Below are positions 1 through 64,000 of a stretch of 64,000 bases of DNA, piece after piece. Every line of letters starts with the position of its first letter. Position 1 is the stretch's first letter. Below the pieces are notes generated by a model that did not search any database, had not been told where the DNA came from, and saw only the letters and a list, made by a program, of their open reading frames with translations. The stretch comes from Megamonas hypermegale (GTDB lineage Bacteria > Bacillota > Negativicutes > Selenomonadales > Selenomonadaceae), in assembly GCF_900187035.1 (NCBI RefSeq), contig NZ_LT906446.1, positions 496,001-560,000 of the forward strand, written 5' to 3'. The translations under genes were made by a program, and so were the position numbers.

Positions 1-393
1 ATCGGGATTGATGTCATCATAAATAATACGACTAATCAACAGGATTTTTTCAATCGAGGTGATTGGGATATCTATGCTAGTGCTTTTGTAACAGCACCGA
101 CAGGCGACCCAGAATATTTCTTTACCACACATTGCTTAAAAAATTCAACGAAAAACAGAGGTCATTATTACAATATCGATTTAGAAGCGATAGCACGCCA
201 ATTACACGATGAATTTAACCCGCAAAAACGAGCTGAATTAGCGATAAAAATGCAACAGATAATCGTAGATGACTGTGCATTTGTTTTCGTATCGCATTTA
301 AAAATGTCTTTCGTCATGAAAAAAAATGTAGTGGGATTTGAAGCTGACCCTTCGGATTACTATGAGCTAACTGCTGATTTAAATTATAATTGA
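1..393 (+). CDS. 3' end of ABC transporter substrate-binding protein (nickel/peptide type), partial
   Basis: The first 131 codons are open from base 1 to a TGA at 391-393; the start lies outside the window. The tail has the look of the C-terminal lobe of an SBP_bac_5 (family 5) extracytoplasmic binding protein: an aromatic-rich stretch with DPEYFF and a terminal helix region with alternating AELAIKMQQII. The coding frame runs directly into the ribosome binding site of the next gene, an ABC ATPase, which places it in a nik/dpp-type import operon. Two ATPases of the NikD/NikE type follow, so nickel (possibly as a metallophore complex) or short peptides are both possible cargo. Membrane permeases are not visible and should lie upstream. 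Confidence 0.75.
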   Translation: MGIDVIINNTTNQQDFFNRGDWDIYASAFVTAPTGDPEYFFTTHCLKNSTKNRGHYYNIDLEAIARQLHDEFNPQKRAELAIKMQQIIVDDCAFVFVSHLKMSFVMKKNVVGFEADPSDYYELTADLNYN

Positions 394-404
394 GAGGTAT
401 GAAT

Positions 405-1175
405 ATGGCATTATTGGATATTTGCAATGTAAATATCACTTATGATAAAAAAAATATTGTTTCAGATGTAAGCCTTTCGATTGATGAAGGGCAAATTCTC
501 GGCATAGTGGGCAAATCTGGTTGCGGAAAATCGACATTATTAAAGGCAATATTAAATATATTGCCTGATAATGCTTCTTTGACAAGTGGAGAGATTTTTT
601 ACAAAGGGCAAAATCTAAATGATTTATCTAACAAAGCATGGCAGGAAATACGCGGTAGACAAATTAGTATGATATTTCAAAATGCCAAAACATCATTTTG
701 TCCTGTTAGAACAATAGGGCAACAATTATATGAAACTATTGCAGAGCATAGTGCTTATACAAAAAAAGAAATATTTGCTCAAGCAATTGATTTATTCGAT
801 AAAATTCGTTTGCAAAATGGCGAAAAGATTTTAAACAGTTATCCATTTGAATTATCTGGTGGCACAAATCAGCGCATAGCCATTGCGATAGCTATGCTAT
901 TAAAACCAAAACTTTTATTGGCAGATGAACCAACTTCAGCTCTTGATGTCGTATCGCAGATGCAAGTCATAAAAGAAATGATGAAATTGCAACAGATTTT
1001 TCAGACGAGTATAATATTAGTTTCGCATAATATAAATCTTGTCAGCCGTGTAGCCAATAAAATTGCCATCATGCAAGAAGGAAAAATCGTTGAATATAAT
1101 TTCACCAAGCAAATTATGCACAATCCTCAACATCAATTTACAAAAGAATTATTACAATCTATATATCATTTATGA
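405..1175 (+). CDS. ABC transporter ATP-binding protein, NikD/DppD type
   Basis: Cytoplasmic ATPase that powers one half of a nickel/peptide importer. Walker A is GKSGCGKST near residue 35, the Q-loop is in MIFQNAKTSF, the signature is LSGGTNQR, and Walker B is LLLADEPTSALD, followed by the H-loop in VSHNINL. The frame can be opened at a TTG (390) or ATG (399), but GAGAGG at 392-397 sits 7 bases before the ATG at 405, which gives MALLDICNVN and is preferred. The protein lacks the C-terminal oligopeptide-type Cys-rich extension, and with about 256 residues it matches NikD length. Its stop overlaps the region of the next gene's start, so the two ATPases are translationally coupled. Confidence 0.85.
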   Translation: MALLDICNVNITYDKKNIVSDVSLSIDEGQILGIVGKSGCGKSTLLKAILNILPDNASLTSGEIFYKGQNLNDLSNKAWQEIRGRQISMIFQNAKTSFCPVRTIGQQLYETIAEHSAYTKKEIFAQAIDLFDKIRLQNGEKILNSYPFELSGGTNQRIAIAIAMLLKPKLLLADEPTSALDVVSQMQVIKEMMKLQQIFQTSIILVSHNINLVSRVANKIAIMQEGKIVEYNFTKQIMHNPQHQFTKELLQSIYHL

Positions 1176-1186
1176 TGGAGCAAAAT

Positions 1187-1945
1187 ATGGAACCTATTTT
1201 AAGTGTAGAAGGACTAACAAAGAGATTTAATCAAGATAAATCAAGTGTTTTAGCTGTGGATAATATCAGTTTTCAATTATTTTCTGGCGATTGTTTGGGA
1301 ATTGTTGGTGAGTCTAGTTGCGGTAAATCCACTACAGTCAATTTAATAACGCGCTTAAAAGATGTAGATAGCGGAAAAATCATTTTAAATGGAATAGATA
1401 TCACTTCTGCTAAAGGAAAATCATTGCATAGTGTTTATCAAAAAATGCAGATGGTTTTTCAATTTCCGCAAGACTCGTTTAATCCTCATCAAAAATTAAA
1501 TGACGCTATAATTGAACCTTTAATCAATAATGGTATGAGCAAACGAGAGGCAAAAAAACAATTGCCATATTTGTTAGATTTAGTCGGGCTAGATTTATCG
1601 CTTATAAATAATAAATACTCATATGAATTGAGTGGCGGTCAATGCCAAAGGGTTGCTATTGCCCGTGCTATTGCGATAAAACCTAAAATTTTAATCTGTG
1701 ATGAAGCAACATCTGCTTTAGATGTCATCAGTCAAAAACAAATTGTAGATTTACTAAAAAAATTGCAAAAGCAGTTCAATCTTTCCATAATTTTAATAAC
1801 GCATGATTTATCCTTAGTGCGACAGATTTGCAATCGTGTTATCGTGATGTATCGCGGCAAAATTGTCGAAGAAAATTCAACAAATGAAATTTTACAAAAT
1901 CCACAGCAAGAATATACAAAACTTTTAATTCAATCTACTGTATAA
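1187..1945 (+). CDS. ABC transporter ATP-binding protein, NikE/DppF type
   Basis: Second ATPase of the same importer; the two should form the heterodimeric motor. Walker A is GESSCGKST, where the usual G is S, but GxxxxGKST is intact. The Q-loop is MVFQFPQDSFNP, the signature is LSGGQCQR and Walker B is ILICDEATSALD; note ATSALD where PTSALD is more usual. ATG codons at 1172 and 1175 are in the same frame region, but GGAG at 1177-1180 is correctly spaced for the ATG at 1187. A strong terminator follows at once, so this is the last gene of the operon. Nickel rather than peptide cargo is inferred only from the short length. Confidence 0.83.
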   Translation: MEPILSVEGLTKRFNQDKSSVLAVDNISFQLFSGDCLGIVGESSCGKSTTVNLITRLKDVDSGKIILNGIDITSAKGKSLHSVYQKMQMVFQFPQDSFNPHQKLNDAIIEPLINNGMSKREAKKQLPYLLDLVGLDLSLINNKYSYELSGGQCQRVAIARAIAIKPKILICDEATSALDVISQKQIVDLLKKLQKQFNLSIILITHDLSLVRQICNRVIVMYRGKIVEENSTNEILQNPQQEYTKLLIQSTV

Positions 1946-1986
1946 AAAAAGGTAACAGAACGAATAATTCTGTTACCTTTTTATTT
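1944..1986. terminator. bidirectional Rho-independent terminator
   Basis: A stem of AAAGGTAACAGAA with TTCTGTTACCTTT around a 7-base loop is flanked by A and T runs on both sides. It ends the ABC operon on the + strand and the esterase gene on the - strand. Confidence 0.85.
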
Positions 1987-1989
1987 TTA

Positions 1990-2991
1990 TCATTTAAATT
2001 TTTGATTTATAAATTGAGCAATCTGTTCATTCATAGCTTTTGATTCTGGTAATTCCGGCAATAATATATCCCAATCGTGTGACATACCAGGATAAATTTT
2101 TTCTGTTATTTCTACGCCAGCAGCTTTAGCATGAGCACTAACAAGTGCTGTATCATCTAAAAGCAACTCATCACCACCTGCTATGATGAGCATTGGAGAA
2201 ATGCCTGTCAAATCAGCATATGCTGGTGATACATATGGATTTGTTATATCAATATCTTTAGTATAAGATGGATTGCTTACTTCTGTTAACATGAATTTAT
2301 TTTTAGAGCCGAGCATTTTATCTTTTTCAAGATTGTTTGTATGCGCTGGTAAATTTGTTCCTAAATATGTCCAAGGTGAGAGTAAGACAATAGCTTTAGG
2401 TTGTGGGATTTTATTATCACGTAAATACACAGCTAATGCTAATGATAAATTACCACCAGCAGAATCGCCCATTAAAATTATATTATCTGGTTTATAGCCC
2501 ATTTGCAATAATCCTTTATATGCTTTAACTGCATCTTCTAAAGCTGCAGGATATACATTTTGTGGTGCTAAACGGTAATCGAGCATGAATACAGTAGCAT
2601 TTCCCGCTACTTCCGCTTTGTGCAAGCCCCAATCGCGATAAAGATTATTTAATCCACCAACATATCCACCACCGTGCAAGAAAAATACAATTCGGTCTGT
2701 TTTTGTTGTTGTAGATGTGTATTTTTCTACCGGCACGCCATCAAATGATAATTTTTCTTGTTTCCAACCATCTGGTACAATGTATTCTTCTGCAGTCGGT
2801 GCTGGAGAATTAAAAAAGTTTGTAGTCTTTTCATCGATATAAGTTGCCTTAGCTTCGCCTGAAATATCTAATGTTTGAACATTAGAAAACGGATTAAGAC
2901 GCGAAGCCTCTGTGAATTGCATTCCTAAAAACAATACACATGCTGTCATAGGTAATACAATCATTTTTTGCATGACATTTTTTAAGTTCAT
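1990..2991 (-). CDS. secreted alpha/beta-hydrolase, hormone-sensitive-lipase family (family IV esterase)
   Basis: Probable carboxylesterase outside the cytoplasmic membrane. An N-terminal signal peptide (hydrophobic MIVLPMTACVLFLG, likely cut after TEA) precedes the catalytic domain. The oxyanion motif HGGGYVGG and the nucleophile elbow GDSAGG (Ser near residue 177) are both present, with Asp in GGDELLLDD and His in GMSHDWD completing the triad; these are hallmarks of family IV esterases. Two in-frame ATGs occur; GGAG at 3000-3003 is 8 bases from the second (2991) and only 2 from the first (2997), so 2991 is chosen. It is a single-gene unit between terminators. The substrate is unknown; deacylation of dietary esters is an inference. 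Confidence 0.85.
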   Translation of the reverse strand: MNLKNVMQKMIVLPMTACVLFLGMQFTEASRLNPFSNVQTLDISGEAKATYIDEKTTNFFNSPAPTAEEYIVPDGWKQEKLSFDGVPVEKYTSTTTKTDRIVFFLHGGGYVGGLNNLYRDWGLHKAEVAGNATVFMLDYRLAPQNVYPAALEDAVKAYKGLLQMGYKPDNIILMGDSAGGNLSLALAVYLRDNKIPQPKAIVLLSPWTYLGTNLPAHTNNLEKDKMLGSKNKFMLTEVSNPSYTKDIDITNPYVSPAYADLTGISPMLIIAGGDELLLDDTALVSAHAKAAGVEITEKIYPGMSHDWDILLPELPESKAMNEQIAQFINQKFK

Positions 2992-3057
2992 TTTCATCGC
3001 TCCTTTTAGTTCATCTTATTTATAATAAAACATGGTGCTAACTCTAAGTCAAGCACA

Positions 3058-3096
3058 AAAAAAGATTGCATCAGTTTATACTAATGCAATCTTTTA
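3058..3096 (-). terminator. Rho-independent terminator of guaB
   Basis: Inverted repeat AAAAGATTGCAT / ATGCAATCTTTT. The run of A before it on the + strand becomes the U-tract on the - strand, just downstream of the guaB stop. Confidence 0.75.
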
Positions 3097-3130
3097 TTAA
3101 TTTTAAATCAAATTATAGTTTAAGTTAAAA

Positions 3131-4639
3131 TCAGTCGTTGCCTCTGAATTTATCTTTGAGGATAACGTCATGAGAACCGCCTTCAACGATACTTGTAGCT
3201 GATACAAGTGTAAGTTTTGCTTTATCTCTGAATTCAGCAAGGTTTAAAGAACCGCAGTTGCACATAGTAGAACGCATTTTGCTAAGGCTGAGCATTACAT
3301 TATCATGAAGTGGACCAGCGTATGGAACATAAGAGTCAACACCTTCTTCGAAGGATAATTTTTTATCTCCACCTAAGTCATAACGCTGCCAGTTACGAGC
3401 ACGGTTAGAACCTTCGCCCCAATATTCTTTGAGATATGTGCCGTTGATACGAACTTTATTTGTTGGGCTTTCATCAAAACGAGAGAAATAACGACCGAGC
3501 ATGAGGAAATCTGCACCCATTGCCAATGCAAGTGTCATATGATAATCATGTACGATACCGCCATCAGAACAAATTGGAATGTAGATACCAGTTTCTTTGT
3601 AATATTCATCACGAGCTTCTGCAACATCAATTACAGCAGTAGCTTGTCCACGACCGATACCTTTTGTTTCACGAGTAATACAGATAGAACCGCCACCGAT
3701 ACCAACTTTGATAAAGTCTGCACCAGCTTCAGCGAGGAAGCGGAAACCTTCTTTATCAACAACGTTACCAGCACCAACTTTTACATCTTCACCGAAGTTT
3801 TCATGAATGTATTTTAAAGTGATTCTTTGCCATTCGGAGAAACCTTCAGAGGAGTCAATACAAAGTACATCAGCACCAGCTTTTAAAAGTGCTGGAACAC
3901 GTTCTGCATAATCACGAGTATTGATACCTGCACCTACGAGGTAACGTTTGTTTTTGTCAGTAAGTTCTAAACTGTGTTCTTTGTTGTCAGTATAGTCTTT
4001 TCTGAATACCATATAGCGTAAACGTTGATTTTTATCAACGAGTGGAAGCATATTGAGTTTATGCTGCCAAATGAGGTCATTTGCCATAGATAAGGTAGTT
4101 GTTTCAGCATCAGCATAAATTAATTTGCTGAATGGAGTCATGAATGTTTCTACTTTTGTATCGAGAGTCATACGACTGATACGATAATCACGACTAGTAA
4201 CAATACCTACCAATTTACCAGTTGGTGTACCATCTTCTGTAACTGCCATTGTAGAATGACCAGTTTTTTGTTTTAAAGCTAATACTTCACCGAGTGTGGT
4301 GGAAGGCATAATATTAGAATCACTACTTACAAAACCAGACTTGTAATTTTTTACACGGCTAACCATTGCAGCCTGTTCTTCAATAGTTTGAGAACCGTAA
4401 ATAAAAGAAATGCCGCCTTCTTTAGCAAGAGCAATAGCCATTGTATCGTTTGATACAGCCTGCATGATAGCGGAAGTCATAGGAATGTTAAGTGAAATCT
4501 TAGGTTCTTCACCCTTTGCGAATTTTACGAGTGGAGTTCTAAGAGAAACATTCGCAGGAATACATTTATCTGAAGAATAACCAGGAACCAATAAATATTC
4601 ACCAAAAGTATGAGATGCTTCTTTAAAATAATATGCCAC
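3131..4639 (-). CDS. guaB: IMP dehydrogenase
   Basis: Oxidises IMP to XMP with NAD, the committed step of GMP synthesis. The TIM-barrel core is interrupted by a CBS-domain pair (about residues 105-225). The catalytic loop [10 protein letters not shown] carries the active-site Cys near residue 320 and is followed by [10 protein letters not shown]. The flap region with NWQRYD and the late YVPYAG segment are present. At 502 residues it is full length, and of the clade seen in Clostridia and Bacteroidetes rather than the E. coli form. The start is GTG at 4639 (MAYYF), supported by GAGGT 6 bases upstream; there is no ATG alternative nearby. It is a single-gene unit with its own promoter and terminator. 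Confidence 0.95.
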
Positions 4640-4713
4640 GACAATACCTCTTTCCTTAAGTTTGTATAATATAAGTATACTCTAAAAATGAAATGATGAA
4701 AAGTATTTTCTCG

Positions 4714-4742
4714 ATAATAGTATTTTTTTCAGATTTTGTCAA
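4714..4742 (-). promoter_or_regulatory. guaB promoter
   Basis: On the - strand TTGACA (4742-4737), a 17-base spacer and TATTAT (4719-4714) form a near-consensus sigma-70 promoter about 75 bases before the GTG start. Confidence 0.7.
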
Positions 4743-4762
4743 CTGGTATTAAACAAAATTAA

Positions 4763-4795
4763 AGAAAAACGGCTGAAAAAATACAGCCGTTTTAC
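4763..4795 (-). terminator. Rho-independent terminator of glmS
   Basis: Stem AAACGGCTG / CAGCCGTTT with a U-rich tail on the - strand, immediately after the glmS stop. Confidence 0.8.
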
Positions 4796-4809
4796 ATTTA
4801 TATAAAATT

Positions 4810-6639
4810 TTATTCTACAGTTACAGATTTAGCAAGATTTCTTGGTTTATCTACATCACAACCACGAGTGATTGCTGCATAGTAAGCCAAAAGTTGAAGT
4901 GGAACTACTGTAAGAAGTGGAATTAATAATTCATCAGTTGTTGGAACTTTAATTACATGGTCAACGTATTTTTCCAATTCATTGTCATCTGCAGCAGCAA
5001 TACCGATGATAACAGCATCACGAGCTTTAACTTCTTTGATATTGCTAAGAGTTTTTTCATATACGCTCTTTTGTGTAGCTAAGGCAATTACAGGAACACC
5101 GGATTCGATTAACGCGAGTGTACCATGTTTTAATTCGCCAGCAGCATATGCTTCAGCATGAATATAGGAGATTTCTTTTAATTTCAATGCGCCTTCAAGA
5201 GCTACATAGTAGTCAAGAGAACGACCAATGTAAAATACATCGTTGTTATAAGCATAGTTTTTAGCAAATGCTTTAATTGGTTCAACATCTTCTAAAGTAC
5301 GACCAACTTGGTCAGGTAAATGACGAAGTTCTGTTAAAAGTTCATGTGTTCTTTCAGGAGAAATTGTACCTTTTAAGCTGGACATATACATAGCAAGTAT
5401 AAACATTGTAACGAGCTGTGTTGTATATGCTTTAGTAGAAGCTACTGCAATTTCAGGACCAGCCCAAGTGTACATAACTTGGTCAGCTTCACGAGCGATA
5501 GAAGAACCTACAACGTTTGTAACTGCTAAAGTTTTAGCACCAAGGCGTTTGGATTCTTTTAATGCTGCAAGTGTATCGCTTGTTTCACCAGACTGACTGA
5601 TTACAATAGTGAGTGTATGGTCATCGATGATAGGGTCTCTGTATCTAAATTCAGAAGCAATATCAATTTCTACTGGAATACGAGCTAATTTTTCAATATA
5701 GTATTTACCTACAAGTCCTGCATGATAAGCAGTACCGCAAGCGATGATATATACTTTGTTGAAAGCTTCAACATATTGTTTTGTCCATTTAAGTTCATTG
5801 AGTACAATAGCAGTGTTATCTTTATTGAGGCGTGGAGAAATTGTATCTCTTACAGCTTTTGGCTGTTCATAAATTTCTTTGAGCATGAAATGTTCATAGC
5901 CGCCTTTTTCTGCTGCTTCAGCATTCCAATTTACTTCGAATACTTTTTTAGTAATAGGATTGCCTTTTCTATCAGTTACCCAAATGCTATCTTTTTTAAC
6001 TACTGCGATTTCGCCATCATTCATGATGTATGTGCGACGAGTATAAGCGATGATTGCTGGAATATCAGAAGCAATGAAGTTTTCACCATCACCAAGACCG
6101 ATAACGAGTGGATTATCTTTTTTTGTGCAGATAAGTGTATCTGGATAATCCTGGCACATGAATACGAGAGAGTAAGAACCTTCAATGCGGTCTAAAACTG
6201 CATTTACAGCTTTTACAAAATCGCCATCATAAACATCTTCGATTAAATGAGCTACAACTTCTGTATCAGTTTCAGAAACGAATTTATGTCCTTTAGCGAT
6301 TAATTCTTCTTTAAGGGACATGAAGTTTTCAATGATACCGTTGTGAACAATAGCAAATTTACCGGAGCAATCTGTATGTGGATGAGCGTTAACATCAGAA
6401 GGACGTCCATGAGTTGCCCATCTTGTGTGACCAATACCGATTACACCTTTTGGAGTGTGACCTTTAATTTTTTCTTTTAAAGCGGCAAGACGACCTACTG
6501 TTTTTTCGATGTCAATTTTTTCACCATCAAAAACAGCAATACCAGCAGAGTCATAACCTCTGTATTCTAATTTAGTTAAGCCATCTACTAAGAAATCAGC
6601 TGCCTGTTTTTCACCAACATAACCAACAATACCGCACAT
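4810..6639 (-). CDS. glmS: glutamine--fructose-6-phosphate aminotransferase (isomerizing)
   Basis: Makes glucosamine-6-phosphate from fructose-6-phosphate and glutamine, the entry to UDP-GlcNAc, peptidoglycan and LPS. The N-terminal class II glutaminase domain starts MCGIVGYVG with catalytic Cys2 exposed after Met removal; the GYDSAG and HTRWATHG motifs follow. Two SIS sugar-isomerase domains make up the rest (ACGTAYHAG near residue 300; SQSGETSDT; GELKHGT), and the C-terminus is the standard LAKSVTVE. At 609 residues it is full length. GGAGG upstream of the ATG supports the start. Control is by the ribozyme in its leader, so the gene is repressed by its own product; glmM lies directly upstream. 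Confidence 0.97.
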   Translation of the reverse strand: MCGIVGYVGEKQAADFLVDGLTKLEYRGYDSAGIAVFDGEKIDIEKTVGRLAALKEKIKGHTPKGVIGIGHTRWATHGRPSDVNAHPHTDCSGKFAIVHNGIIENFMSLKEELIAKGHKFVSETDTEVVAHLIEDVYDGDFVKAVNAVLDRIEGSYSLVFMCQDYPDTLICTKKDNPLVIGLGDGENFIASDIPAIIAYTRRTYIMNDGEIAVVKKDSIWVTDRKGNPITKKVFEVNWNAEAAEKGGYEHFMLKEIYEQPKAVRDTISPRLNKDNTAIVLNELKWTKQYVEAFNKVYIIACGTAYHAGLVGKYYIEKLARIPVEIDIASEFRYRDPIIDDHTLTIVISQSGETSDTLAALKESKRLGAKTLAVTNVVGSSIAREADQVMYTWAGPEIAVASTKAYTTQLVTMFILAMYMSSLKGTISPERTHELLTELRHLPDQVGRTLEDVEPIKAFAKNYAYNNDVFYIGRSLDYYVALEGALKLKEISYIHAEAYAAGELKHGTLALIESGVPVIALATQKSVYEKTLSNIKEVKARDAVIIGIAAADDNELEKYVDHVIKVPTTDELLIPLLTVVPLQLLAYYAAITRGCDVDKPRNLAKSVTVE

Positions 6640-6675
6640 AGCAATATCCTCCTCAAATAAATAAATGAAATTTAA

Positions 6676-6831
6676 CTCAAATATATCTATTGAGGTCTTT
6701 TACTGTATTGTCCTTTTAATCGCTTAAAAGTTTTGTCAGTTTTTATCGACTAGACCAAGCCGAGAAGCATCCGCTGATATTTCGACGACTTCTTCCTCGT
6801 ACTCTGCTTAAACTCATGCAGAGCCAGCGCT
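6676..6831 (-). ncRNA. glmS ribozyme/riboswitch
   Basis: The - strand leader of glmS carries the glmS ribozyme landmarks in order. The cleavage box AGCGCT is at 6831-6826, with scission expected between A6831 and G6830. ACGAGG of the conserved core follows, then GTCGTCGAAATATC, then GCGGATGCTTCTCGG matching the consensus GCGGAUGCCUCCCGG. The 3' P3/P4 part with AAGGACAATACAG and AAAGACCTC follows. The RNA cleaves itself when glucosamine-6-phosphate binds and the cut mRNA is degraded. The end coordinate on the glmS side is approximate. Recognition is from memory of the consensus, without a covariance search. Confidence 0.9.
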
Positions 6832-6873
6832 AAAGTGTAAAACTTTTTTTATAACGTTTTCAATAAATAAATA

Positions 6874-6914
6874 ATGAGCATGTACAATATATCTTTTGTT
6901 CTGTACATGCTCAT
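6874..6914 (-). terminator. long hairpin between glmM and the glmS ribozyme
   Basis: A perfect 13-bp stem (ATGAGCATGTACA with TGTACATGCTCAT) encloses a 15-base loop just after the glmM stop. The U-tract on the - strand is broken (ATTATTTATTTATTG), so it may be a leaky terminator or an mRNA-stabilising end for glmM. Confidence 0.55.
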
Positions 6915-6955
6915 ATTTTAAATATAACTTATGCTTTTGTCAATAAAAATTGCAC

Positions 6956-8305
6956 TCAACCCTGTTCTTTTTTTACTACAGCGGCTATTTTTTGGCAAAT
7001 TTCTTCTAATTCTTTTTGGTCAGGGCCTTCAGCCATAACGCGAATTAATGGTTCTGTACCAGATGGACGAACGAGAATACGACCATTTTCGCCAAGTTGT
7101 TTTTTACCTTCTTCGATAGCAAGTTTAATATTGCCGTTATCTTCCCAGCCTTCTTTTGTAGCTACTTTTACATTTACAAGAAGCTGTGGATAACTTGTCA
7201 TTATATTTGTTATAGCTGAAGCTTTGCGACGTGTACGTTTTAAATAAGATAATACTTGAAGTGCTGTAACAGGGCCATCACCAGTTGTGGAGAAATCTGT
7301 AAATATAATATGACCAGATTGTTCACCACCGAGGTTATAATTGTTTTCAAGCATATTTTCTAATACATAGCGGTCACCAACAGCTGTGATTTCTGTACGG
7401 CCACCATTTTCTTTAATAGCTTTATGGAAACCAATGTTTGCCATTACAGTTGTTACAACAGTATTATTTTTAAGTGTGCCTTTGCCCATCATGTAAATTG
7501 CACAAGCCGCAATCATATGGTCTCCATCGATGAATTGACCTTTTTCGTCAATGCAAAGACATCTATCAGCATCACCATCATGAGCAATACCGATATCAGC
7601 TTTATTTTCAATAACAGCTTTTTGAAGGGATTCTAAATGAGTAGAACCGCAATTATCATTAATATTTATACCATTTGGTTTATCATTAATAACAATTACA
7701 TCGGCACCTAAACGACGTAAAATTTTTGGCATTGCTTCATATGCTGCACCATTAGCACAGTCTAAAACAATTTTTGTACCATCAAGTTCAATATCAGTTG
7801 TGCTTACAACAAAGCCGATATATTCATCTAATAAATCATGACGATAAGTTAAATAACCGATTTTTTCATCTGTAGGGCGATATAAATCATCATTTTCTTC
7901 AATTTTGTGTACTAAAGTTTCAATTTTATCTTCTACAGCGTCTGGTAATTTATATCCATCGCCACCAAAAATTTTAATACCATTATCATAAAATGGATTG
8001 TGTGAAGCTGAAATTACTATACCTGCATTGGCTTTATGTTTACGTGCTAAAAATGCTACAGCAGGTGTAGGCATTACGCCAACTAATACAGCATGACCAC
8101 CAGCAGAACAAATTCCAGCAGTCAGAGCAGCTTCATACATAGGGCCAGATAAACGTGTATCACGTCCTATAAAAATTGTTGCGCTATCTCCATTTTCTTT
8201 TGCAAAATAAATAGCAGCAGCTCGTCCGAGTTTATATGCTAATTCAGGTGTGAGTTCTATATTCGATTTACCTCTAACCCCATCGGTACCAAACATTCTA
8301 GCCAT
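6956..8305 (-). CDS. glmM: phosphoglucosamine mutase
   Basis: Interconverts glucosamine-6-phosphate and glucosamine-1-phosphate, the step after GlmS. The N-terminus MARMFGTDGVRG is typical of GlmM. The catalytic phosphoserine loop is GIVISASHNPFYDNG (Ser near 101); the metal-binding DGDADR loop and the phosphate-binding RPSGTEPLIRVMAEG near the C-terminus are intact. At 449 residues it is standard length. The ATG is preceded by GAAAGGGG. It is the first gene of the glmM-glmS pair; the hairpin and ribozyme between them separate control of the two enzymes. Confidence 0.96.
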   Translation of the reverse strand: MARMFGTDGVRGKSNIELTPELAYKLGRAAAIYFAKENGDSATIFIGRDTRLSGPMYEAALTAGICSAGGHAVLVGVMPTPAVAFLARKHKANAGIVISASHNPFYDNGIKIFGGDGYKLPDAVEDKIETLVHKIEENDDLYRPTDEKIGYLTYRHDLLDEYIGFVVSTTDIELDGTKIVLDCANGAAYEAMPKILRRLGADVIVINDKPNGININDNCGSTHLESLQKAVIENKADIGIAHDGDADRCLCIDEKGQFIDGDHMIAACAIYMMGKGTLKNNTVVTTVMANIGFHKAIKENGGRTEITAVGDRYVLENMLENNYNLGGEQSGHIIFTDFSTTGDGPVTALQVLSYLKRTRRKASAITNIMTSYPQLLVNVKVATKEGWEDNGNIKLAIEEGKKQLGENGRILVRPSGTEPLIRVMAEGPDQKELEEICQKIAAVVKKEQG

Positions 8306-8513
8306 AAAAAAACCCCTTTCAAATATTACTTATTTTAAATTAATTTTATTGTGCAAATTAAATTTTGCTATTACAGTATAATTCTAAAATATCATACTTA
8401 TAATACCATATCTATAATCAATAGACAAAATAATATCGCAAGTTTACTTTTATAAAGATTAAATATATAGTATAATAAAGAAAATTTATTTTTAGTTAGA
8501 GGTGCAATTAATA

Positions 8514-9341
8514 ATGAGTGAAAATTGTAATCATGATTGCTCAAGTTGTGGTACAACTTGTGGAGAACGTAAAGAATCACAAAGCTTACGTGTTCCAGCA
8601 AATCCAAATTCACATATAAAAAAAGTTATTGCTGTTATGAGTGGTAAAGGTGGCGTTGGTAAATCTTTAGTTACTTCTATGATGGCGGTAACTATGCAAC
8701 GTCGTGGCTATAAAACAGCGATTTTAGATGCAGATATTACAGGTCCATCTATTCCAAAGGTTTTTCATTTGCAAGGAAAAGTTTCTGGTACAGACCTTGG
8801 TATAACACCAGCAACGACTAAATCAGGTATAAAAATTATTTCTACAAATTTAATTTTAGATAATGAAACAGACCCTGTAGTTTGGCGTGGACCAATTCTT
8901 GGTGGAGTTGTAAAACAATTCTGGTCTGATGTAAATTGGGGCGAAGTTGATTATATGTTCGTAGATATGCCTCCAGGAACGGGAGATGTACCACTTACAG
9001 TATATCAATCTTTACCAATTGATGGTATTATTGTTGTTACTACACCGCAAGAACTTGTTTCCATGATTGTAGAAAAAGCCGTTAATATGGCAGGCCTTTT
9101 AAGTATTCCTATTTTAGGTATTGTAGAAAATATGTCTTATTTTGTTTGTCCTAATTGTAAAGAAAAACACCATATTTTTGGACAATCTAAATTAAAAGAA
9201 GAAGCTGAAAGATATGGTATTACAAATACTGCTACATTACCTATAGAGCCATCTTTAGCTCAAAGATGTGATGCCGGTACATTTGAAGATTTTGAAGGAG
9301 ATTTTCTTAATTCTTTAGGTAGTATTTTAGAAGGTAAATAA
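8514..9341 (+). CDS. mrp: Mrp/NBP35-family iron-sulfur cluster carrier ATPase
   Basis: Cytoplasmic P-loop ATPase thought to hold and transfer Fe-S clusters. The deviant Walker A is SGKGGVGKS near residue 43, Walker B-like VDMPPGTGD is present, and the cluster-binding pair CPNC sits near residue 213. The N-terminus has an extra Cys-rich stretch (CNHDCSSCGTTC), common in anaerobe Mrp proteins and possibly a second cluster site. A GTG at 8502 is in frame, but it lies inside the ribosome binding site AGAGGTG; the ATG at 8514 is correctly spaced. At about 275 residues it is normal length. It has its own terminator. Confidence 0.92.
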   Translation: MSENCNHDCSSCGTTCGERKESQSLRVPANPNSHIKKVIAVMSGKGGVGKSLVTSMMAVTMQRRGYKTAILDADITGPSIPKVFHLQGKVSGTDLGITPATTKSGIKIISTNLILDNETDPVVWRGPILGGVVKQFWSDVNWGEVDYMFVDMPPGTGDVPLTVYQSLPIDGIIVVTTPQELVSMIVEKAVNMAGLLSIPILGIVENMSYFVCPNCKEKHHIFGQSKLKEEAERYGITNTATLPIEPSLAQRCDAGTFEDFEGDFLNSLGSILEGK

Positions 9342-9348
9342 ATATATG

Positions 9349-9386
9349 GGGTCTTTTCGATAAATTATTTTGTCGAAAAGGCCTTT
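9349..9386 (+). terminator. Rho-independent terminator of mrp
   Basis: Stem GTCTTTTCGA / TCGAAAAGGC followed by TTTTTG just after the mrp stop. Confidence 0.8.
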
Positions 9387-9533
9387 TTGTTTACTGCTAT
9401 TTTAAATTAGTTGACAATAAAACTTTATTAAAATAAATTGTAAAAATTTTTCTATGTATGAACAATATTGTGATATACTATTAAAGAAATAACTTTTTGT
9501 AAAAGATATTTATAACAATTGAGAGGAATTTGC

Positions 9534-10424
9534 ATGATAGAATTACCAAGCATCCAACAATTAGAAAATTTTATTATTTATAGTCAGTTTAAAGATTTTG
9601 CACTTGCTGCAGAAAAAGCAGGTATAACTCAATCAGCTTTTCGTTTTCAAATGAAAAAGTTAGAAGAAACAGTAGGTATACAATTAATAACACATAACAA
9701 TAAAAATAGTGAATTAACCGATGATGGCAAATTATTTTTATCTAAGGTAGAAAATATTGTAGAGCAATTACGACAAGCTGTTAAAGATATAAAAACTTCT
9801 GGCGGCGAACAAGTTTGCTTGTCTGTTGGAGCTTTGATGTCTTTAGGTGATGTTTTACTTGACCAGCATTTAACGTATTTTAAAAAATACAATGCTAATA
9901 TTAAAATAAATTTATCTAATTTAGAAGCTAATTCATTATTATCACGTTTAGAAGATGGCAGCATTGATATTATTTCTACATTTACATTGGAAAATTTAGA
10001 TGAAAATGAATATGAAAATATTTTCTTTTGTAATGAACGCATGGTTTATTATGCGCCTAATATTCAAAACGGCAGTAATATCATTAATATCGAAGAAATT
10101 TGTCAATATCCTTTAGTGCAATATTCACCATATTATTTAATGTATGAAACAATTCAGGACTACTTTAAGAAATATAATTATTCACCAGAAATAGAAGCAT
10201 GGTTTTCTACACCGTATGCTATTATGCATTATTGCCAACAAAATCAAGTCGGTGCCGTTTTATCTGAGCGTTTATTAAATGCTATGGGCTTTTATGATGG
10301 ATACTATGCAATAGACCCTAATTTTAGCTTAAAATGTCATTTATTATATAAAAAATCAAATCCTAAATATAAATATATAAAAATCTTTACTGATTATATT
10401 GACAAATTATATAATAAAAAGTAA
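9534..10424 (+). CDS. LysR-family transcriptional regulator
   Basis: An N-terminal winged helix-turn-helix (residues about 8-65; ALAAEKAGITQSAFRFQMKKLE, with LTDDGKLFL closing the wing) is followed by a LysR-type periplasmic-binding-like effector domain (about 90-290). At 296 residues it is standard length. The in-frame TTG at 9519 precedes the ribosome binding site GAGAGG (9521-9526), so the ATG at 9534 is the start. The next gene on the same strand is a metallo-beta-lactamase-fold protein behind a hairpin; there is no divergent partner, since mrp upstream is also on the + strand. The regulated genes and the effector cannot be read from the sequence. Confidence 0.88.
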   Translation: MIELPSIQQLENFIIYSQFKDFALAAEKAGITQSAFRFQMKKLEETVGIQLITHNNKNSELTDDGKLFLSKVENIVEQLRQAVKDIKTSGGEQVCLSVGALMSLGDVLLDQHLTYFKKYNANIKINLSNLEANSLLSRLEDGSIDIISTFTLENLDENEYENIFFCNERMVYYAPNIQNGSNIINIEEICQYPLVQYSPYYLMYETIQDYFKKYNYSPEIEAWFSTPYAIMHYCQQNQVGAVLSERLLNAMGFYDGYYAIDPNFSLKCHLLYKKSNPKYKYIKIFTDYIDKLYNKK

Positions 10425-10485
10425 TTATTTAAATTTATCGTTATTAAATTGGCAATGAATAATAAAATAAATATCTAACACAACC

Positions 10486-10513
10486 AAGAGCCTTTACTTA
10501 GCTAAAGGCTCTT
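10486..10513 (+). terminator. hairpin, probable terminator after the LysR gene
   Basis: Perfect 11-bp stem AAGAGCCTTTA / TAAAGGCTCTT with a 6-base loop. The U-tract is poor (TTACATTATAA), so termination may be partial. Confidence 0.6.
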
Positions 10514-10601
10514 ACATTATAATAAGAAATAAAAATAAAAAATTAAAGTAATTTATATACATAATTTTAATAAATATTGGTGATAATAGAGAGGTTTTTA
10601 T

Positions 10602-11402
10602 ATGAAATTAACGGTTTTACTTGATAATAATACGTATATTGACCAATATTTTTTTGGTGAACCTGGACTTAGTTATTTATTAGAAACTGATACAGAGAAA
10701 ATTTTATTTGATACAGGTTATTCGGGTATTTATTTAAAAAATGCAAAACTTATGCATGTAGATTTATCAAATATCACACATTTAATTATTTCACATGGGC
10801 ATAGTGACCATACGGGTGGTATAACACATTTATTAAATTATGGATTGAAAAATGTGCAATTTATAGCGCACCCTAATTGTTTTGATAAAAAACGCAAAAA
10901 TGGTAAAGATATAGGTTCATCTGTTAAACCTGAAGACTTAGAGTCGTATTTTTCTTTAAATTTGACAAAAAAACCATATTGGATAAATGAAAATCTTGTA
11001 TTTTTAGGTGAAATTCCTACGATTTTTGATTTTGAAAGAGTGCCCGTAGGTGAAAGATGGATAGATGATAAATGGGTGCCAGATGTTAATATTGATGATA
11101 GTGCACTTGCTTATAAAACGGATAATGGTATATTTATTATTACGGCTTGTTCCCATAGTGGTATTTGTAATATTGTCGAATATGCTAAAAAAATATGTAA
11201 TGATGAGCAAATTTTAGGTATTATCGGTGGTTTTCACTTATTAAAAAATGACGCTAAATTGCAAAAAACGATTGAATATCTAGCAAAACAAAATATACCG
11301 ACACTTTATCCGGCACATTGTGTTTGCTTAGAAGCCAAAATAGAAATGAGTAAACGACTTAATATTAAAGAAGTTGCTACTAACTTTAAATTGACAATAT
11401 AA
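10602..11402 (+). CDS. MBL-fold metallohydrolase (COG1237 type)
   Basis: Single-domain metallo-beta-lactamase-fold protein of 266 residues. The metal-binding signature SHGHSDHTGG lies near residue 64, the next ligand is probably the His of ACSHSG, and the late PAHC gives the last His. The start-proximal FGEPGLSYLLETDTEKILFD is typical of COG1237, whose members are annotated as 7,8-dihydropterin-6-yl-methyl-aminobenzene phosphate synthase-like, although the bacterial function is not established. The ATG is preceded by AGAGG. It stands alone between hairpins downstream of a LysR gene that could control it. Confidence 0.85.
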   Translation: MKLTVLLDNNTYIDQYFFGEPGLSYLLETDTEKILFDTGYSGIYLKNAKLMHVDLSNITHLIISHGHSDHTGGITHLLNYGLKNVQFIAHPNCFDKKRKNGKDIGSSVKPEDLESYFSLNLTKKPYWINENLVFLGEIPTIFDFERVPVGERWIDDKWVPDVNIDDSALAYKTDNGIFIITACSHSGICNIVEYAKKICNDEQILGIIGGFHLLKNDAKLQKTIEYLAKQNIPTLYPAHCVCLEAKIEMSKRLNIKEVATNFKLTI

Positions 11403-11471
11403 TATATATTATATTAATTATTTTTGGTGTAATTTTATAAATTAAATATTTTATTTATATAAAGCATTATG

Positions 11472-11523
11472 AAAAAGACTGCTATTAAAATCTATCAAAC
11501 TAGAATAATAGCAGTCTTTTTTA
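11472..11523. terminator. bidirectional terminator between MBL gene and GH3 gene
   Basis: Stem AAAAAGACTGCTATT / AATAGCAGTCTTTTT between convergent genes, with A and T runs on both sides. Confidence 0.8.
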
Positions 11524-13953
11524 TTAAATTATTTTGTTCTGGGAAGAATATGTTCGATTACCAATAATATTAAGAGGGTTACCAATTAATTGGATATTTG
11601 TCTGATAAATAATATCTTCAGAACTAGTGCCAATCATTAAATTAGCCATTCCAGGTTCAATTACAAATTGCATTTCTTCGTTGTAGTATCCTAATTGTTT
11701 AGTATTTATAGTAAATAATATAGTTTTACATTCATTTGATTTCAGTGTTATTTTTTGAAAAGCAATTAATTGTTTATTAGGACGTATTACATGAGCTTCT
11801 TTAAAATAGTAATAAATTTGAACTACTTCAGAGCCAGCAAATGAACCTGTATTTTTTATTTTGCAGGATAATTTTATATCATCACCTAATTTAATAATTT
11901 TATTTTTTATATTAATATCAGATATTAAAAATGATGTATAACTTAATCCAAAACCAAATGGATATAATGGACTATAAATTCCATCAATATATCCACCGCT
12001 AAAGATAGTTGACATAGCTTTATCACCGATAGAATGATATCCACTACCAACTTTATGATTGTAATATATAGGAATTTGTCCAACACTTCTTGGTATAGTA
12101 AAAGGTAATTTTCCACTAGGATTTGCATTGCCTTTTATAATATTTGCAATAGCTTTTCCACTGTATGGGCCTGGTAATCCTGCATATAAAATAGCTTTGA
12201 TGTTTTTAGTAGAAGAAATATTATATATTGTACCGTACATTATCAATATTATATGTTTATTTGCCATTTGTAGTTTTGATAATAATTTTTGTTGTAATCC
12301 AGGTAAATCTAAAGTACATCTATCTTTGCCTTCGCCTATTGTTACATTAACCCAACCACAATTACCACCTACAGTTAAGATAATAATATCACTTTCTTGT
12401 GCGATTTTATAGGCATTTTCAATATCATCAAAATTTGTATTAGTTATATCACAACCCATGGAATAATTTAGTTTGTAAAATGTTTCTAATTCTTCTTTTA
12501 ATGTCGTTGCTTGTATATTTTGCATGATAGTATTTGTGTTATTTAAATAATTCCAATCTGTATTTTGGAAAATATTGTACATGGAATTGAAACTTTGACT
12601 ATCTTGCATTTTATTTTCTTCATCAATAACACCATTAAAAGAAATGTCTTTGTTGCTTTTATTTTTTAATGCTTGAACCATTTCTATATATGCTGGATAA
12701 GAATATCCACTAATTGGATATCTTTTACTATTTGCATGAGGTCCTATTAAACCTATTGTACAATTTGAAGTTATTGGCAAAATATGTTCTTTATTTGATA
12801 ATAATACAATTGAATTTTCAGCAATTTGTTCACTGAATTTTTTCTTAGTATTGTTAGTTAACTGATTAAAAATATTTTTTTCTTCAATATATGGTTTTTC
12901 AAATAAGCCTAATTTAAATTTTATGGTTAAAACACGTTTTACAGATTCATCGATAATGTGTTCATTTAATTTATTATTTTTTACGAAATCGGTCAAATGT
13001 CTATATGTACCACTGACAGGAATTTCAGTATCTAAACCGGCTTTTTTAGCTAATAATCCAGCTTCAGCATAAGTTTGAGCTATTTTAAAATAATCATATA
13101 TTTTCCAAATAGCAGCTCCATCAGAAGTTAATAATCCTTTAAAGCCCATTGTTTTACGGAGTAAATCATGAATGATTTCTTTATTACAACCAACAGGTAA
13201 ACCGTCAATTTCTGAATATGAAGCCATCATACCATCTAAATTAGCAATTTTATCCATTGCTTCAAATGGTGTAGCAAAAACTTCATAAAGTTCTTTTTTG
13301 TTTAAACGTGTAACAGCTGTATTTAATCCGCCTTGTGTTTCAGCATAACCTAAAAAATGCTTAGCTATGCAACTAACGTTTTTACTTTGTATACCTTTAA
13401 CATAATTTATTCCCATTTGAGTAGTTAAATATACATCTTCGCCAAAAGTTTCATAGCATCTTCCCCAGCGTAAATCTCGGGATATATCAACTACTGGACT
13501 CATGACAGTATTTATACCTACAGCGTGGCACTCTTCACCTATAATTTCTGCCATTTTCTTTACTAAAGAAGGTTCCCATGTTGCAGCTAAATTTAACATG
13601 GAAGGAAAAATTGTACCCTCTTTTCCAGGATAACCAACTAAACTTTCACTTTGAAGTATAATAGGTATACCTAATCGTGTTTCTTCAATAAAAAATTTTT
13701 GGATACTATTACTAGTCTTTACTATTTTTTGAGGACTTACTAATCCTACAAGTGAATATTGTGTTATCCGTCCATAGCCATTTTTACCGAATGATTTTAA
13801 TTTAGTATAATCTATTTCGCCGTTAAATATAAAGTTTGAAGGTAATTCACTACATAATTGCATTACCTTTTCTTCTAAAGTCATTCTAGAAAGTAAATCA
13901 TTTACTCTATCTTCTATATTGTATTTAGCATTTTTATATATTGGTTTATTCAT
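11524..13953 (-). CDS. glycoside hydrolase family 3 beta-glycosidase
   Basis: Probable cytoplasmic beta-glucosidase or beta-xylosidase; no signal peptide is visible. Domain order is GH3 N-terminal TIM barrel (about 1-350), GH3 C-terminal alpha/beta sandwich (about 390-640) and a fibronectin-III-like C-terminal domain. RWGRCYETFGED and KHFLGYAE are the substrate-binding barrel motifs, and the nucleophile is the Asp of LLTSDGAAI near residue 278. At about 809 residues it is full length. A GTG at 13962 is in frame, but AAGGG is best spaced for the ATG at 13953. The terminator of the upstream gene lies only about 25 bases before the start, so its own promoter must overlap that hairpin or it depends on read-through. 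Beta-gluco versus beta-xylo specificity cannot be decided. Confidence 0.88.
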   Translation of the reverse strand: MNKPIYKNAKYNIEDRVNDLLSRMTLEEKVMQLCSELPSNFIFNGEIDYTKLKSFGKNGYGRITQYSLVGLVSPQKIVKTSNSIQKFFIEETRLGIPIILQSESLVGYPGKEGTIFPSMLNLAATWEPSLVKKMAEIIGEECHAVGINTVMSPVVDISRDLRWGRCYETFGEDVYLTTQMGINYVKGIQSKNVSCIAKHFLGYAETQGGLNTAVTRLNKKELYEVFATPFEAMDKIANLDGMMASYSEIDGLPVGCNKEIIHDLLRKTMGFKGLLTSDGAAIWKIYDYFKIAQTYAEAGLLAKKAGLDTEIPVSGTYRHLTDFVKNNKLNEHIIDESVKRVLTIKFKLGLFEKPYIEEKNIFNQLTNNTKKKFSEQIAENSIVLLSNKEHILPITSNCTIGLIGPHANSKRYPISGYSYPAYIEMVQALKNKSNKDISFNGVIDEENKMQDSQSFNSMYNIFQNTDWNYLNNTNTIMQNIQATTLKEELETFYKLNYSMGCDITNTNFDDIENAYKIAQESDIIILTVGGNCGWVNVTIGEGKDRCTLDLPGLQQKLLSKLQMANKHIILIMYGTIYNISSTKNIKAILYAGLPGPYSGKAIANIIKGNANPSGKLPFTIPRSVGQIPIYYNHKVGSGYHSIGDKAMSTIFSGGYIDGIYSPLYPFGFGLSYTSFLISDINIKNKIIKLGDDIKLSCKIKNTGSFAGSEVVQIYYYFKEAHVIRPNKQLIAFQKITLKSNECKTILFTINTKQLGYYNEEMQFVIEPGMANLMIGTSSEDIIYQTNIQLIGNPLNIIGNRTYSSQNKII

Positions 13954-13975
13954 TTGTGTCACCCTTATTAAAGTA

Positions 13976-14016
13976 AAAAAAGGTTGTCACATATTATGTT
14001 ATGCGACAGCCTTTTT
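13976..14016 (-). terminator. Rho-independent terminator after the DUF4867-like gene
   Basis: Stem AAAAAGGCTGTCGCATA / TATGTGACAACCTTTTT on the - strand, followed by a U-run. It lies between the DUF4867-like gene and the GH3 gene. Confidence 0.75.
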
Positions 14017-14027
14017 ATTTTTAAGTA

Positions 14028-14648
14028 TTAAATTTCAAGATTTTTGCCAATCAAGCCGATACAACCACCATTTTTAGCTGGTTTACTTTCAGAATGACAA
14101 ATAAGCCATTTATTTCTAGCGAATAAAAGACGATTTTCACCTGTAGCATCTGTTGGTTTTGTTTCAAGTGGTAAGTTAGTATCTTTGATTAAAACTATAC
14201 CACAACGGAATTCTTCATTATTTTCGCGAGATGGTGCGAAATGAAGTGTAGTTGCATATAATTCTACAGCTGTACCAGCAGGAATGAAGAATTGTTCTAT
14301 TTTTTCTGTTTCATAAGTATTATTTGCATAATTGATATCTTGTTGACAACCAAGCATTAAAATAAGGTCAGTTGCAGCAATGTCAATTTCAGAACAACGA
14401 TGATATTCAACAGCATTTAATTTATTATTGCGACCATTGCAATAACCAAATTCAATTGGAACATCACCATAAACTTCTTTTTGTAGCTGTGTAAACAATG
14501 GTAATTGTTCAAAATCAGGGTCAGATGCTTTATATACTGTTCCTTCCATAACAGTATCTTTTTTCATCATTACTTCTACAAATTCTTTTGTATCTAAATC
14601 AAGAATTCTGCCATATTTTTTAAAGCTTTCATCTGTAACTTTTTTCAT
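14028..14648 (-). CDS. DUF4867-like protein
   Basis: A 206-residue soluble protein of unknown function. The middle (FGYCNGRNNKLNAVEYHR and LMLGCQQDI) and the end (FFIPAGTAVELYATTLHFAP) resemble a cupin-type fold; the His, Glu and Cys residues there could bind metal. I place it in DUF4867 from memory of such motifs. DUF4867 members are often near sugar-utilisation genes in gut Firmicutes. The in-frame upstream start is not supported; ACCTC (GAGGT on the - strand) at 14658-14662 spaces correctly to the ATG at 14648. It follows a cytidylate-kinase-like gene by 35 bases, probably in one transcript starting at the porin. Confidence 0.65.
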   Translation of the reverse strand: MKKVTDESFKKYGRILDLDTKEFVEVMMKKDTVMEGTVYKASDPDFEQLPLFTQLQKEVYGDVPIEFGYCNGRNNKLNAVEYHRCSEIDIAATDLILMLGCQQDINYANNTYETEKIEQFFIPAGTAVELYATTLHFAPSRENNEEFRCGIVLIKDTNLPLETKPTDATGENRLLFARNKWLICHSESKPAKNGGCIGLIGKNLEI

Positions 14649-14683
14649 AATAAAAAACCTCACAATAAAATATCTTTAAATCA

Positions 14684-15295
14684 TTAAGCCTTTTTCTGTT
14701 TGATGTTTATATAAGCAATAATCATATCAGCAGCTTCTTCTAAAGACATTTTGCTAGTATTTATAATGCAATCGTAGTTTTTAGGTTCTCCCCAAATTCT
14801 GCCAGTATGATATTTATAATATTCAGCACGTTTTTTATCTTCAGCATTAAGTTGTTTTAGAGTTTTGCCGTTATAAGCAGTTTTTCCACGGTTTTCTCTA
14901 TAATCATCATCAGCATAGATAAAGAAAGAATAATGGTTTGGTTCTTCACTTAAAATATAATCAGCGCAACGACCTAAAATAACACAAGAACCATCATTTA
15001 CTAATTGATGAATTACTTTTGATTCAGCGAAAAATAATTCTGTATTTACATTAGGGCCAGCATGAGAACCAAAAGCATAAAATGGCATAAATCCTGATGA
15101 TAACGGTAATACTTTATTTTCTAATTCATGCAAGGATTGTTCATTTAAGTCACCAATACCAAGCAAAGCAGCTGCCATATGAATTATTTGTCTGTCATAT
15201 AATTTAACTCCAAGCTTTTTAGCCAGAATTTCACTTAATTCACGGCCACCACTACCGTATTGTCTACTAATAGTTATAACAGTATTATTATTCAT
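14684..15295 (-). CDS. cytidylate kinase-like P-loop protein (Cytidylate_kin2 family)
   Basis: A 203-residue nucleotide-kinase-fold protein. The P-loop ISRQYGSGGRE near residue 8 and the helix KLGVKLYDRQII are the Cytidylate_kin2 signature, distinct from housekeeping Cmk. VILGRCADYIL and the late YDCIINTSKMSLEEAA complete the family pattern. The true substrate of the family is not known; CMP kinase activity is not assured. It lies 19 bases after the porin stop and before the DUF4867-like gene, so the three probably form one operon. Confidence 0.82.
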   Translation of the reverse strand: MNNNTVITISRQYGSGGRELSEILAKKLGVKLYDRQIIHMAAALLGIGDLNEQSLHELENKVLPLSSGFMPFYAFGSHAGPNVNTELFFAESKVIHQLVNDGSCVILGRCADYILSEEPNHYSFFIYADDDYRENRGKTAYNGKTLKQLNAEDKKRAEYYKYHTGRIWGEPKNYDCIINTSKMSLEEAADMIIAYINIKQKKA

Positions 15296-15314
15296 AATAT
15301 CTCCTTCTATTTAA

Positions 15315-16628
15315 TTAAAATTGAAGTTCAAGCTGTCCAAAGAATTTACTTGCATCTTTATCAGTGGAAATATCTTTACCATCAAAATATTTTAAAGTTG
15401 CTAATACATTTTCTACTGGTACGAATTCAACACCAAATTCGATACCTTTTTGGTCAGCCCATACACCTTTATAAACAGGAGCAATTGAAGCCATAGCACC
15501 TACATAACGATATGCTACAAAAGCATCCCAAGAACCAGGGTCTTTTGTATCAAATGCTTTATAAGTAAGTTCAACATTATAAGCTTTGGATTCATCGCCT
15601 TTAACTAAACCGTATTTATCATATCCATCGCCGTTAGTGTTTTCAGCATATTGAGCAGCTAATTTAACATTATCATCGAATTTATAACCAAGGCCAACAA
15701 ACCAGAGATTTAATTCATCAGCATTAAAATCACGGCTGCTTAAACCATTTGGGAATCCTGGGAATGCTTGATTTCCGATAACGGATTTTTTATAATAATC
15801 GTCAAATAAATACCATTCTGCTTGAGCAGTCCATTTATCTTGATTATATTTAAATTGTACAGAATAGTAATCAGCTGTTGTTTCATCCATATCTGGATTG
15901 CTAGCACTTCTATCAGTGTTAAAACGACCAGCTTGAAGAGTTGTTCTGAAAACGTCGCTGCCAAAGCTTGCTTCTGCACCAGCAACTTTATCATCGAGTA
16001 ACATACCGTTCATTGGTAAGATAGGATATTTACCGAGTTTCCAATGAGCGCCAAGTCCATCACCTTCAACCCATGCTCTATCTACAGTTGTATCAAAATT
16101 GTCATCATCATTTAAAGTAGTTAAATATTCTACACGGGAATGAGCCATCCATCCTGTATTGCCAATATAAGCATGTGGTTCTAAACGATATAATAAATTG
16201 TGTTCGCTTGCATTGCCTGTACTTTTATCAACGTCAGTGTAACGATATCTTACTGTACCTGTCCATGTTACATTATCAGATTTTTTTTCTAAGTCTGCTA
16301 CACGAACACCTAAGTTATCAAGTTCTTCAGCAAATTCAGAAGCTAATTTATCTACTGTAGCTTTATCAGCTTTATCTAAATCAGTTTTAGTCATAGCACG
16401 TGCTACAATTTGAGCCATTTCATAACGTGTCATGGTATTTTGACCTTGAAAAGTTCCATCAGGATAACCATCAATAACGCCATCAGCAGCTAATTGAGCT
16501 ACGGCATCATATGCCCAACTATCTTTTGGAACATCACTAAAAGGATTTGAAGCAGCTAATGCTGTACCAGCTACAGTTGTACTTAATAAAGCTGTTATAA
16601 TTGCAGATGTTAATAAATGTTTATTCAT
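15315..16628 (-). CDS. SLH-domain outer-membrane porin (OmpM-like)
   Basis: Outer-membrane beta-barrel protein that is also tethered to peptidoglycan, a Negativicutes hallmark. A signal peptide (LLTSAIITALLSTTVAGTALA) is followed by one SLH domain (SNPFSDVPKDSWAYDAV through MTRYEMAQIVARAM), a short coiled coil (LASEFAEELDNLGVRVADLE) and a barrel of about 315 residues rich in alternating strands. The C-terminus ends in Phe (LELQF), the BamA-recognition pattern. The upstream in-frame TTG lies before GGGAGAA; the ATG at 16628 fits the spacing. It lies just downstream of the sulfosugar operon on the same strand but has its own promoter. A role as outer-membrane entry for SQGro is only an inference. 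Confidence 0.93.
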   Translation of the reverse strand: MNKHLLTSAIITALLSTTVAGTALAASNPFSDVPKDSWAYDAVAQLAADGVIDGYPDGTFQGQNTMTRYEMAQIVARAMTKTDLDKADKATVDKLASEFAEELDNLGVRVADLEKKSDNVTWTGTVRYRYTDVDKSTGNASEHNLLYRLEPHAYIGNTGWMAHSRVEYLTTLNDDDNFDTTVDRAWVEGDGLGAHWKLGKYPILPMNGMLLDDKVAGAEASFGSDVFRTTLQAGRFNTDRSASNPDMDETTADYYSVQFKYNQDKWTAQAEWYLFDDYYKKSVIGNQAFPGFPNGLSSRDFNADELNLWFVGLGYKFDDNVKLAAQYAENTNGDGYDKYGLVKGDESKAYNVELTYKAFDTKDPGSWDAFVAYRYVGAMASIAPVYKGVWADQKGIEFGVEFVPVENVLATLKYFDGKDISTDKDASKFFGQLELQF

Positions 16629-16658
16629 CAAAATTTCTCCCAATATTACAATTTATTT

Positions 16659-16688
16659 TATATATTCTCAATATTATAAACCATTCAA
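16659..16688 (-). promoter_or_regulatory. porin promoter
   Basis: On the - strand TTGAAT (16688-16683), an 18-base spacer and TATATA (16664-16659), about 30 bases before the porin start. Confidence 0.5.
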
Positions 16689-16712
16689 CTTAAATAAAAT
16701 TAAATTAATTGC

Positions 16713-16743
16713 TGGAAGCAGTCTATAAAAATAAACTGCTTCC
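16713..16743 (-). terminator. hairpin after the sulfoquinovosidase gene, weak terminator
   Basis: Stem GGAAGCAGT / ACTGCTTCC at the end of the sulfosugar operon. The following U-tract is interrupted (AGCAATTAATTTAATTTT), so some read-through into the porin is possible. Confidence 0.55.
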
Positions 16744-16779
16744 AATTTATATTTATACCATTAGTAACAATAATATTAA

Positions 16780-18789
16780 TTAATAATTTTTAACTTCTTT
16801 GAATAAATCTGCCCATTTACTATTCTTACGGAAGAATACAGGAGGTTTACCAATAGGTGCATCTATTGTCATACTTTGTCCACCGCAAATTTCTTGGTCA
16901 TTCCATATATTTATCCAAGTTTCTCCTGCTGGTAAATATACTTGCCATTCTTTAACATCTTTCTGCCAAACAGGTGCTACAAGCATATCTGGACCGAACA
17001 TGTATTCTGTTTGCATATCGTATGTTTTAATATCATTTTCAAAATGAACAAATAATGGACGCTGAACAGGATAGCCTTTTTGACTTGCTTCTTCAGATAA
17101 AGCTTTTAAATATGGTTTTAAATGACGATGAATTTTTGTCATTCTTGCAAGATGTGCCATTGTTCCTGCATCTTGGTCAAATTGGAAGTTTTCATATGGA
17201 CGGTTACATTCATGTGTTCTCATCATAGATGTAAATACAGCCATATCTACCCAGCGGTCAAATAATTCTTTAGTACGGCGATTACCAAACAGACTTGTAT
17301 AACCACCGATATCACTGTGATGATATGCATTGCCTAAGAGACCAGAAGAAAGTGCACCGCAGATAACAGTAACTAAACCATCATGACGAGAAAAATCTAC
17401 AGATTGGTCGCCTGCCCAAAGCATTGGACAATATTTTTGAGTTCCTGCTCCACCGGCACGCATGAAGAATGTAACTTCATCAGTTAAACCTCTTTCAGCA
17501 ACACCTTTAGCATTTACTTCAGCCCAAAGTGCTGGCCAAGCATTATGCATTATTTTAGCATCTACACCATTTGAAAGATAAACATCATCTGTAGGTAAAT
17601 ATTCGCCAAAATCAGCCATCCAACCACGAACACCAAAATCAAGCATATTTTTTTGAATGATTTCTTCTTTGAACCATTCTGCTGCTTCTGGATTAGTGAA
17701 GTCAACTATACCACAGTAAAATTCACCGAAATCTACAAGTGCTGTTTCACCTTTAGAATTTTTAGCAAAATAGCCTCTTTCTTCAGCAATTGGATATAAA
17801 TCTCCATCAGTACAAAGATATGGACATGCATATGCTAAGAAACGAATACCTCTTTTTTCAAGTTCTTTGATTTTTTTATCTAAATTAGGATAACGTTTCT
17901 TACCCCATTTCCAATCCCAGAAGTTTCTTGTACCAAAAGATGTTTCTCTTACGCCGGCCCAATCTTCGCTCCATACACCAGCAACTGGAATACCATGATT
18001 TATAGCATTTTCCATGCGAGAGAAAGTATTTTCTTCTCCACCTTTTAATCCTAAGATAACACCATCATATAACCAATCTGGTAATTTTGGTTGTTTACCA
18101 AATCTATCGCTTAACTGTTCAATAATACCTAAGAATGTATCTGCTGTGAAGAATTCTATGGATTCAGGAATTTCCCAGATTTGTAATTCATGAAAAGCTT
18201 CATTTCTAAAATCGAAATCAGCATAAGCTGTACTATTTACATTGCAAGCATATTTTCTGGAAGATACAAAAGTTGGTTGTGGATAATTAGTGTGATAATA
18301 GTCGCCACCAGCTTTATTATATTTGTCGGACAAAAATGTTATTTCTGTTGTTTTATCACGACCAACACCTGGTTCTGAAGTCCAAAGAGGAAAATGTCTG
18401 CCACGTAAATTGAAATATGACATTTGTTCGCCGCAGCCCCATACAAATTCTTCTTTTTCTGCAGGAACTCTAATCCAGATACGATTTAATGCTTTATCAT
18501 AAGATTGAATTTTAATTTTAGCATAATTATCTTTTAATTCTGCTGTTAATTCAAGTTCTGGTTTAGAATCTGGACAAGCAGATAATAAAATTTTACCATT
18601 TTCTTCTTTAGCTATTTTTAAAGGATATCTTTCTATTACGTAATCTTCGATATCGAAATTACCGCGATAAATATCCATTTTTTCTTTACCTTTACCAACA
18701 AAAATAGCTGGAGCTTCTTCTGTATGAGTAAAAATAACTTTGCCGTTTTCTACTACAGAAAAGCCATTTTTTAAGTAATTTATTTCCAT
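16780..18789 (-). CDS. yihQ: sulfoquinovosidase (GH31, YihQ type)
   Basis: Cleaves alpha-sulfoquinovosides such as sulfoquinovosyl glycerol to sulfoquinovose plus aglycone. The GH31 TIM barrel contains the SQase-specific block GWMADFGEYLPTD with nucleophile Asp393, and WAGDQSVDFS with acid/base Asp461. Sulfonate-recognition residues are in place by alignment with E. coli YihQ from memory. Arg288 and Trp291 (TSFGTRNFW) match YihQ R301/W304, and Tyr497 (HHSDIGGYTSLF) matches Y508. Lys249 and Glu275 take the positions of Q262/Q288, giving the K/E/R/W/Y set described for Agrobacterium-type SQases. There is no signal peptide, so the enzyme is cytoplasmic. At 669 residues it is normal length. It is the last gene of the operon, 20 bases after the dihydroxyacetone kinase. 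Confidence 0.93.
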   Translation of the reverse strand: MEINYLKNGFSVVENGKVIFTHTEEAPAIFVGKGKEKMDIYRGNFDIEDYVIERYPLKIAKEENGKILLSACPDSKPELELTAELKDNYAKIKIQSYDKALNRIWIRVPAEKEEFVWGCGEQMSYFNLRGRHFPLWTSEPGVGRDKTTEITFLSDKYNKAGGDYYHTNYPQPTFVSSRKYACNVNSTAYADFDFRNEAFHELQIWEIPESIEFFTADTFLGIIEQLSDRFGKQPKLPDWLYDGVILGLKGGEENTFSRMENAINHGIPVAGVWSEDWAGVRETSFGTRNFWDWKWGKKRYPNLDKKIKELEKRGIRFLAYACPYLCTDGDLYPIAEERGYFAKNSKGETALVDFGEFYCGIVDFTNPEAAEWFKEEIIQKNMLDFGVRGWMADFGEYLPTDDVYLSNGVDAKIMHNAWPALWAEVNAKGVAERGLTDEVTFFMRAGGAGTQKYCPMLWAGDQSVDFSRHDGLVTVICGALSSGLLGNAYHHSDIGGYTSLFGNRRTKELFDRWVDMAVFTSMMRTHECNRPYENFQFDQDAGTMAHLARMTKIHRHLKPYLKALSEEASQKGYPVQRPLFVHFENDIKTYDMQTEYMFGPDMLVAPVWQKDVKEWQVYLPAGETWINIWNDQEICGGQSMTIDAPIGKPPVFFRKNSKWADLFKEVKNY

Positions 18790-18808
18790 TTATTTACCTC
18801 CTTTTTTA

Positions 18809-20575
18809 TTATGCTTTAAAATTAAGACTATTAGTAAGTTCTGTAAATATAACACCTAAAGCATATGCACCAGCATCAGGGTAACCGATACTTCTTTCGC
18901 CTACAGTACCAGCTCTTCCCATACGTGCTACGATTTCTTTAGTTTTATCTGCACCTTCAACAGCTGCTTTAGCACCATTTTCAAAAGCATTTTGCATATT
19001 GCAGTTGTATTTTACAGCTTCTTTCCACATATCAGCGCAAGGAACTAATGCATCAATTAAAGTTTTATCTCCAACGACAGCTCCTCTACCGAAAGCACGT
19101 TTACCAACATCTTGTATACCATCTACAGCACCTTGCATCATTTGTGCAAATTCAGCTACAGAAATTTCTTGTTTTCCTTCACAGCGTTTGCCAGCAGTTT
19201 TAAATGCAAATCCCCAAACAGGACCAGAAGCACCACCACAATATTCCATGATAACCATAGAGCAAGCTTCTAAGAAGGAACCGATATCTTTTGCTTGAGC
19301 TAAAACTTCATGCCATTGGCGTTTTAATTCTTTGAACCCTTTAGCAACACTCATACCAAAGTCTCCATCACCTGCATGAGAGTCTAATTCACAGAATGGA
19401 ACTTCGTTTTTAATGATAATTTCGCTCATTTTATCAACAATATATATCATATTATTTAATGAAATTTTATTGTTGTATACATCAGCATAACTTGAATCAG
19501 TTTCTACATTGAAAGATACTTCTTTAGCGTTGTTGTTTTCGTTTATAGCTAAGATGTCTTGAATATTTACATCTTGTTCATCAGCAGAAATTTTTAAAGA
19601 TGGTGCATCTACTTCTGCTACTAAATAAGATTTTAATTCATCATCTAATTTTAAAATTGAAACGGAAGCACCAGCCATATCAATACTTGTCATGTAATTA
19701 CCAATGATAATACGAACTGGTTTTATATTTTTAGCAGCTAATTCTTTAGTTACAGCATAGTTCATTAAATTGAGTTCCATTAAAGGTGTTGCACCGAAAC
19801 CATTTACTAAAACTGCTACTTCATCATTTTCTGCTAATTTTAAGTCTTTAGAAATAGCGTCTACAATTCTTGCAGATAATTCATCTGCTGTAGAAATTTT
19901 TTCACGTTTAATACCAGGTTCTCCGTGAATACCTACACCAAATTCAATTTCATCTTCGTTAATATCAAAAGTAGGTGTTCCTTTAGCTGGTACAGTACAA
20001 GAAGTAAGTGCAAAACCTAAGCTTCTTACATTATCAGCAGCTTTTTGTGCGATGCGTTTTACTTCAGGTAAATCAAGACCTTTTTCTGCAGCTGCACCTG
20101 CAATTTTGTGTACAAATACAGTTCCAGCAACACCACGACGGCCTACAGTATATAAGCTATCTTGTACAGCGATATCATCTTCAACTTTTACATAATCAAC
20201 TTTTATGCCGTCCATTTCTGCTAAGTATGCACCGCTTTGGAAGTTCATCATGTCGCCACTGTAATTTTTAATAATTAACAATGTGCCTTTATCGCTTTTT
20301 GTAGATTTAATAGCTTGATAAACTTGTACTTGTGAAGGAGATGCAAAAACATCTCCACACACAGCTGCATCAAGCATACCTTTGCCGACAAATCCAGCAT
20401 GAGCTGGTTCGTGACCGCTACCGCCACCACTGATTAAGCTTACTTTATTTTTATTTATATTTTTTTTCTTTACTATTTTATATTTATCGATAAATTCAAG
20501 AGTAGGGTTAGCTAAAACGAAACCTCTACACATTTCTTTTACGACTGTTTCTGGTTTATTAATTATTTTTTTCAT
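18809..20575 (-). CDS. dihydroxyacetone kinase, ATP-dependent, DhaK-DhaL fusion
   Basis: Phosphorylates dihydroxyacetone to DHAP. The DhaK domain (about 1-335) has the substrate loop SGGGSGHEPAH (His55) and the covalent-binding His217 in GIHGEPG. The DhaL ATP-binding domain (about 365-588) has HAGDGDFG for the Mg-ATP ligands and GGASGPVWG. DhaK and DhaL fused in one chain is the ATP-using form rather than the PTS-dependent form. Next to glycerol dehydrogenase it fits recovery of glycerol released from SQGro as DHAP. It could also phosphorylate glyceraldehyde. It is not a likely sulfofructose kinase, because a separate PFK-family gene fills that role. Confidence 0.92.
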   Translation of the reverse strand: MKKIINKPETVVKEMCRGFVLANPTLEFIDKYKIVKKKNINKNKVSLISGGGSGHEPAHAGFVGKGMLDAAVCGDVFASPSQVQVYQAIKSTKSDKGTLLIIKNYSGDMMNFQSGAYLAEMDGIKVDYVKVEDDIAVQDSLYTVGRRGVAGTVFVHKIAGAAAEKGLDLPEVKRIAQKAADNVRSLGFALTSCTVPAKGTPTFDINEDEIEFGVGIHGEPGIKREKISTADELSARIVDAISKDLKLAENDEVAVLVNGFGATPLMELNLMNYAVTKELAAKNIKPVRIIIGNYMTSIDMAGASVSILKLDDELKSYLVAEVDAPSLKISADEQDVNIQDILAINENNNAKEVSFNVETDSSYADVYNNKISLNNMIYIVDKMSEIIIKNEVPFCELDSHAGDGDFGMSVAKGFKELKRQWHEVLAQAKDIGSFLEACSMVIMEYCGGASGPVWGFAFKTAGKRCEGKQEISVAEFAQMMQGAVDGIQDVGKRAFGRGAVVGDKTLIDALVPCADMWKEAVKYNCNMQNAFENGAKAAVEGADKTKEIVARMGRAGTVGERSIGYPDAGAYALGVIFTELTNSLNFKA

Positions 20576-20589
20576 AAAATCTATCCTTA

Positions 20590-21729
20590 TTATTTAGACA
20601 TTTTGCTTAATTTATAATCTTTACCAACTTTATCTGCTGTAATAATTGCTGCAGCAACTTCTTCAATAGTAATAGGGAATGGCATAGAATGAATGGATTC
20701 TTCAGGAATGCAAGATTTTTCAGCTACTTGCATTAATTCTTCATCAGTAATTGTATCTACACCGATATCTTCGAGACATACAGGAAGGCCAACAGCTAAG
20801 CAGAAATCAAGAACTTCATAAAGTTCTTCTTTTGGAGCATTTTCTAAAACGAGTTGAATAATAGTACCAAAAGCAACTTTTTCACCATGCATATATTTAT
20901 GGCTACCTTCAAGAATAGTTAAACCATCATGAATAGCATGTGCAGCTGCTAAACCGCCACTTTCAAAACCAATGCCAGATAAAAGAACATTTGTTTCAAT
21001 TATATTTTCTAAAGCTTGAGTTACTTTATTGCATTCGCAAGCTTGTTTTGCTTTTACGCCGTTTTCTAATAACATTTCATAGCAAGTTTTAGCAAAGATA
21101 AATGCTGCGTTTGTGGATTTTGCTGGACCACAAAGACCTTCACGATAACCGCAAGGAAGACCAGCATTTACATTAGCAAAAGCTCTAGTAGTTGCGCGTG
21201 CTTCAAAATAAGTAGAAAGTGCATCACCCATACCAGAAACAAGGAAACGAACAGGAGCATTAGCAATAACTGTAGTATCAATTAAAATAACACTTGGGCT
21301 TTGTTTGAAATATGCATAATCATCAAAAGCTCCATCTGGTGTATATAATACTGCAGAATGGCTAGTAGGAGCATCTGTTGCTACGATTGTTGGAACGATA
21401 ATTAATGCATCGCCTTGAGCTACGCATTTAGCTGTATCAATAGCTTTACCGCCACCAAGGCCGATAGTACAATCACATTTATTTTCTTTAGCTACTTCTT
21501 GAAGTCTTGCAACTTCTTGGCGAGAACATTGACCACAGAAGGAGCTAGTAACAAATTTTACTCCAAATTTTTCAGCTGTTTTATCAAGTTTATCTTGAAC
21601 ACGTGCAATATCATCAGGATGAGCAATAAGTAATGCTGTTTTTCCATAAGTGGATACAAAGTAACCTAAATTTAAAAGTTCATTTTCACCTTGAACATAT
21701 TTTGTAGGACAAATAAATGCTTTTCTCAT
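20590..21729 (-). CDS. gldA: glycerol dehydrogenase (iron-containing ADH family)
   Basis: NAD-dependent oxidation of glycerol to dihydroxyacetone. The nucleotide-binding motif is GLGGGKAIDTAK (about 91-101). Metal ligands expected for GldA are Asp169 (SGMGDALSTYFEA), His264 (AAAHAIHDGL) and His281 (YMHGEKVAFG). 379 residues is close to GldA length. It lies 14 bases before the DhaK-DhaL gene and 21 bases after the reductase gene in the sulfosugar operon, so it most likely handles glycerol cut from SQGro. Oxidation of another 1,2-diol, even running backwards on a sulfonate, cannot be excluded from sequence. Confidence 0.9.
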   Translation of the reverse strand: MRKAFICPTKYVQGENELLNLGYFVSTYGKTALLIAHPDDIARVQDKLDKTAEKFGVKFVTSSFCGQCSRQEVARLQEVAKENKCDCTIGLGGGKAIDTAKCVAQGDALIIVPTIVATDAPTSHSAVLYTPDGAFDDYAYFKQSPSVILIDTTVIANAPVRFLVSGMGDALSTYFEARATTRAFANVNAGLPCGYREGLCGPAKSTNAAFIFAKTCYEMLLENGVKAKQACECNKVTQALENIIETNVLLSGIGFESGGLAAAHAIHDGLTILEGSHKYMHGEKVAFGTIIQLVLENAPKEELYEVLDFCLAVGLPVCLEDIGVDTITDEELMQVAEKSCIPEESIHSMPFPITIEEVAAAIITADKVGKDYKLSKMSK

Positions 21730-21750
21730 TATAAAATACCTTCTTTTTTA

Positions 21751-22611
21751 TTATTTAATAATTTTATAAACAGCTACGCAGTCTTCCATACCATAACCAG
21801 CTTCATCAGCTTTTTCAAAATAAGATTTAGCAAGTTTTGTAAAAGCTGCATCGAATCCCCAAGCATCACCCATTTCACAACCGAGGCGAACATCTTTGAG
21901 TGCAAGTTTTACACCAAAACGATTTGCATAATCTCCTGCAAGCATTAATGGTCCTCTCATATGAAGTTGTGCGGAATCTGCACCAGTATCAGCTAATAAT
22001 TTTTGGAATAATTCTCCATCAATACCAGCTTTTTCACAAAGACGCATACCTTCAGATAAAACAGCGAGGTCTGTCATACCTACCATATTACTGATTAACT
22101 TAAAAGCATAAGCTTGTTTAGCACCGCCCATATAATATACAGGAGAACCTACAATTTCTAAAATTTCTTTTACTTTTTCAAAAGTTTCTTTTTTACCACC
22201 AGCAAAAATTGGTTGTTCAGCTTTTTCTGCTTGTGCAGGGCCTTTACCAAGTGGGCAACCCATAAAGCCAATACCTTTTTGTGCTGCAAAATTTTCTAAT
22301 TCTTCTGCTGTTTGTGGGTCAATTGTGCTTACATCAATATAAACACTACCAGGTTTCATTTTGCTTAATAAACCATTTTCGCCGAGCATTGTAGATTTAA
22401 TATGTGCTGGCATAGGAAGGCTTGTAAATACAACGTCACAATCAGCTAAATCATCAGCAGAGTTAGCGCCAACTCCTGTAGTACCAGCAGCTAATGTTCT
22501 TTCAATATGTTCTTTATTCAAATCAAATGCGATAACTTCTTTACCTGCACGAATTAAATTTCTAGCTAAAGGACCACCCATTAAGCCTAATCCGATATAA
22601 CCAATTTTCAT
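21751..22611 (-). CDS. beta-hydroxyacid dehydrogenase-family reductase, probable sulfolactaldehyde reductase (YihU-like)
   Basis: NAD(P)H-dependent reductase of the 3-hydroxyisobutyrate dehydrogenase family, 286 residues. The Rossmann motif GYIGLGLMGGP is at the N-terminus and the catalytic lysine is Lys171 in KLISNMVG, at the same number as YihU. At the substrate loop the usual PVSGG motif is replaced by PLGKGPAQA. This aligns without gaps with PVGRTSANA of E. coli YihU as I recall it, and places Lys123 where YihU uses Arg123 to hold the sulfonate. Together with its operon this supports sulfolactaldehyde to 2,3-dihydroxypropane-1-sulfonate. Tartronate-semialdehyde reductase is the alternative, but no glycerate-pathway genes are here. 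Confidence 0.82.
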   Translation of the reverse strand: MKIGYIGLGLMGGPLARNLIRAGKEVIAFDLNKEHIERTLAAGTTGVGANSADDLADCDVVFTSLPMPAHIKSTMLGENGLLSKMKPGSVYIDVSTIDPQTAEELENFAAQKGIGFMGCPLGKGPAQAEKAEQPIFAGGKKETFEKVKEILEIVGSPVYYMGGAKQAYAFKLISNMVGMTDLAVLSEGMRLCEKAGIDGELFQKLLADTGADSAQLHMRGPLMLAGDYANRFGVKLALKDVRLGCEMGDAWGFDAAFTKLAKSYFEKADEAGYGMEDCVAVYKIIK

Positions 22612-22764
22612 GATATTTTTCTCCTTCGAAATATATTTTCTAAAGTTAATAATTGAGTATTAATTTATGATTTTTAGATTATTGATTTGGAGTAATATTG
22701 TTGTTTACTAATTATTGCAAATAAATTATTTTTATAATTGTTCAGTTAACTTATAACTTATTTA

Positions 22765-24096
22765 TTAATATTTGAAAAGTCGTATTTTGAGAAGTTTACA
22801 CATAATTTCAATTTCTTTTGTAATATCTCCATATACAACTACAAAATGAGGTTCCCAACCATCATTAACGAATTTTTTAACATATTCAGCAGCTTTGCCA
22901 CCTTGTGGTTTTACTGTTACAGATGTACCATAGAATTTTTGAGGTTCGTCTAATGCTTCACCTTTATACATAAACATTCTATAGCCGTTTTGGTCTTTGC
23001 CTAATCTTATTACAGTTACTTCACCAGATTTTAAACCAAAATCCATAACAGGGCCGATTTTACGATTAGGATGAACACCGAGTTTTGCACCGCAAGATTT
23101 ATTAGCTAAAGTACTAGCACCAGCACCGCAATGCCAATATACAATGCTATCGCATTCTTCATCGATTGCTACAGGGTCACCGAAATATGTTGCTTGTTCA
23201 GTAAGCTTACTACCGATAAACATGCTGATTGCTCCACCAATATCTGTTTCGCAAGATGCTGCAATATTATTATCGTTTAAGATGGATAATACAGCGCAAA
23301 CAGGAGCACCAAAACCAGTGAAGAAATCTGGCCAACAACGAGATGCTAAAGCACCAATATTGTTTTCATCAACAAAAGTTTTAAATGCTTTGTGTAAACG
23401 AGCATATTTTTCCATATTTTCATCTGGAATATTTGTATTGATTGTGCAAGCATTTAATTCAGCTAAATCTTCAGCAACTTCTTCTTTTGTATAATTTTTA
23501 GCCATGTCCATAATAGCAGCAGCTTCAATACGAGCAACACGACTACCTAAAGTACCGATTAAATCTGTTTCATTTACATTACCAAAACCAAATCCTGCTG
23601 GTTGATTGCCTACTACACCAATAATTAATTCTTTTAAAGAATTTATTAAAGTAATTGCTTTATTGTATTTTGTTAAGCTTTCAACAACACTGTCTTCATC
23701 AGGATTGCCAAAAATAAAATCAAAATCTCTATTTTGTGTATATACACTATTTCCTGCAGAAAAAGCACCTGTTAATGAATTTAATTTTAATCGTGTACCA
23801 TCAATAGAAGGTTCTCTTGTAGCCCAAATGAGTACAGGACATTTAGATTTACGCATGATTTCATACATAAATTCAGAACCTATAAATGTTGTACATTGAT
23901 AAATGATTAAATCTGGTTCGGAAACTTCATCTAGATATTTACTTAAATCAGATGGTTCAGTAATTAAACTATCTGGAACTTTGATATTTTCAAAAATATT
24001 TTTTAAAAGCTGTACAGATTTAGAAAAATTTTCTTCTGCACTAGGCATATAAAATGTAGTTCTAGCAAGAGGAACGAAAACTGCTTTAATTGCCAT
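22765..24096 (-). CDS. L-fucose/L-arabinose isomerase-family protein, candidate sulfoquinovose isomerase
   Basis: A 443-residue member of the fucose/arabinose isomerase superfamily (COG2407 type). A Rossmann-like N-terminal half is followed by a C-terminal barrel with the likely metal ligands Glu and Asp in SCETDIGGAISM and an aromatic/His motif YWHCGAGAS. It sits between the kinase and the reductase and is the only aldose-ketose isomerase in the locus, so the predicted reaction is SQ to sulfofructose. This is a different fold from E. coli YihS. A published sulfo-EMP variant (sulfo-EMP2) is reported to use a non-YihS isomerase; whether this protein is orthologous needs a search. Fucose or arabinose as substrate is less likely given the neighbours. 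Confidence 0.75.
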   Translation of the reverse strand: MAIKAVFVPLARTTFYMPSAEENFSKSVQLLKNIFENIKVPDSLITEPSDLSKYLDEVSEPDLIIYQCTTFIGSEFMYEIMRKSKCPVLIWATREPSIDGTRLKLNSLTGAFSAGNSVYTQNRDFDFIFGNPDEDSVVESLTKYNKAITLINSLKELIIGVVGNQPAGFGFGNVNETDLIGTLGSRVARIEAAAIMDMAKNYTKEEVAEDLAELNACTINTNIPDENMEKYARLHKAFKTFVDENNIGALASRCWPDFFTGFGAPVCAVLSILNDNNIAASCETDIGGAISMFIGSKLTEQATYFGDPVAIDEECDSIVYWHCGAGASTLANKSCGAKLGVHPNRKIGPVMDFGLKSGEVTVIRLGKDQNGYRMFMYKGEALDEPQKFYGTSVTVKPQGGKAAEYVKKFVNDGWEPHFVVVYGDITKEIEIMCKLLKIRLFKY

Positions 24097-24125
24097 AATA
24101 TATACACTCCTTTTTTTATGAAATT

Positions 24126-25307
24126 TTAGTTTATGTCATCCAAAGATAAATAGTTATCTTTAAATTCTCCAGTAATTGGTACTAACCAATCAATGAAATC
24201 TTTTGTAACTTGTTTTGTTGTTACATCATAGAATTCAACTGGAACTTTCTTTTCTTTTCCACCAACATCGCTTAATGCAATGGTGTAATAGTCGACATTA
24301 TTATCAGATAATGCAACCATTTCTGATTTATGACCATCCATTAATGCTGATATAGTTACAAAACCTATTTTATAAGCACGTTCTTCATCAACAGTAGAAC
24401 GTAATGCACCGAAACATCTCTGAGCCATAGTAAGGTTTTGAGCTCTAGCTTTTAGTCCTAATTTTTCATGTACTAAATTTGCTAAATAAGTTGAAGCACC
24501 ATCAAATGTTTTATTAGCTTGTTTTACATCAGCAAAAGGATTTTCACCGATGGAACAACCATTTTTGTCATGAATGCCTTCACCAACAACTGCTACGACA
24601 AAACCTTTTTCTTCATAAACTCGTTTTACTTCAGATAAAAATTCATTTTCGTCAAAATCATATTCTGGTAGATAAATTAAATGTGGAGCACCATCTGCTT
24701 TTCTTTTTGCTAAAGCACTAGCTGCTGCTAACCAACCTACGCTACGTCCCATAACTTCCATAATTCTGACTTGTTCAAATGTTTTCATTGATTCTAAATC
24801 AATGCTTATATCTCTAACAGCTTGAGCGATATATTTAGCAGCACTACCAAATCCAGGACTGTATTCAATACCAAACATATCATTATCTACAGTTTTTGGA
24901 GAACCAATAACTGTTAAATTTATATTTTGTTTTTCAGCTGATTCGCTGATTACTTTAGCGGCGTACATTGTACCATTACCGCCAATCATAATTAAGGTAT
25001 CAATACCTTTTTCCTGTAATTTTTGAGGAATAGCTGCAAAAATTTCTGCTGTTAAAAACATACGACTAGAACCTAAAAACATCGCTGGAGTATTTCTAAG
25101 TCTAGTTAATTCATCATTTGTCAAATTAGACAAATCGATAATTTTATCTTTTAATAACCCTTCAAATCCATTTAATAAACCATAGATTTTTAATTTATTT
25201 TTTTGTGTATTGTCTATAATACCAGCTAGTGTAGAATTTATAACAGCACTACAACCACCAGTTTGGACAACTGCTATTTTTTCAATTTTATTGACATTAG
25301 CTGCCAT
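24126..25307 (-). CDS. 6-phosphofructokinase-superfamily kinase, candidate sulfofructose kinase
   Basis: A 393-residue PfkA-fold protein that resembles the PPi-dependent PFK clade overall (EVMGRSVGWLAAASAL, APHLIYLPE). The phosphoryl-donor site is mixed. GGNGT at 109-113 has Gly at the position that is Asp in PPi enzymes (ATP-like), while PKTVDND at 137-143 has the Lys typical of PPi enzymes. The catalytic Asp141 is kept. The C-terminal sugar-phosphate site that normally reads LGxxQRGG is altered to LTMAQRCFGALRS, as expected if the substrate is not fructose-6-phosphate. Between aldolase and isomerase genes it would phosphorylate sulfofructose at C1. The donor (ATP or PPi) is uncertain. Confidence 0.78.
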   Translation of the reverse strand: MAANVNKIEKIAVVQTGGCSAVINSTLAGIIDNTQKNKLKIYGLLNGFEGLLKDKIIDLSNLTNDELTRLRNTPAMFLGSSRMFLTAEIFAAIPQKLQEKGIDTLIMIGGNGTMYAAKVISESAEKQNINLTVIGSPKTVDNDMFGIEYSPGFGSAAKYIAQAVRDISIDLESMKTFEQVRIMEVMGRSVGWLAAASALAKRKADGAPHLIYLPEYDFDENEFLSEVKRVYEEKGFVVAVVGEGIHDKNGCSIGENPFADVKQANKTFDGASTYLANLVHEKLGLKARAQNLTMAQRCFGALRSTVDEERAYKIGFVTISALMDGHKSEMVALSDNNVDYYTIALSDVGGKEKKVPVEFYDVTTKQVTKDFIDWLVPITGEFKDNYLSLDDIN

Positions 25308-25341
25308 CTTAGATTAACCTCATTCTATTTAAATCAAACTT

Positions 25342-26196
25342 TTATTTTAAATTATTTTTCCAATCTTGTGCAAAGAATGTAAGATTTTCTTCTACTGTTT
25401 TAGCAACAGCTGCTTTTGCTTTTTGTGGAGCACCGATGAAATCATAAGCTTCTTTATTTTCCATGTGTACTGCTGTGAATGTGTCCATGAAAGAACGTTT
25501 TATTTCTGTACCGATATTAACTTTTTTAACACCTAAATCAATACATTTAGCAAACTGTTCTTTAGAAAGACCTGTTCCTCCATGTAAAACAAGTGGAGTA
25601 TCGATTAATTTAGCAGTTTCTTCTAATACTTCATAATGTAAATGAGGAACACCTTTGTATAAGCCATGAGCATTGCCGATAGAAAGAGCTAAAGCATCTA
25701 CATTTGTGAGTTTAGCAAATTCAGCAGCATCTTTTGGATTTGTAACCTTAGCATCAGCAACAGCTTCACCATCTTCAATACCAGCCAAAGCACCGATTTC
25801 AGCTTCAACAGAAACGCCTACAGCATGAGCTGCTTCTACAACTTTTTTAGTAAGAGCTACGTTTTCTTCAAAAGGTAAATAAGAACCATCAATCATTACA
25901 GCACTAAAACCAATTTGAATAGCTTTCATACAAAGTTCAAATGTTTTTGAATGATCAAGAAATACTGCTGCTGGTACTTTAGCTTCTTTAGCCAATTTAA
26001 CCATGAGAGCACCGATTTCTTCATTACCAGGTTTGCTGAGTACAGCACTACCAATCATGAGAATTACAGGCATATTTACTTTTTCTGCACCTGCAATGAT
26101 ACCTTGAGCACTGAATAAATCATATGTACTGAAAGCTCCTACAGCACCTTTTTCTTTTTGAAGACTTAAAATTTCTTTTAATGATACTAAAGCCAT
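25342..26196 (-). CDS. class II aldolase (FbaA/GatY family), candidate sulfofructose-1-phosphate aldolase
   Basis: Zinc-dependent class II aldolase of 284 residues, the GatY/KbaY size. The catalytic Asp81 and Zn ligand His82 are in FLDHSKT, with His177 (GNAHGLYKG) and His205 (VLHGGTGL) as the other ligands. VEAEIG and the phosphate-binding NIGTEIK are conserved, so a DHAP-type phosphate is bound. Cleavage to DHAP plus sulfolactaldehyde is predicted from the operon. It is the first gene after a good promoter (26266-26237) and is followed at 34 bases by the kinase. E. coli uses the class I aldolase YihT for this step, so this is non-homologous replacement. A tagatose or fructose bisphosphate role is the alternative. 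Confidence 0.82.
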   Translation of the reverse strand: MALVSLKEILSLQKEKGAVGAFSTYDLFSAQGIIAGAEKVNMPVILMIGSAVLSKPGNEEIGALMVKLAKEAKVPAAVFLDHSKTFELCMKAIQIGFSAVMIDGSYLPFEENVALTKKVVEAAHAVGVSVEAEIGALAGIEDGEAVADAKVTNPKDAAEFAKLTNVDALALSIGNAHGLYKGVPHLHYEVLEETAKLIDTPLVLHGGTGLSKEQFAKCIDLGVKKVNIGTEIKRSFMDTFTAVHMENKEAYDFIGAPQKAKAAVAKTVEENLTFFAQDWKNNLK

Positions 26197-26236
26197 TACA
26201 AAAACCTCCTATTTGAGTATTACTTTTTATATTAAT

Positions 26237-26266
26237 ATTATATAACGTTTAGAATATATTTTTCAA
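26237..26266 (-). promoter_or_regulatory. promoter of the aldolase-kinase-isomerase genes
   Basis: On the - strand TTGAAA (26266-26261), an 18-base spacer and TATAAT (26242-26237), about 40 bases before the aldolase start. AAGATATATTT overlaps the -35 side (26265-26275) and also occurs at 31132-31143 in the divergent promoter region. Confidence 0.65.
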
Positions 26267-26278
26267 GATATATTTTAT

Positions 26279-26320
26279 GGTATAGGTTTCCTTATAATTG
26301 AATATAAGAGAACCTATACC
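26279..26320 (-). repeat. long inverted repeat downstream of the GntR gene
   Basis: GGTATAGGTT pairs with AACCTATACC, and inside it CTTATA pairs with TATAAG. It lies between the GntR stop and the aldolase promoter. No U-tract follows, so it may be an operator or RNA structure as well as, or instead of, a terminator. Confidence 0.55.
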
Positions 26321-26915
26321 TATTTATTAAACTAGTATTATCATTGCCATTCTTTATCTATTTGGTTTTTATGCAGAACTATATTATAACGATATCTATC
26401 TGCTCTATACACATTATAAGCATATTCAATTGGTGTATCATTTTGATATGTTAATCTTTCCATCAATAAAACAGGCTCACCTTTTTTTATATCTAAGAGC
26501 TCAGCTTCTTCTTTAGTAGCAGCTTTAGCAGATATGGTTTCTTCTGCTCTTGTTAATTGAACATTTAAAAACCTATTGGCAATTTCATAAACACCTGTAT
26601 TAGATAAATCATATTTTGCTAATTCTTTTCCGTATTCTAAAGTCCAAAAACTATTTACATATACGAGTTTTTTATCGTTTATTTTATGGAGCTTTTTTAT
26701 AAGCATTAATTTATCTTCATTTAAGCGTTTTAACTCTGGAAATTCTTTTAAGACTGCATCGTTTACGATAACTTCTTTTATTTCCAAAATCTCTGCATTT
26801 GGTACAAATCCCTTATTCGTCATTTCTTCAAAAAACCCTGTCAAATGCCCTAATTCTTCTGAACTGCACCCCAAAAGTTGGACAAAAAAACAACTTTTGG
26901 AGGTGCAGTTTTTTT

Positions 26916-27428
26916 ATGACTAAATACTCAAATGAATTTAAAGTTAAAGCAATTAAAATGGTTTTAAAAGGAGATTCTATTTATCATGTAGCTAAAATTC
27001 TAAACATGCCAAATACAGCTTCTCTTCGCAGATGGATATTTCATTATGAAAATGGTGGCATTTCACAACTTCTTCATAAAAATCGTAAATATACTCCTAT
27101 CTTTAAGCAAAAAGTTATTGAATATAAATGGCTACATCATTTATCATTAAATCAAACAGCAGCCAAATTTTCCATTCCTAATACTGGTACAATTTCTACA
27201 TGGGAAAAGTTGTATCGTTCTTATGGATTTTCTGGTTTGCTTGCTAAGAAACGAGGTAGACCATCTATGAAAAAATCTAAATCTAAAAATAAGGTTAACA
27301 AACCTAAAAAAGAACTTTCTTATGTTGAACAATTGGAACAAGAAAATTATCAATTAAGGATGGAAAATGACCTATTAAAAAAGTGGCATGCCTTAATGAA
27401 GCAATGGGAAAAGGAAGGAAGACACTAG
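26916..27428 (+). CDS. IS3-family transposase OrfA (helix-turn-helix)
   Basis: 170 residues with a helix-turn-helix (FKVKAIKMVLKGDSIYHVAKI, then TASLRRWIFHYENGG), a second one around LSLNQTAAKFSIPNTGTIS, a basic linker, and a leucine-zipper-like end (VEQLEQENYQLRMENDLLKK). The ATG at 26916 follows GGAGGTG. The slippery A AAA AAG near its 3' end would let ribosomes shift -1 into OrfB to make the full OrfAB transposase. Confidence 0.9.
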   Translation: MTKYSNEFKVKAIKMVLKGDSIYHVAKILNMPNTASLRRWIFHYENGGISQLLHKNRKYTPIFKQKVIEYKWLHHLSLNQTAAKFSIPNTGTISTWEKLYRSYGFSGLLAKKRGRPSMKKSKSKNKVNKPKKELSYVEQLEQENYQLRMENDLLKKWHALMKQWEKEGRH

Positions 27429-28276
27429 TTTTAGTAATTGCTAAATTAAGGAAAAAATATACTCTAAAAGCCCTATTAAACTATACAAAATTAGCTAAAA
27501 GCACATATTATGATGCATTAAAAAAATTATCAAAAGAAGACAAATATAAAGGATTAAAAACATTAATTCATAATATTTGTAATAAAAATCATGGAAGATA
27601 TGGATATAGAAGAGTAACTTTGCAGCTGCATAAACAAGGAATAAAAGTCAATCATAAAGTAGTTATGAGATTGATGAAAGAAGAAAATTTAACATGTAAA
27701 GTAAGAGCAAAGAAATATAAATCATATAGAGGGCAAGAAGGGAAAATAGCCAAAAATATATTAAATAGAAATTTCAAAGCATCAAAACCAAACGAAAAAT
27801 GGGCAACAGATGTAACAGAATTTGCATTATGTAATGAAAAAATATATTTATCACCAATAATAGATTTATATAACGGAGAAATAATAAGTTATAAAATATC
27901 GAAAAGACCAATACTAAAGCAAGTATTAGATATGGTAGAAGATGCAACAAGAAAGATAAAAGAAACAAAAGGAATAATTCTACATTCAGACCAAGGATGG
28001 CAGTATCAGAATAGAAGATATCAGAAGTTATTAAAAGAAAAAGGCATTATCCAAAGCATGAGCCGAAAAGGAAATTGCTTAGATAATGCCGTAATAGAAA
28101 ATTTCTTTGGTTTGCTAAAAAGCGAATTATTCTATTTAAAAAAATTTAAATCCGTTGAATATTTTATAAAAGAGTTAAAATCTTATATAAAATATTATAA
28201 TACAAAACGGATAAAGATAAAACTAAAAGGACTTAGTCCCGTAGAATACAGAACTAAGTCTCAATTAGTAGCTTAA
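27383..28276 (+). CDS. IS3-family transposase OrfB (DDE integrase core)
   Basis: About 297 codons open in the -1 frame relative to OrfA. An HTH_21-like region (HGRYGYRRVTLQLHKQG) precedes the rve-type integrase core with Asp in WATDVTEF, Asp in LHSDQGWQYQ and Glu in VIENFFGLLKSE, and the C-terminal YYNTKRI. The indicated GTG start is nominal; the functional product is most likely OrfAB made by frameshifting at 27377-27383. No internal stop or deletion is seen. Confidence 0.9.
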   Translation: MACLNEAMGKGRKTLVLVIAKLRKKYTLKALLNYTKLAKSTYYDALKKLSKEDKYKGLKTLIHNICNKNHGRYGYRRVTLQLHKQGIKVNHKVVMRLMKEENLTCKVRAKKYKSYRGQEGKIAKNILNRNFKASKPNEKWATDVTEFALCNEKIYLSPIIDLYNGEIISYKISKRPILKQVLDMVEDATRKIKETKGIILHSDQGWQYQNRRYQKLLKEKGIIQSMSRKGNCLDNAVIENFFGLLKSELFYLKKFKSVEYFIKELKSYIKYYNTKRIKIKLKGLSPVEYRTKSQLVA

Positions 28277-28713
28277 TTAATATGTCCAATATTTTGGGTG
28301 CATATCATTCTTTTATCGGTTCTTTTTTTATGAAAGTACCTTTTCCAGGTCGTCTTTCAATCCAACCTTCGTTTACTAGTTGTTTAATTGCTCTACGTAC
28401 GGTAGTTGCACTGACATTATATTTTTCCATGACTTCACGGTCAGTAGGAAATAAATCTCCAATATTCCAAGTACCGCTTTGTATATAATTTCTAAGTTCA
28501 TTTGCCAACTGATAATGTAATTGAATAGGGGCTGATTTACTAAAAGCCATTGTCAAAATCTCCTTACAACAAAATTAACTATAAAATGATTTCTTATTAT
28601 GATTACTATACTATTATCTTCTATATAATTTATCTTATTATTTTACCACAAATTTTTGATTAAGATAATTTTATTGTAGGAAAATGTTATTTAGTCCATT
28701 GTAATTGTTTTAT

Positions 28714-30096
28714 TTATGCTTGTTGATTTTTTCTTTTTTGTAAATCAAATAATATTTCTCTGAATTTTTGTTCATTTAATTTATAGCAGAAGCCCATAAC
28801 AATAATTGTTGCGATAGCTAATACACCTGGATAAATGAACATTAAACCTTTAATACCGCCAAGAGCACTTGCGCTTTGTACAGCATTTGGTACATAACCT
28901 ACTAATGTAAGAACAAGACCAGGAACGAAACCTGCAACAGCCTGGGAACATTTACGGAAGAATGTGAAGAAGGAATAAATGATACCTTCGGCTCTGACGC
29001 CAGTTTTCCATTCACCAAATTCTACAGCATCAGCAACGAGTGCCCAGTTTAAGCTGTTTACAAAAGAACTACCAAAGAATGCAACACAAGAGAATACAAT
29101 AAACATTGTTGGGTCAGTTACAAAAACATAGTTGATGATATCACCAATTGCCCATACTGCACAACCAAACATATAAGTTTGTTTTCTACCGCCAAGCCAT
29201 TTTACGACTTTAGTTACTAATGCTACACCGATGAATACACATCCAATACTGAAGAAGCCCATATAAGGAATGATAGACATATCATTTAAAATATATTGGC
29301 AATAGTAAACTTGTACTGCTAATTTTACGTTAAAAGCAGAGAATGTAAATAAGTTTACAAGGCATAAAACGAGAAGTGGAGTATTTTTTAAGATGGATCT
29401 AAAAGCTTTACCTAAATGTACGCGTTCATGTGCTCTATGTTCAATTTGAACATGTTCTTTAATATTTAAAGCACAATATAATGTAGCAAGAACACCAGCA
29501 ACTGCGAATACACATGCTGCTACAAAGTAACCATGTTCTTCAGTGTCAAACATTAAAACAATTGGCATAAATGCTACAGTTGTAATTAAAAGACCTGTAT
29601 TGGAACCAGCTTGTCTAAAAGCAGCTAGTTGAGAACGTTCAATTGGGTCTTGTGTCATTGCTGATGCCATAGAGCCAAAAGGAATGTTTACAATACTATA
29701 AGATAAACCGAATAACATATAAGAAGCATATGCAAAAATTAATTTTCCAGTAATTGAAAAATCTGGATTAGTGAAACATACTACAGTTAAAAGTGCTAAA
29801 GGTATTAAACCATAAATCATAAATGGTCTAAATTTACCAAGTTTTTTACTACCAAATTTACCCGAATCAACAATTGTACCTACTGTCATATCTGCAAAAG
29901 CATCGAAAATCTTACTTACGAGGAATATGGAACCTGCCCATACTGCTGGAAGTCCTAATACGTCAGTATAAAATTTCAATAGATAAATTTGCCCTAAATC
30001 GAATAAAAAGTTATTACCGACATCGCCTAAGCCGTAAGCTATTTTTTCTTTGAGTTTCAACTTTGTTGTTGATACTGCTTGCCCTAAATCGCCCAT
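28714..30096 (-). CDS. GPH-family sugar/cation symporter, probable sulfoquinovoside importer
   Basis: A 460-residue, roughly 12-helix major-facilitator protein of the glycoside-pentoside-hexuronide family (MelB/YihO/YihP type). The first loops contain KIAYGLGDVGNNFLFDLG and the family motif region SKIFDAFADMTVGTIVDS, with acidic residues expected to couple cation and sugar. It sits 59 bases after the mutarotase gene in the first transcription unit. E. coli uses two paralogues of this family in its SQ operon; only one is present here, so it is most simply the importer of SQGro or SQ. A GGAGG precedes the ATG. Confidence 0.87.
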   Translation of the reverse strand: MGDLGQAVSTTKLKLKEKIAYGLGDVGNNFLFDLGQIYLLKFYTDVLGLPAVWAGSIFLVSKIFDAFADMTVGTIVDSGKFGSKKLGKFRPFMIYGLIPLALLTVVCFTNPDFSITGKLIFAYASYMLFGLSYSIVNIPFGSMASAMTQDPIERSQLAAFRQAGSNTGLLITTVAFMPIVLMFDTEEHGYFVAACVFAVAGVLATLYCALNIKEHVQIEHRAHERVHLGKAFRSILKNTPLLVLCLVNLFTFSAFNVKLAVQVYYCQYILNDMSIIPYMGFFSIGCVFIGVALVTKVVKWLGGRKQTYMFGCAVWAIGDIINYVFVTDPTMFIVFSCVAFFGSSFVNSLNWALVADAVEFGEWKTGVRAEGIIYSFFTFFRKCSQAVAGFVPGLVLTLVGYVPNAVQSASALGGIKGLMFIYPGVLAIATIIVMGFCYKLNEQKFREILFDLQKRKNQQA

Positions 30097-30155
30097 TATA
30101 AATGAGTCCTCCTTTGAATAAATATTTTATTAATTTTTAAATAGAAATCTAAGAA

Positions 30156-31025
30156 TCAAAGAATTTCTATTTTATAGCTACATTTAAATGTTTCTGATGG
30201 TTTTAAGCAGTTGTTACCATCTTTTTGAGAAAAATCTACATGAACATCTTTTTTATCAGCAAGACCTTTCCATGGTTCTATGCAAATAAATGGAGCTCCT
30301 TGAGGTTTTGTCCATAAACCTAAGTGGTCAAAATTTTTATAAGAAACTTTTATAGCTTTATTAGATTTTTTACTTTTTAATACAATGCTTTTGGATTGTA
30401 CATTTTGCATAAAAATAATATCGCGTTTAAATAATTCTTTTGTTACTGGAATTATTTTTTCATTTTGTAAAAAAGGTTCTGTATTATTTGACATAATGCC
30501 ATTTTCTAAAAAATTACGATATAATGTTTCTTCTTTTTCTAAAATAAATTCATAATCTTCAAAATCATCATTTTTATCCATTGGACAATTATATCCCGTG
30601 TGCAATCCAATACCAAAATAAATGTCTTTATCATCTAAATTTTCTACAGAATAAAGAACTTCAACACCATTGGACTGTAAAATATATTCTATTTTTAAGG
30701 AAAATTTATATGGATAGATTTTTAAAGTTTCATCGCTATATTTTAATTCATAAATAAAATTATTTTCAGTCTTTTTTAACAAATTAAAATCAAAATCTCT
30801 TGCAAATCCATGTACTGTTAAATGATATGGTTTTTTATCAACAGTATAAGTGTCATCATGAACTCTACCTGTAATAGGAAAGCAAATAGGTCCATGCCAA
30901 TGCCAATATGTGGGGTCACCTTGCCAAATGTACTCTGTACAAGTTCTTTTATCGAATAAACTATGTATTTCAGCACCGTGATTAGATACCGTTAATTCGA
31001 TATTATCATTTTGCAATTTTGTCAT
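30156..31025 (-). CDS. aldose 1-epimerase-family protein, probable sulfoquinovose mutarotase
   Basis: A soluble galactose-mutarotase-fold protein of about 289 residues. Expected features are the barrel strand GPICFPITGRVHDD, the conserved HGFARDF and the late FICIEPWKGLAD. These fit the YihR/LacX-like branch rather than classical GalM. It would equilibrate alpha- and beta-SQ for the isomerase. In-frame upstream codons exist, but AAAGGTG fits the ATG at 31025 (MTKLQNDN). It is the first gene behind the strong - strand promoter that diverges from the TauE gene. Confidence 0.83.
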   Translation of the reverse strand: MTKLQNDNIELTVSNHGAEIHSLFDKRTCTEYIWQGDPTYWHWHGPICFPITGRVHDDTYTVDKKPYHLTVHGFARDFDFNLLKKTENNFIYELKYSDETLKIYPYKFSLKIEYILQSNGVEVLYSVENLDDKDIYFGIGLHTGYNCPMDKNDDFEDYEFILEKEETLYRNFLENGIMSNNTEPFLQNEKIIPVTKELFKRDIIFMQNVQSKSIVLKSKKSNKAIKVSYKNFDHLGLWTKPQGAPFICIEPWKGLADKKDVHVDFSQKDGNNCLKPSETFKCSYKIEIL

Positions 31026-31091
31026 AATATCACACCTTTCGTTTAAATTCTCATAAAACTGACAATTTGTGTAATTCAAACTTACAAGTAC

Positions 31092-31120
31092 ATCATACCT
31101 TATAAAATAATTTTTGTCAA
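31092..31120 (-). promoter_or_regulatory. promoter of the mutarotase-permease-GntR unit
   Basis: On the - strand TTGACA (31120-31115), exactly 17 bases of spacer, then TATGAT (31097-31092). The -35 lies inside the left arm of a perfect inverted repeat. Confidence 0.75.
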
Positions 31121-31161
31121 ATATATTTTTAAAGATATATTTAAAAAATTATATTTGACAA
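31114..31161. promoter_or_regulatory. perfect inverted repeat over both -35 boxes, candidate regulator operator
   Basis: TTGTCAAATATA at 31114-31125 and its exact complement TATATTTGACAA at 31150-31161 are separated by 24 AT-rich bases. Each arm contains the -35 box of one of the two divergent promoters, so a dimeric repressor could block both. The match of TTGTCA and TGACAA also follows partly from both arms being -35 boxes; the shared AAATATA extension does not. Confidence 0.55.
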
Positions 31162-31184
31162 GTTATAGATTTTATGTTTATAAT
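31155..31184 (+). promoter_or_regulatory. promoter of the TauE/SafE gene
   Basis: TTGACA (31155-31160), an 18-base spacer and TATAAT (31179-31184), about 30 bases before the start. Its -35 is inside the right arm of the inverted repeat. Confidence 0.8.
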
Positions 31185-31224
31185 TTAAAATATAAAATAT
31201 ATTTTCTGAATAGAGGTGCATATT

Positions 31225-31956
31225 ATGCCAGAGATTACCTCAGATTTGATATTAGCTATTCTCATTGGTTTTGGCTCAACAATGATACAATCATTGACAG
31301 GTTTTGGTTTATCTATTGTATCTACACCATTATTTTTAATGGTATATGATCCTAAACAAGTCGTACTCATTCTTCAACTCATCTGTGTTGTAATTAATGT
31401 TTTTTTTGCTTTGGCATTATATAAAAATATTGATAAACATTTTTTGTGGATATTATTCATTGGTTCAATAATAGGTCAACCGGTTGGGTTATTTATTTTC
31501 CAAATTGCTCCAAATAATACATTAAAATTATTTGTCGGGCTTACAATCTTGATTTTTTTGATTATATCGAATTTAAATCGTAAAGTTATAAAAGAAACAG
31601 ATAAAAAAACAGCAGTTGCAGGTTTTCTCTCTGGTATATTGACAACAGCTACTAGTATGGGTGGTCCACCGCTTATTTTATATCTTGCTAATGCTAAACG
31701 AGATAAAGTTTCTATGCGAGCAACTTGTATAGCATATTTTGCTATAACAAATGTAAGTGCAATCATTATATTTTTAATAGGTAATACAGATTTTTCATTT
31801 GCTTTTGAGCAAACTATTTATTTATTACCGTTCTGCTTTGTTGGTTTATGGCTTGGTAATAAATTATTTCCATATCTTTCGCAGAAAATGTTTAATCGTA
31901 TAATTTTTGTTATGTTGTTATTTTCCTCACTTTACACTTTATATAGTGCAATTTGA
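31225..31956 (+). CDS. TauE/SafE-family permease, candidate C3-sulfonate exporter
   Basis: An integral membrane protein of about 243 residues with 7-8 predicted helices. The N-terminal LAILIGFGSTMIQSLTGFG and the second-half ATSMGGPPLILYLANAKRDK repeat are the TauE/SafE pair of motifs. The family includes exporters of sulfite, sulfoacetate and similar anions. Divergent transcription from the sulfoquinovose genes through a shared operator region suggests it removes dihydroxypropanesulfonate or sulfolactate. An in-frame ATG at 31216 also exists; AGAGGTG is close to both, so the exact start is open. Sulfite export is less likely, because no C-S lyase is in the locus. Confidence 0.85.
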   Translation: MPEITSDLILAILIGFGSTMIQSLTGFGLSIVSTPLFLMVYDPKQVVLILQLICVVINVFFALALYKNIDKHFLWILFIGSIIGQPVGLFIFQIAPNNTLKLFVGLTILIFLIISNLNRKVIKETDKKTAVAGFLSGILTTATSMGGPPLILYLANAKRDKVSMRATCIAYFAITNVSAIIIFLIGNTDFSFAFEQTIYLLPFCFVGLWLGNKLFPYLSQKMFNRIIFVMLLFSSLYTLYSAI

Positions 31957-31982
31957 TGACATATTTACCCCTCTTCATTTAA

Positions 31983-32020
31983 GAAAAAAAGGCTTAAGTT
32001 TAAAACTTAAGCCTTTTTTT
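31983..32020. terminator. bidirectional terminator between TauE gene and uvrA
   Basis: Near-perfect stem AAAGGCTTAAGTTT / AACTTAAGCCTTT with long A and T runs, between convergent genes. Confidence 0.9.
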
Positions 32021-34866
32021 CATGCATCGCGTTTTGCGAGGCGTTTACCTTCTTCTAATAATGGTTTTAAGAATTGACCTGTATATGATTTTTTCACTTT
32101 GGCTATATCTTCAGGTGTTCCTTTGGCGACTACTGTGCCACCGCGATTGCCACCTTCTGGTCCTAAATCAATTAAATAATCAGCTGTTTTTATGACATCT
32201 AAATTATGTTCGATTACAACAACAGTATCTCCGCCATCAACTAATCTTTGCAATACATTTAAAAGTTGGTGAATATCTGCTGTATGCAAACCTGTCGTCG
32301 GTTCATCTAAAATATACAGTGTCTTGCCTGTGCTGCGTTTAGCTAGTTCAGTAGCGAGTTTAACCCTTTGTGCTTCCCCACCTGAAAGAGTTGTTGCTGG
32401 CTGTCCAAGTTGAATATAACCGAGTCCAACATCTTGAATGACTTTCATATAGCGATAAATCTTCGGTATATTGGCAAAGAAAACAGTCGCTTCATCCACT
32501 GTCATATTGAGTACATCAGAAATAGTTTTGCCTTTATATTTTACTTCTAATGTTTCGCGATTGTATCTTGCACCTTTGCAAACTTCACACGGTACATAAA
32601 CATCTGGCAAAAAGTGCATTTCAATTTTAATGATGCCATCACCATGACAAGCTTCACAGCGACCACCTTTGACATTAAAACTAAAACGACCAGGTTTATA
32701 ACCTCTGATTTTCGCTTCATTTGTTTGGCTGAACAATTCGCGAATGCTATCGAATACACCTGTATACGTTGCAGGATTAGAACGCGGTGTTCTGCCGATA
32801 GGTGATTGGTCTATGTTGATGATTTTATCTATATTTTCAATGCCTTTAATTTCTTTATGTTTACCCGGTTTGCCTTTGCTATTATAGAGCTTTGCAGCTA
32901 GACCTTTATATAAAATCTCATTTACTAAAGTGGATTTTCCCGAACCAGAAACGCCTGTAACTACGGTGAATACACCAAGTGGAAATTTTACATTAATATT
33001 TTTTAAATTATTTTCTTTTGCTCCGATGACTTCAATGAATTTACCATTGCCGGCGCGACGAGTTTGCGGTACAGGAATGTATTTGCGACGACTGAGATAT
33101 TGACCTGTAATGGAGTTTAGAGATTTTTTTATTTCTTCCGCCGTTCCTTGTGCTACAACTTCACCGCCACCAGCTCCCGCTTTAGGACCGATATCTATTA
33201 TATGGTCAGCAGCATACATAGTATCTTCATCGTGTTCAACGACAATTAAAGTATTGCCTAAATCGCGAAGATGTTTGAGCGTTGCAAGCAATCTATTATT
33301 ATCACGCTGATGTAAACCAATGCTCGGTTCGTCCAAAATATAGAGTACACCGACAAGCCCTGAACCGATTTGTGTAGCTAATCGTATGCGCTGTGCTTCA
33401 CCGCCTGAAAGTGTGCCAGCTGCTCGTGATAATGTTAAATAATCTAAGCCAACATCGATTAAAAAACCTAATCTCGCATGTACTTCTTTCATTATCTGCT
33501 TAGCGATGAGTTGCTCGCGCTCTGTGAATTTTACATTGTGGAAAAATTCATCTGCTTCAGCTATTGTCATATCTGTAACTTCTTTGATATTTTTTCCACC
33601 GACAGTAATCGCTAATATTTCTGGTTTTAAGCGTGCGCCCTTACATTTTGGACATGGCGTAGTGCTCATGTACGCTTCATAGCTTTCACGCATCACATCA
33701 GAATTTGTTTCTTTATAACGGCGGTTCAACATCGGCATCACGCCTTCAAACGGAGAAAAATATTCTTTGTATTCGTCATACATATTTATATATGAATACT
33801 TAAAGCGTTCTTCACCTGTTCCGTTCAACAAATAATCTTGAACTTTTTTATCGATTTCATTCCATGGAGTATCGAGTGTATAGCCGTATTTTTTTAGCAC
33901 TGCTTCAATCTGTACCATGGCATAAGAAGTCGGACTTTTTGATAATGGAGCAAATAATCCTTGCGATGGACTTAATGTTTTATCTGGCATTACTAAATCA
34001 ATATCAAATTGCTGATGACTGCCAAGTCCGCTACATTCTGGACAAGCACCATAAGGGCTATTGAAAGAGAACATTCGCGGCGCAATTTCTGGTAAACTTA
34101 TACCGCAATCAATGCAAGCAAAATTTTGACTGAACATCAATAATTCGCCATCGACAATTTGAACATAGACAATGCCTTGACCGATATCAAGTGCTGTTTC
34201 TAATGAATCAGCCAATCGCTGTTGCATGCCATCTTTTACTATGAGGCGGTCAACAACTACTTCAATCGTGTGTTTTTTATTTTTTTCTAAATTAATTTCT
34301 TCATTGATATCTACAATTTGACCATCAATGCGTACGCGTACATAACCTTCTTTGCGAATTTGTTCGAGAATTTTTTTATGTTCGCCCTTTTTACCGCGCA
34401 CAATCTGTGCCATTATCAATAGTTTTGTTCGCTCTGGCAAAGATAAAATATTATCTATCATTTGGTCAACTGTCTGTTGAGTGATAGGCTTACCGCATTT
34501 AGGGCAGTGAGGATGACCAACTCTAGCAAATAAAAGACGCAAGTAATCATAAATTTCTGTGACTGTACCAACTGTTGAACGCGGATTATGGCTCGTCGTT
34601 TTTTGGTCTATAGAAATAGCTGGTGAGAGGCCTTCGATATAGTCGACATCTGGCTTATCCATTTGACCTAAAAATTGACGGGCATACGCAGATAATGATT
34701 CTACATAACGGCGCTGTCCTTCTGCATAAATCGTATCAAAAGCAAGTGAAGATTTTCCACTGCCACTTAAACCTGTTATGACAACGAGTTTATCACGTGG
34801 AATTTTTACATCGATGTTTTTTAAATTATGTGCTCTCGCACCTTTTACAAAAATATCTCCTGACAA
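32020..34866 (-). CDS. uvrA: excinuclease ABC subunit A
   Basis: DNA damage-recognition ATPase of nucleotide excision repair. Two ABC modules are present: [14 protein letters not shown] near residue 33 and [14 protein letters not shown] near residue 640. Their signature motifs are LSGGEAQRI and LSGGEAQRV. Zinc-binding Cys pairs are at CPKCGKP, in the insert before the first signature (CPKCKGARL), and at CEACHGDG...CEVCKG. At 948 residues it is standard length. The start is a TTG (34866) with GGAGG 7 bases upstream; [17 protein letters not shown] is the usual UvrA N-terminus. uvrB is not adjacent on the visible side. Confidence 0.96.
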
Positions 34867-34926
34867 ACGAAAGCCTCCTTTAAATCAATTTAAATATGAA
34901 CTATATTAATTTAGTAAAATTGTATT

Positions 34927-35880
34927 TCATTCAAATAAGTGGCAAGCGATATATCTGCCATTTATATTTTTTAATTCGGGATTTTCTTTTTTACATATAT
35001 CTTTAGCATATGGGCAACGTGTATTAAACGGGCAACCTGTAGGTGGATTTAACGGATTGGGAAGTTCACCCTTTAATTGTATGCGTTGCTTTGTTTTTTC
35101 TATTTTAGGGTCTGGTATTGGAATTGCCGATAGTAGTGCTTTTGTATATGGGTGCAGAGGATTTTCATATAAATCTTCTGTCGTAGCCATTTCGACAATT
35201 CTGCCGAGATACATTACGGCTACTTTTTGGCTGATATAGCGAACCATTGCCAAATCATGTGCGATAAACAAATAAGTAAGTCCCAAATACTGTTGCAATT
35301 CTTCTAATAAATTTATAACTTGAGCTTGAATAGATACATCTAATGCAGAAATCGGTTCATCGCAGATGATGAGCTTAGGCTCACACGCTAAAGCTCTAGC
35401 TATGCCAATGCGCTGGCGCTGTCCACCGGAAAATTCATGCGGAAAGCGATTGGCTTGTTCTCGGCTAAGACCTACTAAAGACAATAATTCATGAATACGG
35501 CGATTTTTTTCATTTAATGAAGAATATAAATGGTGTATTTCCAGTGGTTCTCCAATTATATCCGCTACTGTCATGCGAGGGTTTAATGAAGCGTATGGGT
35601 CTTGAAATATCATTTGAATGTCTTTATGCATTTTATTTTGCTTTGAGATATTTTCACCATTGAAAATCACTTCTCCACTTGTCGGTTTATACAGTCCCAT
35701 AATCGTTCTGCCTGTTGTCGATTTGCCACAGCCAGATTCGCCTACAAGTCCAAGTGTTTCGCCTTCATCTATATTTAAGCTGACATTATTTACTGCTTTT
35801 AAGATTTTTGTTGGTTTGCCCCAAAAAGAACGTTCTACTACAAAATGTTTTGATAGATTTTTTACTTCTAACAGTGCCAT
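34927..35880 (-). CDS. oppF: oligopeptide/dipeptide ABC transporter ATP-binding protein OppF
   Basis: Second ATPase of the Opp-type importer, about 317 residues. Walker A is GESGCGKSTTGR, the Q-loop MIFQDPYASLNPRM, the signature FSGGQRQRIGIA and Walker B LIICDEPISALD. The C-terminal oligo_HPY extension with its Cys-containing TGCPFNTRCPYAKDIC is complete. A TTG directly precedes the ATG; the ATG at 35880 with GGGGGA upstream is taken as start. It overlaps the oppD stop by one base (TGATG), so it is translationally coupled. It is the last gene of oppBCDF. Confidence 0.9.
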   Translation of the reverse strand: MALLEVKNLSKHFVVERSFWGKPTKILKAVNNVSLNIDEGETLGLVGESGCGKSTTGRTIMGLYKPTSGEVIFNGENISKQNKMHKDIQMIFQDPYASLNPRMTVADIIGEPLEIHHLYSSLNEKNRRIHELLSLVGLSREQANRFPHEFSGGQRQRIGIARALACEPKLIICDEPISALDVSIQAQVINLLEELQQYLGLTYLFIAHDLAMVRYISQKVAVMYLGRIVEMATTEDLYENPLHPYTKALLSAIPIPDPKIEKTKQRIQLKGELPNPLNPPTGCPFNTRCPYAKDICKKENPELKNINGRYIACHLFE

Positions 35881-36866
35881 CAAGCTTCCCCCTTTGGTGC
35901 TAATTCATGCTCTAACCAACATTTTACATAATGATGATTGCCTATCTGTGTAACAGCTGGTATTTGCGCTGCACAAATTCGCATAGCTTTATCACAACGC
36001 ATGGCAAAAGGGCAAAAATTTATATCTTGTTTTAAATCAGGTGGTTGCCCCTCTATCACCGATAAAGGTTCACCTTTTTTATCGGTAAGGCGTGGCAAAG
36101 ATTTTAATAAACCTTTTGTGTATGGGTGATGTGTATTGTAAAAAATATCCTCAGCACTGCCGTATTCAACAATTTGACCTGCGTACATCACAGCGATATC
36201 ATCGCATAAATTAGCAATTACGCCTAAATCATGAGAAATCAATACGATAGCTGTATTCATTTTTCGTTGTAATTGCTTTAATAAATCTAAAATCTGTGCT
36301 TGTACTGTAACATCAAGTGCAGTCGTCGGTTCATCAGCTATTAAAAGTTTAGGTTCACACGACAAAGCCATGGCAATCATGACGCGCTGACGCATACCAC
36401 CACTGAATTGATGCGGATAATCATCAAGGCGTATTTCGGCTGAAGGAATGCCAACTAATTTTAACAATTCAATAGCGCGCTGTCTTGCTTGTTGTTTCGT
36501 CAATTTCTTATGCAAAAATAAACTTTCTTGTATTTGCGTACCAATTGTCAAAACAGGATTTAATGAAGTCATCGGGTCTTGAAATATCATGGCAATTTCA
36601 TTGCCGCGCAATTTATTCATTTCTTTTTCAGATAAATCAGTGATATTTCTATCATTAAATGTAATTTGACCGTGTTCAATCTTGCTGTTTTCGCGTGGCA
36701 AAAGACCCATGATAGCGTGTGAGGTGACAGATTTACCGCAACCAGATTCACCTACAATGCCGATGGTTTTCCCTTCATCGACAGAAAAACTTACATCGCG
36801 CACTGCTTTTACTTTGCCACGATAAGTGGAAAAAGAAACGGCTAAATTTTTCACTTGCAATAACAT
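35880..36866 (-). CDS. oppD: oligopeptide/dipeptide ABC transporter ATP-binding protein OppD
   Basis: First ATPase of the importer, 328 residues. Walker A is GESGCGKSVTS, the Q-loop MIFQDPMTSLNP, the signature FSGGMRQRVMIA, Walker B LLIADEPTTALD, and the H-loop is in ISHDLGVI. A C-terminal oligo_HPY region with FCPFAMRCDKAMRIC is present. The ATG at 36866 has GAGGTG upstream. It lies 14 bases after oppC. Confidence 0.9.
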   Translation of the reverse strand: MLLQVKNLAVSFSTYRGKVKAVRDVSFSVDEGKTIGIVGESGCGKSVTSHAIMGLLPRENSKIEHGQITFNDRNITDLSEKEMNKLRGNEIAMIFQDPMTSLNPVLTIGTQIQESLFLHKKLTKQQARQRAIELLKLVGIPSAEIRLDDYPHQFSGGMRQRVMIAMALSCEPKLLIADEPTTALDVTVQAQILDLLKQLQRKMNTAIVLISHDLGVIANLCDDIAVMYAGQIVEYGSAEDIFYNTHHPYTKGLLKSLPRLTDKKGEPLSVIEGQPPDLKQDINFCPFAMRCDKAMRICAAQIPAVTQIGNHHYVKCWLEHELAPKGEA

Positions 36867-36880
36867 AAAATCACCTCATA

Positions 36881-37789
36881 TCAACGGCGCATTTTAGGGT
36901 CTAATACATCACGCAGACCATCGCCTAAGAAATTAAAAGCTAACATAGTAATACTGATTGCCGCCGCAGGAAAGAACAGTTGAAAAGGGTATGCTCTGAT
37001 ATTATTGATACCTTCTGATGCCAATACGCCCCAACTTGCCATCGGTGCAGATACGCCAAGTCCGATAAAGCTTAAAAATGCTTCTGTAAATATAGCATCT
37101 GGTATAGCAAGCGTCATCGTTACGACAATTGCTCCCATTGTGTTTGGGATTAAATGACGCAATAAAATTCTTGTCTTGCTTGCTCCGATAGAACGTGCCG
37201 CCAAGACAAATTCCTGTTGCTTTAAAGCTAAGATTTGACCGCGCACAATTCTTGCCATCTGTAACCAATAACCGATACCAAGTGCAATGAATATATTAGT
37301 AAGTCCCGGTTTTAATACCACCATCAATAAAATTACATATAAAAGAGTCGGTATGCTATATAAAATATCGACAATATTCATCATTATTCGGTCTACTTTA
37401 CCACCAAAAAATCCAGATATTCCGCCATAAATTACACCGATAAAGAAATTTATAAGGCTTGCAACAATACCTATAGCAAGTGAAATTCTCGCACCGTACA
37501 ATACGCGTATGAAAATATCACGACCGAGATTATCCGTACCGAACCAATGTTCAAAACTCGGCGATTGATTAGGCAGCATCAAATTTTGTTCATCATAGGT
37601 ATGAACAGAAAATATCGGCACAAATATGGCTGCTAAAATCAATATTAAAATGATGGCTAAACCCAATGTAGCCATTTTATTTTTCTTCAAACGAAGCCAA
37701 GCATCTTGCCAATAACCTAATGTTTCAGTCTGTTTTTGCACCTCGATTATTTCACGCTCTAATGGAGCGAACATATCTTTATTAAGCAA
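36881..37789 (-). CDS. oppC: oligopeptide ABC transporter permease OppC
   Basis: Inner-membrane permease, 302 residues, with a cytoplasmic N-terminal arm (YWQDAWLRLKKNKMA), a first helix and a periplasmic segment HWFGTDNLGRDIFIRVLYGARISL. The ABC coupling EAA loop is VLAARSIGASKTRILLRHLIPN. Six helices are expected. The start is a TTG at 37789; an ATG five codons later has no ribosome binding site. It lies 2 bases after the oppB stop. Confidence 0.9.
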   Translation of the reverse strand: MLNKDMFAPLEREIIEVQKQTETLGYWQDAWLRLKKNKMATLGLAIILILILAAIFVPIFSVHTYDEQNLMLPNQSPSFEHWFGTDNLGRDIFIRVLYGARISLAIGIVASLINFFIGVIYGGISGFFGGKVDRIMMNIVDILYSIPTLLYVILLMVVLKPGLTNIFIALGIGYWLQMARIVRGQILALKQQEFVLAARSIGASKTRILLRHLIPNTMGAIVVTMTLAIPDAIFTEAFLSFIGLGVSAPMASWGVLASEGINNIRAYPFQLFFPAAAISITMLAFNFLGDGLRDVLDPKMRR

Positions 37790-37791
37790 TT

Positions 37792-38724
37792 TTATTCACC
37801 CTTTCCGCCACCGAGTTTTATACGTGGGTCTAAAAATGGATAAATCAAATCCACTATCATATTCAATACGATTATGATAATACTATAAAAAATCGTTACA
37901 CCTAGAATAACTGTATAATCGCGATTGTAAATACTCGTTACAAAATATTGACCTAAGCCTGGAATTGCAAAAATATTTTCAATGACAAAACTTCCTGTTA
38001 AAATGCCAGCCGTCATCGGTCCAGCATACGTGACAACAGGAATTAATGAATTAGGCAAAGCGTGCTTAAATAAAACAGTGAAACGAGATAAACCTTTGGC
38101 ACGAGCTGTCTTTATATAATCTTGCCCTAAAACATCAAGCATACTAGAACGAGTGAGGCGTGCGATAAAAGATGTAGGCATACCAGACAGCGCCAACGCT
38201 GGCATAATTTGATACTGCCAACCTTCCCACATTGCCGAAGGTAATAGATGTAATTTCGTAGATAATACATAGATGAGCAGTGCTGCCACGACAAAACTAG
38301 GCACAGCAACCCCTAAAGTCGTGAAGAAATTGACGGCATGGTCTTGCCATTTTCCTTGATTTATAGCGGCGATTATTCCAGCAGGAATACCGATGATAAT
38401 AGCGATTAAAACGGCTTCCATACCTAATTGAAATGATACAGGAAAACCATCTTTTATGATATCGTTGACACTGCGTCCCGGATATTTAAATGAAGGGCCT
38501 AAATCGCCTTGTATTAAATTCGTCAGATAATCACTATATTGTTTATAAAGTGGGTCATTCAATTTATATCGCTCTTCAATGCTCTGTTGAACTATTGGCG
38601 GTAAAGATTTTTCTACAGTAAACGGCCCGCCAGGAATAGCATGCATTAGAAAGAAAGTAATAGTCGTTACAACCCATAATACTATTACTGCATTGAAGAT
38701 ACGTTTTATAATATAAGCTAACAA
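37792..38724 (-). CDS. oppB: oligopeptide ABC transporter permease OppB
   Basis: Inner-membrane permease, 310 residues, starting MLAYIIKRIFNAVIVLWVV with the standard family N-terminus, a GPSF..PGRSVND periplasmic segment and the EAA loop YIKTARAKGLSRFTVLFKHALPN. The start is TTG at 38724, a few bases after GGAGGGAG; no ATG is nearby. It is the first gene of oppBCDF. No substrate-binding protein precedes or follows it, so the importer must borrow one encoded elsewhere. Confidence 0.9.
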   Translation of the reverse strand: MLAYIIKRIFNAVIVLWVVTTITFFLMHAIPGGPFTVEKSLPPIVQQSIEERYKLNDPLYKQYSDYLTNLIQGDLGPSFKYPGRSVNDIIKDGFPVSFQLGMEAVLIAIIIGIPAGIIAAINQGKWQDHAVNFFTTLGVAVPSFVVAALLIYVLSTKLHLLPSAMWEGWQYQIMPALALSGMPTSFIARLTRSSMLDVLGQDYIKTARAKGLSRFTVLFKHALPNSLIPVVTYAGPMTAGILTGSFVIENIFAIPGLGQYFVTSIYNRDYTVILGVTIFYSIIIIVLNMIVDLIYPFLDPRIKLGGGKGE

Positions 38725-38757
38725 AAATCTCCCTCCTCAAATTATGATACAAAACTT

Positions 38758-38786
38758 ATTATAAGAGTGAAAAACTCATTACGCAA
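38758..38786 (-). promoter_or_regulatory. promoter of oppBCDF
   Basis: On the - strand TTGCGT (38786-38781), a 17-base spacer and TATAAT (38763-38758), 34 bases before the oppB start. Confidence 0.6.
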
Positions 38787-38810
38787 GCAACGGATTTTTT
38801 ATATTTCGCC

Positions 38811-38857
38811 ATAAAAAAAGAGATTATGACAAGAGGTACTCTTTTATCATAATCTCT
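38811..38857 (-). terminator. Rho-independent terminator of the hydrolase gene
   Basis: Perfect stem AGAGATTATGA / TCATAATCTCT (38819-38857) with a run of U on the - strand side, between the hydrolase gene and the opp promoter. Confidence 0.8.
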
Positions 38858-38896
38858 AAAATTTAGCTGTATTTATTTATCTGATGTATTTAAATT

Positions 38897-39868
38897 TCAC
38901 ATATTTTTATTGAAGAAATCTTCTATTTTATCAAAAGGAATTATATCTACTCTATCGTATAAATCCGTATGAACAGCATTAGGGATAAGCATGAGTTCTT
39001 TATTATCGCCTTTTAATTTTTTATACGTATCTTTGCTGAAATAGCAAGAATGTGCTTTTTCGCCATGAATGATTAATACAGCATTGCGAATTTCAGAAAT
39101 GTATTGCATTATTGGCATATTGATAAAGGATAGAGAAGATGTTACATTCCAGCCACCATTAGAATTCAAAGAACGTTCATGGTAACCGCGTTTTGTCTTA
39201 TAATAATCAAAATAATCTTTGACAAAAAATGGTGCATCTTCAGGCAATTTATCTGGCACACCACCAGCAAGCGCATAGTTTCCATTTTTATAATCTTCAG
39301 TGCGCTGAGCATTTAAAGCTTTGCGTTTTTCATAGCGAGCTTGTTCACTGTTTTCAGCATCAAAATAACCGTTGGCAGTGACGCGAGACATATCGTACAT
39401 CGTGCAAGCAACAGTTGCTTTAATTCTAGTATCAACAGAAGCAGCATTGATTGCCAATCCGCCCCAACCGCAAATACCGATTATGCCAATTTTTTCTGGA
39501 TTTACATTATCCTGTACAGAAAGGAAATCGACAGCGGCTTGAAAATCTTCTGTATTGATATCTGGTGATGCTACATATCTTGGACTACCACCGCTTTCAC
39601 CTGTAAAAGACGGGTCAAATGCGATTGTCAAAAAACCTCTTTCAGCCATGATTTGAGCATAAAGACCAGAAGCTTGTTCTTTTACTGCACCGAAAGGTCC
39701 ACAAACAGCAATAGCAGGAAGTTTTTCCTGTGCATCTTTTGGTTCATAAAGGTCAGCCGCTAAAGTTATACCGTAGCGATTATGAAAAGTAACTTTGCGA
39801 TGATTTACTTTATCACTCTGAGGAAAAGTTTTATCCCATTTATCAGTTAAATTTAAATTGTTTTCCAT
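38897..39868 (-). CDS. alpha/beta-hydrolase with Cys at the nucleophile elbow
   Basis: Cytoplasmic alpha/beta-hydrolase of about 323 residues, related to the dienelactone-hydrolase/X-Pro-type branch. The nucleophile elbow is GICGWGG with Cys133 instead of Ser. His is expected in NAVHTDLYD near the C-terminus. The oxyanion-side motif is CGPFGAVKEQASGLYAQ, and the acidic FDPSFTGESGG strand-end is typical of the branch. Of the two in-frame ATGs the second (39868) is correctly spaced from GGAGG; the first overlaps it. It is a single-gene unit. A Cys nucleophile fits dienelactone hydrolase-like or thioester/acyl chemistry; no substrate can be named. Confidence 0.82.
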   Translation of the reverse strand: MENNLNLTDKWDKTFPQSDKVNHRKVTFHNRYGITLAADLYEPKDAQEKLPAIAVCGPFGAVKEQASGLYAQIMAERGFLTIAFDPSFTGESGGSPRYVASPDINTEDFQAAVDFLSVQDNVNPEKIGIIGICGWGGLAINAASVDTRIKATVACTMYDMSRVTANGYFDAENSEQARYEKRKALNAQRTEDYKNGNYALAGGVPDKLPEDAPFFVKDYFDYYKTKRGYHERSLNSNGGWNVTSSLSFINMPIMQYISEIRNAVLIIHGEKAHSCYFSKDTYKKLKGDNKELMLIPNAVHTDLYDRVDIIPFDKIEDFFNKNM

Positions 39869-40033
39869 TATTTTAACCTCCATTTATTTATATTGAATTT
39901 CATGATTGTATTTTTAATCTTAATATTTTCTTATTTTTATTGTAATTTTTTAAAAATAAAATAGCAAATACCTTATTTTTATTCTGTGTTATGCCTAAAA
40001 GGTATTTTGTTAAGTGGTTAAAATAACGCTATG

Positions 40034-40061
40034 TTGTAAAATAAAACTAAAATAGTATAAT
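40034..40061 (+). promoter_or_regulatory. promoter of the C_GCAxxG_C_C gene
   Basis: TTGTAA (40034-40039), a 16-base spacer and TATAAT (40056-40061), about 75 bases before the start. Confidence 0.5.
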
Positions 40062-40134
40062 ATTACATATTGTATATATTACTTATTGTATGAATAATTT
40101 GTACAATGGATTATTTTGATAAAGGAGAGTTTTT

Positions 40135-40548
40135 ATGTTAAAAGATTTAGCTGCCCAATATTATAAACAAGGTTATAATTGTGCTGAAAGCATCACTCGT
40201 GCCGGCAATGAATATTACAATTTAGGTCTTGAGGAAAAAGCTTTTCGCATGACAGGAGCATTTGGTGGTGGCTTGCAAGTTGGCGACATCTGTGGCGCTC
40301 TTAGTGGTTCAGCTTGCGTGATATCTAGTAAATATATTGAAACAAAGGCACATGAATGCGCTGATTTAAGACCAATCATGTTAAAATTAGTTAGAGCTTT
40401 TCAAACAAAATTTTCTTCTCGCTTATGTGCGCAAATTAAAGCAAAATTTTATTCAAAAGAAGTTGCTTGTTTAAATACAGTTACTACAGCTGCTGAAGTA
40501 TTAGAAGAAGTTATAAATGAATATGAAAAAGATAAACAAACTAAATAA
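40135..40548 (+). CDS. C_GCAxxG_C_C family putative redox protein
   Basis: A 137-residue protein of the C_GCAxxG_C_C family (named for its conserved cysteines), often found with redox or selenium-related functions in anaerobes. Cysteines are in GYNCAES, GDICGALSGSACV, HECADLR, RLCAQI and VACLNTV, so the pattern is full. The family may bind a metal or cluster, but no reaction is established. The ATG follows AAAGGAG. It stands alone between its promoter and a strong terminator. Confidence 0.82.
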   Translation: MLKDLAAQYYKQGYNCAESITRAGNEYYNLGLEEKAFRMTGAFGGGLQVGDICGALSGSACVISSKYIETKAHECADLRPIMLKLVRAFQTKFSSRLCAQIKAKFYSKEVACLNTVTTAAEVLEEVINEYEKDKQTK

Positions 40549-40562
40549 AAATAAATGAAAAT

Positions 40563-40609
40563 AAAAAAAACAATCTATGCTAGTATTTATTCAGCATAGA
40601 TTGTTTTTT
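40563..40609. terminator. bidirectional terminator
   Basis: Stem AAACAATCTATGCT / AGCATAGATTGTTT with A and T runs, between convergent genes. Confidence 0.88.
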
Positions 40610-40611
40610 AT

Positions 40612-41898
40612 TTATTTCTGTAAAGTTACTGTATCAATTTGTGTATTATCTGGCAAATACGTATTAAATGTTATGCTATCATCATTTACATCCATCACAA
40701 TATAATTATCCGTTTCTGGTTGCGGTGGAACATAAGCATCAAGCAGATTTCTGTGCCAAAGATTAGGATAACGAACATTTCCAGCAATACCAGTCAGTAT
40801 ATACAATGTGCCGTTATCATTAGCGGCAAAATCGCGAATTGGTACGCGTCTGCGATAAGTATGCAAATGAGCTGTAAGCACAGCATCAACATTGTACTCA
40901 TCGAAAATAGGCATGAATGTTTCACCATGGCGAGAAAAGCTTATGCCATCAAGCGGTGCCGCATTGCGACTGTAATTTAAAACATCGCGGTGCATTAAGA
41001 CAATTTTCCATTTTTTCGTTGTAGAAGCTAAATCTTGGCGAAGCCAATCGATTTCATCTTGTAATAAATTCGGTTCATATTCTTTGATTTCATCATCTTG
41101 TGTATTGAGTACAGTGAAATGAACATCACCATAATCAAAAGAATAATATAAATTCTTATATTTATCCGTGCCATTAGATGGTAAATCAAAGAATTTATCA
41201 TATGCAATCGGCAAATCTACTTCCCATTCAGTAGTGTAAAATTCATGATTGCCTTGAACTGGTGCTACAGGTATTTGTGTATTCATTGCTTCTACGCTAT
41301 TAAACCAAGCATTCCACTGTGATAAATCATAACCATTGTCAACTAAATCGCCCATATTGATGAAGAAATTGCTATCAGGATTTTGTTGCCAAGCATTCAT
41401 AGCTACATTTTTCCAATCAGTATAATCATTTGATTGAGAGTCTGGGAAGATTAACACTTTAAAATTGTTATTATCTTTATCTGCCGTTTTTAAATCATGC
41501 CAATTTGTACGGCTATCGGCATAACCTACGCGATATTTATACGCGGTATTTGGCGTCAAATCATTTAAATAAACACTGTAGATATAAATTTGTTTATCAT
41601 CAATATTCAGCACGGATTTTTGTGGCGAAACAGTTGTCAAATCGCCTTCTTCATCAGTGCCATATTCCAAAATAAAATCATCGCGGTCATTTAAAGACTG
41701 CCACATTACAGTTCTACTATTAGAGCTATCTTTTGTAATAACTTGATGCAGGTTCATAACCTCGTCATCATTTAACAGTGCATATACCTTCGTTGCAAAA
41801 AATTGTTGCATTACTTTATTTTTTAGCGGTGCATAATTCATGATTGCAACTATTGCTATAATAATGATGACAACTAAACCTATAATCCATTTTTTCAT
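40612..41898 (-). CDS. membrane-anchored metallophosphoesterase, purple-acid-phosphatase-like
   Basis: A 428-residue protein with an N-terminal hydrophobic anchor (WIIGLVVIIIIAIVAIM), a fibronectin-III-like N-domain (about 50-140, ending TPNTAYKYRVGYADS) as in purple acid phosphatases, and a calcineurin-type metal site. Metal ligands are Asp in FPDSQSND, GDLVDNG, GNHEF, the His of LMHRDVL, and LTAHLHTYRR. It probably acts outside the cytoplasmic membrane on phosphate esters; the substrate is unknown. The ATG follows GAGGTG. It is a single-gene unit. Confidence 0.85.
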   Translation of the reverse strand: MKKWIIGLVVIIIIAIVAIMNYAPLKNKVMQQFFATKVYALLNDDEVMNLHQVITKDSSNSRTVMWQSLNDRDDFILEYGTDEEGDLTTVSPQKSVLNIDDKQIYIYSVYLNDLTPNTAYKYRVGYADSRTNWHDLKTADKDNNNFKVLIFPDSQSNDYTDWKNVAMNAWQQNPDSNFFINMGDLVDNGYDLSQWNAWFNSVEAMNTQIPVAPVQGNHEFYTTEWEVDLPIAYDKFFDLPSNGTDKYKNLYYSFDYGDVHFTVLNTQDDEIKEYEPNLLQDEIDWLRQDLASTTKKWKIVLMHRDVLNYSRNAAPLDGISFSRHGETFMPIFDEYNVDAVLTAHLHTYRRRVPIRDFAANDNGTLYILTGIAGNVRYPNLWHRNLLDAYVPPQPETDNYIVMDVNDDSITFNTYLPDNTQIDTVTLQK

Positions 41899-42006
41899 GA
41901 AATCACCTCATTGTTATAGTAATCGTTTATTTATATAAATAATAAAATAAGATTTGTGTATACTATAACATTTAGAGTTTACTTCATGTCAATCAAAAGG
42001 GGAAAT

Positions 42007-42345
42007 TTATTTCACGAGTTCAATTAATTTTTGTTTAACAGATGGTAAAAAGAATTTACAATTATCGAGTTGAGTTTTGCTTATGCCAAAAGTTTCACCA
42101 TCATCAATCAATGAAATAATATTATCAACAGCTCCAGCCATAACACAAAGTTCTCTAAATTTAAAATCGTTTATATTAGCTGTTATTTTATCAATAATTT
42201 CTTTAGCTGAGTTTTTAGCCTTCGTTTCTTCCTGCTTAGAAGTGAGTCCTGAAAAATCAGTTTGAAGAAAAATGTTTAAAGCAAAGCGAATGACAGCCGT
42301 TTCTTCTGCTGAAAACATTGCTTTTTGAGAATTTAAAGGTAACAT
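42007..42345 (-). CDS. small hypothetical protein
   Basis: 112 residues, soluble and helical by composition, with no family I recognise. The middle is Lys/Glu-rich (SKQEETKAKNSAKEII), followed by an amphipathic NDFKFRELCVMAGAVDNIISLI. The ATG with GAAAGG upstream and a codon usage like the neighbours support it as a real gene. It lies between the phosphoesterase and the LD-carboxypeptidase genes on the same strand, about 65 bases after the latter, and may share its transcript. Confidence 0.6.
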   Translation of the reverse strand: MLPLNSQKAMFSAEETAVIRFALNIFLQTDFSGLTSKQEETKAKNSAKEIIDKITANINDFKFRELCVMAGAVDNIISLIDDGETFGISKTQLDNCKFFLPSVKQKLIELVK

Positions 42346-42410
42346 TTAATCAAATCCTTTCAATATAATATATTCTATAGCTTGCAAAAAAATATTATAT
42401 CATGAAGCAC

Positions 42411-43439
42411 TTAATTTTGAGCATAATTTTCTTCAATAATCAATTGAGGATTAGTATTATCTGCATTTATTTTCGCTTTTACACCTAACGGCAGAAAACC
42501 ATTAATACTGCCATGACCTACTGGAAAATTGTATATTACAGGTACTTGCATGAGTTTTGCGTACTGTTCAAATACTTGTCTTACAGAATAATCATATTGT
42601 TTGGGACTTGTAGGTTCACAATGGCGTAAATTGCCGATAACCATGCCTTTAACATTTTTCAAAAGACCACTTTGCCAAAGTTGCCACATCATGCGGTCTA
42701 TAGCATAGGAATCTTCACCTACTTCTTCTAAAAATAAAATACAATCCTTACTATCAAGAGCGTATGGTGTGCCGCAAAGAGCAGCTATCACACTGAGATT
42801 GCCACCGATTAAAGTTCCTTCAGCTACGCCTGCATTTAAAACTTCTAATTTTTGATTGTATGGTAAAGGAAAAAGTCCATCTTCACTGACATTCGTAGAA
42901 GAAAGCCCATGGCGAAGTTGTTCGTCCGTGTAATTTAAAGAACTATCATTGATGTCGATGACCATAGCACCGTGCGCGCTCGTCATATGACATTTTTGCC
43001 ATAAAGCCATATGAAGTGCCGTTATATCACTGTAGCCAATCAATAATTTAGGGTGTTGTTTTATCAGTTCATAATCCAATAAATCTAAAATTCGTTCACT
43101 GCCATAACCGCCACGCAGACATAAAATGGCATCTACTTCATCATCAGCGAAAAAATTATTTAAATCAGCTGCGCGCTGTATATCTTCACCAGCTAAATAA
43201 CCTGCTTGTTGATATAAATTAGGCGATAATTTTACTTTGTACCCCCAACTTTGCAATTTATTTATAGCCATGGAAATATCCATGCCGTCCATGCCAGAGG
43301 CTGGCGCAACGATGCCGATACAATCACCCGGTTTTAAAGCTGTGCCTTTAAGCACATTATTTTGTTCACTGGCAAAAATAGTCGTCGTAGATAATAATAA
43401 CATCGTCAATATAAAAAAGACTTCTGCGATATATTTCAA
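42411..43439 (-). CDS. LD-carboxypeptidase, peptidase family S66, exported
   Basis: Probable murein tetrapeptide carboxypeptidase. The serine is Ser137 in GYSDITALHM, the Glu lies in FLEEVGEDSYAIDRM and the His in PVGHGSINGF; these are the S66 Ser-Glu-His triad. Family LdcA is usually cytoplasmic, but here a signal sequence (FFILTMLLLSTTTIFAS) precedes the domain, so it likely acts in the periplasm. The start is TTG at 43439 with GAGG upstream; no ATG is near. Length fits the family once the signal is added. Confidence 0.87.
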   Translation of the reverse strand: MKYIAEVFFILTMLLLSTTTIFASEQNNVLKGTALKPGDCIGIVAPASGMDGMDISMAINKLQSWGYKVKLSPNLYQQAGYLAGEDIQRAADLNNFFADDEVDAILCLRGGYGSERILDLLDYELIKQHPKLLIGYSDITALHMALWQKCHMTSAHGAMVIDINDSSLNYTDEQLRHGLSSTNVSEDGLFPLPYNQKLEVLNAGVAEGTLIGGNLSVIAALCGTPYALDSKDCILFLEEVGEDSYAIDRMMWQLWQSGLLKNVKGMVIGNLRHCEPTSPKQYDYSVRQVFEQYAKLMQVPVIYNFPVGHGSINGFLPLGVKAKINADNTNPQLIIEENYAQN

Positions 43440-43468
43440 TAAAAAAACCTCACAATCCTATTAATCAA

Positions 43469-43506
43469 GAAAGAGCCATAGCTATATTTTTGCTTGGCTC
43501 TTTTAT
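43469..43506 (-). terminator. hairpin between the Pro/His-rich gene and the LD-carboxypeptidase gene
   Basis: Stem AAAGAGCCA / TGGCTCTTT with a 15-base loop, directly after the small gene's stop. The U-tract is short, so read-through is possible. Confidence 0.6.
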
Positions 43507-43509
43507 TTT

Positions 43510-43755
43510 TTATCTATGATGAGGTCTTGGTGGAGGTGGTGGGGGCGGAGCAAATGGTCTTTTATTATGACGCAATCTTTCAAGCGTTACTTCAGCTGGT
43601 GGCGCCGGCGGTTCTACACGATGACGTGGTGGAGGTGGTGGCGCTACACGGTGATGTGGTGGTCGCGGTGGTGCAGCTTCTGCAGCATTAAGGCTTAAAA
43701 AAGGAATACCGAGTATACATGAAAAGCTCAAAGCCACTAATAATTTTTTATACAT
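43510..43755 (-). CDS. small secreted Pro/His/Arg-rich protein
   Basis: 81 residues: a signal peptide (KLLVALSFSCILGIPFLSLNAAEA) and a short mature part that is almost only Pro, His, Arg and Ala, with repeats such as PPHHRVAPPPPPRHRV and an end PPPPPPPRPHHR. A single helical-looking segment (VTLERLRHNKR) interrupts it. No enzyme domain is possible. The HHR and RHR clusters could bind metal or heme or the cell wall; that is a guess. GGAG is 8 bases before the ATG at 43755, so the upstream GTG is not needed. The GC content of the Pro codons is higher than its surroundings, as expected from composition. Confidence 0.72.
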   Translation of the reverse strand: MYKKLLVALSFSCILGIPFLSLNAAEAAPPRPPHHRVAPPPPPRHRVEPPAPPAEVTLERLRHNKRPFAPPPPPPPRPHHR

Positions 43756-43930
43756 TATTAACACTCCTTTACAATTAATCTTTTCTTAATGATATCATAT
43801 AATTATTAAGGATACATTAGAGCAAGATTAAATTTAATTTTGTTTAATTTTTGGAATAAGATGGTGCTTTGTGATACAATAAAGACTGTTTTTAGAATAT
43901 AGGATTTTTCTTAAAGAATGGAGGATTTTT

Positions 43931-46192
43931 TTGAATATATACGATGGATTAAATCCTGCCCAAGCTCAAGCAGTAGCTCATACTGATGGACCACTTCTTA
44001 TCATGGCAGGAGCAGGTTCAGGAAAAACAAAAGTTTTAACATGTAAAATAGCGGCACTTTTAGAAAAAGGTGTATCGCCTTATAATATTTTAGCGATTAC
44101 TTTTACCAATAAAGCGGCAACTGAAATGCGCCAACGTGTTGATAATATGATTGGTGAAAAGGCAAAATACGTATGGCTCAGCACTTTTCATTCATTTTGT
44201 GCAAGATTTTTGCGTTTTGAAATAGAAGCTCTCGGCATTTACAAAAAGAATTTTGTCATCTATGATACTTCTGATGCGCAAACTTTGATAAAAAAATGCT
44301 TAAAAGAATTAAATCTTGATGAAAAGCAGTATGCACCGTACGCTGTGCAATCTGCCATTTCCAATGCTAAAAATATGATGCTCACACCAGAGGGTTTTGC
44401 CCGTGAAGCCAGTGATTTTTTTGCTCGCAAAGTAGCAGAGATTTTTTCTGTATACCAAAATTATTTAATTGAAAACAACGCTCTCGATTTTGATGATTTA
44501 TTGATGTTGGCTGTAAAAGTATTGAAAGAACATGCAGATATACGCGAAAAATATCAAGATAGATTTCAATACATTCTCGTCGACGAATACCAAGATACAA
44601 ACGGCGCACAGTATCAATTGACTTCATTATTAGCAGGTAAATATCGCAATCTTTGCGTAGTTGGCGATGCAGACCAATCCATTTACGGCTGGCGCGGTGC
44701 AGATATTCGCAATATCATGGATTTTGAAAAAGACTATCCAGAAGCAACTGTAATCAAATTAGAACAAAATTACCGTTCTACAAAGACGATTTTAGGTGCT
44801 GCCAACAGTGTTATTGAACATAATATCGACCGCAAACCGAAAAAGCTCTGGACTAATAATGCACAAGGTGAAAAAATAATTCACTATACAGCTAACGATG
44901 AACGCGATGAAGCTAATTTTATAACACAAGAAGCTGTTAAACAAAAAACATTGTTCAACACAGCTTATGGTGATATGGCAGTTTTATACCGCACGAATGC
45001 TCAATCTCGTGCATTAGAAGAAGGTTTCATGCGAGCTGGCGTACCGTATACCATGGTTGGTGGGCTTAAATTCTATGACCGCAAAGAAATAAAAGATATT
45101 TTGGCGTATTTGCGACTCATTTATAACCCTGAAGATACTGTAAGCTTAATGCGTATAATCAACGTGCCTAAGCGTTCTTTAGGTGCAGTTACCATGAATA
45201 AATTAGCTGAATTTGCCGATATGTACAATATGACTTTATTTGATGCTGTATCAGCACCAGAAACAGCACCGATTACACCGAAAGCAAAACATTCATTAAC
45301 TGCTTTTGCTGAATTTATCATAGAAATGATAAACAGCTCCATGGAATTACCAGTGCATAAATTAATTGAAGAAGTCATGGAAAAATCAGGTTATATTGCT
45401 GAATTAGAAAAAGAAAACACGATTGAAAATCAGACGCGTTTAGAAAATATCAAAGAATTATTAAGCGTTGCTAAAAACTTTGAAAAGACAAATGAAGAAC
45501 CTACATTAGAAAATTTCTTGAGCAGTGTATCGCTCGTTTCTGATATCGATAATGCTGATTTAGAAAGCGATTGCGTAACACTCATGACAATGCATTCAGC
45601 TAAAGGTCTAGAATTTCCTATCGTATTTTTAGCTGGCATGGAAGAAGGTTTATTCCCTCATGCACGCACTTTAATGAATGAAACGGAAATCGAAGAAGAA
45701 CGCCGTACTTGCTATGTAGGTATCACGCGCGCTGAACGTAAATTATACATCACCAATGCGCGCAATCGAATGATTTTCGGTAGAAGTGTAAGCTATGAAC
45801 CATCTCGTTTTATAAGTGAAATACCAATTCAATATTTAGAAGAAAGAGAAGCAAAACGACAGATGGGATTTGGTGGCGGTTTTAACAGTCATTACAATTC
45901 ATATAGAAGTGTAAATAGTAGTATTGGCACTGAAAGTGGCAGTATCTTTGGCAAGAAAATTTCTTCTAGCATAAATGATAGAGCTAAATCTATAAAACCA
46001 GCAGGCAATACTATTCGTCCAGATTTATCCATAAAATGGAAAGTTGGCGATAAAGCTAAACATTCTAAATGGGGTGTTGGCACAATCGTATCAGTAAAAG
46101 GTAGCGGTGAAGAAGTAGAATTAAAAATCGCATTTCCAGGTCAAGGCATAAAAGCTTTAATGCAAAAATACGCTCCAATTACAAGAGTATAA
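43931..46192 (+). CDS. pcrA: UvrD/PcrA-type ATP-dependent DNA helicase
   Basis: Superfamily 1A 3'-5' helicase of 753 residues. The N-terminus LNPAQAQAVAHTDGPLLIMAGAGSGKT holds motif I, with the Q-motif before it. Motif II is VDEYQDTN, motif III is GDADQSIYGWRGADI, motif IV QNYRS, motif V TMHSAKGLEFP and motif VI YVGITRAERKL. A C-terminal Tudor-like KWKVGDKAKHSKWGVGTIVSV, as in PcrA, binds RNA polymerase in relatives. The start is TTG at 43931 with GGAGG 6 bases upstream; an ATG two codons earlier than the RBS does not fit. Confidence 0.94.
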   Translation: MNIYDGLNPAQAQAVAHTDGPLLIMAGAGSGKTKVLTCKIAALLEKGVSPYNILAITFTNKAATEMRQRVDNMIGEKAKYVWLSTFHSFCARFLRFEIEALGIYKKNFVIYDTSDAQTLIKKCLKELNLDEKQYAPYAVQSAISNAKNMMLTPEGFAREASDFFARKVAEIFSVYQNYLIENNALDFDDLLMLAVKVLKEHADIREKYQDRFQYILVDEYQDTNGAQYQLTSLLAGKYRNLCVVGDADQSIYGWRGADIRNIMDFEKDYPEATVIKLEQNYRSTKTILGAANSVIEHNIDRKPKKLWTNNAQGEKIIHYTANDERDEANFITQEAVKQKTLFNTAYGDMAVLYRTNAQSRALEEGFMRAGVPYTMVGGLKFYDRKEIKDILAYLRLIYNPEDTVSLMRIINVPKRSLGAVTMNKLAEFADMYNMTLFDAVSAPETAPITPKAKHSLTAFAEFIIEMINSSMELPVHKLIEEVMEKSGYIAELEKENTIENQTRLENIKELLSVAKNFEKTNEEPTLENFLSSVSLVSDIDNADLESDCVTLMTMHSAKGLEFPIVFLAGMEEGLFPHARTLMNETEIEEERRTCYVGITRAERKLYITNARNRMIFGRSVSYEPSRFISEIPIQYLEEREAKRQMGFGGGFNSHYNSYRSVNSSIGTESGSIFGKKISSSINDRAKSIKPAGNTIRPDLSIKWKVGDKAKHSKWGVGTIVSVKGSGEEVELKIAFPGQGIKALMQKYAPITRV

Positions 46193-46195
46193 AAT

Positions 46196-46228
46196 AAAGC
46201 GTACAGATATACGGTCTGTACGCTTTTT
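46196..46228 (+). terminator. Rho-independent terminator of pcrA
   Basis: Stem AAAGCGTACAGA / TCTGTACGCTTT with a 7-base loop, followed by U. Confidence 0.88.
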
Positions 46229-46316
46229 ACTAAGTTAAAAAATGAGAAATTTATATTATTATTCGTCTTTTTGTTTTATAATATATAATATATTTTTAAA
46301 TTGCGGAGGGATGTTT

Positions 46317-46970
46317 ATGAAAAATTATTTTATCATAGGCTTGATATCTTTGTTGATACTTGGAGTAATACCATCAACAAGCCAAGCTAAAGTATCAAAT
46401 GGGTTTTTAACGAATGATAATAATACTTGTCAAATTACGTATCCTGTAGTTCAAATAGATAACAGAAAAATCAGAGAAAAAATAAATGATGATATTTTAT
46501 CGCAAGCAGAAGAGCTTAAACAGCAAGTAGATAGTTCAATGTATACAAAAGCTGATATGACTTACTATGAAAAATACGAAGATGATAATATCATATCATT
46601 GATGTTTTATGTAAATAAAACGAGAAAATTTTCTAGCCAGTCTAATTTAAGTGGTTATACTGTGACATATGACAAACATACTGGTGAAAAAGTTCCTGTA
46701 ACAAGATATTTGACAATTACATTAGAACAGTTGCAAGATGCTTTAAACAATAGTAGAGCATATGCCGTTGATGGACTTGATAATGGTGTAAATTTAGAAG
46801 TGCCAATTCCATATGTCAGCGACAATTATTTTATTTGCCATGATGGTTCTATCGGTCTTTTATACCAGCCAGGTGATTTAATGCCTGAAGATGCAGGTGC
46901 TTGTAAAATCATAGTATCACCTGAAACGATAGCCGAAGTGAATGAAATCAATAACCCTGTTATTAAATAA
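46317..46970 (+). CDS. exported DUF3298/RsiV-like hypothetical protein
   Basis: 217 residues with a clear signal peptide (FIIGLISLLILGVIPSTSQA). The mature part (CQITYPVVQIDNRK; ISLMFYVNKTRKFSSQ; GYTVTYDKHTGEKVPVTRYL) has the strand pattern of DUF4163/DUF3298 proteins, found in the extracellular part of RsiV and in lone secreted proteins. There is no partner sigma factor. GGAGGG spaces correctly to the second ATG (46317), so the upstream in-frame ORF part is dropped. It precedes a transporter gene by about 30 bases and may be co-transcribed. Confidence 0.65.
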   Translation: MKNYFIIGLISLLILGVIPSTSQAKVSNGFLTNDNNTCQITYPVVQIDNRKIREKINDDILSQAEELKQQVDSSMYTKADMTYYEKYEDDNIISLMFYVNKTRKFSSQSNLSGYTVTYDKHTGEKVPVTRYLTITLEQLQDALNNSRAYAVDGLDNGVNLEVPIPYVSDNYFICHDGSIGLLYQPGDLMPEDAGACKIIVSPETIAEVNEINNPVIK

Positions 46971-47002
46971 TTTGTATTTTATCGAAAAAAAGTGATGATG
47001 AT

Positions 47003-48271
47003 ATGATGGAAAATTTTACATTACTATCTGTAGTGATATTTATAATGTTTCTAATCACAGCAGGAATGATTATTGTTAGAAAAATAGAATTTGTACGAGC
47101 TTTACCTGCTTTTGGTATCATCACAGCCCTATTGGCTGGTGTGCCGATTACAGGTAATGGAGAAAATATTGCTAATTTTGTCATCGTTCAAGGTGTTATA
47201 AATTTAGCTGAACCAATGTTTATTTATGTTTTAAGTATGATGTTTGCTAAATTTATCATTGAATATAAAATAAAAAATGAGCTTTATTATTTATGCGAAT
47301 TTTATTTAATGGATAAACCAGTTTATCTTGTTTGGTGTATTGCGATTGTAACTGTAATAATTTCAACTGTAATCATGAATATTGGGGCAATCATGTTATC
47401 AGCCATATTATTCATATCACTGCTTTTAAAAATAGGCTTTAATAAACAGACAGCACTATCTTTATTATTGCTCGCAACGGGACTTGGCAGTTGTTTAAAT
47501 TCTGGATATCATTTACTATATGCTAACTTATTAAATTTAAATCTTGAAAGCGTGAAAGATTTCTATTATATAATGGCTGGTTTATGTTTTATTGCGCTGA
47601 TGGTTTATATAAGTATAAATAGTAATATGATAAAATTACAGAATTGGAAAAAACCAGCAAAGCAAAAAGTCAATTTTAAATTGCTTTGTATGGTAATAAT
47701 GCCAGTTGTTTTTATCTATATTTTAAAGATAAATGTAGAATGTAGTTTGATTTTAACATTATCATATGGTTATTTAGTGATTGGCAGTAAAAAACCATTT
47801 ATAGATTTGTTGTTTTCTTTGCAAGAAGCGATAATAAAATCAGTAGATGTTATTGTATTATTAGGGGCTGTTGGTATTTTTATGCATGCTGTTAAAACAC
47901 AAGCTGTTGTTGATTTAATGGCACCGCTTTTATTACATTTATTACCGCAAACACCTACAGGCTGTTTATTATTTTTTACAATCTTGACGCCACTTGTGCT
48001 GTATAAAGGACCGTTTAATTTGCAAGGTATGGGCGCAGGTTTAAGCACGGTTGTGATGGCTTCCACTACTATGAATCCTATGGTTTTAGGTATGGCGTTG
48101 TTGTCATTGAATACATTACGAAAAATAATGGACCCAATTGATGTACAAAATATTGCTGTAATGCAGTATATACAAGTAGATAATAACAAAGTCATAAAAA
48201 AAGTATTGCCATATGCCATGGCGATAAATTACTTTGCATTATTTTATGCACTTGTAGCAGTATCAACATAA
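47003..48271 (+). CDS. integral membrane transporter of the ion-transporter/permease superfamily, unassigned
   Basis: 422 residues with about 11 hydrophobic segments and two similar halves; the first half carries MNIGAIMLSAILFISLLL and the second VIVLLGAVGIFMHAVKTQAVVDL. The layout and the re-entrant region PLVLYKGPFNLQGMGAG resemble IT-superfamily carboxylate permeases (DUF401/CitMHS-like), but I do not recognise a specific family. Ribosome binding upstream of the two ATGs at 47003 and 47006 is weak. The stop is followed closely by the rpsB promoter. Confidence 0.6.
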   Translation: MMENFTLLSVVIFIMFLITAGMIIVRKIEFVRALPAFGIITALLAGVPITGNGENIANFVIVQGVINLAEPMFIYVLSMMFAKFIIEYKIKNELYYLCEFYLMDKPVYLVWCIAIVTVIISTVIMNIGAIMLSAILFISLLLKIGFNKQTALSLLLLATGLGSCLNSGYHLLYANLLNLNLESVKDFYYIMAGLCFIALMVYISINSNMIKLQNWKKPAKQKVNFKLLCMVIMPVVFIYILKINVECSLILTLSYGYLVIGSKKPFIDLLFSLQEAIIKSVDVIVLLGAVGIFMHAVKTQAVVDLMAPLLLHLLPQTPTGCLLFFTILTPLVLYKGPFNLQGMGAGLSTVVMASTTMNPMVLGMALLSLNTLRKIMDPIDVQNIAVMQYIQVDNNKVIKKVLPYAMAINYFALFYALVAVST

Positions 48272-48288
48272 AATGACATAAAATTTGT

Positions 48289-48317
48289 TTGTATTTAAAG
48301 AAATTCTATGATATAAT
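48289..48317 (+). promoter_or_regulatory. rpsB-tsf promoter
   Basis: TTGTAT (48289-48294), a 17-base spacer and TATAAT (48312-48317). A leader of about 140 bases follows before rpsB. I cannot recognise a characterised S2 leader in it. Confidence 0.65.
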
Positions 48318-48464
48318 GCTAAACGGTGTAAAAAAACGCACACATTCCGATTTTGTTGCTGTGCCTTTTAAAATATACCTGTTTAGTCTACTAAAGAGAA
48401 TATTTTTGAAGGTTGAAACAAAGCTAAAGAATGTGGAGGAAAAAATAACAGGAGGTGCACCATC

Positions 48465-49199
48465 ATGGCAGTTATTTCCATGAAACAATTATTAGAAGCA
48501 GGCGTTCATTTTGGTCATCAGACTAGACGTTGGAACCCTAAAATGGCTCCATACATTTTCACAGAACGCAATGGTATTTACATTATTGACTTACAGAAAA
48601 CTGTAAAAAAAGTTGACGAAGCTTACGATTTCTTACGTAGCGTTGCTGAAGAAGGCAAAAGCATTTTATTCGTAGGTACTAAAAAACAAGCTCAAGAAGC
48701 TATTAAAGAAGAAGCTTTAAAAGCTGGTATGTACTATGTAAACGAAAGATGGCTCGGCGGTATGATGACTAACTTTGCTACAATCCGCAAAAGCATCAAT
48801 CGTTTAAAAGAACTTGAAGCTATGGAACAAGATGGTACTTTCGAAGTTCTCAGCAAAAAAGAAGTTCTTTCCTTAAAACGTGAAATGGAAAAACTCGAAA
48901 AATCCCTCGGTGGTATCAAAGACATGGATAAATTACCAGGTGCTTTATTCGTAGTTGACCCACGCAAAGAAAGAATTGCTGTAGCAGAAGCTAAAAAACT
49001 TGATATTCCAATCGTTGCAATTGTTGATACAAACTGTGACCCAGATGAAATCGACTATGTAATTCCTGGTAATGACGATGCTATTCGTGCAGTTAAACTT
49101 TTAACTTCTCGTATGGCTGACGCTATTATCGAAGGTCGTCAGGGTGAATCAGGCGAAGCTGAAGTAGCAGAAGAAGCTACTGCAGAAGACGCTGAATAA
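48465..49199 (+). CDS. rpsB: 30S ribosomal protein S2
   Basis: 244 residues. The N-terminus [19 protein letters not shown] and the motifs [30 protein letters not shown] and [13 protein letters not shown] are diagnostic of S2. It ends in an acidic tail ([15 protein letters not shown]) common in Negativicutes. AGGAGGTG precedes the ATG. It is followed by tsf in the usual rpsB-tsf order. Confidence 0.98.
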
Positions 49200-49236
49200 T
49201 TAATCAGTTAATCTTAGATTTTAAATAACAATTAAA

Positions 49237-49270
49237 AAGAAAAAGGTAAGGGCTTTGCCCTTGCCTTTTA
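49237..49270 (+). terminator. hairpin between rpsB and tsf
   Basis: Stem AAAAGGTAAGGGC / GCCCTTGCCTTTT with a tight 3-base loop and a short U-run (TTTTATC). Its position between rpsB and tsf suggests partial termination that would set their ratio. Confidence 0.65.
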
Positions 49271-49291
49271 TCGACTAAGGAGGAAATTTTA

Positions 49292-49939
49292 ATGGCTATT
49301 ACTGCAGCATTAGTAAAAGAATTACGTGAAAAAACCGGTGCAGGTATGATGGATTGTAAAAAAGCCCTCACAGCTACTGATGGCGACATGGATAAAGCAA
49401 TTGACTTTTTAAGAGAAAAAGGTCTTGCTTCCGCAGCTAAAAAAGCTGGTCGTGTTGCAGCTGAAGGTGTTGTTACTTCTTATATTCATGCTGGTGGACG
49501 TATCGGTGTATTAGTTGAAGTAAACTGCGAAACTGACTTCGTAGCAGGTACTGATGAATTCAAAGATTTTGCTCGTGATATCGCTATGCAGATTGCAGCA
49601 GCAAATCCTACTTGCATTCGTCGTGAAGAAGTTGACCCAGCAGCAGTAGAACATGAAAAAGAAGTTTTACGTGAACAGGCTCTTAATGAAGGCAAACCAG
49701 AAAAAATCGTTGAAAGAATGGTTGCAGGCCGTCTTGAAAAATACTACAAAGAAGTATGCCTCTTAGACCAGCCATACATTAAAGACCCAGACGTAACTAT
49801 TTCCGAACTCGTAAACAGCAAAATTGCTAAAATCGGTGAAAACATCTCCATTCGTCGTTTCGTAAGATATCAACTCGGCGAAGGTATCGAAAAGAAAGCA
49901 GATAACTTTGTAGAAGAAGTTATGGCAGCTGTAAAATAA
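49292..49939 (+). CDS. tsf: elongation factor Ts
   Basis: Guanine nucleotide exchange factor for EF-Tu, 215 residues. The N-terminal UBA-like part with [19 protein letters not shown] and the [13 protein letters not shown] core are diagnostic. This is the short form (about 215 residues), lacking the extended second subdomain of E. coli, as in many Firmicutes and cyanobacteria. GGAGG precedes the ATG and a strong terminator follows. Confidence 0.97.
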
Positions 49940-49952
49940 TTAGTACGCTAAA

Positions 49953-49987
49953 GAAAGAGAGCACTCAATAGTGTTCTCTTTTTTTGT
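49953..49987 (+). terminator. Rho-independent terminator of tsf
   Basis: Stem AGAGAGCAC / GTGTTCTCT with a 6-base loop and TTTTTTT. Confidence 0.88.
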
Positions 49988-50112
49988 ATTATAAATAGAA
50001 ATAAAATATTCATATAAAAATATTTTTCCATATTATTTTTAATCTTTGTGATAAAATTTAAATAAGCTTTATGATTATTTAATGAATATATTTAAGGTAA
50101 AGGAGAATATTT

Positions 50113-50646
50113 ATGAAAAACGTATTAATTATTTCTACAAGCCCACGCAAAAACGGCAATACTCAAACACTTTGCGAACAATTTGAAAAAGGTGCTAAAG
50201 AACAAGGACATAATGTAAATCTCATTAGAATTATGGATAAAAAAATCGGTTTTTGTCGTGCTTGTGGTGCATGTATACGCAATGGTGGTACTTGTATTTT
50301 AAAAGATGATATGGCTGAAATAATAACTTTGTTTCAAAAAGCTGATGTAGTTGTATTTGCTACACCTGTTTATTTTTATGGTGTTAGTGCTCAAATGAAG
50401 ACTTTTATCGACCGTATGTATCCTATTTGGCAACATTTAGGCAGTAAAGAAGTTTATTATATCGTTGCTGCTGGTCTTGGCACAGATATTATTGAAAAAT
50501 CTTTAGGCGATATAACTGGCTTTGTAGAACATTTTGAACACTACGAAATAAAAGGCCGTTTATATGCACCAAACACGATGGATGCAGGTAAAGTCAAAGA
50601 ACAACCAGTCATGGAAGAAGCATATAATATGGGAAAAAATATCTAA
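50113..50646 (+). CDS. flavodoxin-fold NAD(P)H-dependent oxidoreductase with Cys motif
   Basis: 177 residues of the NADPH-dependent FMN reductase/iron-sulfur flavoprotein group. The FMN phosphate loop is STSPRKNGNTQTL at the N-terminus, and TPVYFYGVSAQMKTFIDR is the second flavin motif. A compact Cys cluster, FCRACGACIRNGGTC, resembles the 4Fe-4S motif of Isf-type flavoproteins. It has about the length of such small anaerobe flavoproteins. The ATG follows AAAGGAG. The gene after it, 21 bases downstream, may be co-transcribed. Confidence 0.82.
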   Translation: MKNVLIISTSPRKNGNTQTLCEQFEKGAKEQGHNVNLIRIMDKKIGFCRACGACIRNGGTCILKDDMAEIITLFQKADVVVFATPVYFYGVSAQMKTFIDRMYPIWQHLGSKEVYYIVAAGLGTDIIEKSLGDITGFVEHFEHYEIKGRLYAPNTMDAGKVKEQPVMEEAYNMGKNI

Positions 50647-50667
50647 TAATAAACAGAAGGAATACTT

Positions 50668-51093
50668 ATGAAATTTGTAACTTCATTTAAAATTGGACAA
50701 GTTGTTTCTAATAACGATATCGTATCTGAATTTAAAGTTGGTAATATGGGCGGAATGAGACGCTCATTGACTACGGGAACTTTAGTTATAATAGCAGACC
50801 ATACAAAATCCTTGTATGATGATAAATATTACAATCAAGAAATACATTATACAGGTATGGGAAAATATGGAGACCAGGTACTTAAATCTCAAAATAGAAC
50901 ATTAGCTGAGTCAAATACTAATGGTGTTGAGGTACATTTATTTGAAGTGTTTGAGCCTAAAAAATACACGTATCAAGGAATTGTCAAACTTGTAGATGAA
51001 CCATATCAAGAAGTTCAAAAAGATGAAAATAAAATTCCTCGAAAAGTATGGATTTTTCCTTTAAAAAAGATACAATATATAGAAGAAAAATAA
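50668..51093 (+). CDS. stand-alone SRA/YDG-like domain protein
   Basis: A 141-residue protein. The pattern MRRSLTTGTLVIIADHTKSL, then the acidic/aromatic YDDKYYNQEIHYTGMGKYGDQ and a following LFEVFEPKKYTYQG strand, is what I know from SRA-type and ScoMcrA-like N-terminal domains, which read modified DNA bases or phosphorothioates in front of HNH nucleases. Here no nuclease domain is attached or nearby. Fold assignment is from pattern only. The ATG follows GAAGGA. It is 21 bases from the flavoprotein gene and ends before a strong terminator. Confidence 0.5.
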   Translation: MKFVTSFKIGQVVSNNDIVSEFKVGNMGGMRRSLTTGTLVIIADHTKSLYDDKYYNQEIHYTGMGKYGDQVLKSQNRTLAESNTNGVEVHLFEVFEPKKYTYQGIVKLVDEPYQEVQKDENKIPRKVWIFPLKKIQYIEEK

Positions 51094-51096
51094 TGT

Positions 51097-51131
51097 AAAA
51101 AAGCCTTTGATTTAATCAAGGGCTTTTTTTT
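51097..51131. terminator. bidirectional terminator
   Basis: Stem AAAAAAGCCTTTGATT / AATCAAGGGCTTTTTT between convergent genes. Confidence 0.88.
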
Positions 51132-51140
51132 ATAAAATTT

Positions 51141-51896
51141 TCAGCAAGCTGTAATGCCACCGTCTACGCTCCAAACGGCTCCAGTTACAAAACTTGCTTT
51201 TTCATTTGCAAGGAAATATATAACTTCGGCTACTTCTTCTGGCTTGCCAATACGTCCTATAGGATAAAGCGAAGCGGCTTCTTTAATGCCTTCTTCTTCA
51301 TTGCCTGCAAATTGATTGCGTGTAAGTGGTGTATCAATATCACCAGGACAAACGCAATTAGCGCGTACATTATATGGGGCTAATTCAAGTGCAAGTGCTT
51401 TAGTGAAGATAGTCACAGCGCCTTTTGATGCGCAATAAGCAGAACAAAAGAAATTTCCATTAATACCAGCATCAGAAGAAACATTGACTATTGCTGGATT
51501 GTGCTGACTCTTTTTCAAATGCGAAACAGCGTATTTACAGAGAAAATATGTACCTTTAATATTAGTATTCATAATTTCATCAAATTCAGCTTCAGAAACG
51601 TTTTCAATGGCGTTTTCTTTATAAATACCAGCGTTGTTTATCAAGATATCTAATCCATGATATTTTTCAATAACTGTGTTGATTATTTTTTCGCAATTTG
51701 AGGCAGAAGTAATATCTGATTGAATGAAATCACAAAATACATCTTTTTTGATATACGGTTTTAAGAATTTACGAGCTTCGATGTATTTATCTTTATTTCT
51801 GCCGACTAATACGGTGCAGATATTATTTTCCAAAAAGATTTTTGCTGTAGCAAGGCCGATACCTGATGTACCGCCGGTGATAAGGGCAATTTTCAT
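51141..51896 (-). CDS. short-chain dehydrogenase/reductase
   Basis: 251-residue classical SDR. The cofactor motif is TGGTSGIGLA (N-terminus), NNAG stands at INNAGIYKE, the catalytic Ser is in NVSSDAGINGN, and Tyr/Lys are in YCASKGAV. The late VRANCVCPGDIDTP is typical of 3-oxoacyl-ACP-reductase-like SDRs. The FabG-like substrate range cannot be read further; it is not next to fab genes, so a housekeeping FabG is unlikely. The ATG follows AAAGGAG. Confidence 0.87.
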   Translation of the reverse strand: MKIALITGGTSGIGLATAKIFLENNICTVLVGRNKDKYIEARKFLKPYIKKDVFCDFIQSDITSASNCEKIINTVIEKYHGLDILINNAGIYKENAIENVSEAEFDEIMNTNIKGTYFLCKYAVSHLKKSQHNPAIVNVSSDAGINGNFFCSAYCASKGAVTIFTKALALELAPYNVRANCVCPGDIDTPLTRNQFAGNEEEGIKEAASLYPIGRIGKPEEVAEVIYFLANEKASFVTGAVWSVDGGITAC

Positions 51897-51928
51897 GATG
51901 ATAATTTCTCCTTTTTAATAAAAGACGA

Positions 51929-51958
51929 AAAAAACCGAGCTCTAAAAAGAACTCGGTC
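51929..51958 (-). terminator. Rho-independent terminator of the HU gene
   Basis: On the - strand the stem ACCGAG..GCTCGGT is followed by TTTTTTTCG, 30 bases after the HU stop. Confidence 0.78.
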
Positions 51959-51981
51959 TTCACGGATTAATTTGCTAAGAA

Positions 51982-52257
51982 TTACTGATTTACAGCGTCT
52001 TTTAAAGCTTTACCAGCTTTGAATACTGGGTTTTTGGATTCTGGAATGTCGATAGTTTCGCCAGTCTGAGGATTGCGACCTTTGCGAGCTGCACGAGTTC
52101 TAACTTCAAAAGTACCAAAACCAATAATTTGTACTTTGTCGTCTTCAACGAGAGCTTTTTGTACGCTTGCAAAAACAGCGTTAACAGCTTTTTCTGCATC
52201 TTTTTTTGTTAATTCTGCTGCTTCAGCAACACTTGCTACTAATTCGGATTTATTCAC
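51982..52257 (-). CDS. hup: HU family DNA-binding protein
   Basis: 91-residue nucleoid protein that bends DNA as a dimer. The N-terminal [21 protein letters not shown] is the dimerisation helix pair and [21 protein letters not shown] is the DNA-binding arm, with the conserved Pro in RNPQTG. The start is GTG at 52257, 8 bases after AAAGGAGG; the longer ORF that begins upstream of this RBS is rejected. It follows mazG on the same strand after a hairpin. Confidence 0.95.
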
Positions 52258-52402
52258 GAAGATAGCCTCCTTTAAAATAATTATCAAAATTTAATATTTG
52301 TTCGCCGCTAAAGAGGTTATTTCCTCTAAACGAGAGCATAATTTGTGAGTAAATTATGGCGCAAGCTCCCTCTACATAAGGATTATATCATAACTTATCA
52401 AA

Positions 52403-52456
52403 TCCTTATATAGCTAAAGAAGATTTTTTTGTAGATTTTCTTCAGCTATATAAGGA
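52403..52456 (-). terminator. long hairpin between mazG and the HU gene
   Basis: TCCTTATATAGCT / AGCTATATAAGGA with an inner AAGAA / TTCTT extension. TAAGGACT / AGTCCTTA at 52452-52471 overlaps its outer arm and could form a competing small hairpin. The U-tract is weak. Confidence 0.6.
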
Positions 52457-52467
52457 CTTGATAGTCC

Positions 52468-53931
52468 TTATTCATTTTCTTCGAGCATTTTAGCTTCTTG
52501 CCAGAGGTCATCTAGGTCTAAGAGCGTCAATTGCTCCCATTTTTGTTGTTTATCCTTGACTTTGTTTTCAATATAAGAAAATCTACGTTTAAATTTGCGA
52601 TTAGCTGCTGTAAGTGCAATTTCTGGGTCAATCTTGAGGAAACGAGCTAAATTTACAATGGTAAATAAAACATCGCCCAGTTCTTCTTCTATGCGTTCTG
52701 TAGAGCTATCAACTGTAGCTTCTTCTAATTCATTGACTTCTTCATGTAATTTATCCCAGACAGGGTCAATATCTGGCCAATCAAAGCCAACTTTAGAAGC
52801 TTTATGCTGGAGTTTATACGCTGCCATTAATGAAGGCAAATCTTTTGGTACGCCATCGAGCACAGATTTACGGTCTTTTTTCTCAGCGCGTTTGATTTCT
52901 TCCCAGTTTTTCAAAACTTCATCAGCATCTTTTACATTGATATCGCCGAAAACATGTGGATGGCGACGAATGAGTTTTTCTGTGATACCGTCAATTACAT
53001 CTTGCATGGAGAACATACCTGCTTCTTCAGCCATGCGAGCATGGAATACGACTTGCATCAATAAATCGCCGAGTTCTTCACAGAGTAAATCTTTATCTTC
53101 AAGGTCAATAGCTTCGATTACTTCATAAACCTCTTCAATTAAGTTGCGACGCAAAGATTTATGTGTTTGAACTATATCCCAAGGGCAACCGCCTGGGCTA
53201 CGTAATGTCTGTATAACGTCTTCTAATGGAGAAAGGTCAAATGTTTCTTCATGCTTAGGCATTTTACCAATATACAAGCTTGTCAAATGGTCAATATTTG
53301 GTTGACGGTCGAGTTCATATAATGGAATTTGACGAATTTCTTCATCTGGCAAACTCAAATTGCGAATAAATGTAACAGGATAATCTTCTGGATAATGTTC
53401 CATCAAAGTGAGTTTTGTATCGGAAGCAACGTGTTGATTATAAACTTGTGTTATAACAAGCGCAGATGGCATTTCTTCGCTTGGCAAGTTATCAAGGTCA
53501 GCCGCATCTAAAATAGTAAGCCCATCAATTGGGTCAATATTTAAGCGCTGATACAATACTTCCATAAAGCTCATGCCAGGCATTATTTCTAATTCAACAT
53601 TAGCTTCTTTAGCTTTATCGCGAATTATCACCACTGTTTTTTCCGCAACGAGTGGACTGCCTGGTACGGCGTATACTACATTTAATCCTTTTTTAGCTTC
53701 TGTGATTAATTTTTCAGCAATATTGTTATATACTTCTTCAAATGAAGCACATTTTTCATAAAAATCATCGCAAGCAGTGTAAACGACATTGCGTTTATCT
53801 AGTTCTGCTACTGTAGGATGAATAGCTGTACGCAATATTAATTTATCTGTAGATGTTATTTTTTCCCAAGTGTCAAGGGTGATTAAACCAAAATTTCCTG
53901 GTCCTAATCCTATAATCGTAATTTTTCCCAT
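52468..53931 (-). CDS. mazG: tetrapyrrole methylase-like/MazG nucleotide pyrophosphohydrolase fusion
   Basis: 487 residues. The N-terminal half is a tetrapyrrole (SAM-dependent) methylase-like domain (GKITIIGLGPGNFGLIT; YAVPGSPLVAE), the C-terminal half a tandem MazG NTP pyrophosphohydrolase. The motifs EEVYEVIEA and EELGDLLMQVVFHA (first MazG unit) and EELGDVLFTIVN (second) carry the Mg-binding Glu/Asp. This YabN-type fusion is usual in Firmicutes; it removes aberrant dNTPs. The function of the methylase half is not known. Confidence 0.93.
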   Translation of the reverse strand: MGKITIIGLGPGNFGLITLDTWEKITSTDKLILRTAIHPTVAELDKRNVVYTACDDFYEKCASFEEVYNNIAEKLITEAKKGLNVVYAVPGSPLVAEKTVVIIRDKAKEANVELEIMPGMSFMEVLYQRLNIDPIDGLTILDAADLDNLPSEEMPSALVITQVYNQHVASDTKLTLMEHYPEDYPVTFIRNLSLPDEEIRQIPLYELDRQPNIDHLTSLYIGKMPKHEETFDLSPLEDVIQTLRSPGGCPWDIVQTHKSLRRNLIEEVYEVIEAIDLEDKDLLCEELGDLLMQVVFHARMAEEAGMFSMQDVIDGITEKLIRRHPHVFGDINVKDADEVLKNWEEIKRAEKKDRKSVLDGVPKDLPSLMAAYKLQHKASKVGFDWPDIDPVWDKLHEEVNELEEATVDSSTERIEEELGDVLFTIVNLARFLKIDPEIALTAANRKFKRRFSYIENKVKDKQQKWEQLTLLDLDDLWQEAKMLEENE

Positions 53932-53954
53932 AAATATACCCTTCGCTTCTTTCA

Positions 53955-53996
53955 GAAAAAAAGTAACCGCTATGGATTGAACCCCGCGCGGTTACT
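53955..53996 (-). terminator. Rho-independent terminator of treC
   Basis: On the - strand AGTAACCGC / GCGGTTACT with a 17-base loop, followed by TTTTTTTCTG. Confidence 0.82.
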
Positions 53997-54044
53997 ATGA
54001 ATTTGATTAATACTTAATATAAAGCAAGAAATCTATTTTGTCAA

Positions 54045-55697
54045 TCAAAGATTGCAGAAAACTGCTGTTTCATAAGGTTTTAATGCAATTTTTTTATTTT
54101 TTATGTCAATTTGGTAATTATTTAAGAGACATTTATAGCCAGTAAGGTCATAAGGAAGCTCAATTTCATAATTAATTGGATAGAAATTACAAATGACGAT
54201 AAGTTTGGTTTCTTTATAGTTGCGTTCATAGGCAAATACTTTATTATCTTCAAATAATAATGGTTTAATGTCACCATAAGCAATTACGTCTAATTGTTTG
54301 CGCAACTGAATTAATTTTTGATAATAGTAAAAAATAGAATTTTCGTCAGCTAAGTTATTTTCTACGTTGATTTTTGTGTAATTTGTAGCAGGACTAATCC
54401 ACGGTGTACCGGTTGTAAAACCAGCATTTTCAGTGTTATTCCACTGCATTGGTGTGCGGGCATTATCGCGTGAATGAATATCTAAAATTATTAAAGCTTG
54501 TTTTTCTGTCATGCCTTTATCTTGGAGAATTTTATAATGGTTGAGGCTTTCAATATCGCGATATTGCTCAATGGATTTAAAATGTGGATTGGTCATACCA
54601 ATTTCTTCACCTTGATAAATGTATGGCGTGCCGCGCAATAAATGGATTAAAGTTGCTAACATCTTAGCGGATACATCGTGGTATTTATCATCACTGCCAA
54701 AACGGGATACAACACGCGGTTGGTCATGATTGCACCAAAACAGAGCATTCCAAGCATCATGTTTCGTCATATTTATCTGCCAATCAAATAAGATATGTTT
54801 TAATTTCATAAAATCAGTTGGCACGAGTACCCATTTTTCATTGCCCATGAAATCCACTTTTAAATGATGAAAATTAAATACCATGGTTAATTCGCCAGTA
54901 TTTTTCCCAGCATATTTATAACAATTTTCCATTGTCGTGCTACTCATTTCACCGACTGTGATTATATCTATATCCTTAGCAAAACTATTTTGTGCTAATT
55001 CTTGTAAAAATTCATGAATGCGTGGACCATCTGTATAATATTGACGGCCATCACCGATAGAAGAAAAATCATCTTCAAAAGCACTTTTACTGATTAAGTT
55101 GATTACATCAAAGCGAAAACCTTTAACACCCTTTTGCATCCAAAAACGAACAACATTTTTTACTTCTTCACGAACGTCAGGATTTTCCCAATTTAAATCA
55201 GCTTGAGTCACATCAAAAAGATGTAAATACCATTTATCTAATTCTTTTACGTATTGCCAAGCACTGCCACCAAATTTACTTTGCCAATTTGTCGGTGGTT
55301 TATTACCTTCTTTGCCATCTTTGAAGAAAAAATAATTCATGTATTTACTATCGCCTGCAAGAGCTTTTTTAAACCAAATGCTTTCTGTTGAAACATGATT
55401 AAAAACCATATCAAACATCAAATAAATATTGCGTTTTTTAGCTTCGGCAATCAATAATTCTACATCTTCCATTGTGCCATAAGACGGGTCAATACTATAA
55501 TAATCGGCGATATCATAACCATTATCATTTTGCGGTGATAAGTAAAATGGAGTTAGCCAAATATAATCTACACCGAGTTTTTGTAAATAATCCAATTTTG
55601 CTATAACGCCTTTTAAATCGCCTGTACCATTACCAGTTGTATCATAGAAAGATTTTGGATAAATTTCATAAACTACTTTCTTTTGAAAATCTGTCAT
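54045..55697 (-). CDS. treC: alpha,alpha-phosphotrehalase (GH13)
   Basis: Splits trehalose-6-phosphate into glucose and glucose-6-phosphate. The GH13 barrel motifs are DMVFNHVS, FRFDVINLI (nucleophile Asp), ITVGEMSS (acid/base Glu) and WCNHDQPR (transition-state Asp). 550 residues and the start VVYEIYPKSFYDTTGNGTGDL are typical for TreC. It lies 53 bases downstream of treB, whose product delivers the substrate. The other GH13 option, oligo-1,6-glucosidase, is less likely because of this neighbour. Confidence 0.92.
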   Translation of the reverse strand: MTDFQKKVVYEIYPKSFYDTTGNGTGDLKGVIAKLDYLQKLGVDYIWLTPFYLSPQNDNGYDIADYYSIDPSYGTMEDVELLIAEAKKRNIYLMFDMVFNHVSTESIWFKKALAGDSKYMNYFFFKDGKEGNKPPTNWQSKFGGSAWQYVKELDKWYLHLFDVTQADLNWENPDVREEVKNVVRFWMQKGVKGFRFDVINLISKSAFEDDFSSIGDGRQYYTDGPRIHEFLQELAQNSFAKDIDIITVGEMSSTTMENCYKYAGKNTGELTMVFNFHHLKVDFMGNEKWVLVPTDFMKLKHILFDWQINMTKHDAWNALFWCNHDQPRVVSRFGSDDKYHDVSAKMLATLIHLLRGTPYIYQGEEIGMTNPHFKSIEQYRDIESLNHYKILQDKGMTEKQALIILDIHSRDNARTPMQWNNTENAGFTTGTPWISPATNYTKINVENNLADENSIFYYYQKLIQLRKQLDVIAYGDIKPLLFEDNKVFAYERNYKETKLIVICNFYPINYEIELPYDLTGYKCLLNNYQIDIKNKKIALKPYETAVFCNL

Positions 55698-55750
55698 ATG
55701 ACATCATCCTTTCTGACAATATTTTTAGTTTGTATTACATAAATTGTATT

Positions 55751-57706
55751 TTATTTAGTGATTTTAATGATATCATCATCGCCAATAGAAATATTGGAAT
55801 TTTTCTTTAATAATTCAATATGTGAACCATCAGTAAATACGATTGGTGTTGTCAATGGTTTTCCTTGAGATTTTACATAATCGAGGTCTACTTGAACTAA
55901 AACATCGCCTTGTTTAATTTTTTGTCCAGCTTCAACTTTTACATCAAATCCTTTGCCATCAAGTTGAACGGTGTCCATACCTATGTGAATTAAAATTTCT
56001 GTACCATCGGTAGATTTTAAACCATAAGCATGACCAGTTGGGAAGCATACCATTACTTCACCATCAAAAGGTGCTATTACTTTACCATCTGTAAGTTCAA
56101 CAGCGAAACCTTCGCCCATCGCACCACTAGCAAAAGCTTTATCTTCAATTTCATTTAAATTTTTTGTGATACCACTGACCGGTGATTTGAAAGTAGATAC
56201 TATATCACTTTTATCAGTTAATGTAGTTTCAATTTTGTTTTCAGTTGTTTGCACTGGAGTATTATCACTTATGGAAGAATTTTCCCCTTTTATATCTTCT
56301 AGGGATAATTTCTTTTTACCTACTATTGTAGTTAAAATAAATGGCACACAGATAGCTTCGAGCATGGCGATAAAGAACATAAACATGTATTGTGGCTTAA
56401 TAGATAAGATACCAGGAATACCGCCGACACCAATGGAACTTGCCATTACACCACTAGATACTGAAATCATAGCAGCGATACATGAACCAACTAAACCGCA
56501 GACAAGAGGAAAACCATATTTTAAATTTACACCGAAGAGTGCTGGTTCTGTAACACCGAGATAACAAGAAATACAAGCAGGTACATTGACTTGTTTTGCA
56601 CGTTCATTTTTGCGCTGTAAAAATATCATAGCTAAAACAGCAGAACCTTGGGCAATATTGGAAAGAGCTACCATTGGCCATAAAATAGTGCCATTAAATT
56701 GGCTCATTAATTGAAGGTCGATGGCATTTGTCATATGATGAAGACCTGTAATAACGAGTGGTGCATAGAAAAAACCAAAAATGCCAGCAAAAATCCAACC
56801 AAAGCTAGAAGTAAGACCAGCATAAACAATATTGGCAATGAATGAACCGATAGCCCAGCCGATAGGACCAACGATAACATGAGCTAAAATTACAGCAGGA
56901 ACTAAACTCATGAGTGGAACGACAATCATGGAAATATAATCTGGTGTTACACGGCGCCAGAATTTTTCTAAATAAACGAGAATAAATGCTGCTAAGATAG
57001 CAGGGATAACTTGCGATTGGTAGCCAATCATTTCAACTTGAAAAATGCCAAAATCCCATACAGGAATCTGTGCACCAGGAACTACAGCAAAGGCATTTAA
57101 TAATTGAGGAGATACGAGTGTTAAACCTAAAACGATACCTAAAATTTGAGTAGTACCCATTTTACGAGTGATAGACCATGCAATGCCGACTGGCAAAAAG
57201 TGGAAAATAGCTTCACCGATAAGCCATAAGAAAGAATAAAGTCCAGCAAAAAATTGATAATTTTCAACAAGTGTTTTTGTACCATTATCTAGTAATTTGA
57301 TATCGCCGATAACAGAACGAAAACCTAAAATAAGACCGCCACAAATAAGCGCAGGAATAAGTGGCGTAAAAATTTCAGCTAAGTTTGACATCAAGCGTTG
57401 AATGAAAGTTTGATTTGATTTTGCAGCATTTTTTACTGCATCTTTACTAACACCATCAATGCCTGCTATTTTAGTAAATTCATTGTAGTATTCACTGACT
57501 TCATTACCGATAATAACTTGGAATTGACCTGCTTGAGTGAATGTTCCTTTAGTAGAAGGTAAAGCTTCTATTTTTTTTATATCAGCCTTTTTTTCATCTA
57601 CTAAGACAAAACGCATACGAGTTACGCAGTGGGTGACAGCGCGGATATTATCTTTACCACCAACATATTCGAGTAAAGATGTTGCATCTTTTGTAAATTT
57701 AGCCAT
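55751..57706 (-). CDS. treB: PTS trehalose-specific transporter EIIBCA
   Basis: Imports and phosphorylates trehalose. Domain order is EIIB (phosphorylated Cys27 in VTHCVTRMRF), EIIC (about residues 105-465, 10 helices; GLHHMTNAIDLQLM) and a C-terminal EIIA of the glucose type (about 505-645; His in ILIHIGMDTVQL). The ATG at 57706 follows AAGGAGG; the longer frame that begins in the promoter region is excluded. An attached EIIA means no separate glucose EIIA is needed. The 651-residue length fits EIIBCA TreB. Confidence 0.92.
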   Translation of the reverse strand: MAKFTKDATSLLEYVGGKDNIRAVTHCVTRMRFVLVDEKKADIKKIEALPSTKGTFTQAGQFQVIIGNEVSEYYNEFTKIAGIDGVSKDAVKNAAKSNQTFIQRLMSNLAEIFTPLIPALICGGLILGFRSVIGDIKLLDNGTKTLVENYQFFAGLYSFLWLIGEAIFHFLPVGIAWSITRKMGTTQILGIVLGLTLVSPQLLNAFAVVPGAQIPVWDFGIFQVEMIGYQSQVIPAILAAFILVYLEKFWRRVTPDYISMIVVPLMSLVPAVILAHVIVGPIGWAIGSFIANIVYAGLTSSFGWIFAGIFGFFYAPLVITGLHHMTNAIDLQLMSQFNGTILWPMVALSNIAQGSAVLAMIFLQRKNERAKQVNVPACISCYLGVTEPALFGVNLKYGFPLVCGLVGSCIAAMISVSSGVMASSIGVGGIPGILSIKPQYMFMFFIAMLEAICVPFILTTIVGKKKLSLEDIKGENSSISDNTPVQTTENKIETTLTDKSDIVSTFKSPVSGITKNLNEIEDKAFASGAMGEGFAVELTDGKVIAPFDGEVMVCFPTGHAYGLKSTDGTEILIHIGMDTVQLDGKGFDVKVEAGQKIKQGDVLVQVDLDYVKSQGKPLTTPIVFTDGSHIELLKKNSNISIGDDDIIKITK

Positions 57707-57742
57707 GTTAAAATCCTCCTTGTTAAAATAAAAGCCTAAAAC

Positions 57743-57793
57743 TTGTACGTATATGTTTGAGATTAATATATCATGTACGTACAAATATGTCAA
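57743..57793 (-). promoter_or_regulatory. treB promoter with two TreR-like operators
   Basis: On the - strand TTGACA (57793-57788), 17 bases, TATATT (57770-57765). The perfect palindrome TGTACGTACA (57774-57783) lies in the spacer; a second copy, TTGTACGTATA, is at 57743-57753 in the transcribed leader. The arrangement matches GntR/TreR operators (TTGTATATACAA type). No treR gene is in the window. Confidence 0.72.
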
Positions 57794-57862
57794 TAATTTA
57801 AATAGAAAAAAATTTATTTTTAATAATTTTTTATTTTACAGAAAATTTTTGGAGGATGATTT

Positions 57863-57892
57863 TTGTTTTTGCTAAATATCAACTGATATAGT
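57863..57892 (+). promoter_or_regulatory. putative pyrK promoter
   Basis: TTGTTT (57863-57868), an 18-base spacer and TATAGT (57887-57892). The -35 is poor. Confidence 0.4.
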
Positions 57893-57930
57893 ATTATGAA
57901 TATAAAGTGAAAAAATTAGGAGGGATTTTT

Positions 57931-58695
57931 TTGAAAAAGCTCGTAGTAGTTGGCAAAATTTTAGTTAATGAAGCCATTAATGTTAATGTGAAGCGCATGG
58001 TTATAGATGCACCACAAATTGCTGATTTAGCACAGCCTGGACAATTTGTGCATGTAAAAAAAATGGACAGCGTTAATTTTTTACGTCGTCCATTTAGTAT
58101 TGCTGATGTGAATAAAGATGAAGGTACTATTACTTTAATTTATCGTATTGTAGGTAAAGGAACAGCTGAATATTCTGAACTTAAAGTAGGAGAACAATTC
58201 AATATCTTAGGACCAATCGGCAATGGTTTTGAATTAAAATCCGGCAGACCATTATTGATTGGTGGCGGTGTTGGTATCGCTCCACTCATCTATTTAGCTC
58301 GTAAATTAAAAGATGAAAAACCGATTTTATTAATCGGTGGTAAAAATAAAGATGAAGTTTTCTGGAAAGATTATTTAGAAGAATTTGCTGATAAAATCTA
58401 CATCACAACAGATGATGGTTCTGTTGGTTTCAAAGGTTTTACAATTCAGCTTTTACCACAGATTTTAGCAGAAAACAAAATCGAACATATCTACACTTGC
58501 GGCCCAAATATAATGATGGAAGGTGTAGCTAAACTTGCTCATGAACAAGATATTGACTGTCAAGTTTCATTAGAAAAACGCATGGCTTGCGGTATCGGTG
58601 TTTGTCTTGGTTGTACTTTTGAAGGCAAATTGACAAAGAAAAGACGCAAGGTTTGCACAGAAGGACCTGTATTTCCATCTAAGGAGGTTTTTTAA
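57931..58695 (+). CDS. pyrK: dihydroorotate dehydrogenase electron transfer subunit
   Basis: FAD/2Fe-2S subunit that passes electrons from PyrD to NAD. FAD is held by RRPFSIADV and YRIVGKGT; the NAD site is GGGVGIAPLIYLA. The Cys cluster CGIGVCLGC with the final Cys in RRKVC binds 2Fe-2S. The start is TTG at 57931 with AGGAGGG upstream; the GTG at 57907 lies before this RBS. The stop is directly adjacent to the pyrD start. Confidence 0.93.
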   Translation: MKKLVVVGKILVNEAINVNVKRMVIDAPQIADLAQPGQFVHVKKMDSVNFLRRPFSIADVNKDEGTITLIYRIVGKGTAEYSELKVGEQFNILGPIGNGFELKSGRPLLIGGGVGIAPLIYLARKLKDEKPILLIGGKNKDEVFWKDYLEEFADKIYITTDDGSVGFKGFTIQLLPQILAENKIEHIYTCGPNIMMEGVAKLAHEQDIDCQVSLEKRMACGIGVCLGCTFEGKLTKKRRKVCTEGPVFPSKEVF

Positions 58696-59601
58696 ATGAA
58701 TTTAGCTGTAAAGATTGGTAATCTTGAATTAAAAAATCCTGTAATGGGTGCTTCAGGAACTTTTGGTTTTGGTAAAGAATATGAAGATTTTCTCGATGTA
58801 AATGAAATCGGTGCAATCGTAACAAAAGGTGTTACACCAAAACCGCGTGCTGGCAATCCAGGCGTTAGAATTGCAGAAACTCCTGCTGGTATGCTTAACT
58901 GTATCGGTCTTGAAAATCCGGGTGTAGATGCTTTTATCTGTGATATCTTACCTAAAATAAAAAAATACAATACAGCTGTTATTGTAAATATTTCAGCAAG
59001 CACAGTAGAAGAATATGCTGAAATGGCATGGCGTTTAGATATTGATGGCGTAGATGCTGTAGAAGTAAATATTTCTTGTCCGAACGTAAAAGAAGGCGGT
59101 ATCGTTTTCGGCACAGACCCAAAAGCAGCCGCTGCTGTAACTCGTGCAGTAAAAACGCATACAAGCAAAACTGTAATTGTAAAATTATCACCAAATGTAA
59201 CGGATATCACTGTTATGGCAAAAGCTGTTGAAGAAGCTGGCGCAGATGCAATTTCTATGATAAATACTTTAACTGGTATGGTAATTGATATAAATACAAG
59301 AAAACCACTTTTAGGCAATATAACTGGCGGACTTTCTGGCCCAGCTGTAAAACCAGTAGCAGTACGCATGGTATGGCAAGTTGCAAAAGTTGTTAAAATT
59401 CCTATCATTGGCATGGGTGGCATCACTTGTGCTGAAGATGCTATCGAATTTATGCTTGCAGGAGCAACCGCTGTAGCTGTTGGTGCTTATAATTTCGTTG
59501 ACCCATCTGCTTTAAAAGTTGTAGCTGATGGCATTGCAGATTATATGAAAAAACACAATATTGAAGATGTAAATGAACTTATAGGAGCAGTACAAGCTTA
59601 A
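58696..59601 (+). CDS. pyrD: dihydroorotate dehydrogenase B, catalytic subunit
   Basis: Oxidises dihydroorotate to orotate, fourth step of pyrimidine synthesis; class 1B, working with PyrK. FMN-binding motifs are [31 protein letters not shown] and [11 protein letters not shown]. The catalytic Cys is in [12 protein letters not shown]. 301 residues is standard. The ATG follows GGAGG and is contiguous with pyrK. No other pyr genes are in the window. Confidence 0.95.
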
Positions 59602-59609
59602 AATTAAGA

Positions 59610-59720
59610 TTTTACCAGGTGTATTTTTGATAAATAATCTATAAAGCTAAGAAATATAAGCTTTTGAAGCGGTTTTTTAGCATGACTATAAAAAATCAAA
59701 ATCGCCTGGTAAAATTTTTT
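59610..59720 (+). terminator. large stem-loop with U-run after pyrD
   Basis: TTTTACCAGG at 59610-59619 and its complement CCTGGTAAAA at 59705-59714, then TTTTTT. The loop of about 85 bases contains a smaller hairpin (AAGCT / AGCTT near 59643-59667). It probably ends pyrKD and shields the CRISPR leader behind it. Confidence 0.6.
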
Positions 59721-59727
59721 CATATCC

Positions 59728-59756
59728 TTGAATACCAAGGGTTTAGAGATTATAAT
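59728..59756 (+). promoter_or_regulatory. CRISPR leader promoter
   Basis: TTGAAT (59728-59733), exactly 17 bases of spacer and TATAAT (59751-59756), 28 bases before the first repeat. The small palindrome CCTTG..CAAGG (59726-59740) overlaps the -35. Confidence 0.6.
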
Positions 59757-59783
59757 AAAAAAAGAAACCTTGATAAATAGAGG

Positions 59784-62118
59784 GATTAATAGCAACATAC
59801 GATGTATTTGAATCAAAAATATAGCATAAATAAAAAATAGTTTTTACTGGATTAATAGCAACATACGATGTATTTGAATACAAAATAAGTTTTATCAATT
59901 ATTTTTTTCTGGATAGATTAATAGCAACATACGATGTATTTGAATTTGCTTGCCCCTAAAATAGAGCCTAAAAACATTGCTGATTAATAGCAACATACGA
60001 TGTATTTGAATGAAATTAATCCAATAAATGACCATAATAAATCTTCGATTAATAGCAACATACGATGTATTTGAATTTTTATATTCCTCCAATTTTAATA
60101 TCCGCAGTTTATGATTAATAGCAACATACGATGTATTTGAATACGTTTGTTAATGTATGTTGGATATGGATACATAGGATTAATAGCAACATACGATGTA
60201 TTTGAATTTCCCCAAATAAAACCAAATAATTATTGTTCGTATAAGATTAATAGCAACATACGATGTATTTGAATTGAATAAAAGCAATTTCATTTTCTTT
60301 TATTCCTTGATTAATAGCAACATACGATGTATTTGAATGAATTTATTTGGGATGACAGACCCGAACATGGCTAAGATTAATAGCAACATACGATGTATTT
60401 GAATATTCTGTAACGTCTATTGTTGGCCACAATTATTTTAGATTAATAGCAACATACGATGTATTTGAATAAAGCAGCTTATGTAACAGGTACAGCACTT
60501 CTTGCGATTAATAGCAACATACGATGTATTTGAATTAAGTTTTTGCGTTTGCCACTTTATTTCCTCCTTTCTGATTAATAGCAACATACGATGTATTTGA
60601 ATTTGTAATGGCATTTTATACGGGAAACAAGACAGTCGCGATTAATAGCAACATACGATGTATTTGAATAATGTTATTTTTCGTGATGACATTATTATGT
60701 ATAGCGATTAATAGCAACATACGATGTATTTGAATTTGACTAAATAAAAGATGTTTTCATTGCCAATTTTGGATTAATAGCAACATACGATGTATTTGAA
60801 TGGAACTATTTCCTACAGGTAAAAAGTTGATTATTACGATTAATAGCAACATACGATGTATTTGAATTCTATTGAATATAGAAAAGCGTTTATGAATTAT
60901 GTGATTAATAGCAACATACGATGTATTTGAATTAATATATTCACCATTTGATACACCGATTAATCTAGATTAATAGCAACATACGATGTATTTGAATGTA
61001 AGTGTATTTGACCAATACAATATGCTTGAAAAAGATTAATAGCAACATACGATGTATTTGAATGCGCAAGGCTTGTACTGGTCTGACGCTCCAGAAACAG
61101 ATTAATAGCAACATACGATGTATTTGAATCTGAGTAAAAAGTATTGATTTTATTGGGTTTGTGGCGATTAATAGCAACATACGATGTATTTGAATCTATC
61201 CAGCTGTTTCAAGAAAAAAGAATCAACTTTAGATTAATAGCAACATACGATGTATTTGAATTTGATTGGTGCAAATGTTCTACTTTTAGATGTTAAAGAT
61301 TAATAGCAACATACGATGTATTTGAATATTGCACTTCCGTTACCAAAACCACGATTCCAGCCGGATTAATAGCAACATACGATGTATTTGAATTGCGCGC
61401 TCCAAATATTGCCAACAGCACCAACAACAGATTAATAGCAACATACGATGTATTTGAATGACGTTGCGAAATTACAGCTTATTAACGGAGGTTAGATTAA
61501 TAGCAACATACGATGTATTTGAATTCTGTTGGGACTTCTTTACCAATGTCTTTAGCAGCTGATTAATAGCAACATACGATGTATTTGAATGCTTGAAATT
61601 TTCGTTGCGGTTTTGATGCTAAAATTGATTAATAGCAACATACGATGTATTTGAATTTTTTTAAATTATTTAATTGTTCTTGAGCTGATTTGATTAATAG
61701 CAACATACGATGTATTTGAATGTATCTAAGTTATCCAATATCCAAAATGCTAACTTTGATTAATAGCAACATACGATGTTTTTGAATCCCAAATTTCCGT
61801 TTCCGCCTGCCCACGCTCGGCTGATTAATAGCAACATACGATGTTTTTGAATTTTGGTATTGTGTAAGTATGTTGTGTTTTTAATACGATTAATAGCAAC
61901 ATACGATGTTTTTGAATTTTACGATTGCGCGGGCGTCTATAATAGTCTGCATTACGATTAATAGCAACATACGATGTATTTGAATTAAGTGTAAACATTT
62001 ACAATTATGTTCAATTATGTGGATTAATAGCAATATATGATATATTTGAATTCTATAACTATTTGTGTTAAAATCTTTTGACGTTGAAGATTAATAGCAA
62101 TATAAAATATATTTAAAT
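59784..62118 (+). CRISPR. CRISPR array, 36 repeats, 35 spacers, no cas genes in the window
   Basis: The 30-base repeat begins GATTAATAGC and ends GTATTTGAAT; repeats start every 64-68 bases from 59784 to 62089, with spacers of 34-38 bases. Repeats 1-30 are identical as far as I compared; 31-33 (61758, 61823, 61888) all carry A to T at repeat position 23; 34 (61956) is consensus again. Repeats 35 (62022) and 36 (62089) are progressively degenerate. A degenerate right end and a promoter-bearing AT-rich left flank show the leader at 59602-59783 and transcription on the + strand. The repeat length and TTTGAAT end hint at a type I-B-like system; this is weak without cas genes. The spacers cannot be traced here. 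Confidence 0.97.
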
Positions 62119-62141
62119 GATAAATGATAAAAGAAGGTGAT

Positions 62142-62510
62142 ATGTTGGACGGTATACTAGAAATGTTGTTTTTTTGTTTAATTTTAGGTCTTATTCCTGC
62201 TTTGATTGCTAGTAATAAAGGTCGTTCGTTTGTTTTATGGTATATTTACGGCTTTTTCCTTTTTATAGTTGCTCTTGTACATGCTCTTTGTATTAGTAAA
62301 AATGATGATGCTTTATTAAAACAAGATGATAGTTTAAAGAAATGTCCTTATTGTGCAGAAATAATAAAAAAAGAAGCTATAGTTTGTAGATACTGTGGTA
62401 GAGACTTACCACCTGTAAAAGAGGAAAAAAACAATGACAATAATGATGATGATTATGAACCATCTGATTATATTAAAAGTATAATTGCAAGTAGAGAAAA
62501 ATATAAATAA
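62142..62510 (+). CDS. two-helix membrane protein with C-terminal zinc ribbon
   Basis: About 122 residues: two hydrophobic segments ([37 protein letters not shown]) separated by NKGRS, then the zinc ribbon [22 protein letters not shown], then an acidic Asn/Asp-rich tail. Similar small membrane proteins with KGRSF between the helices are widespread and uncharacterised. AAGGTG supports the ATG at 62142; the in-frame ATG at 62124 lies before it. The gene begins only 23 bases after the last CRISPR repeat, so any promoter must be inside the degenerate array end. Confidence 0.7.
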
Positions 62511-62760
62511 TTTATATTGTGATAGTTTTTTTGACATTAGGATAAAGATTTTGTTTATAAAATTCATGTGTAGTTTTTTTGTAAGAATTTTTTATTTATT
62601 TTATATGAATATATTAGTAAAATTATGTACAGAGAAATACAATTAATATAAAATGGATAGAGAATTTTAATAGAGGTATATAATAAAATAGGGTTTAATC
62701 TGTTAGATTATTAGATATAATAAATGATTAATAAAACAATGATTATTTTATAAAAAGTTG
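62511..62760. other. intergenic AT-rich stretch without recognised features
   Basis: No ORF with a plausible ribosome binding site, RNA gene or clear hairpin is seen between the zinc-ribbon gene and the infC promoter. Confidence 0.5.
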
Positions 62761-62789
62761 TTGACAGCCTATTTTTATTGTGCTATAGT
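62761..62789 (+). promoter_or_regulatory. infC-rpmI-rplT promoter
   Basis: TTGACA (62761-62766), a 17-base spacer and TATAGT (62784-62789), near consensus. About 190 bases of leader separate it from infC. Confidence 0.8.
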
Positions 62790-62795
62790 ATTCAC

Positions 62796-62989
62796 GTTGC
62801 ATTTGTTAATGTGTTTTCAAGTAGAGGTCACCGCTTCTCACCTTATGGCGCGCAGTCAGTAGGGTTACTTATTAAAAATTAAAGTTATAATGTTAATTAT
62901 TTAATTTGTAATATCAGAGGGTGACGTAGGTCATCCTCTTTTTTATCGCGAATATTATATAAAAATTTATAAATAATGAGGTGTTTCCT
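62796..62989 (+). promoter_or_regulatory. infC operon leader with attenuator, L20/IF3-type control
   Basis: The leader contains a structured 5' part (AGAGGTCACCGCTTCTCACC at 62823-62842) and an intrinsic terminator AGAGGGTGAC / GTCATCCTCT (62916-62939) followed by TTTTT. GTCACC in the 5' part is complementary to GGTGAC in the terminator's first arm, so the two can form competing antiterminator and terminator states. The L20 leader of Firmicutes sits in this position; whether this one responds to L20 is inferred. Confidence 0.65.
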
Positions 62990-63544
62990 ATTAGTAAAGA
63001 ATCTTTAAGAGTTAATGGTGAAATCCGCGCTAGAGAAGTTCGTGTTACCGACGTAAAAGGTGCTCAACTAGGTATCATGTCTACAAGAGATGCTCTGCGC
63101 AAAGCGGAAGAAGCTCATCTTGACTTAGTTGAAGTAGCGCCAAAGGCTAAACCGCCTGTTTGCCGTATCATGGATTTTGGTAAATATCGCTATGAACAGC
63201 AAAAACGCGAAAAAGAAGCTAAGAAAAAACAAAAAGTTATTAGTGTAAAAGAAGTAAAACTTCGTCCTGGTATTGAAACACACGATTTTAACTTCAAAGT
63301 AAAAAATGCTTTGCGTTTTATTGCTGAAGGCAATAAAGTAAAAGCTACAATAATGTTCCGTGGCCGTGAGCTTTCACATCCAGAAATGGGCCGTGAACTC
63401 TTATTAAAAGTTGCTGAACAGATGAAAGACGCTGTTACTGTTGAACGCGAACCTAAACTTGAAGGTAAAAATATGATTATGATTTTAGCGCCTAAAGTAC
63501 AAAAAGCGCAAACTAAAGGAGGAAAAACTAATGCCAAAAATTAA
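62990..63544 (+). CDS. infC: translation initiation factor IF-3
   Basis: 184 residues: N-domain [18 protein letters not shown], a basic linker ([30 protein letters not shown]) and the C-domain [21 protein letters not shown]. The reading frame has no ATG at the expected place. GAGGTG at 62978-62983 is 6 bases before ATT at 62990 (ATT AGT AAA GAA), while the in-frame GTG at 62981 is part of that same ribosome binding site. ATT is therefore the likely start, as in infC of E. coli and others, where it allows IF-3 to limit its own synthesis. It overlaps rpmI by 14 bases. Confidence 0.95.
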
Positions 63545-63728
63545 AACTCGCAGAGCTGCAGCTAAACGTTTTACAGCTACAGGTTCTGGTGAATTCAAAC
63601 GTAATAAAGCTTTCAAAAGCCATATCTTAGAAAAGAAATCACCAAAACGTAAACGTAATTTACGTAAAGCAGCTATCATCACTGCTGCTGACCATAAACG
63701 CGTAAGCAAAATGCTTCCATACGCTTAA
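63531..63728 (+). CDS. rpmI: 50S ribosomal protein L35
   Basis: 65 residues, highly basic, [20 protein letters not shown] through [11 protein letters not shown], matching L35. AAAGGAGG in the end of infC precedes the ATG, which lies inside infC. Confidence 0.97.
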
Positions 63729-63766
63729 TTGTTTGATTATATTGTAGAAATTTAGGAGGGTAAATA

Positions 63767-64000
63767 ATGCCAAGAGTAAAAAGTGGCGTAACCGCTCATG
63801 CACGTCATAAAAAAATCTTAAAATTAGCTAAAGGTTATAGAGGAGCTAGAAGCAAACAGTTCAAAAAAGCTAACGAACTTGTTATGAAAGCTCTTTATTA
63901 TGCACGCAGAGACCGTCGTGCTAAAAAAGGCGAATTCCGTAGATTATGGATTGCTCGTATCAATGCTGCTACTCGTGCTAACGGTATGTCTTACAGCCGT
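63767..64000 (+). CDS. rplT: 50S ribosomal protein L20, 5' part
   Basis: The first 78 codons to the window edge: [19 protein letters not shown], then the [14 protein letters not shown] segment and [19 protein letters not shown], which are L20. TAGGAGGG precedes the ATG. The C-terminus lies outside. In relatives L20 binds the operon leader. Confidence 0.97.

Follow-up and report, generated by a model that had tools for sequence, protein, structure and literature searches.

Which Cas proteins serve a long CRISPR array that stands between housekeeping genes? The array in question, array A, lies in a 64,000-nucleotide stretch of the Megamonas hypermegale genome (G000; 2,230,342 bases, single contig, 99.99% complete). 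This stretch, G000:C1:496001-560000, is called the window, and the coordinates of array A and of its parts are window coordinates. An earlier note on the window had read 36 repeats between 59784 and 62118, a reading that proved exact.

59784..62118, + strand: CRISPR array A, 36 repeats and 35 spacers
61758..61917, + strand: repeats 31-33 with the spacers between them, carrying T for A at repeat position 23
62022..62118, + strand: degenerate leader-distal end, formed by repeats 35 and 36

The repeat of array A is 30 nt long (n = 36 copies), and its 35 spacers measure 34-38 nt, with no two alike. Repeats 1-30 and 34 are identical (31/36), so that the near-uniformity described for the first 30 repeats is in fact complete. 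A genome-wide search with the repeat pattern, allowing up to 3 mismatches, returned 36 matches, all at array A and on the + strand, against none for the reversed pattern, which excludes a chance origin. Array A is a genuine CRISPR array, with regular repeats, unique spacers of even length, a leader with a promoter-like site on the left, decaying repeats on the right, and a spacer matching a mobile element (spacer 28, discussed below). As the earlier note had stated, it is flanked by housekeeping genes, with pyrD (PF01180) to the left and infC (PF05198/PF00707) to the right. A 128-aa zinc-ribbon ORF (window 62124-62510) lies between the array and infC, beginning five bases past the last repeat. 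An L20 leader-like RNA was detected 5' of infC (window 62813-62952; 46.9 bits, E=3.5e-7, gathering score of 58.7 not reached). Apart from it, the Rfam search of window positions 58600-64000 returned a chance-level sRNA match (E=0.82) and no CRISPR-related family.

None of the genome-wide Cas1, Cas6 and RAMP matches falls in the window, in agreement with the previous reading that it holds no cas gene, and none lies in the stretch to its right, so that these searches gave no sign of cas genes just outside it. The same genome does contain a complete type I-B operon, on the minus strand at ~1168044-1177066, ~0.61 Mb from array A. Its genes are transcribed in the order cas6, cas8b, cas7, cas5, cas3, cas4, cas1, cas2, with 8/8 frames open, and the genome has a single Cas1. 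The proposed full-genome search for the same repeat and a cas operon thus located the repeat at array A only and one complete I-B operon. The type call combines NCBIfam and PADLOC, the Cas8b name coming from PADLOC alone (PDLC01507, 4.9e-181), as NCBIfam gave no name for this protein; the operon also matches Cas5b, Cas1b, Cas6b, Cas3b and Cas4b. Its Cas3 carries HDLG and SAT motifs and a GSGKS loop, and a DExH box was not found with the patterns used. With a cas operon bearing the cas8b signature in the same genome, array A is a candidate type I-B array, and it is not an orphan array in the sense of one whose genome has no matching cas system. Between cas5 and cas3, both here and in a second Megamonas species (G001), stands a solo repeat that is CRISPR-like but has no TTTGAAT end:

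G000:C1:1172572-1172593: solo repeat, just before cas3
G001:C1:728362-728383: solo repeat, just before cas3

This solo repeat may act as a regulatory element or provide a Cas6 site within the cas mRNA.

Two further cas loci were found in the M. hypermegale genome. A type III-D locus (~2138-2149 kb) encodes a Cas10d with GGDD, a Csm3-like protein, Csx10, Cas7 proteins, Csx19 and a CARF protein. It has no cas1 and no Cas6 match above cut-off; the match at 2143882-2144175 is weak (17.3 bits, cut-off 58.65). A 642-aa protein encoded between the CARF protein and Cas10d (L101:2782-4710) matched nothing in PADLOC or Pfam at E<=0.001; it may be an ancillary effector. In addition, a second, solitary Cas6 (~658 kb, L108:10038-10778), whose frame is open and which shares 53% identity with the operon Cas6, follows a gene that we take, from its sequence, to be glyS.

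Including array A, the genome carries at least ten arrays, whose repeats fall into three families. Array B adjoins cas2 of the I-B operon and has 22-23 repeats (22 by pattern, with one more shortened copy inside the last long interval), and array C (733.3-734.8 kb) has 25 repeats of the same family as those of A and B. Array D (658.8-659.6 kb; 12 repeats) stands beside the solitary Cas6, and its repeat belongs to another family. The mini-arrays E1-E6 (6, 6, 4, 3, 7 and 4 repeats with a 6-mismatch pattern; 2122.3-2137.5 kb) stand just before the III-D locus. Five of these six have near-copy leaders, with repeated small reading frames interleaved; the mini-arrays differ in the last four repeat bases, and two adjacent spacers of E2 look identical by eye. 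All 101 spacers of arrays A, B, C, D and of array F, found in the second species, are distinct (101/101).

By eye, the repeats of array A and of the cas-side array B are identical at 25/30 positions, and positions 15 and 19 change jointly (T-A for A-T), preserving a stem pair. This pair is part of a 4-pair stem formed by columns 12-15 with 19-22, in which 48/48 cells pair across 12 variants of the A/B/C/F repeat family; both partners are changed at 15/19 in 4 rows and at 13/21 in 2 rows, and slid stem controls gave 25-63%. The count omitted repeat C24, two degenerate B copies and the truncated last F copy, as well as the solo repeats by cas3 and families D and E. In shuffles, 0/500 reached the observed values for cells paired, changed cells and covariation score, and 139/500 and 448/500 did so for the other two measures; these figures overstate independence, since all six changed stem cells come from array A and amount to about two events. 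Single-sequence folding with ViennaRNA returned the proposed stem for the repeat of B and not for those of A, C and F.

The leader of array A occupies the interval between pyrD and the first repeat and contains the following features.

59602..59783, + strand: leader of array A, from the pyrD stop to repeat 1
59612..59618, + strand: inverted repeat of the leader, distal arm TTACCAG
59706..59712, + strand: inverted repeat of the leader, proximal arm CTGGTAA, 78 nt ahead of repeat 1
59728..59756, + strand: promoter-like TTGAAT-17-TATAAT

The leader promoter that had been proposed is thus present as sequence. With leader and promoter-like site on the left and repeat decay on the right, array A grows from the pyrD side, and recent acquisition, as the earlier note had argued, is plausible. 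The leader region holds 5 promoter-like sites, compared to 2.3 +/- 1.5 in shuffles. Furthermore, a TTGA-TATA pattern recurs at a like position in 10/11 leaders (those of the ten G000 arrays A, B, C, D and E1-E6 and of array F of G001), which lends support to the promoter reading.

The proximal arm starts 76-79 nt before the first repeat in 11/11 leaders, as CTGGTAA in 9 and TTGGTAA in 2, and a TTACCAG-like arm lies upstream of it at 92-94 nt (A, B, C, D, F) or 58-70 nt (E1-E6). In a test with 300 dinucleotide shuffles on six leaders (A, B, C, D, E6, F), leader A paired with each of the other five beats all 300 shuffles; the pairs B-E6 (62/300 reach the score), B-D (70), E6-D (92) and F-D (8) do not rise above them. 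A blastn search of leader A against its own genome (best 40 of 69 candidates) returned itself, a 19-nt match round the CTGGTAA arm in the E5 leader (E=0.19) and other weak matches away from arrays, with none at B, C, D or the other E leaders. The kinship of the leaders therefore rests on shuffles, alignment and motif spacing. Outside the 7-base core, the arms fit their own partner better than permuted partners (39/10,000 permutations reach the observed sum), in a test of 8/11 leaders that omitted E2, E3 and E5 as near-copies and ignored the kinship of the leaders. The excess stems from A, B, E6 and, slightly, E4; in D, E1 and F the own partner is about as good as those of others, and in C it is worse. 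The motif may act as an adaptation anchor, a promoter element or a terminator. That it is a mere terminator of the upstream gene (here pyrD), unrelated to CRISPR function, would suit the position of the inverted repeat in A, directly 3' of pyrD and followed by T-rich sequence, but we consider this unlikely given the fixed spacing between proximal arm and first repeat in all leaders despite differing upstream sequence. A terminator scan, limited to loops of 3-8 nt and blind to this inverted repeat, found none there.

The second species, G001 (100% complete), is the sole other genome of the genus in the comparison set. It also carries an array between pyrD and infC, array F, with 11 repeats of sequence GATTAATAGAAACAAGAGTTGTATTTGAAT, and the array site is therefore probably older than both species. 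The leaders at this site are 84% identical over 172 nt, and none of the 10 spacers of array F equals any of arrays A, B, C or D. In G001, ~230 bases separate the array from infC, and the zinc-ribbon ORF is thus absent from that place. This genome retains cas6, cas8b, cas7, cas5 and cas3, all as open frames and with 58-87% identity to their M. hypermegale counterparts. A search for Cas1 scored 5 candidates, of which none matched. Only ~100 bases lie between its cas3 and two decayed repeats, so that cas4-cas1-cas2 are missing from their place. These observations suggest that the pyrD-infC array of G001 outlived the adaptation genes. The solitary Cas6 has a counterpart there as well, after glyS (L111:10380-11126), with no array found beside it.

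Compared to 189 family genomes (2 candidates scored per genome), array A with its leader matched 6 at E<=0.001, and outside the genus the matches were all short (~30-60 nt). A scan of 8 named relatives among the 55 pyrD loci found no array at the site; this absence outside the genus is weak evidence, as the scan needed exact 16-mers 45-90 bases apart and its infC motif gave 0/8 matches.

Four spacers of array A are informative as to its targets and its relation to other loci.

60471..60505, + strand: spacer 11 (A11), 35/35 to a gene of its own genome at G000:C1:1878774-1878808
61130..61165, + strand: spacer 21 (A21), 30/36 to plasmid HG796412 (pRGI00992, uncultured bacterium), flank TGA
61591..61626, + strand: spacer 28 (A28), 36/36 to plasmid HG796856 (pRGF00250, uncultured bacterium), 5' flank TCA
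61918..61955, + strand: spacer 33 (A33), resembling spacer 3 of array B (B3) by eye

The match of A28 (E=2e-7) is the sole full-length foreign match among the 35 spacers in the collections searched; both plasmids are presumably of gut origin. A7 has a weak match (29/37, flank CGA). In array C, spacer 22 (C22) matches 37/37 at two places of G001 and 35/37 on a M. funiformis plasmid, with flank TCA in all. A 5' TCA thus flanks the full-length matches of two spacers, A28 and C22, and the partial matches of A21 and A7 differ. In a study of the Clostridioides difficile I-B system, the PAM is given as YCN, with TCA functional and TCN weaker than CCN (PMC8406132), and the TCA flank observed here would fit such a type I-B PAM.

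Most spacers had no match in the collections searched. The suggested comparison of spacers with phage and plasmid databases therefore yielded a perfect plasmid match and no full-length phage protospacer, the latter when the phage collection was searched by blastn with arrays A, B and C and two of the six mini-arrays (E1 and E2). Among the best 40 of 207 records for array A in that collection, spacer 11 matched a PTS gene of a Streptococcus phage (33 nt, 93.9%, E=1e-3) and 38 nt over spacer 17 matched a Terrisporobacter phage head gene (86.8%, E=0.06); the Staphylococcus phage matches among these 40, most of 23 nt at E=0.7, were taken as chance. Arrays B and F gave nothing convincing against plasmids, and exact cores of five spacers of A and one of B had no match in IMG/VR. 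A33 and B3 would represent one target family in two versions, suggesting that both arrays met related invaders; the combined A33/B3 pattern matched no contig in IMG/VR.

The self-target of A11 is a fused PTS EIIA-EIIB-EIIC gene. On its 5' side the target is flanked by AAC, and TCA lies two bases farther away; in this one case, the spacer may have slipped by two bases. A11 has the sense orientation relative to the mRNA, and its crRNA could therefore not pair with the PTS transcript; given this orientation and a flank that is AAC and not TCA, the self-match is tolerable without the system being inactive. Array A showed no other full-length self-match (best 40 of 82 and 40 of 70 candidates), A5 matching partially (24 nt, E=0.005; 25/36 over the entire spacer), and no self-target was found for the spacers of B, C and D (n=56, E<=0.01, best 40 of 96 candidates).

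Most likely, array A belongs to the genome's type I-B system as a dispersed array that was inherited vertically and is served in trans. Its reliance on Cas proteins encoded elsewhere, which the earlier note had offered as one of two options, is supported by the completeness of the I-B operon and by the related repeats and leaders of both loci. Building on the observed array and operon, the likeness of leaders, the stem-keeping repeat change, the site conserved in the second species and the one perfect plasmid match, we propose that transcription of array A would start at the leader promoter, that the operon Cas6 would cleave each repeat at the short stem and that Cascade (Cas8b-Cas7-Cas5) would take up the resulting crRNAs. 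Cas3 would then degrade plasmid or phage DNA beside a TCA motif, and the single Cas4-Cas1-Cas2 set would add spacers at the leader end, guided by a leader resembling those of the other arrays.

The other option, that array A is a remnant, finds no support for the bulk of the array: it still has its leader and promoter, 31 repeats are identical and decay is confined to repeats 35-36. As a main reading, a Cas-less or relic array was rejected in view of the complete I-B operon in trans. It is very unlikely that array A is an inactive relic, neither transcribed nor extended and retained by chance, even though its distal repeats decay, the perfect self-target of A11 is tolerated and the array of G001 persists in a genome that yielded no Cas1 and lacks cas4-cas1-cas2 at their usual position. 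The uniformity of its repeats, a leader conserved across species and a stem preserved despite change all speak against such a relic, and the flank and orientation of the A11 self-target make inactivity unnecessary to explain its tolerance.

Type I and type III systems are known to share crRNAs, and the III-D locus, which is present without cas1 and without a Cas6 match over the cut-off, might thus be the main user of array A crRNAs, alone or with the I-B effector, with the I-B system giving only Cas6 and Cas1-Cas2. The III-D locus, however, has adjoining mini-arrays of its own with a different repeat, and the TCA beside the targets of A28 and C22 suggests an effector that acts on DNA and uses a PAM, making this arrangement quite unlikely. 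Processing of array A by the solitary second Cas6 in place of the operon Cas6 appears highly improbable: that gene has an open frame after glyS and a counterpart at a like place in G001, but it adjoins array D, whose repeat is of another family, and the G001 counterpart is retained at a site where no adjoining array was found.

The dispersed I-B array that we favor is an ordinary arrangement, and array A itself adds little beyond annotation, other than the caution that a window without cas genes says nothing about the genome. The similarity of leaders across three repeat families is the more interesting part. We tentatively entertain, as a possibility that we would not call likely, a leader-defined network in which one Cas4-Cas1-Cas2 set recognizes CTGGTAA at ~-78 and its TTACCAG-like partner arm and feeds ten arrays of three repeat families, with the repeat, and not the leader, routing spacers to the I-B or the III-D effector. 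If this were true, array A would be one channel of a shared memory. Among the matches listed for literature naming Megamonas and CRISPR, none is about these arrays, judging by titles and the start of abstracts.

Several aspects of this arrangement are found in known systems. Like M. hypermegale, C. difficile combines I-B machinery with several arrays and a usable TCA PAM (PMC8406132), its arrays having very different expression levels and some being located in prophages (PMC8406132). In M. hypermegale the repeats fall into three families with leaders alike. Genomes often carry several arrays at variable distance from the Cas locus, and distant arrays are shorter than near ones in most types, including I-B (PMC12814883). 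Contrary to this trend, the distant array A has 36 repeats and the cas-side array B 22-23, which is mildly unusual. The degenerate solo repeat near the cas genes, before cas3 in both species, resembles ectopic repeats and CreTA modules (PMC9458426). It differs from these in that M. hypermegale has 57 bp between cas5 and cas3 and one repeat, which lies outside array A.

A precedent for the proposed joint use of one Cas1 by arrays with unlike repeats is Flavobacterium columnare, in which the II-C Cas1 serves a VI-B array in trans and leader recognition through shared motifs has been proposed (PMC8092290). In F. columnare the arrays belong to different CRISPR types and spacer acquisition has been demonstrated (PMC8092290), whereas in M. 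hypermegale acquisition through the one Cas1 is a proposal. With ten arrays, three repeat families, one leader design and one Cas1, and with a sister species that retains the array site and in which no Cas1 was found, M. hypermegale offers a setting in which it can be tested whether the leader or the repeat decides the destination of a spacer and the effector that reads it.
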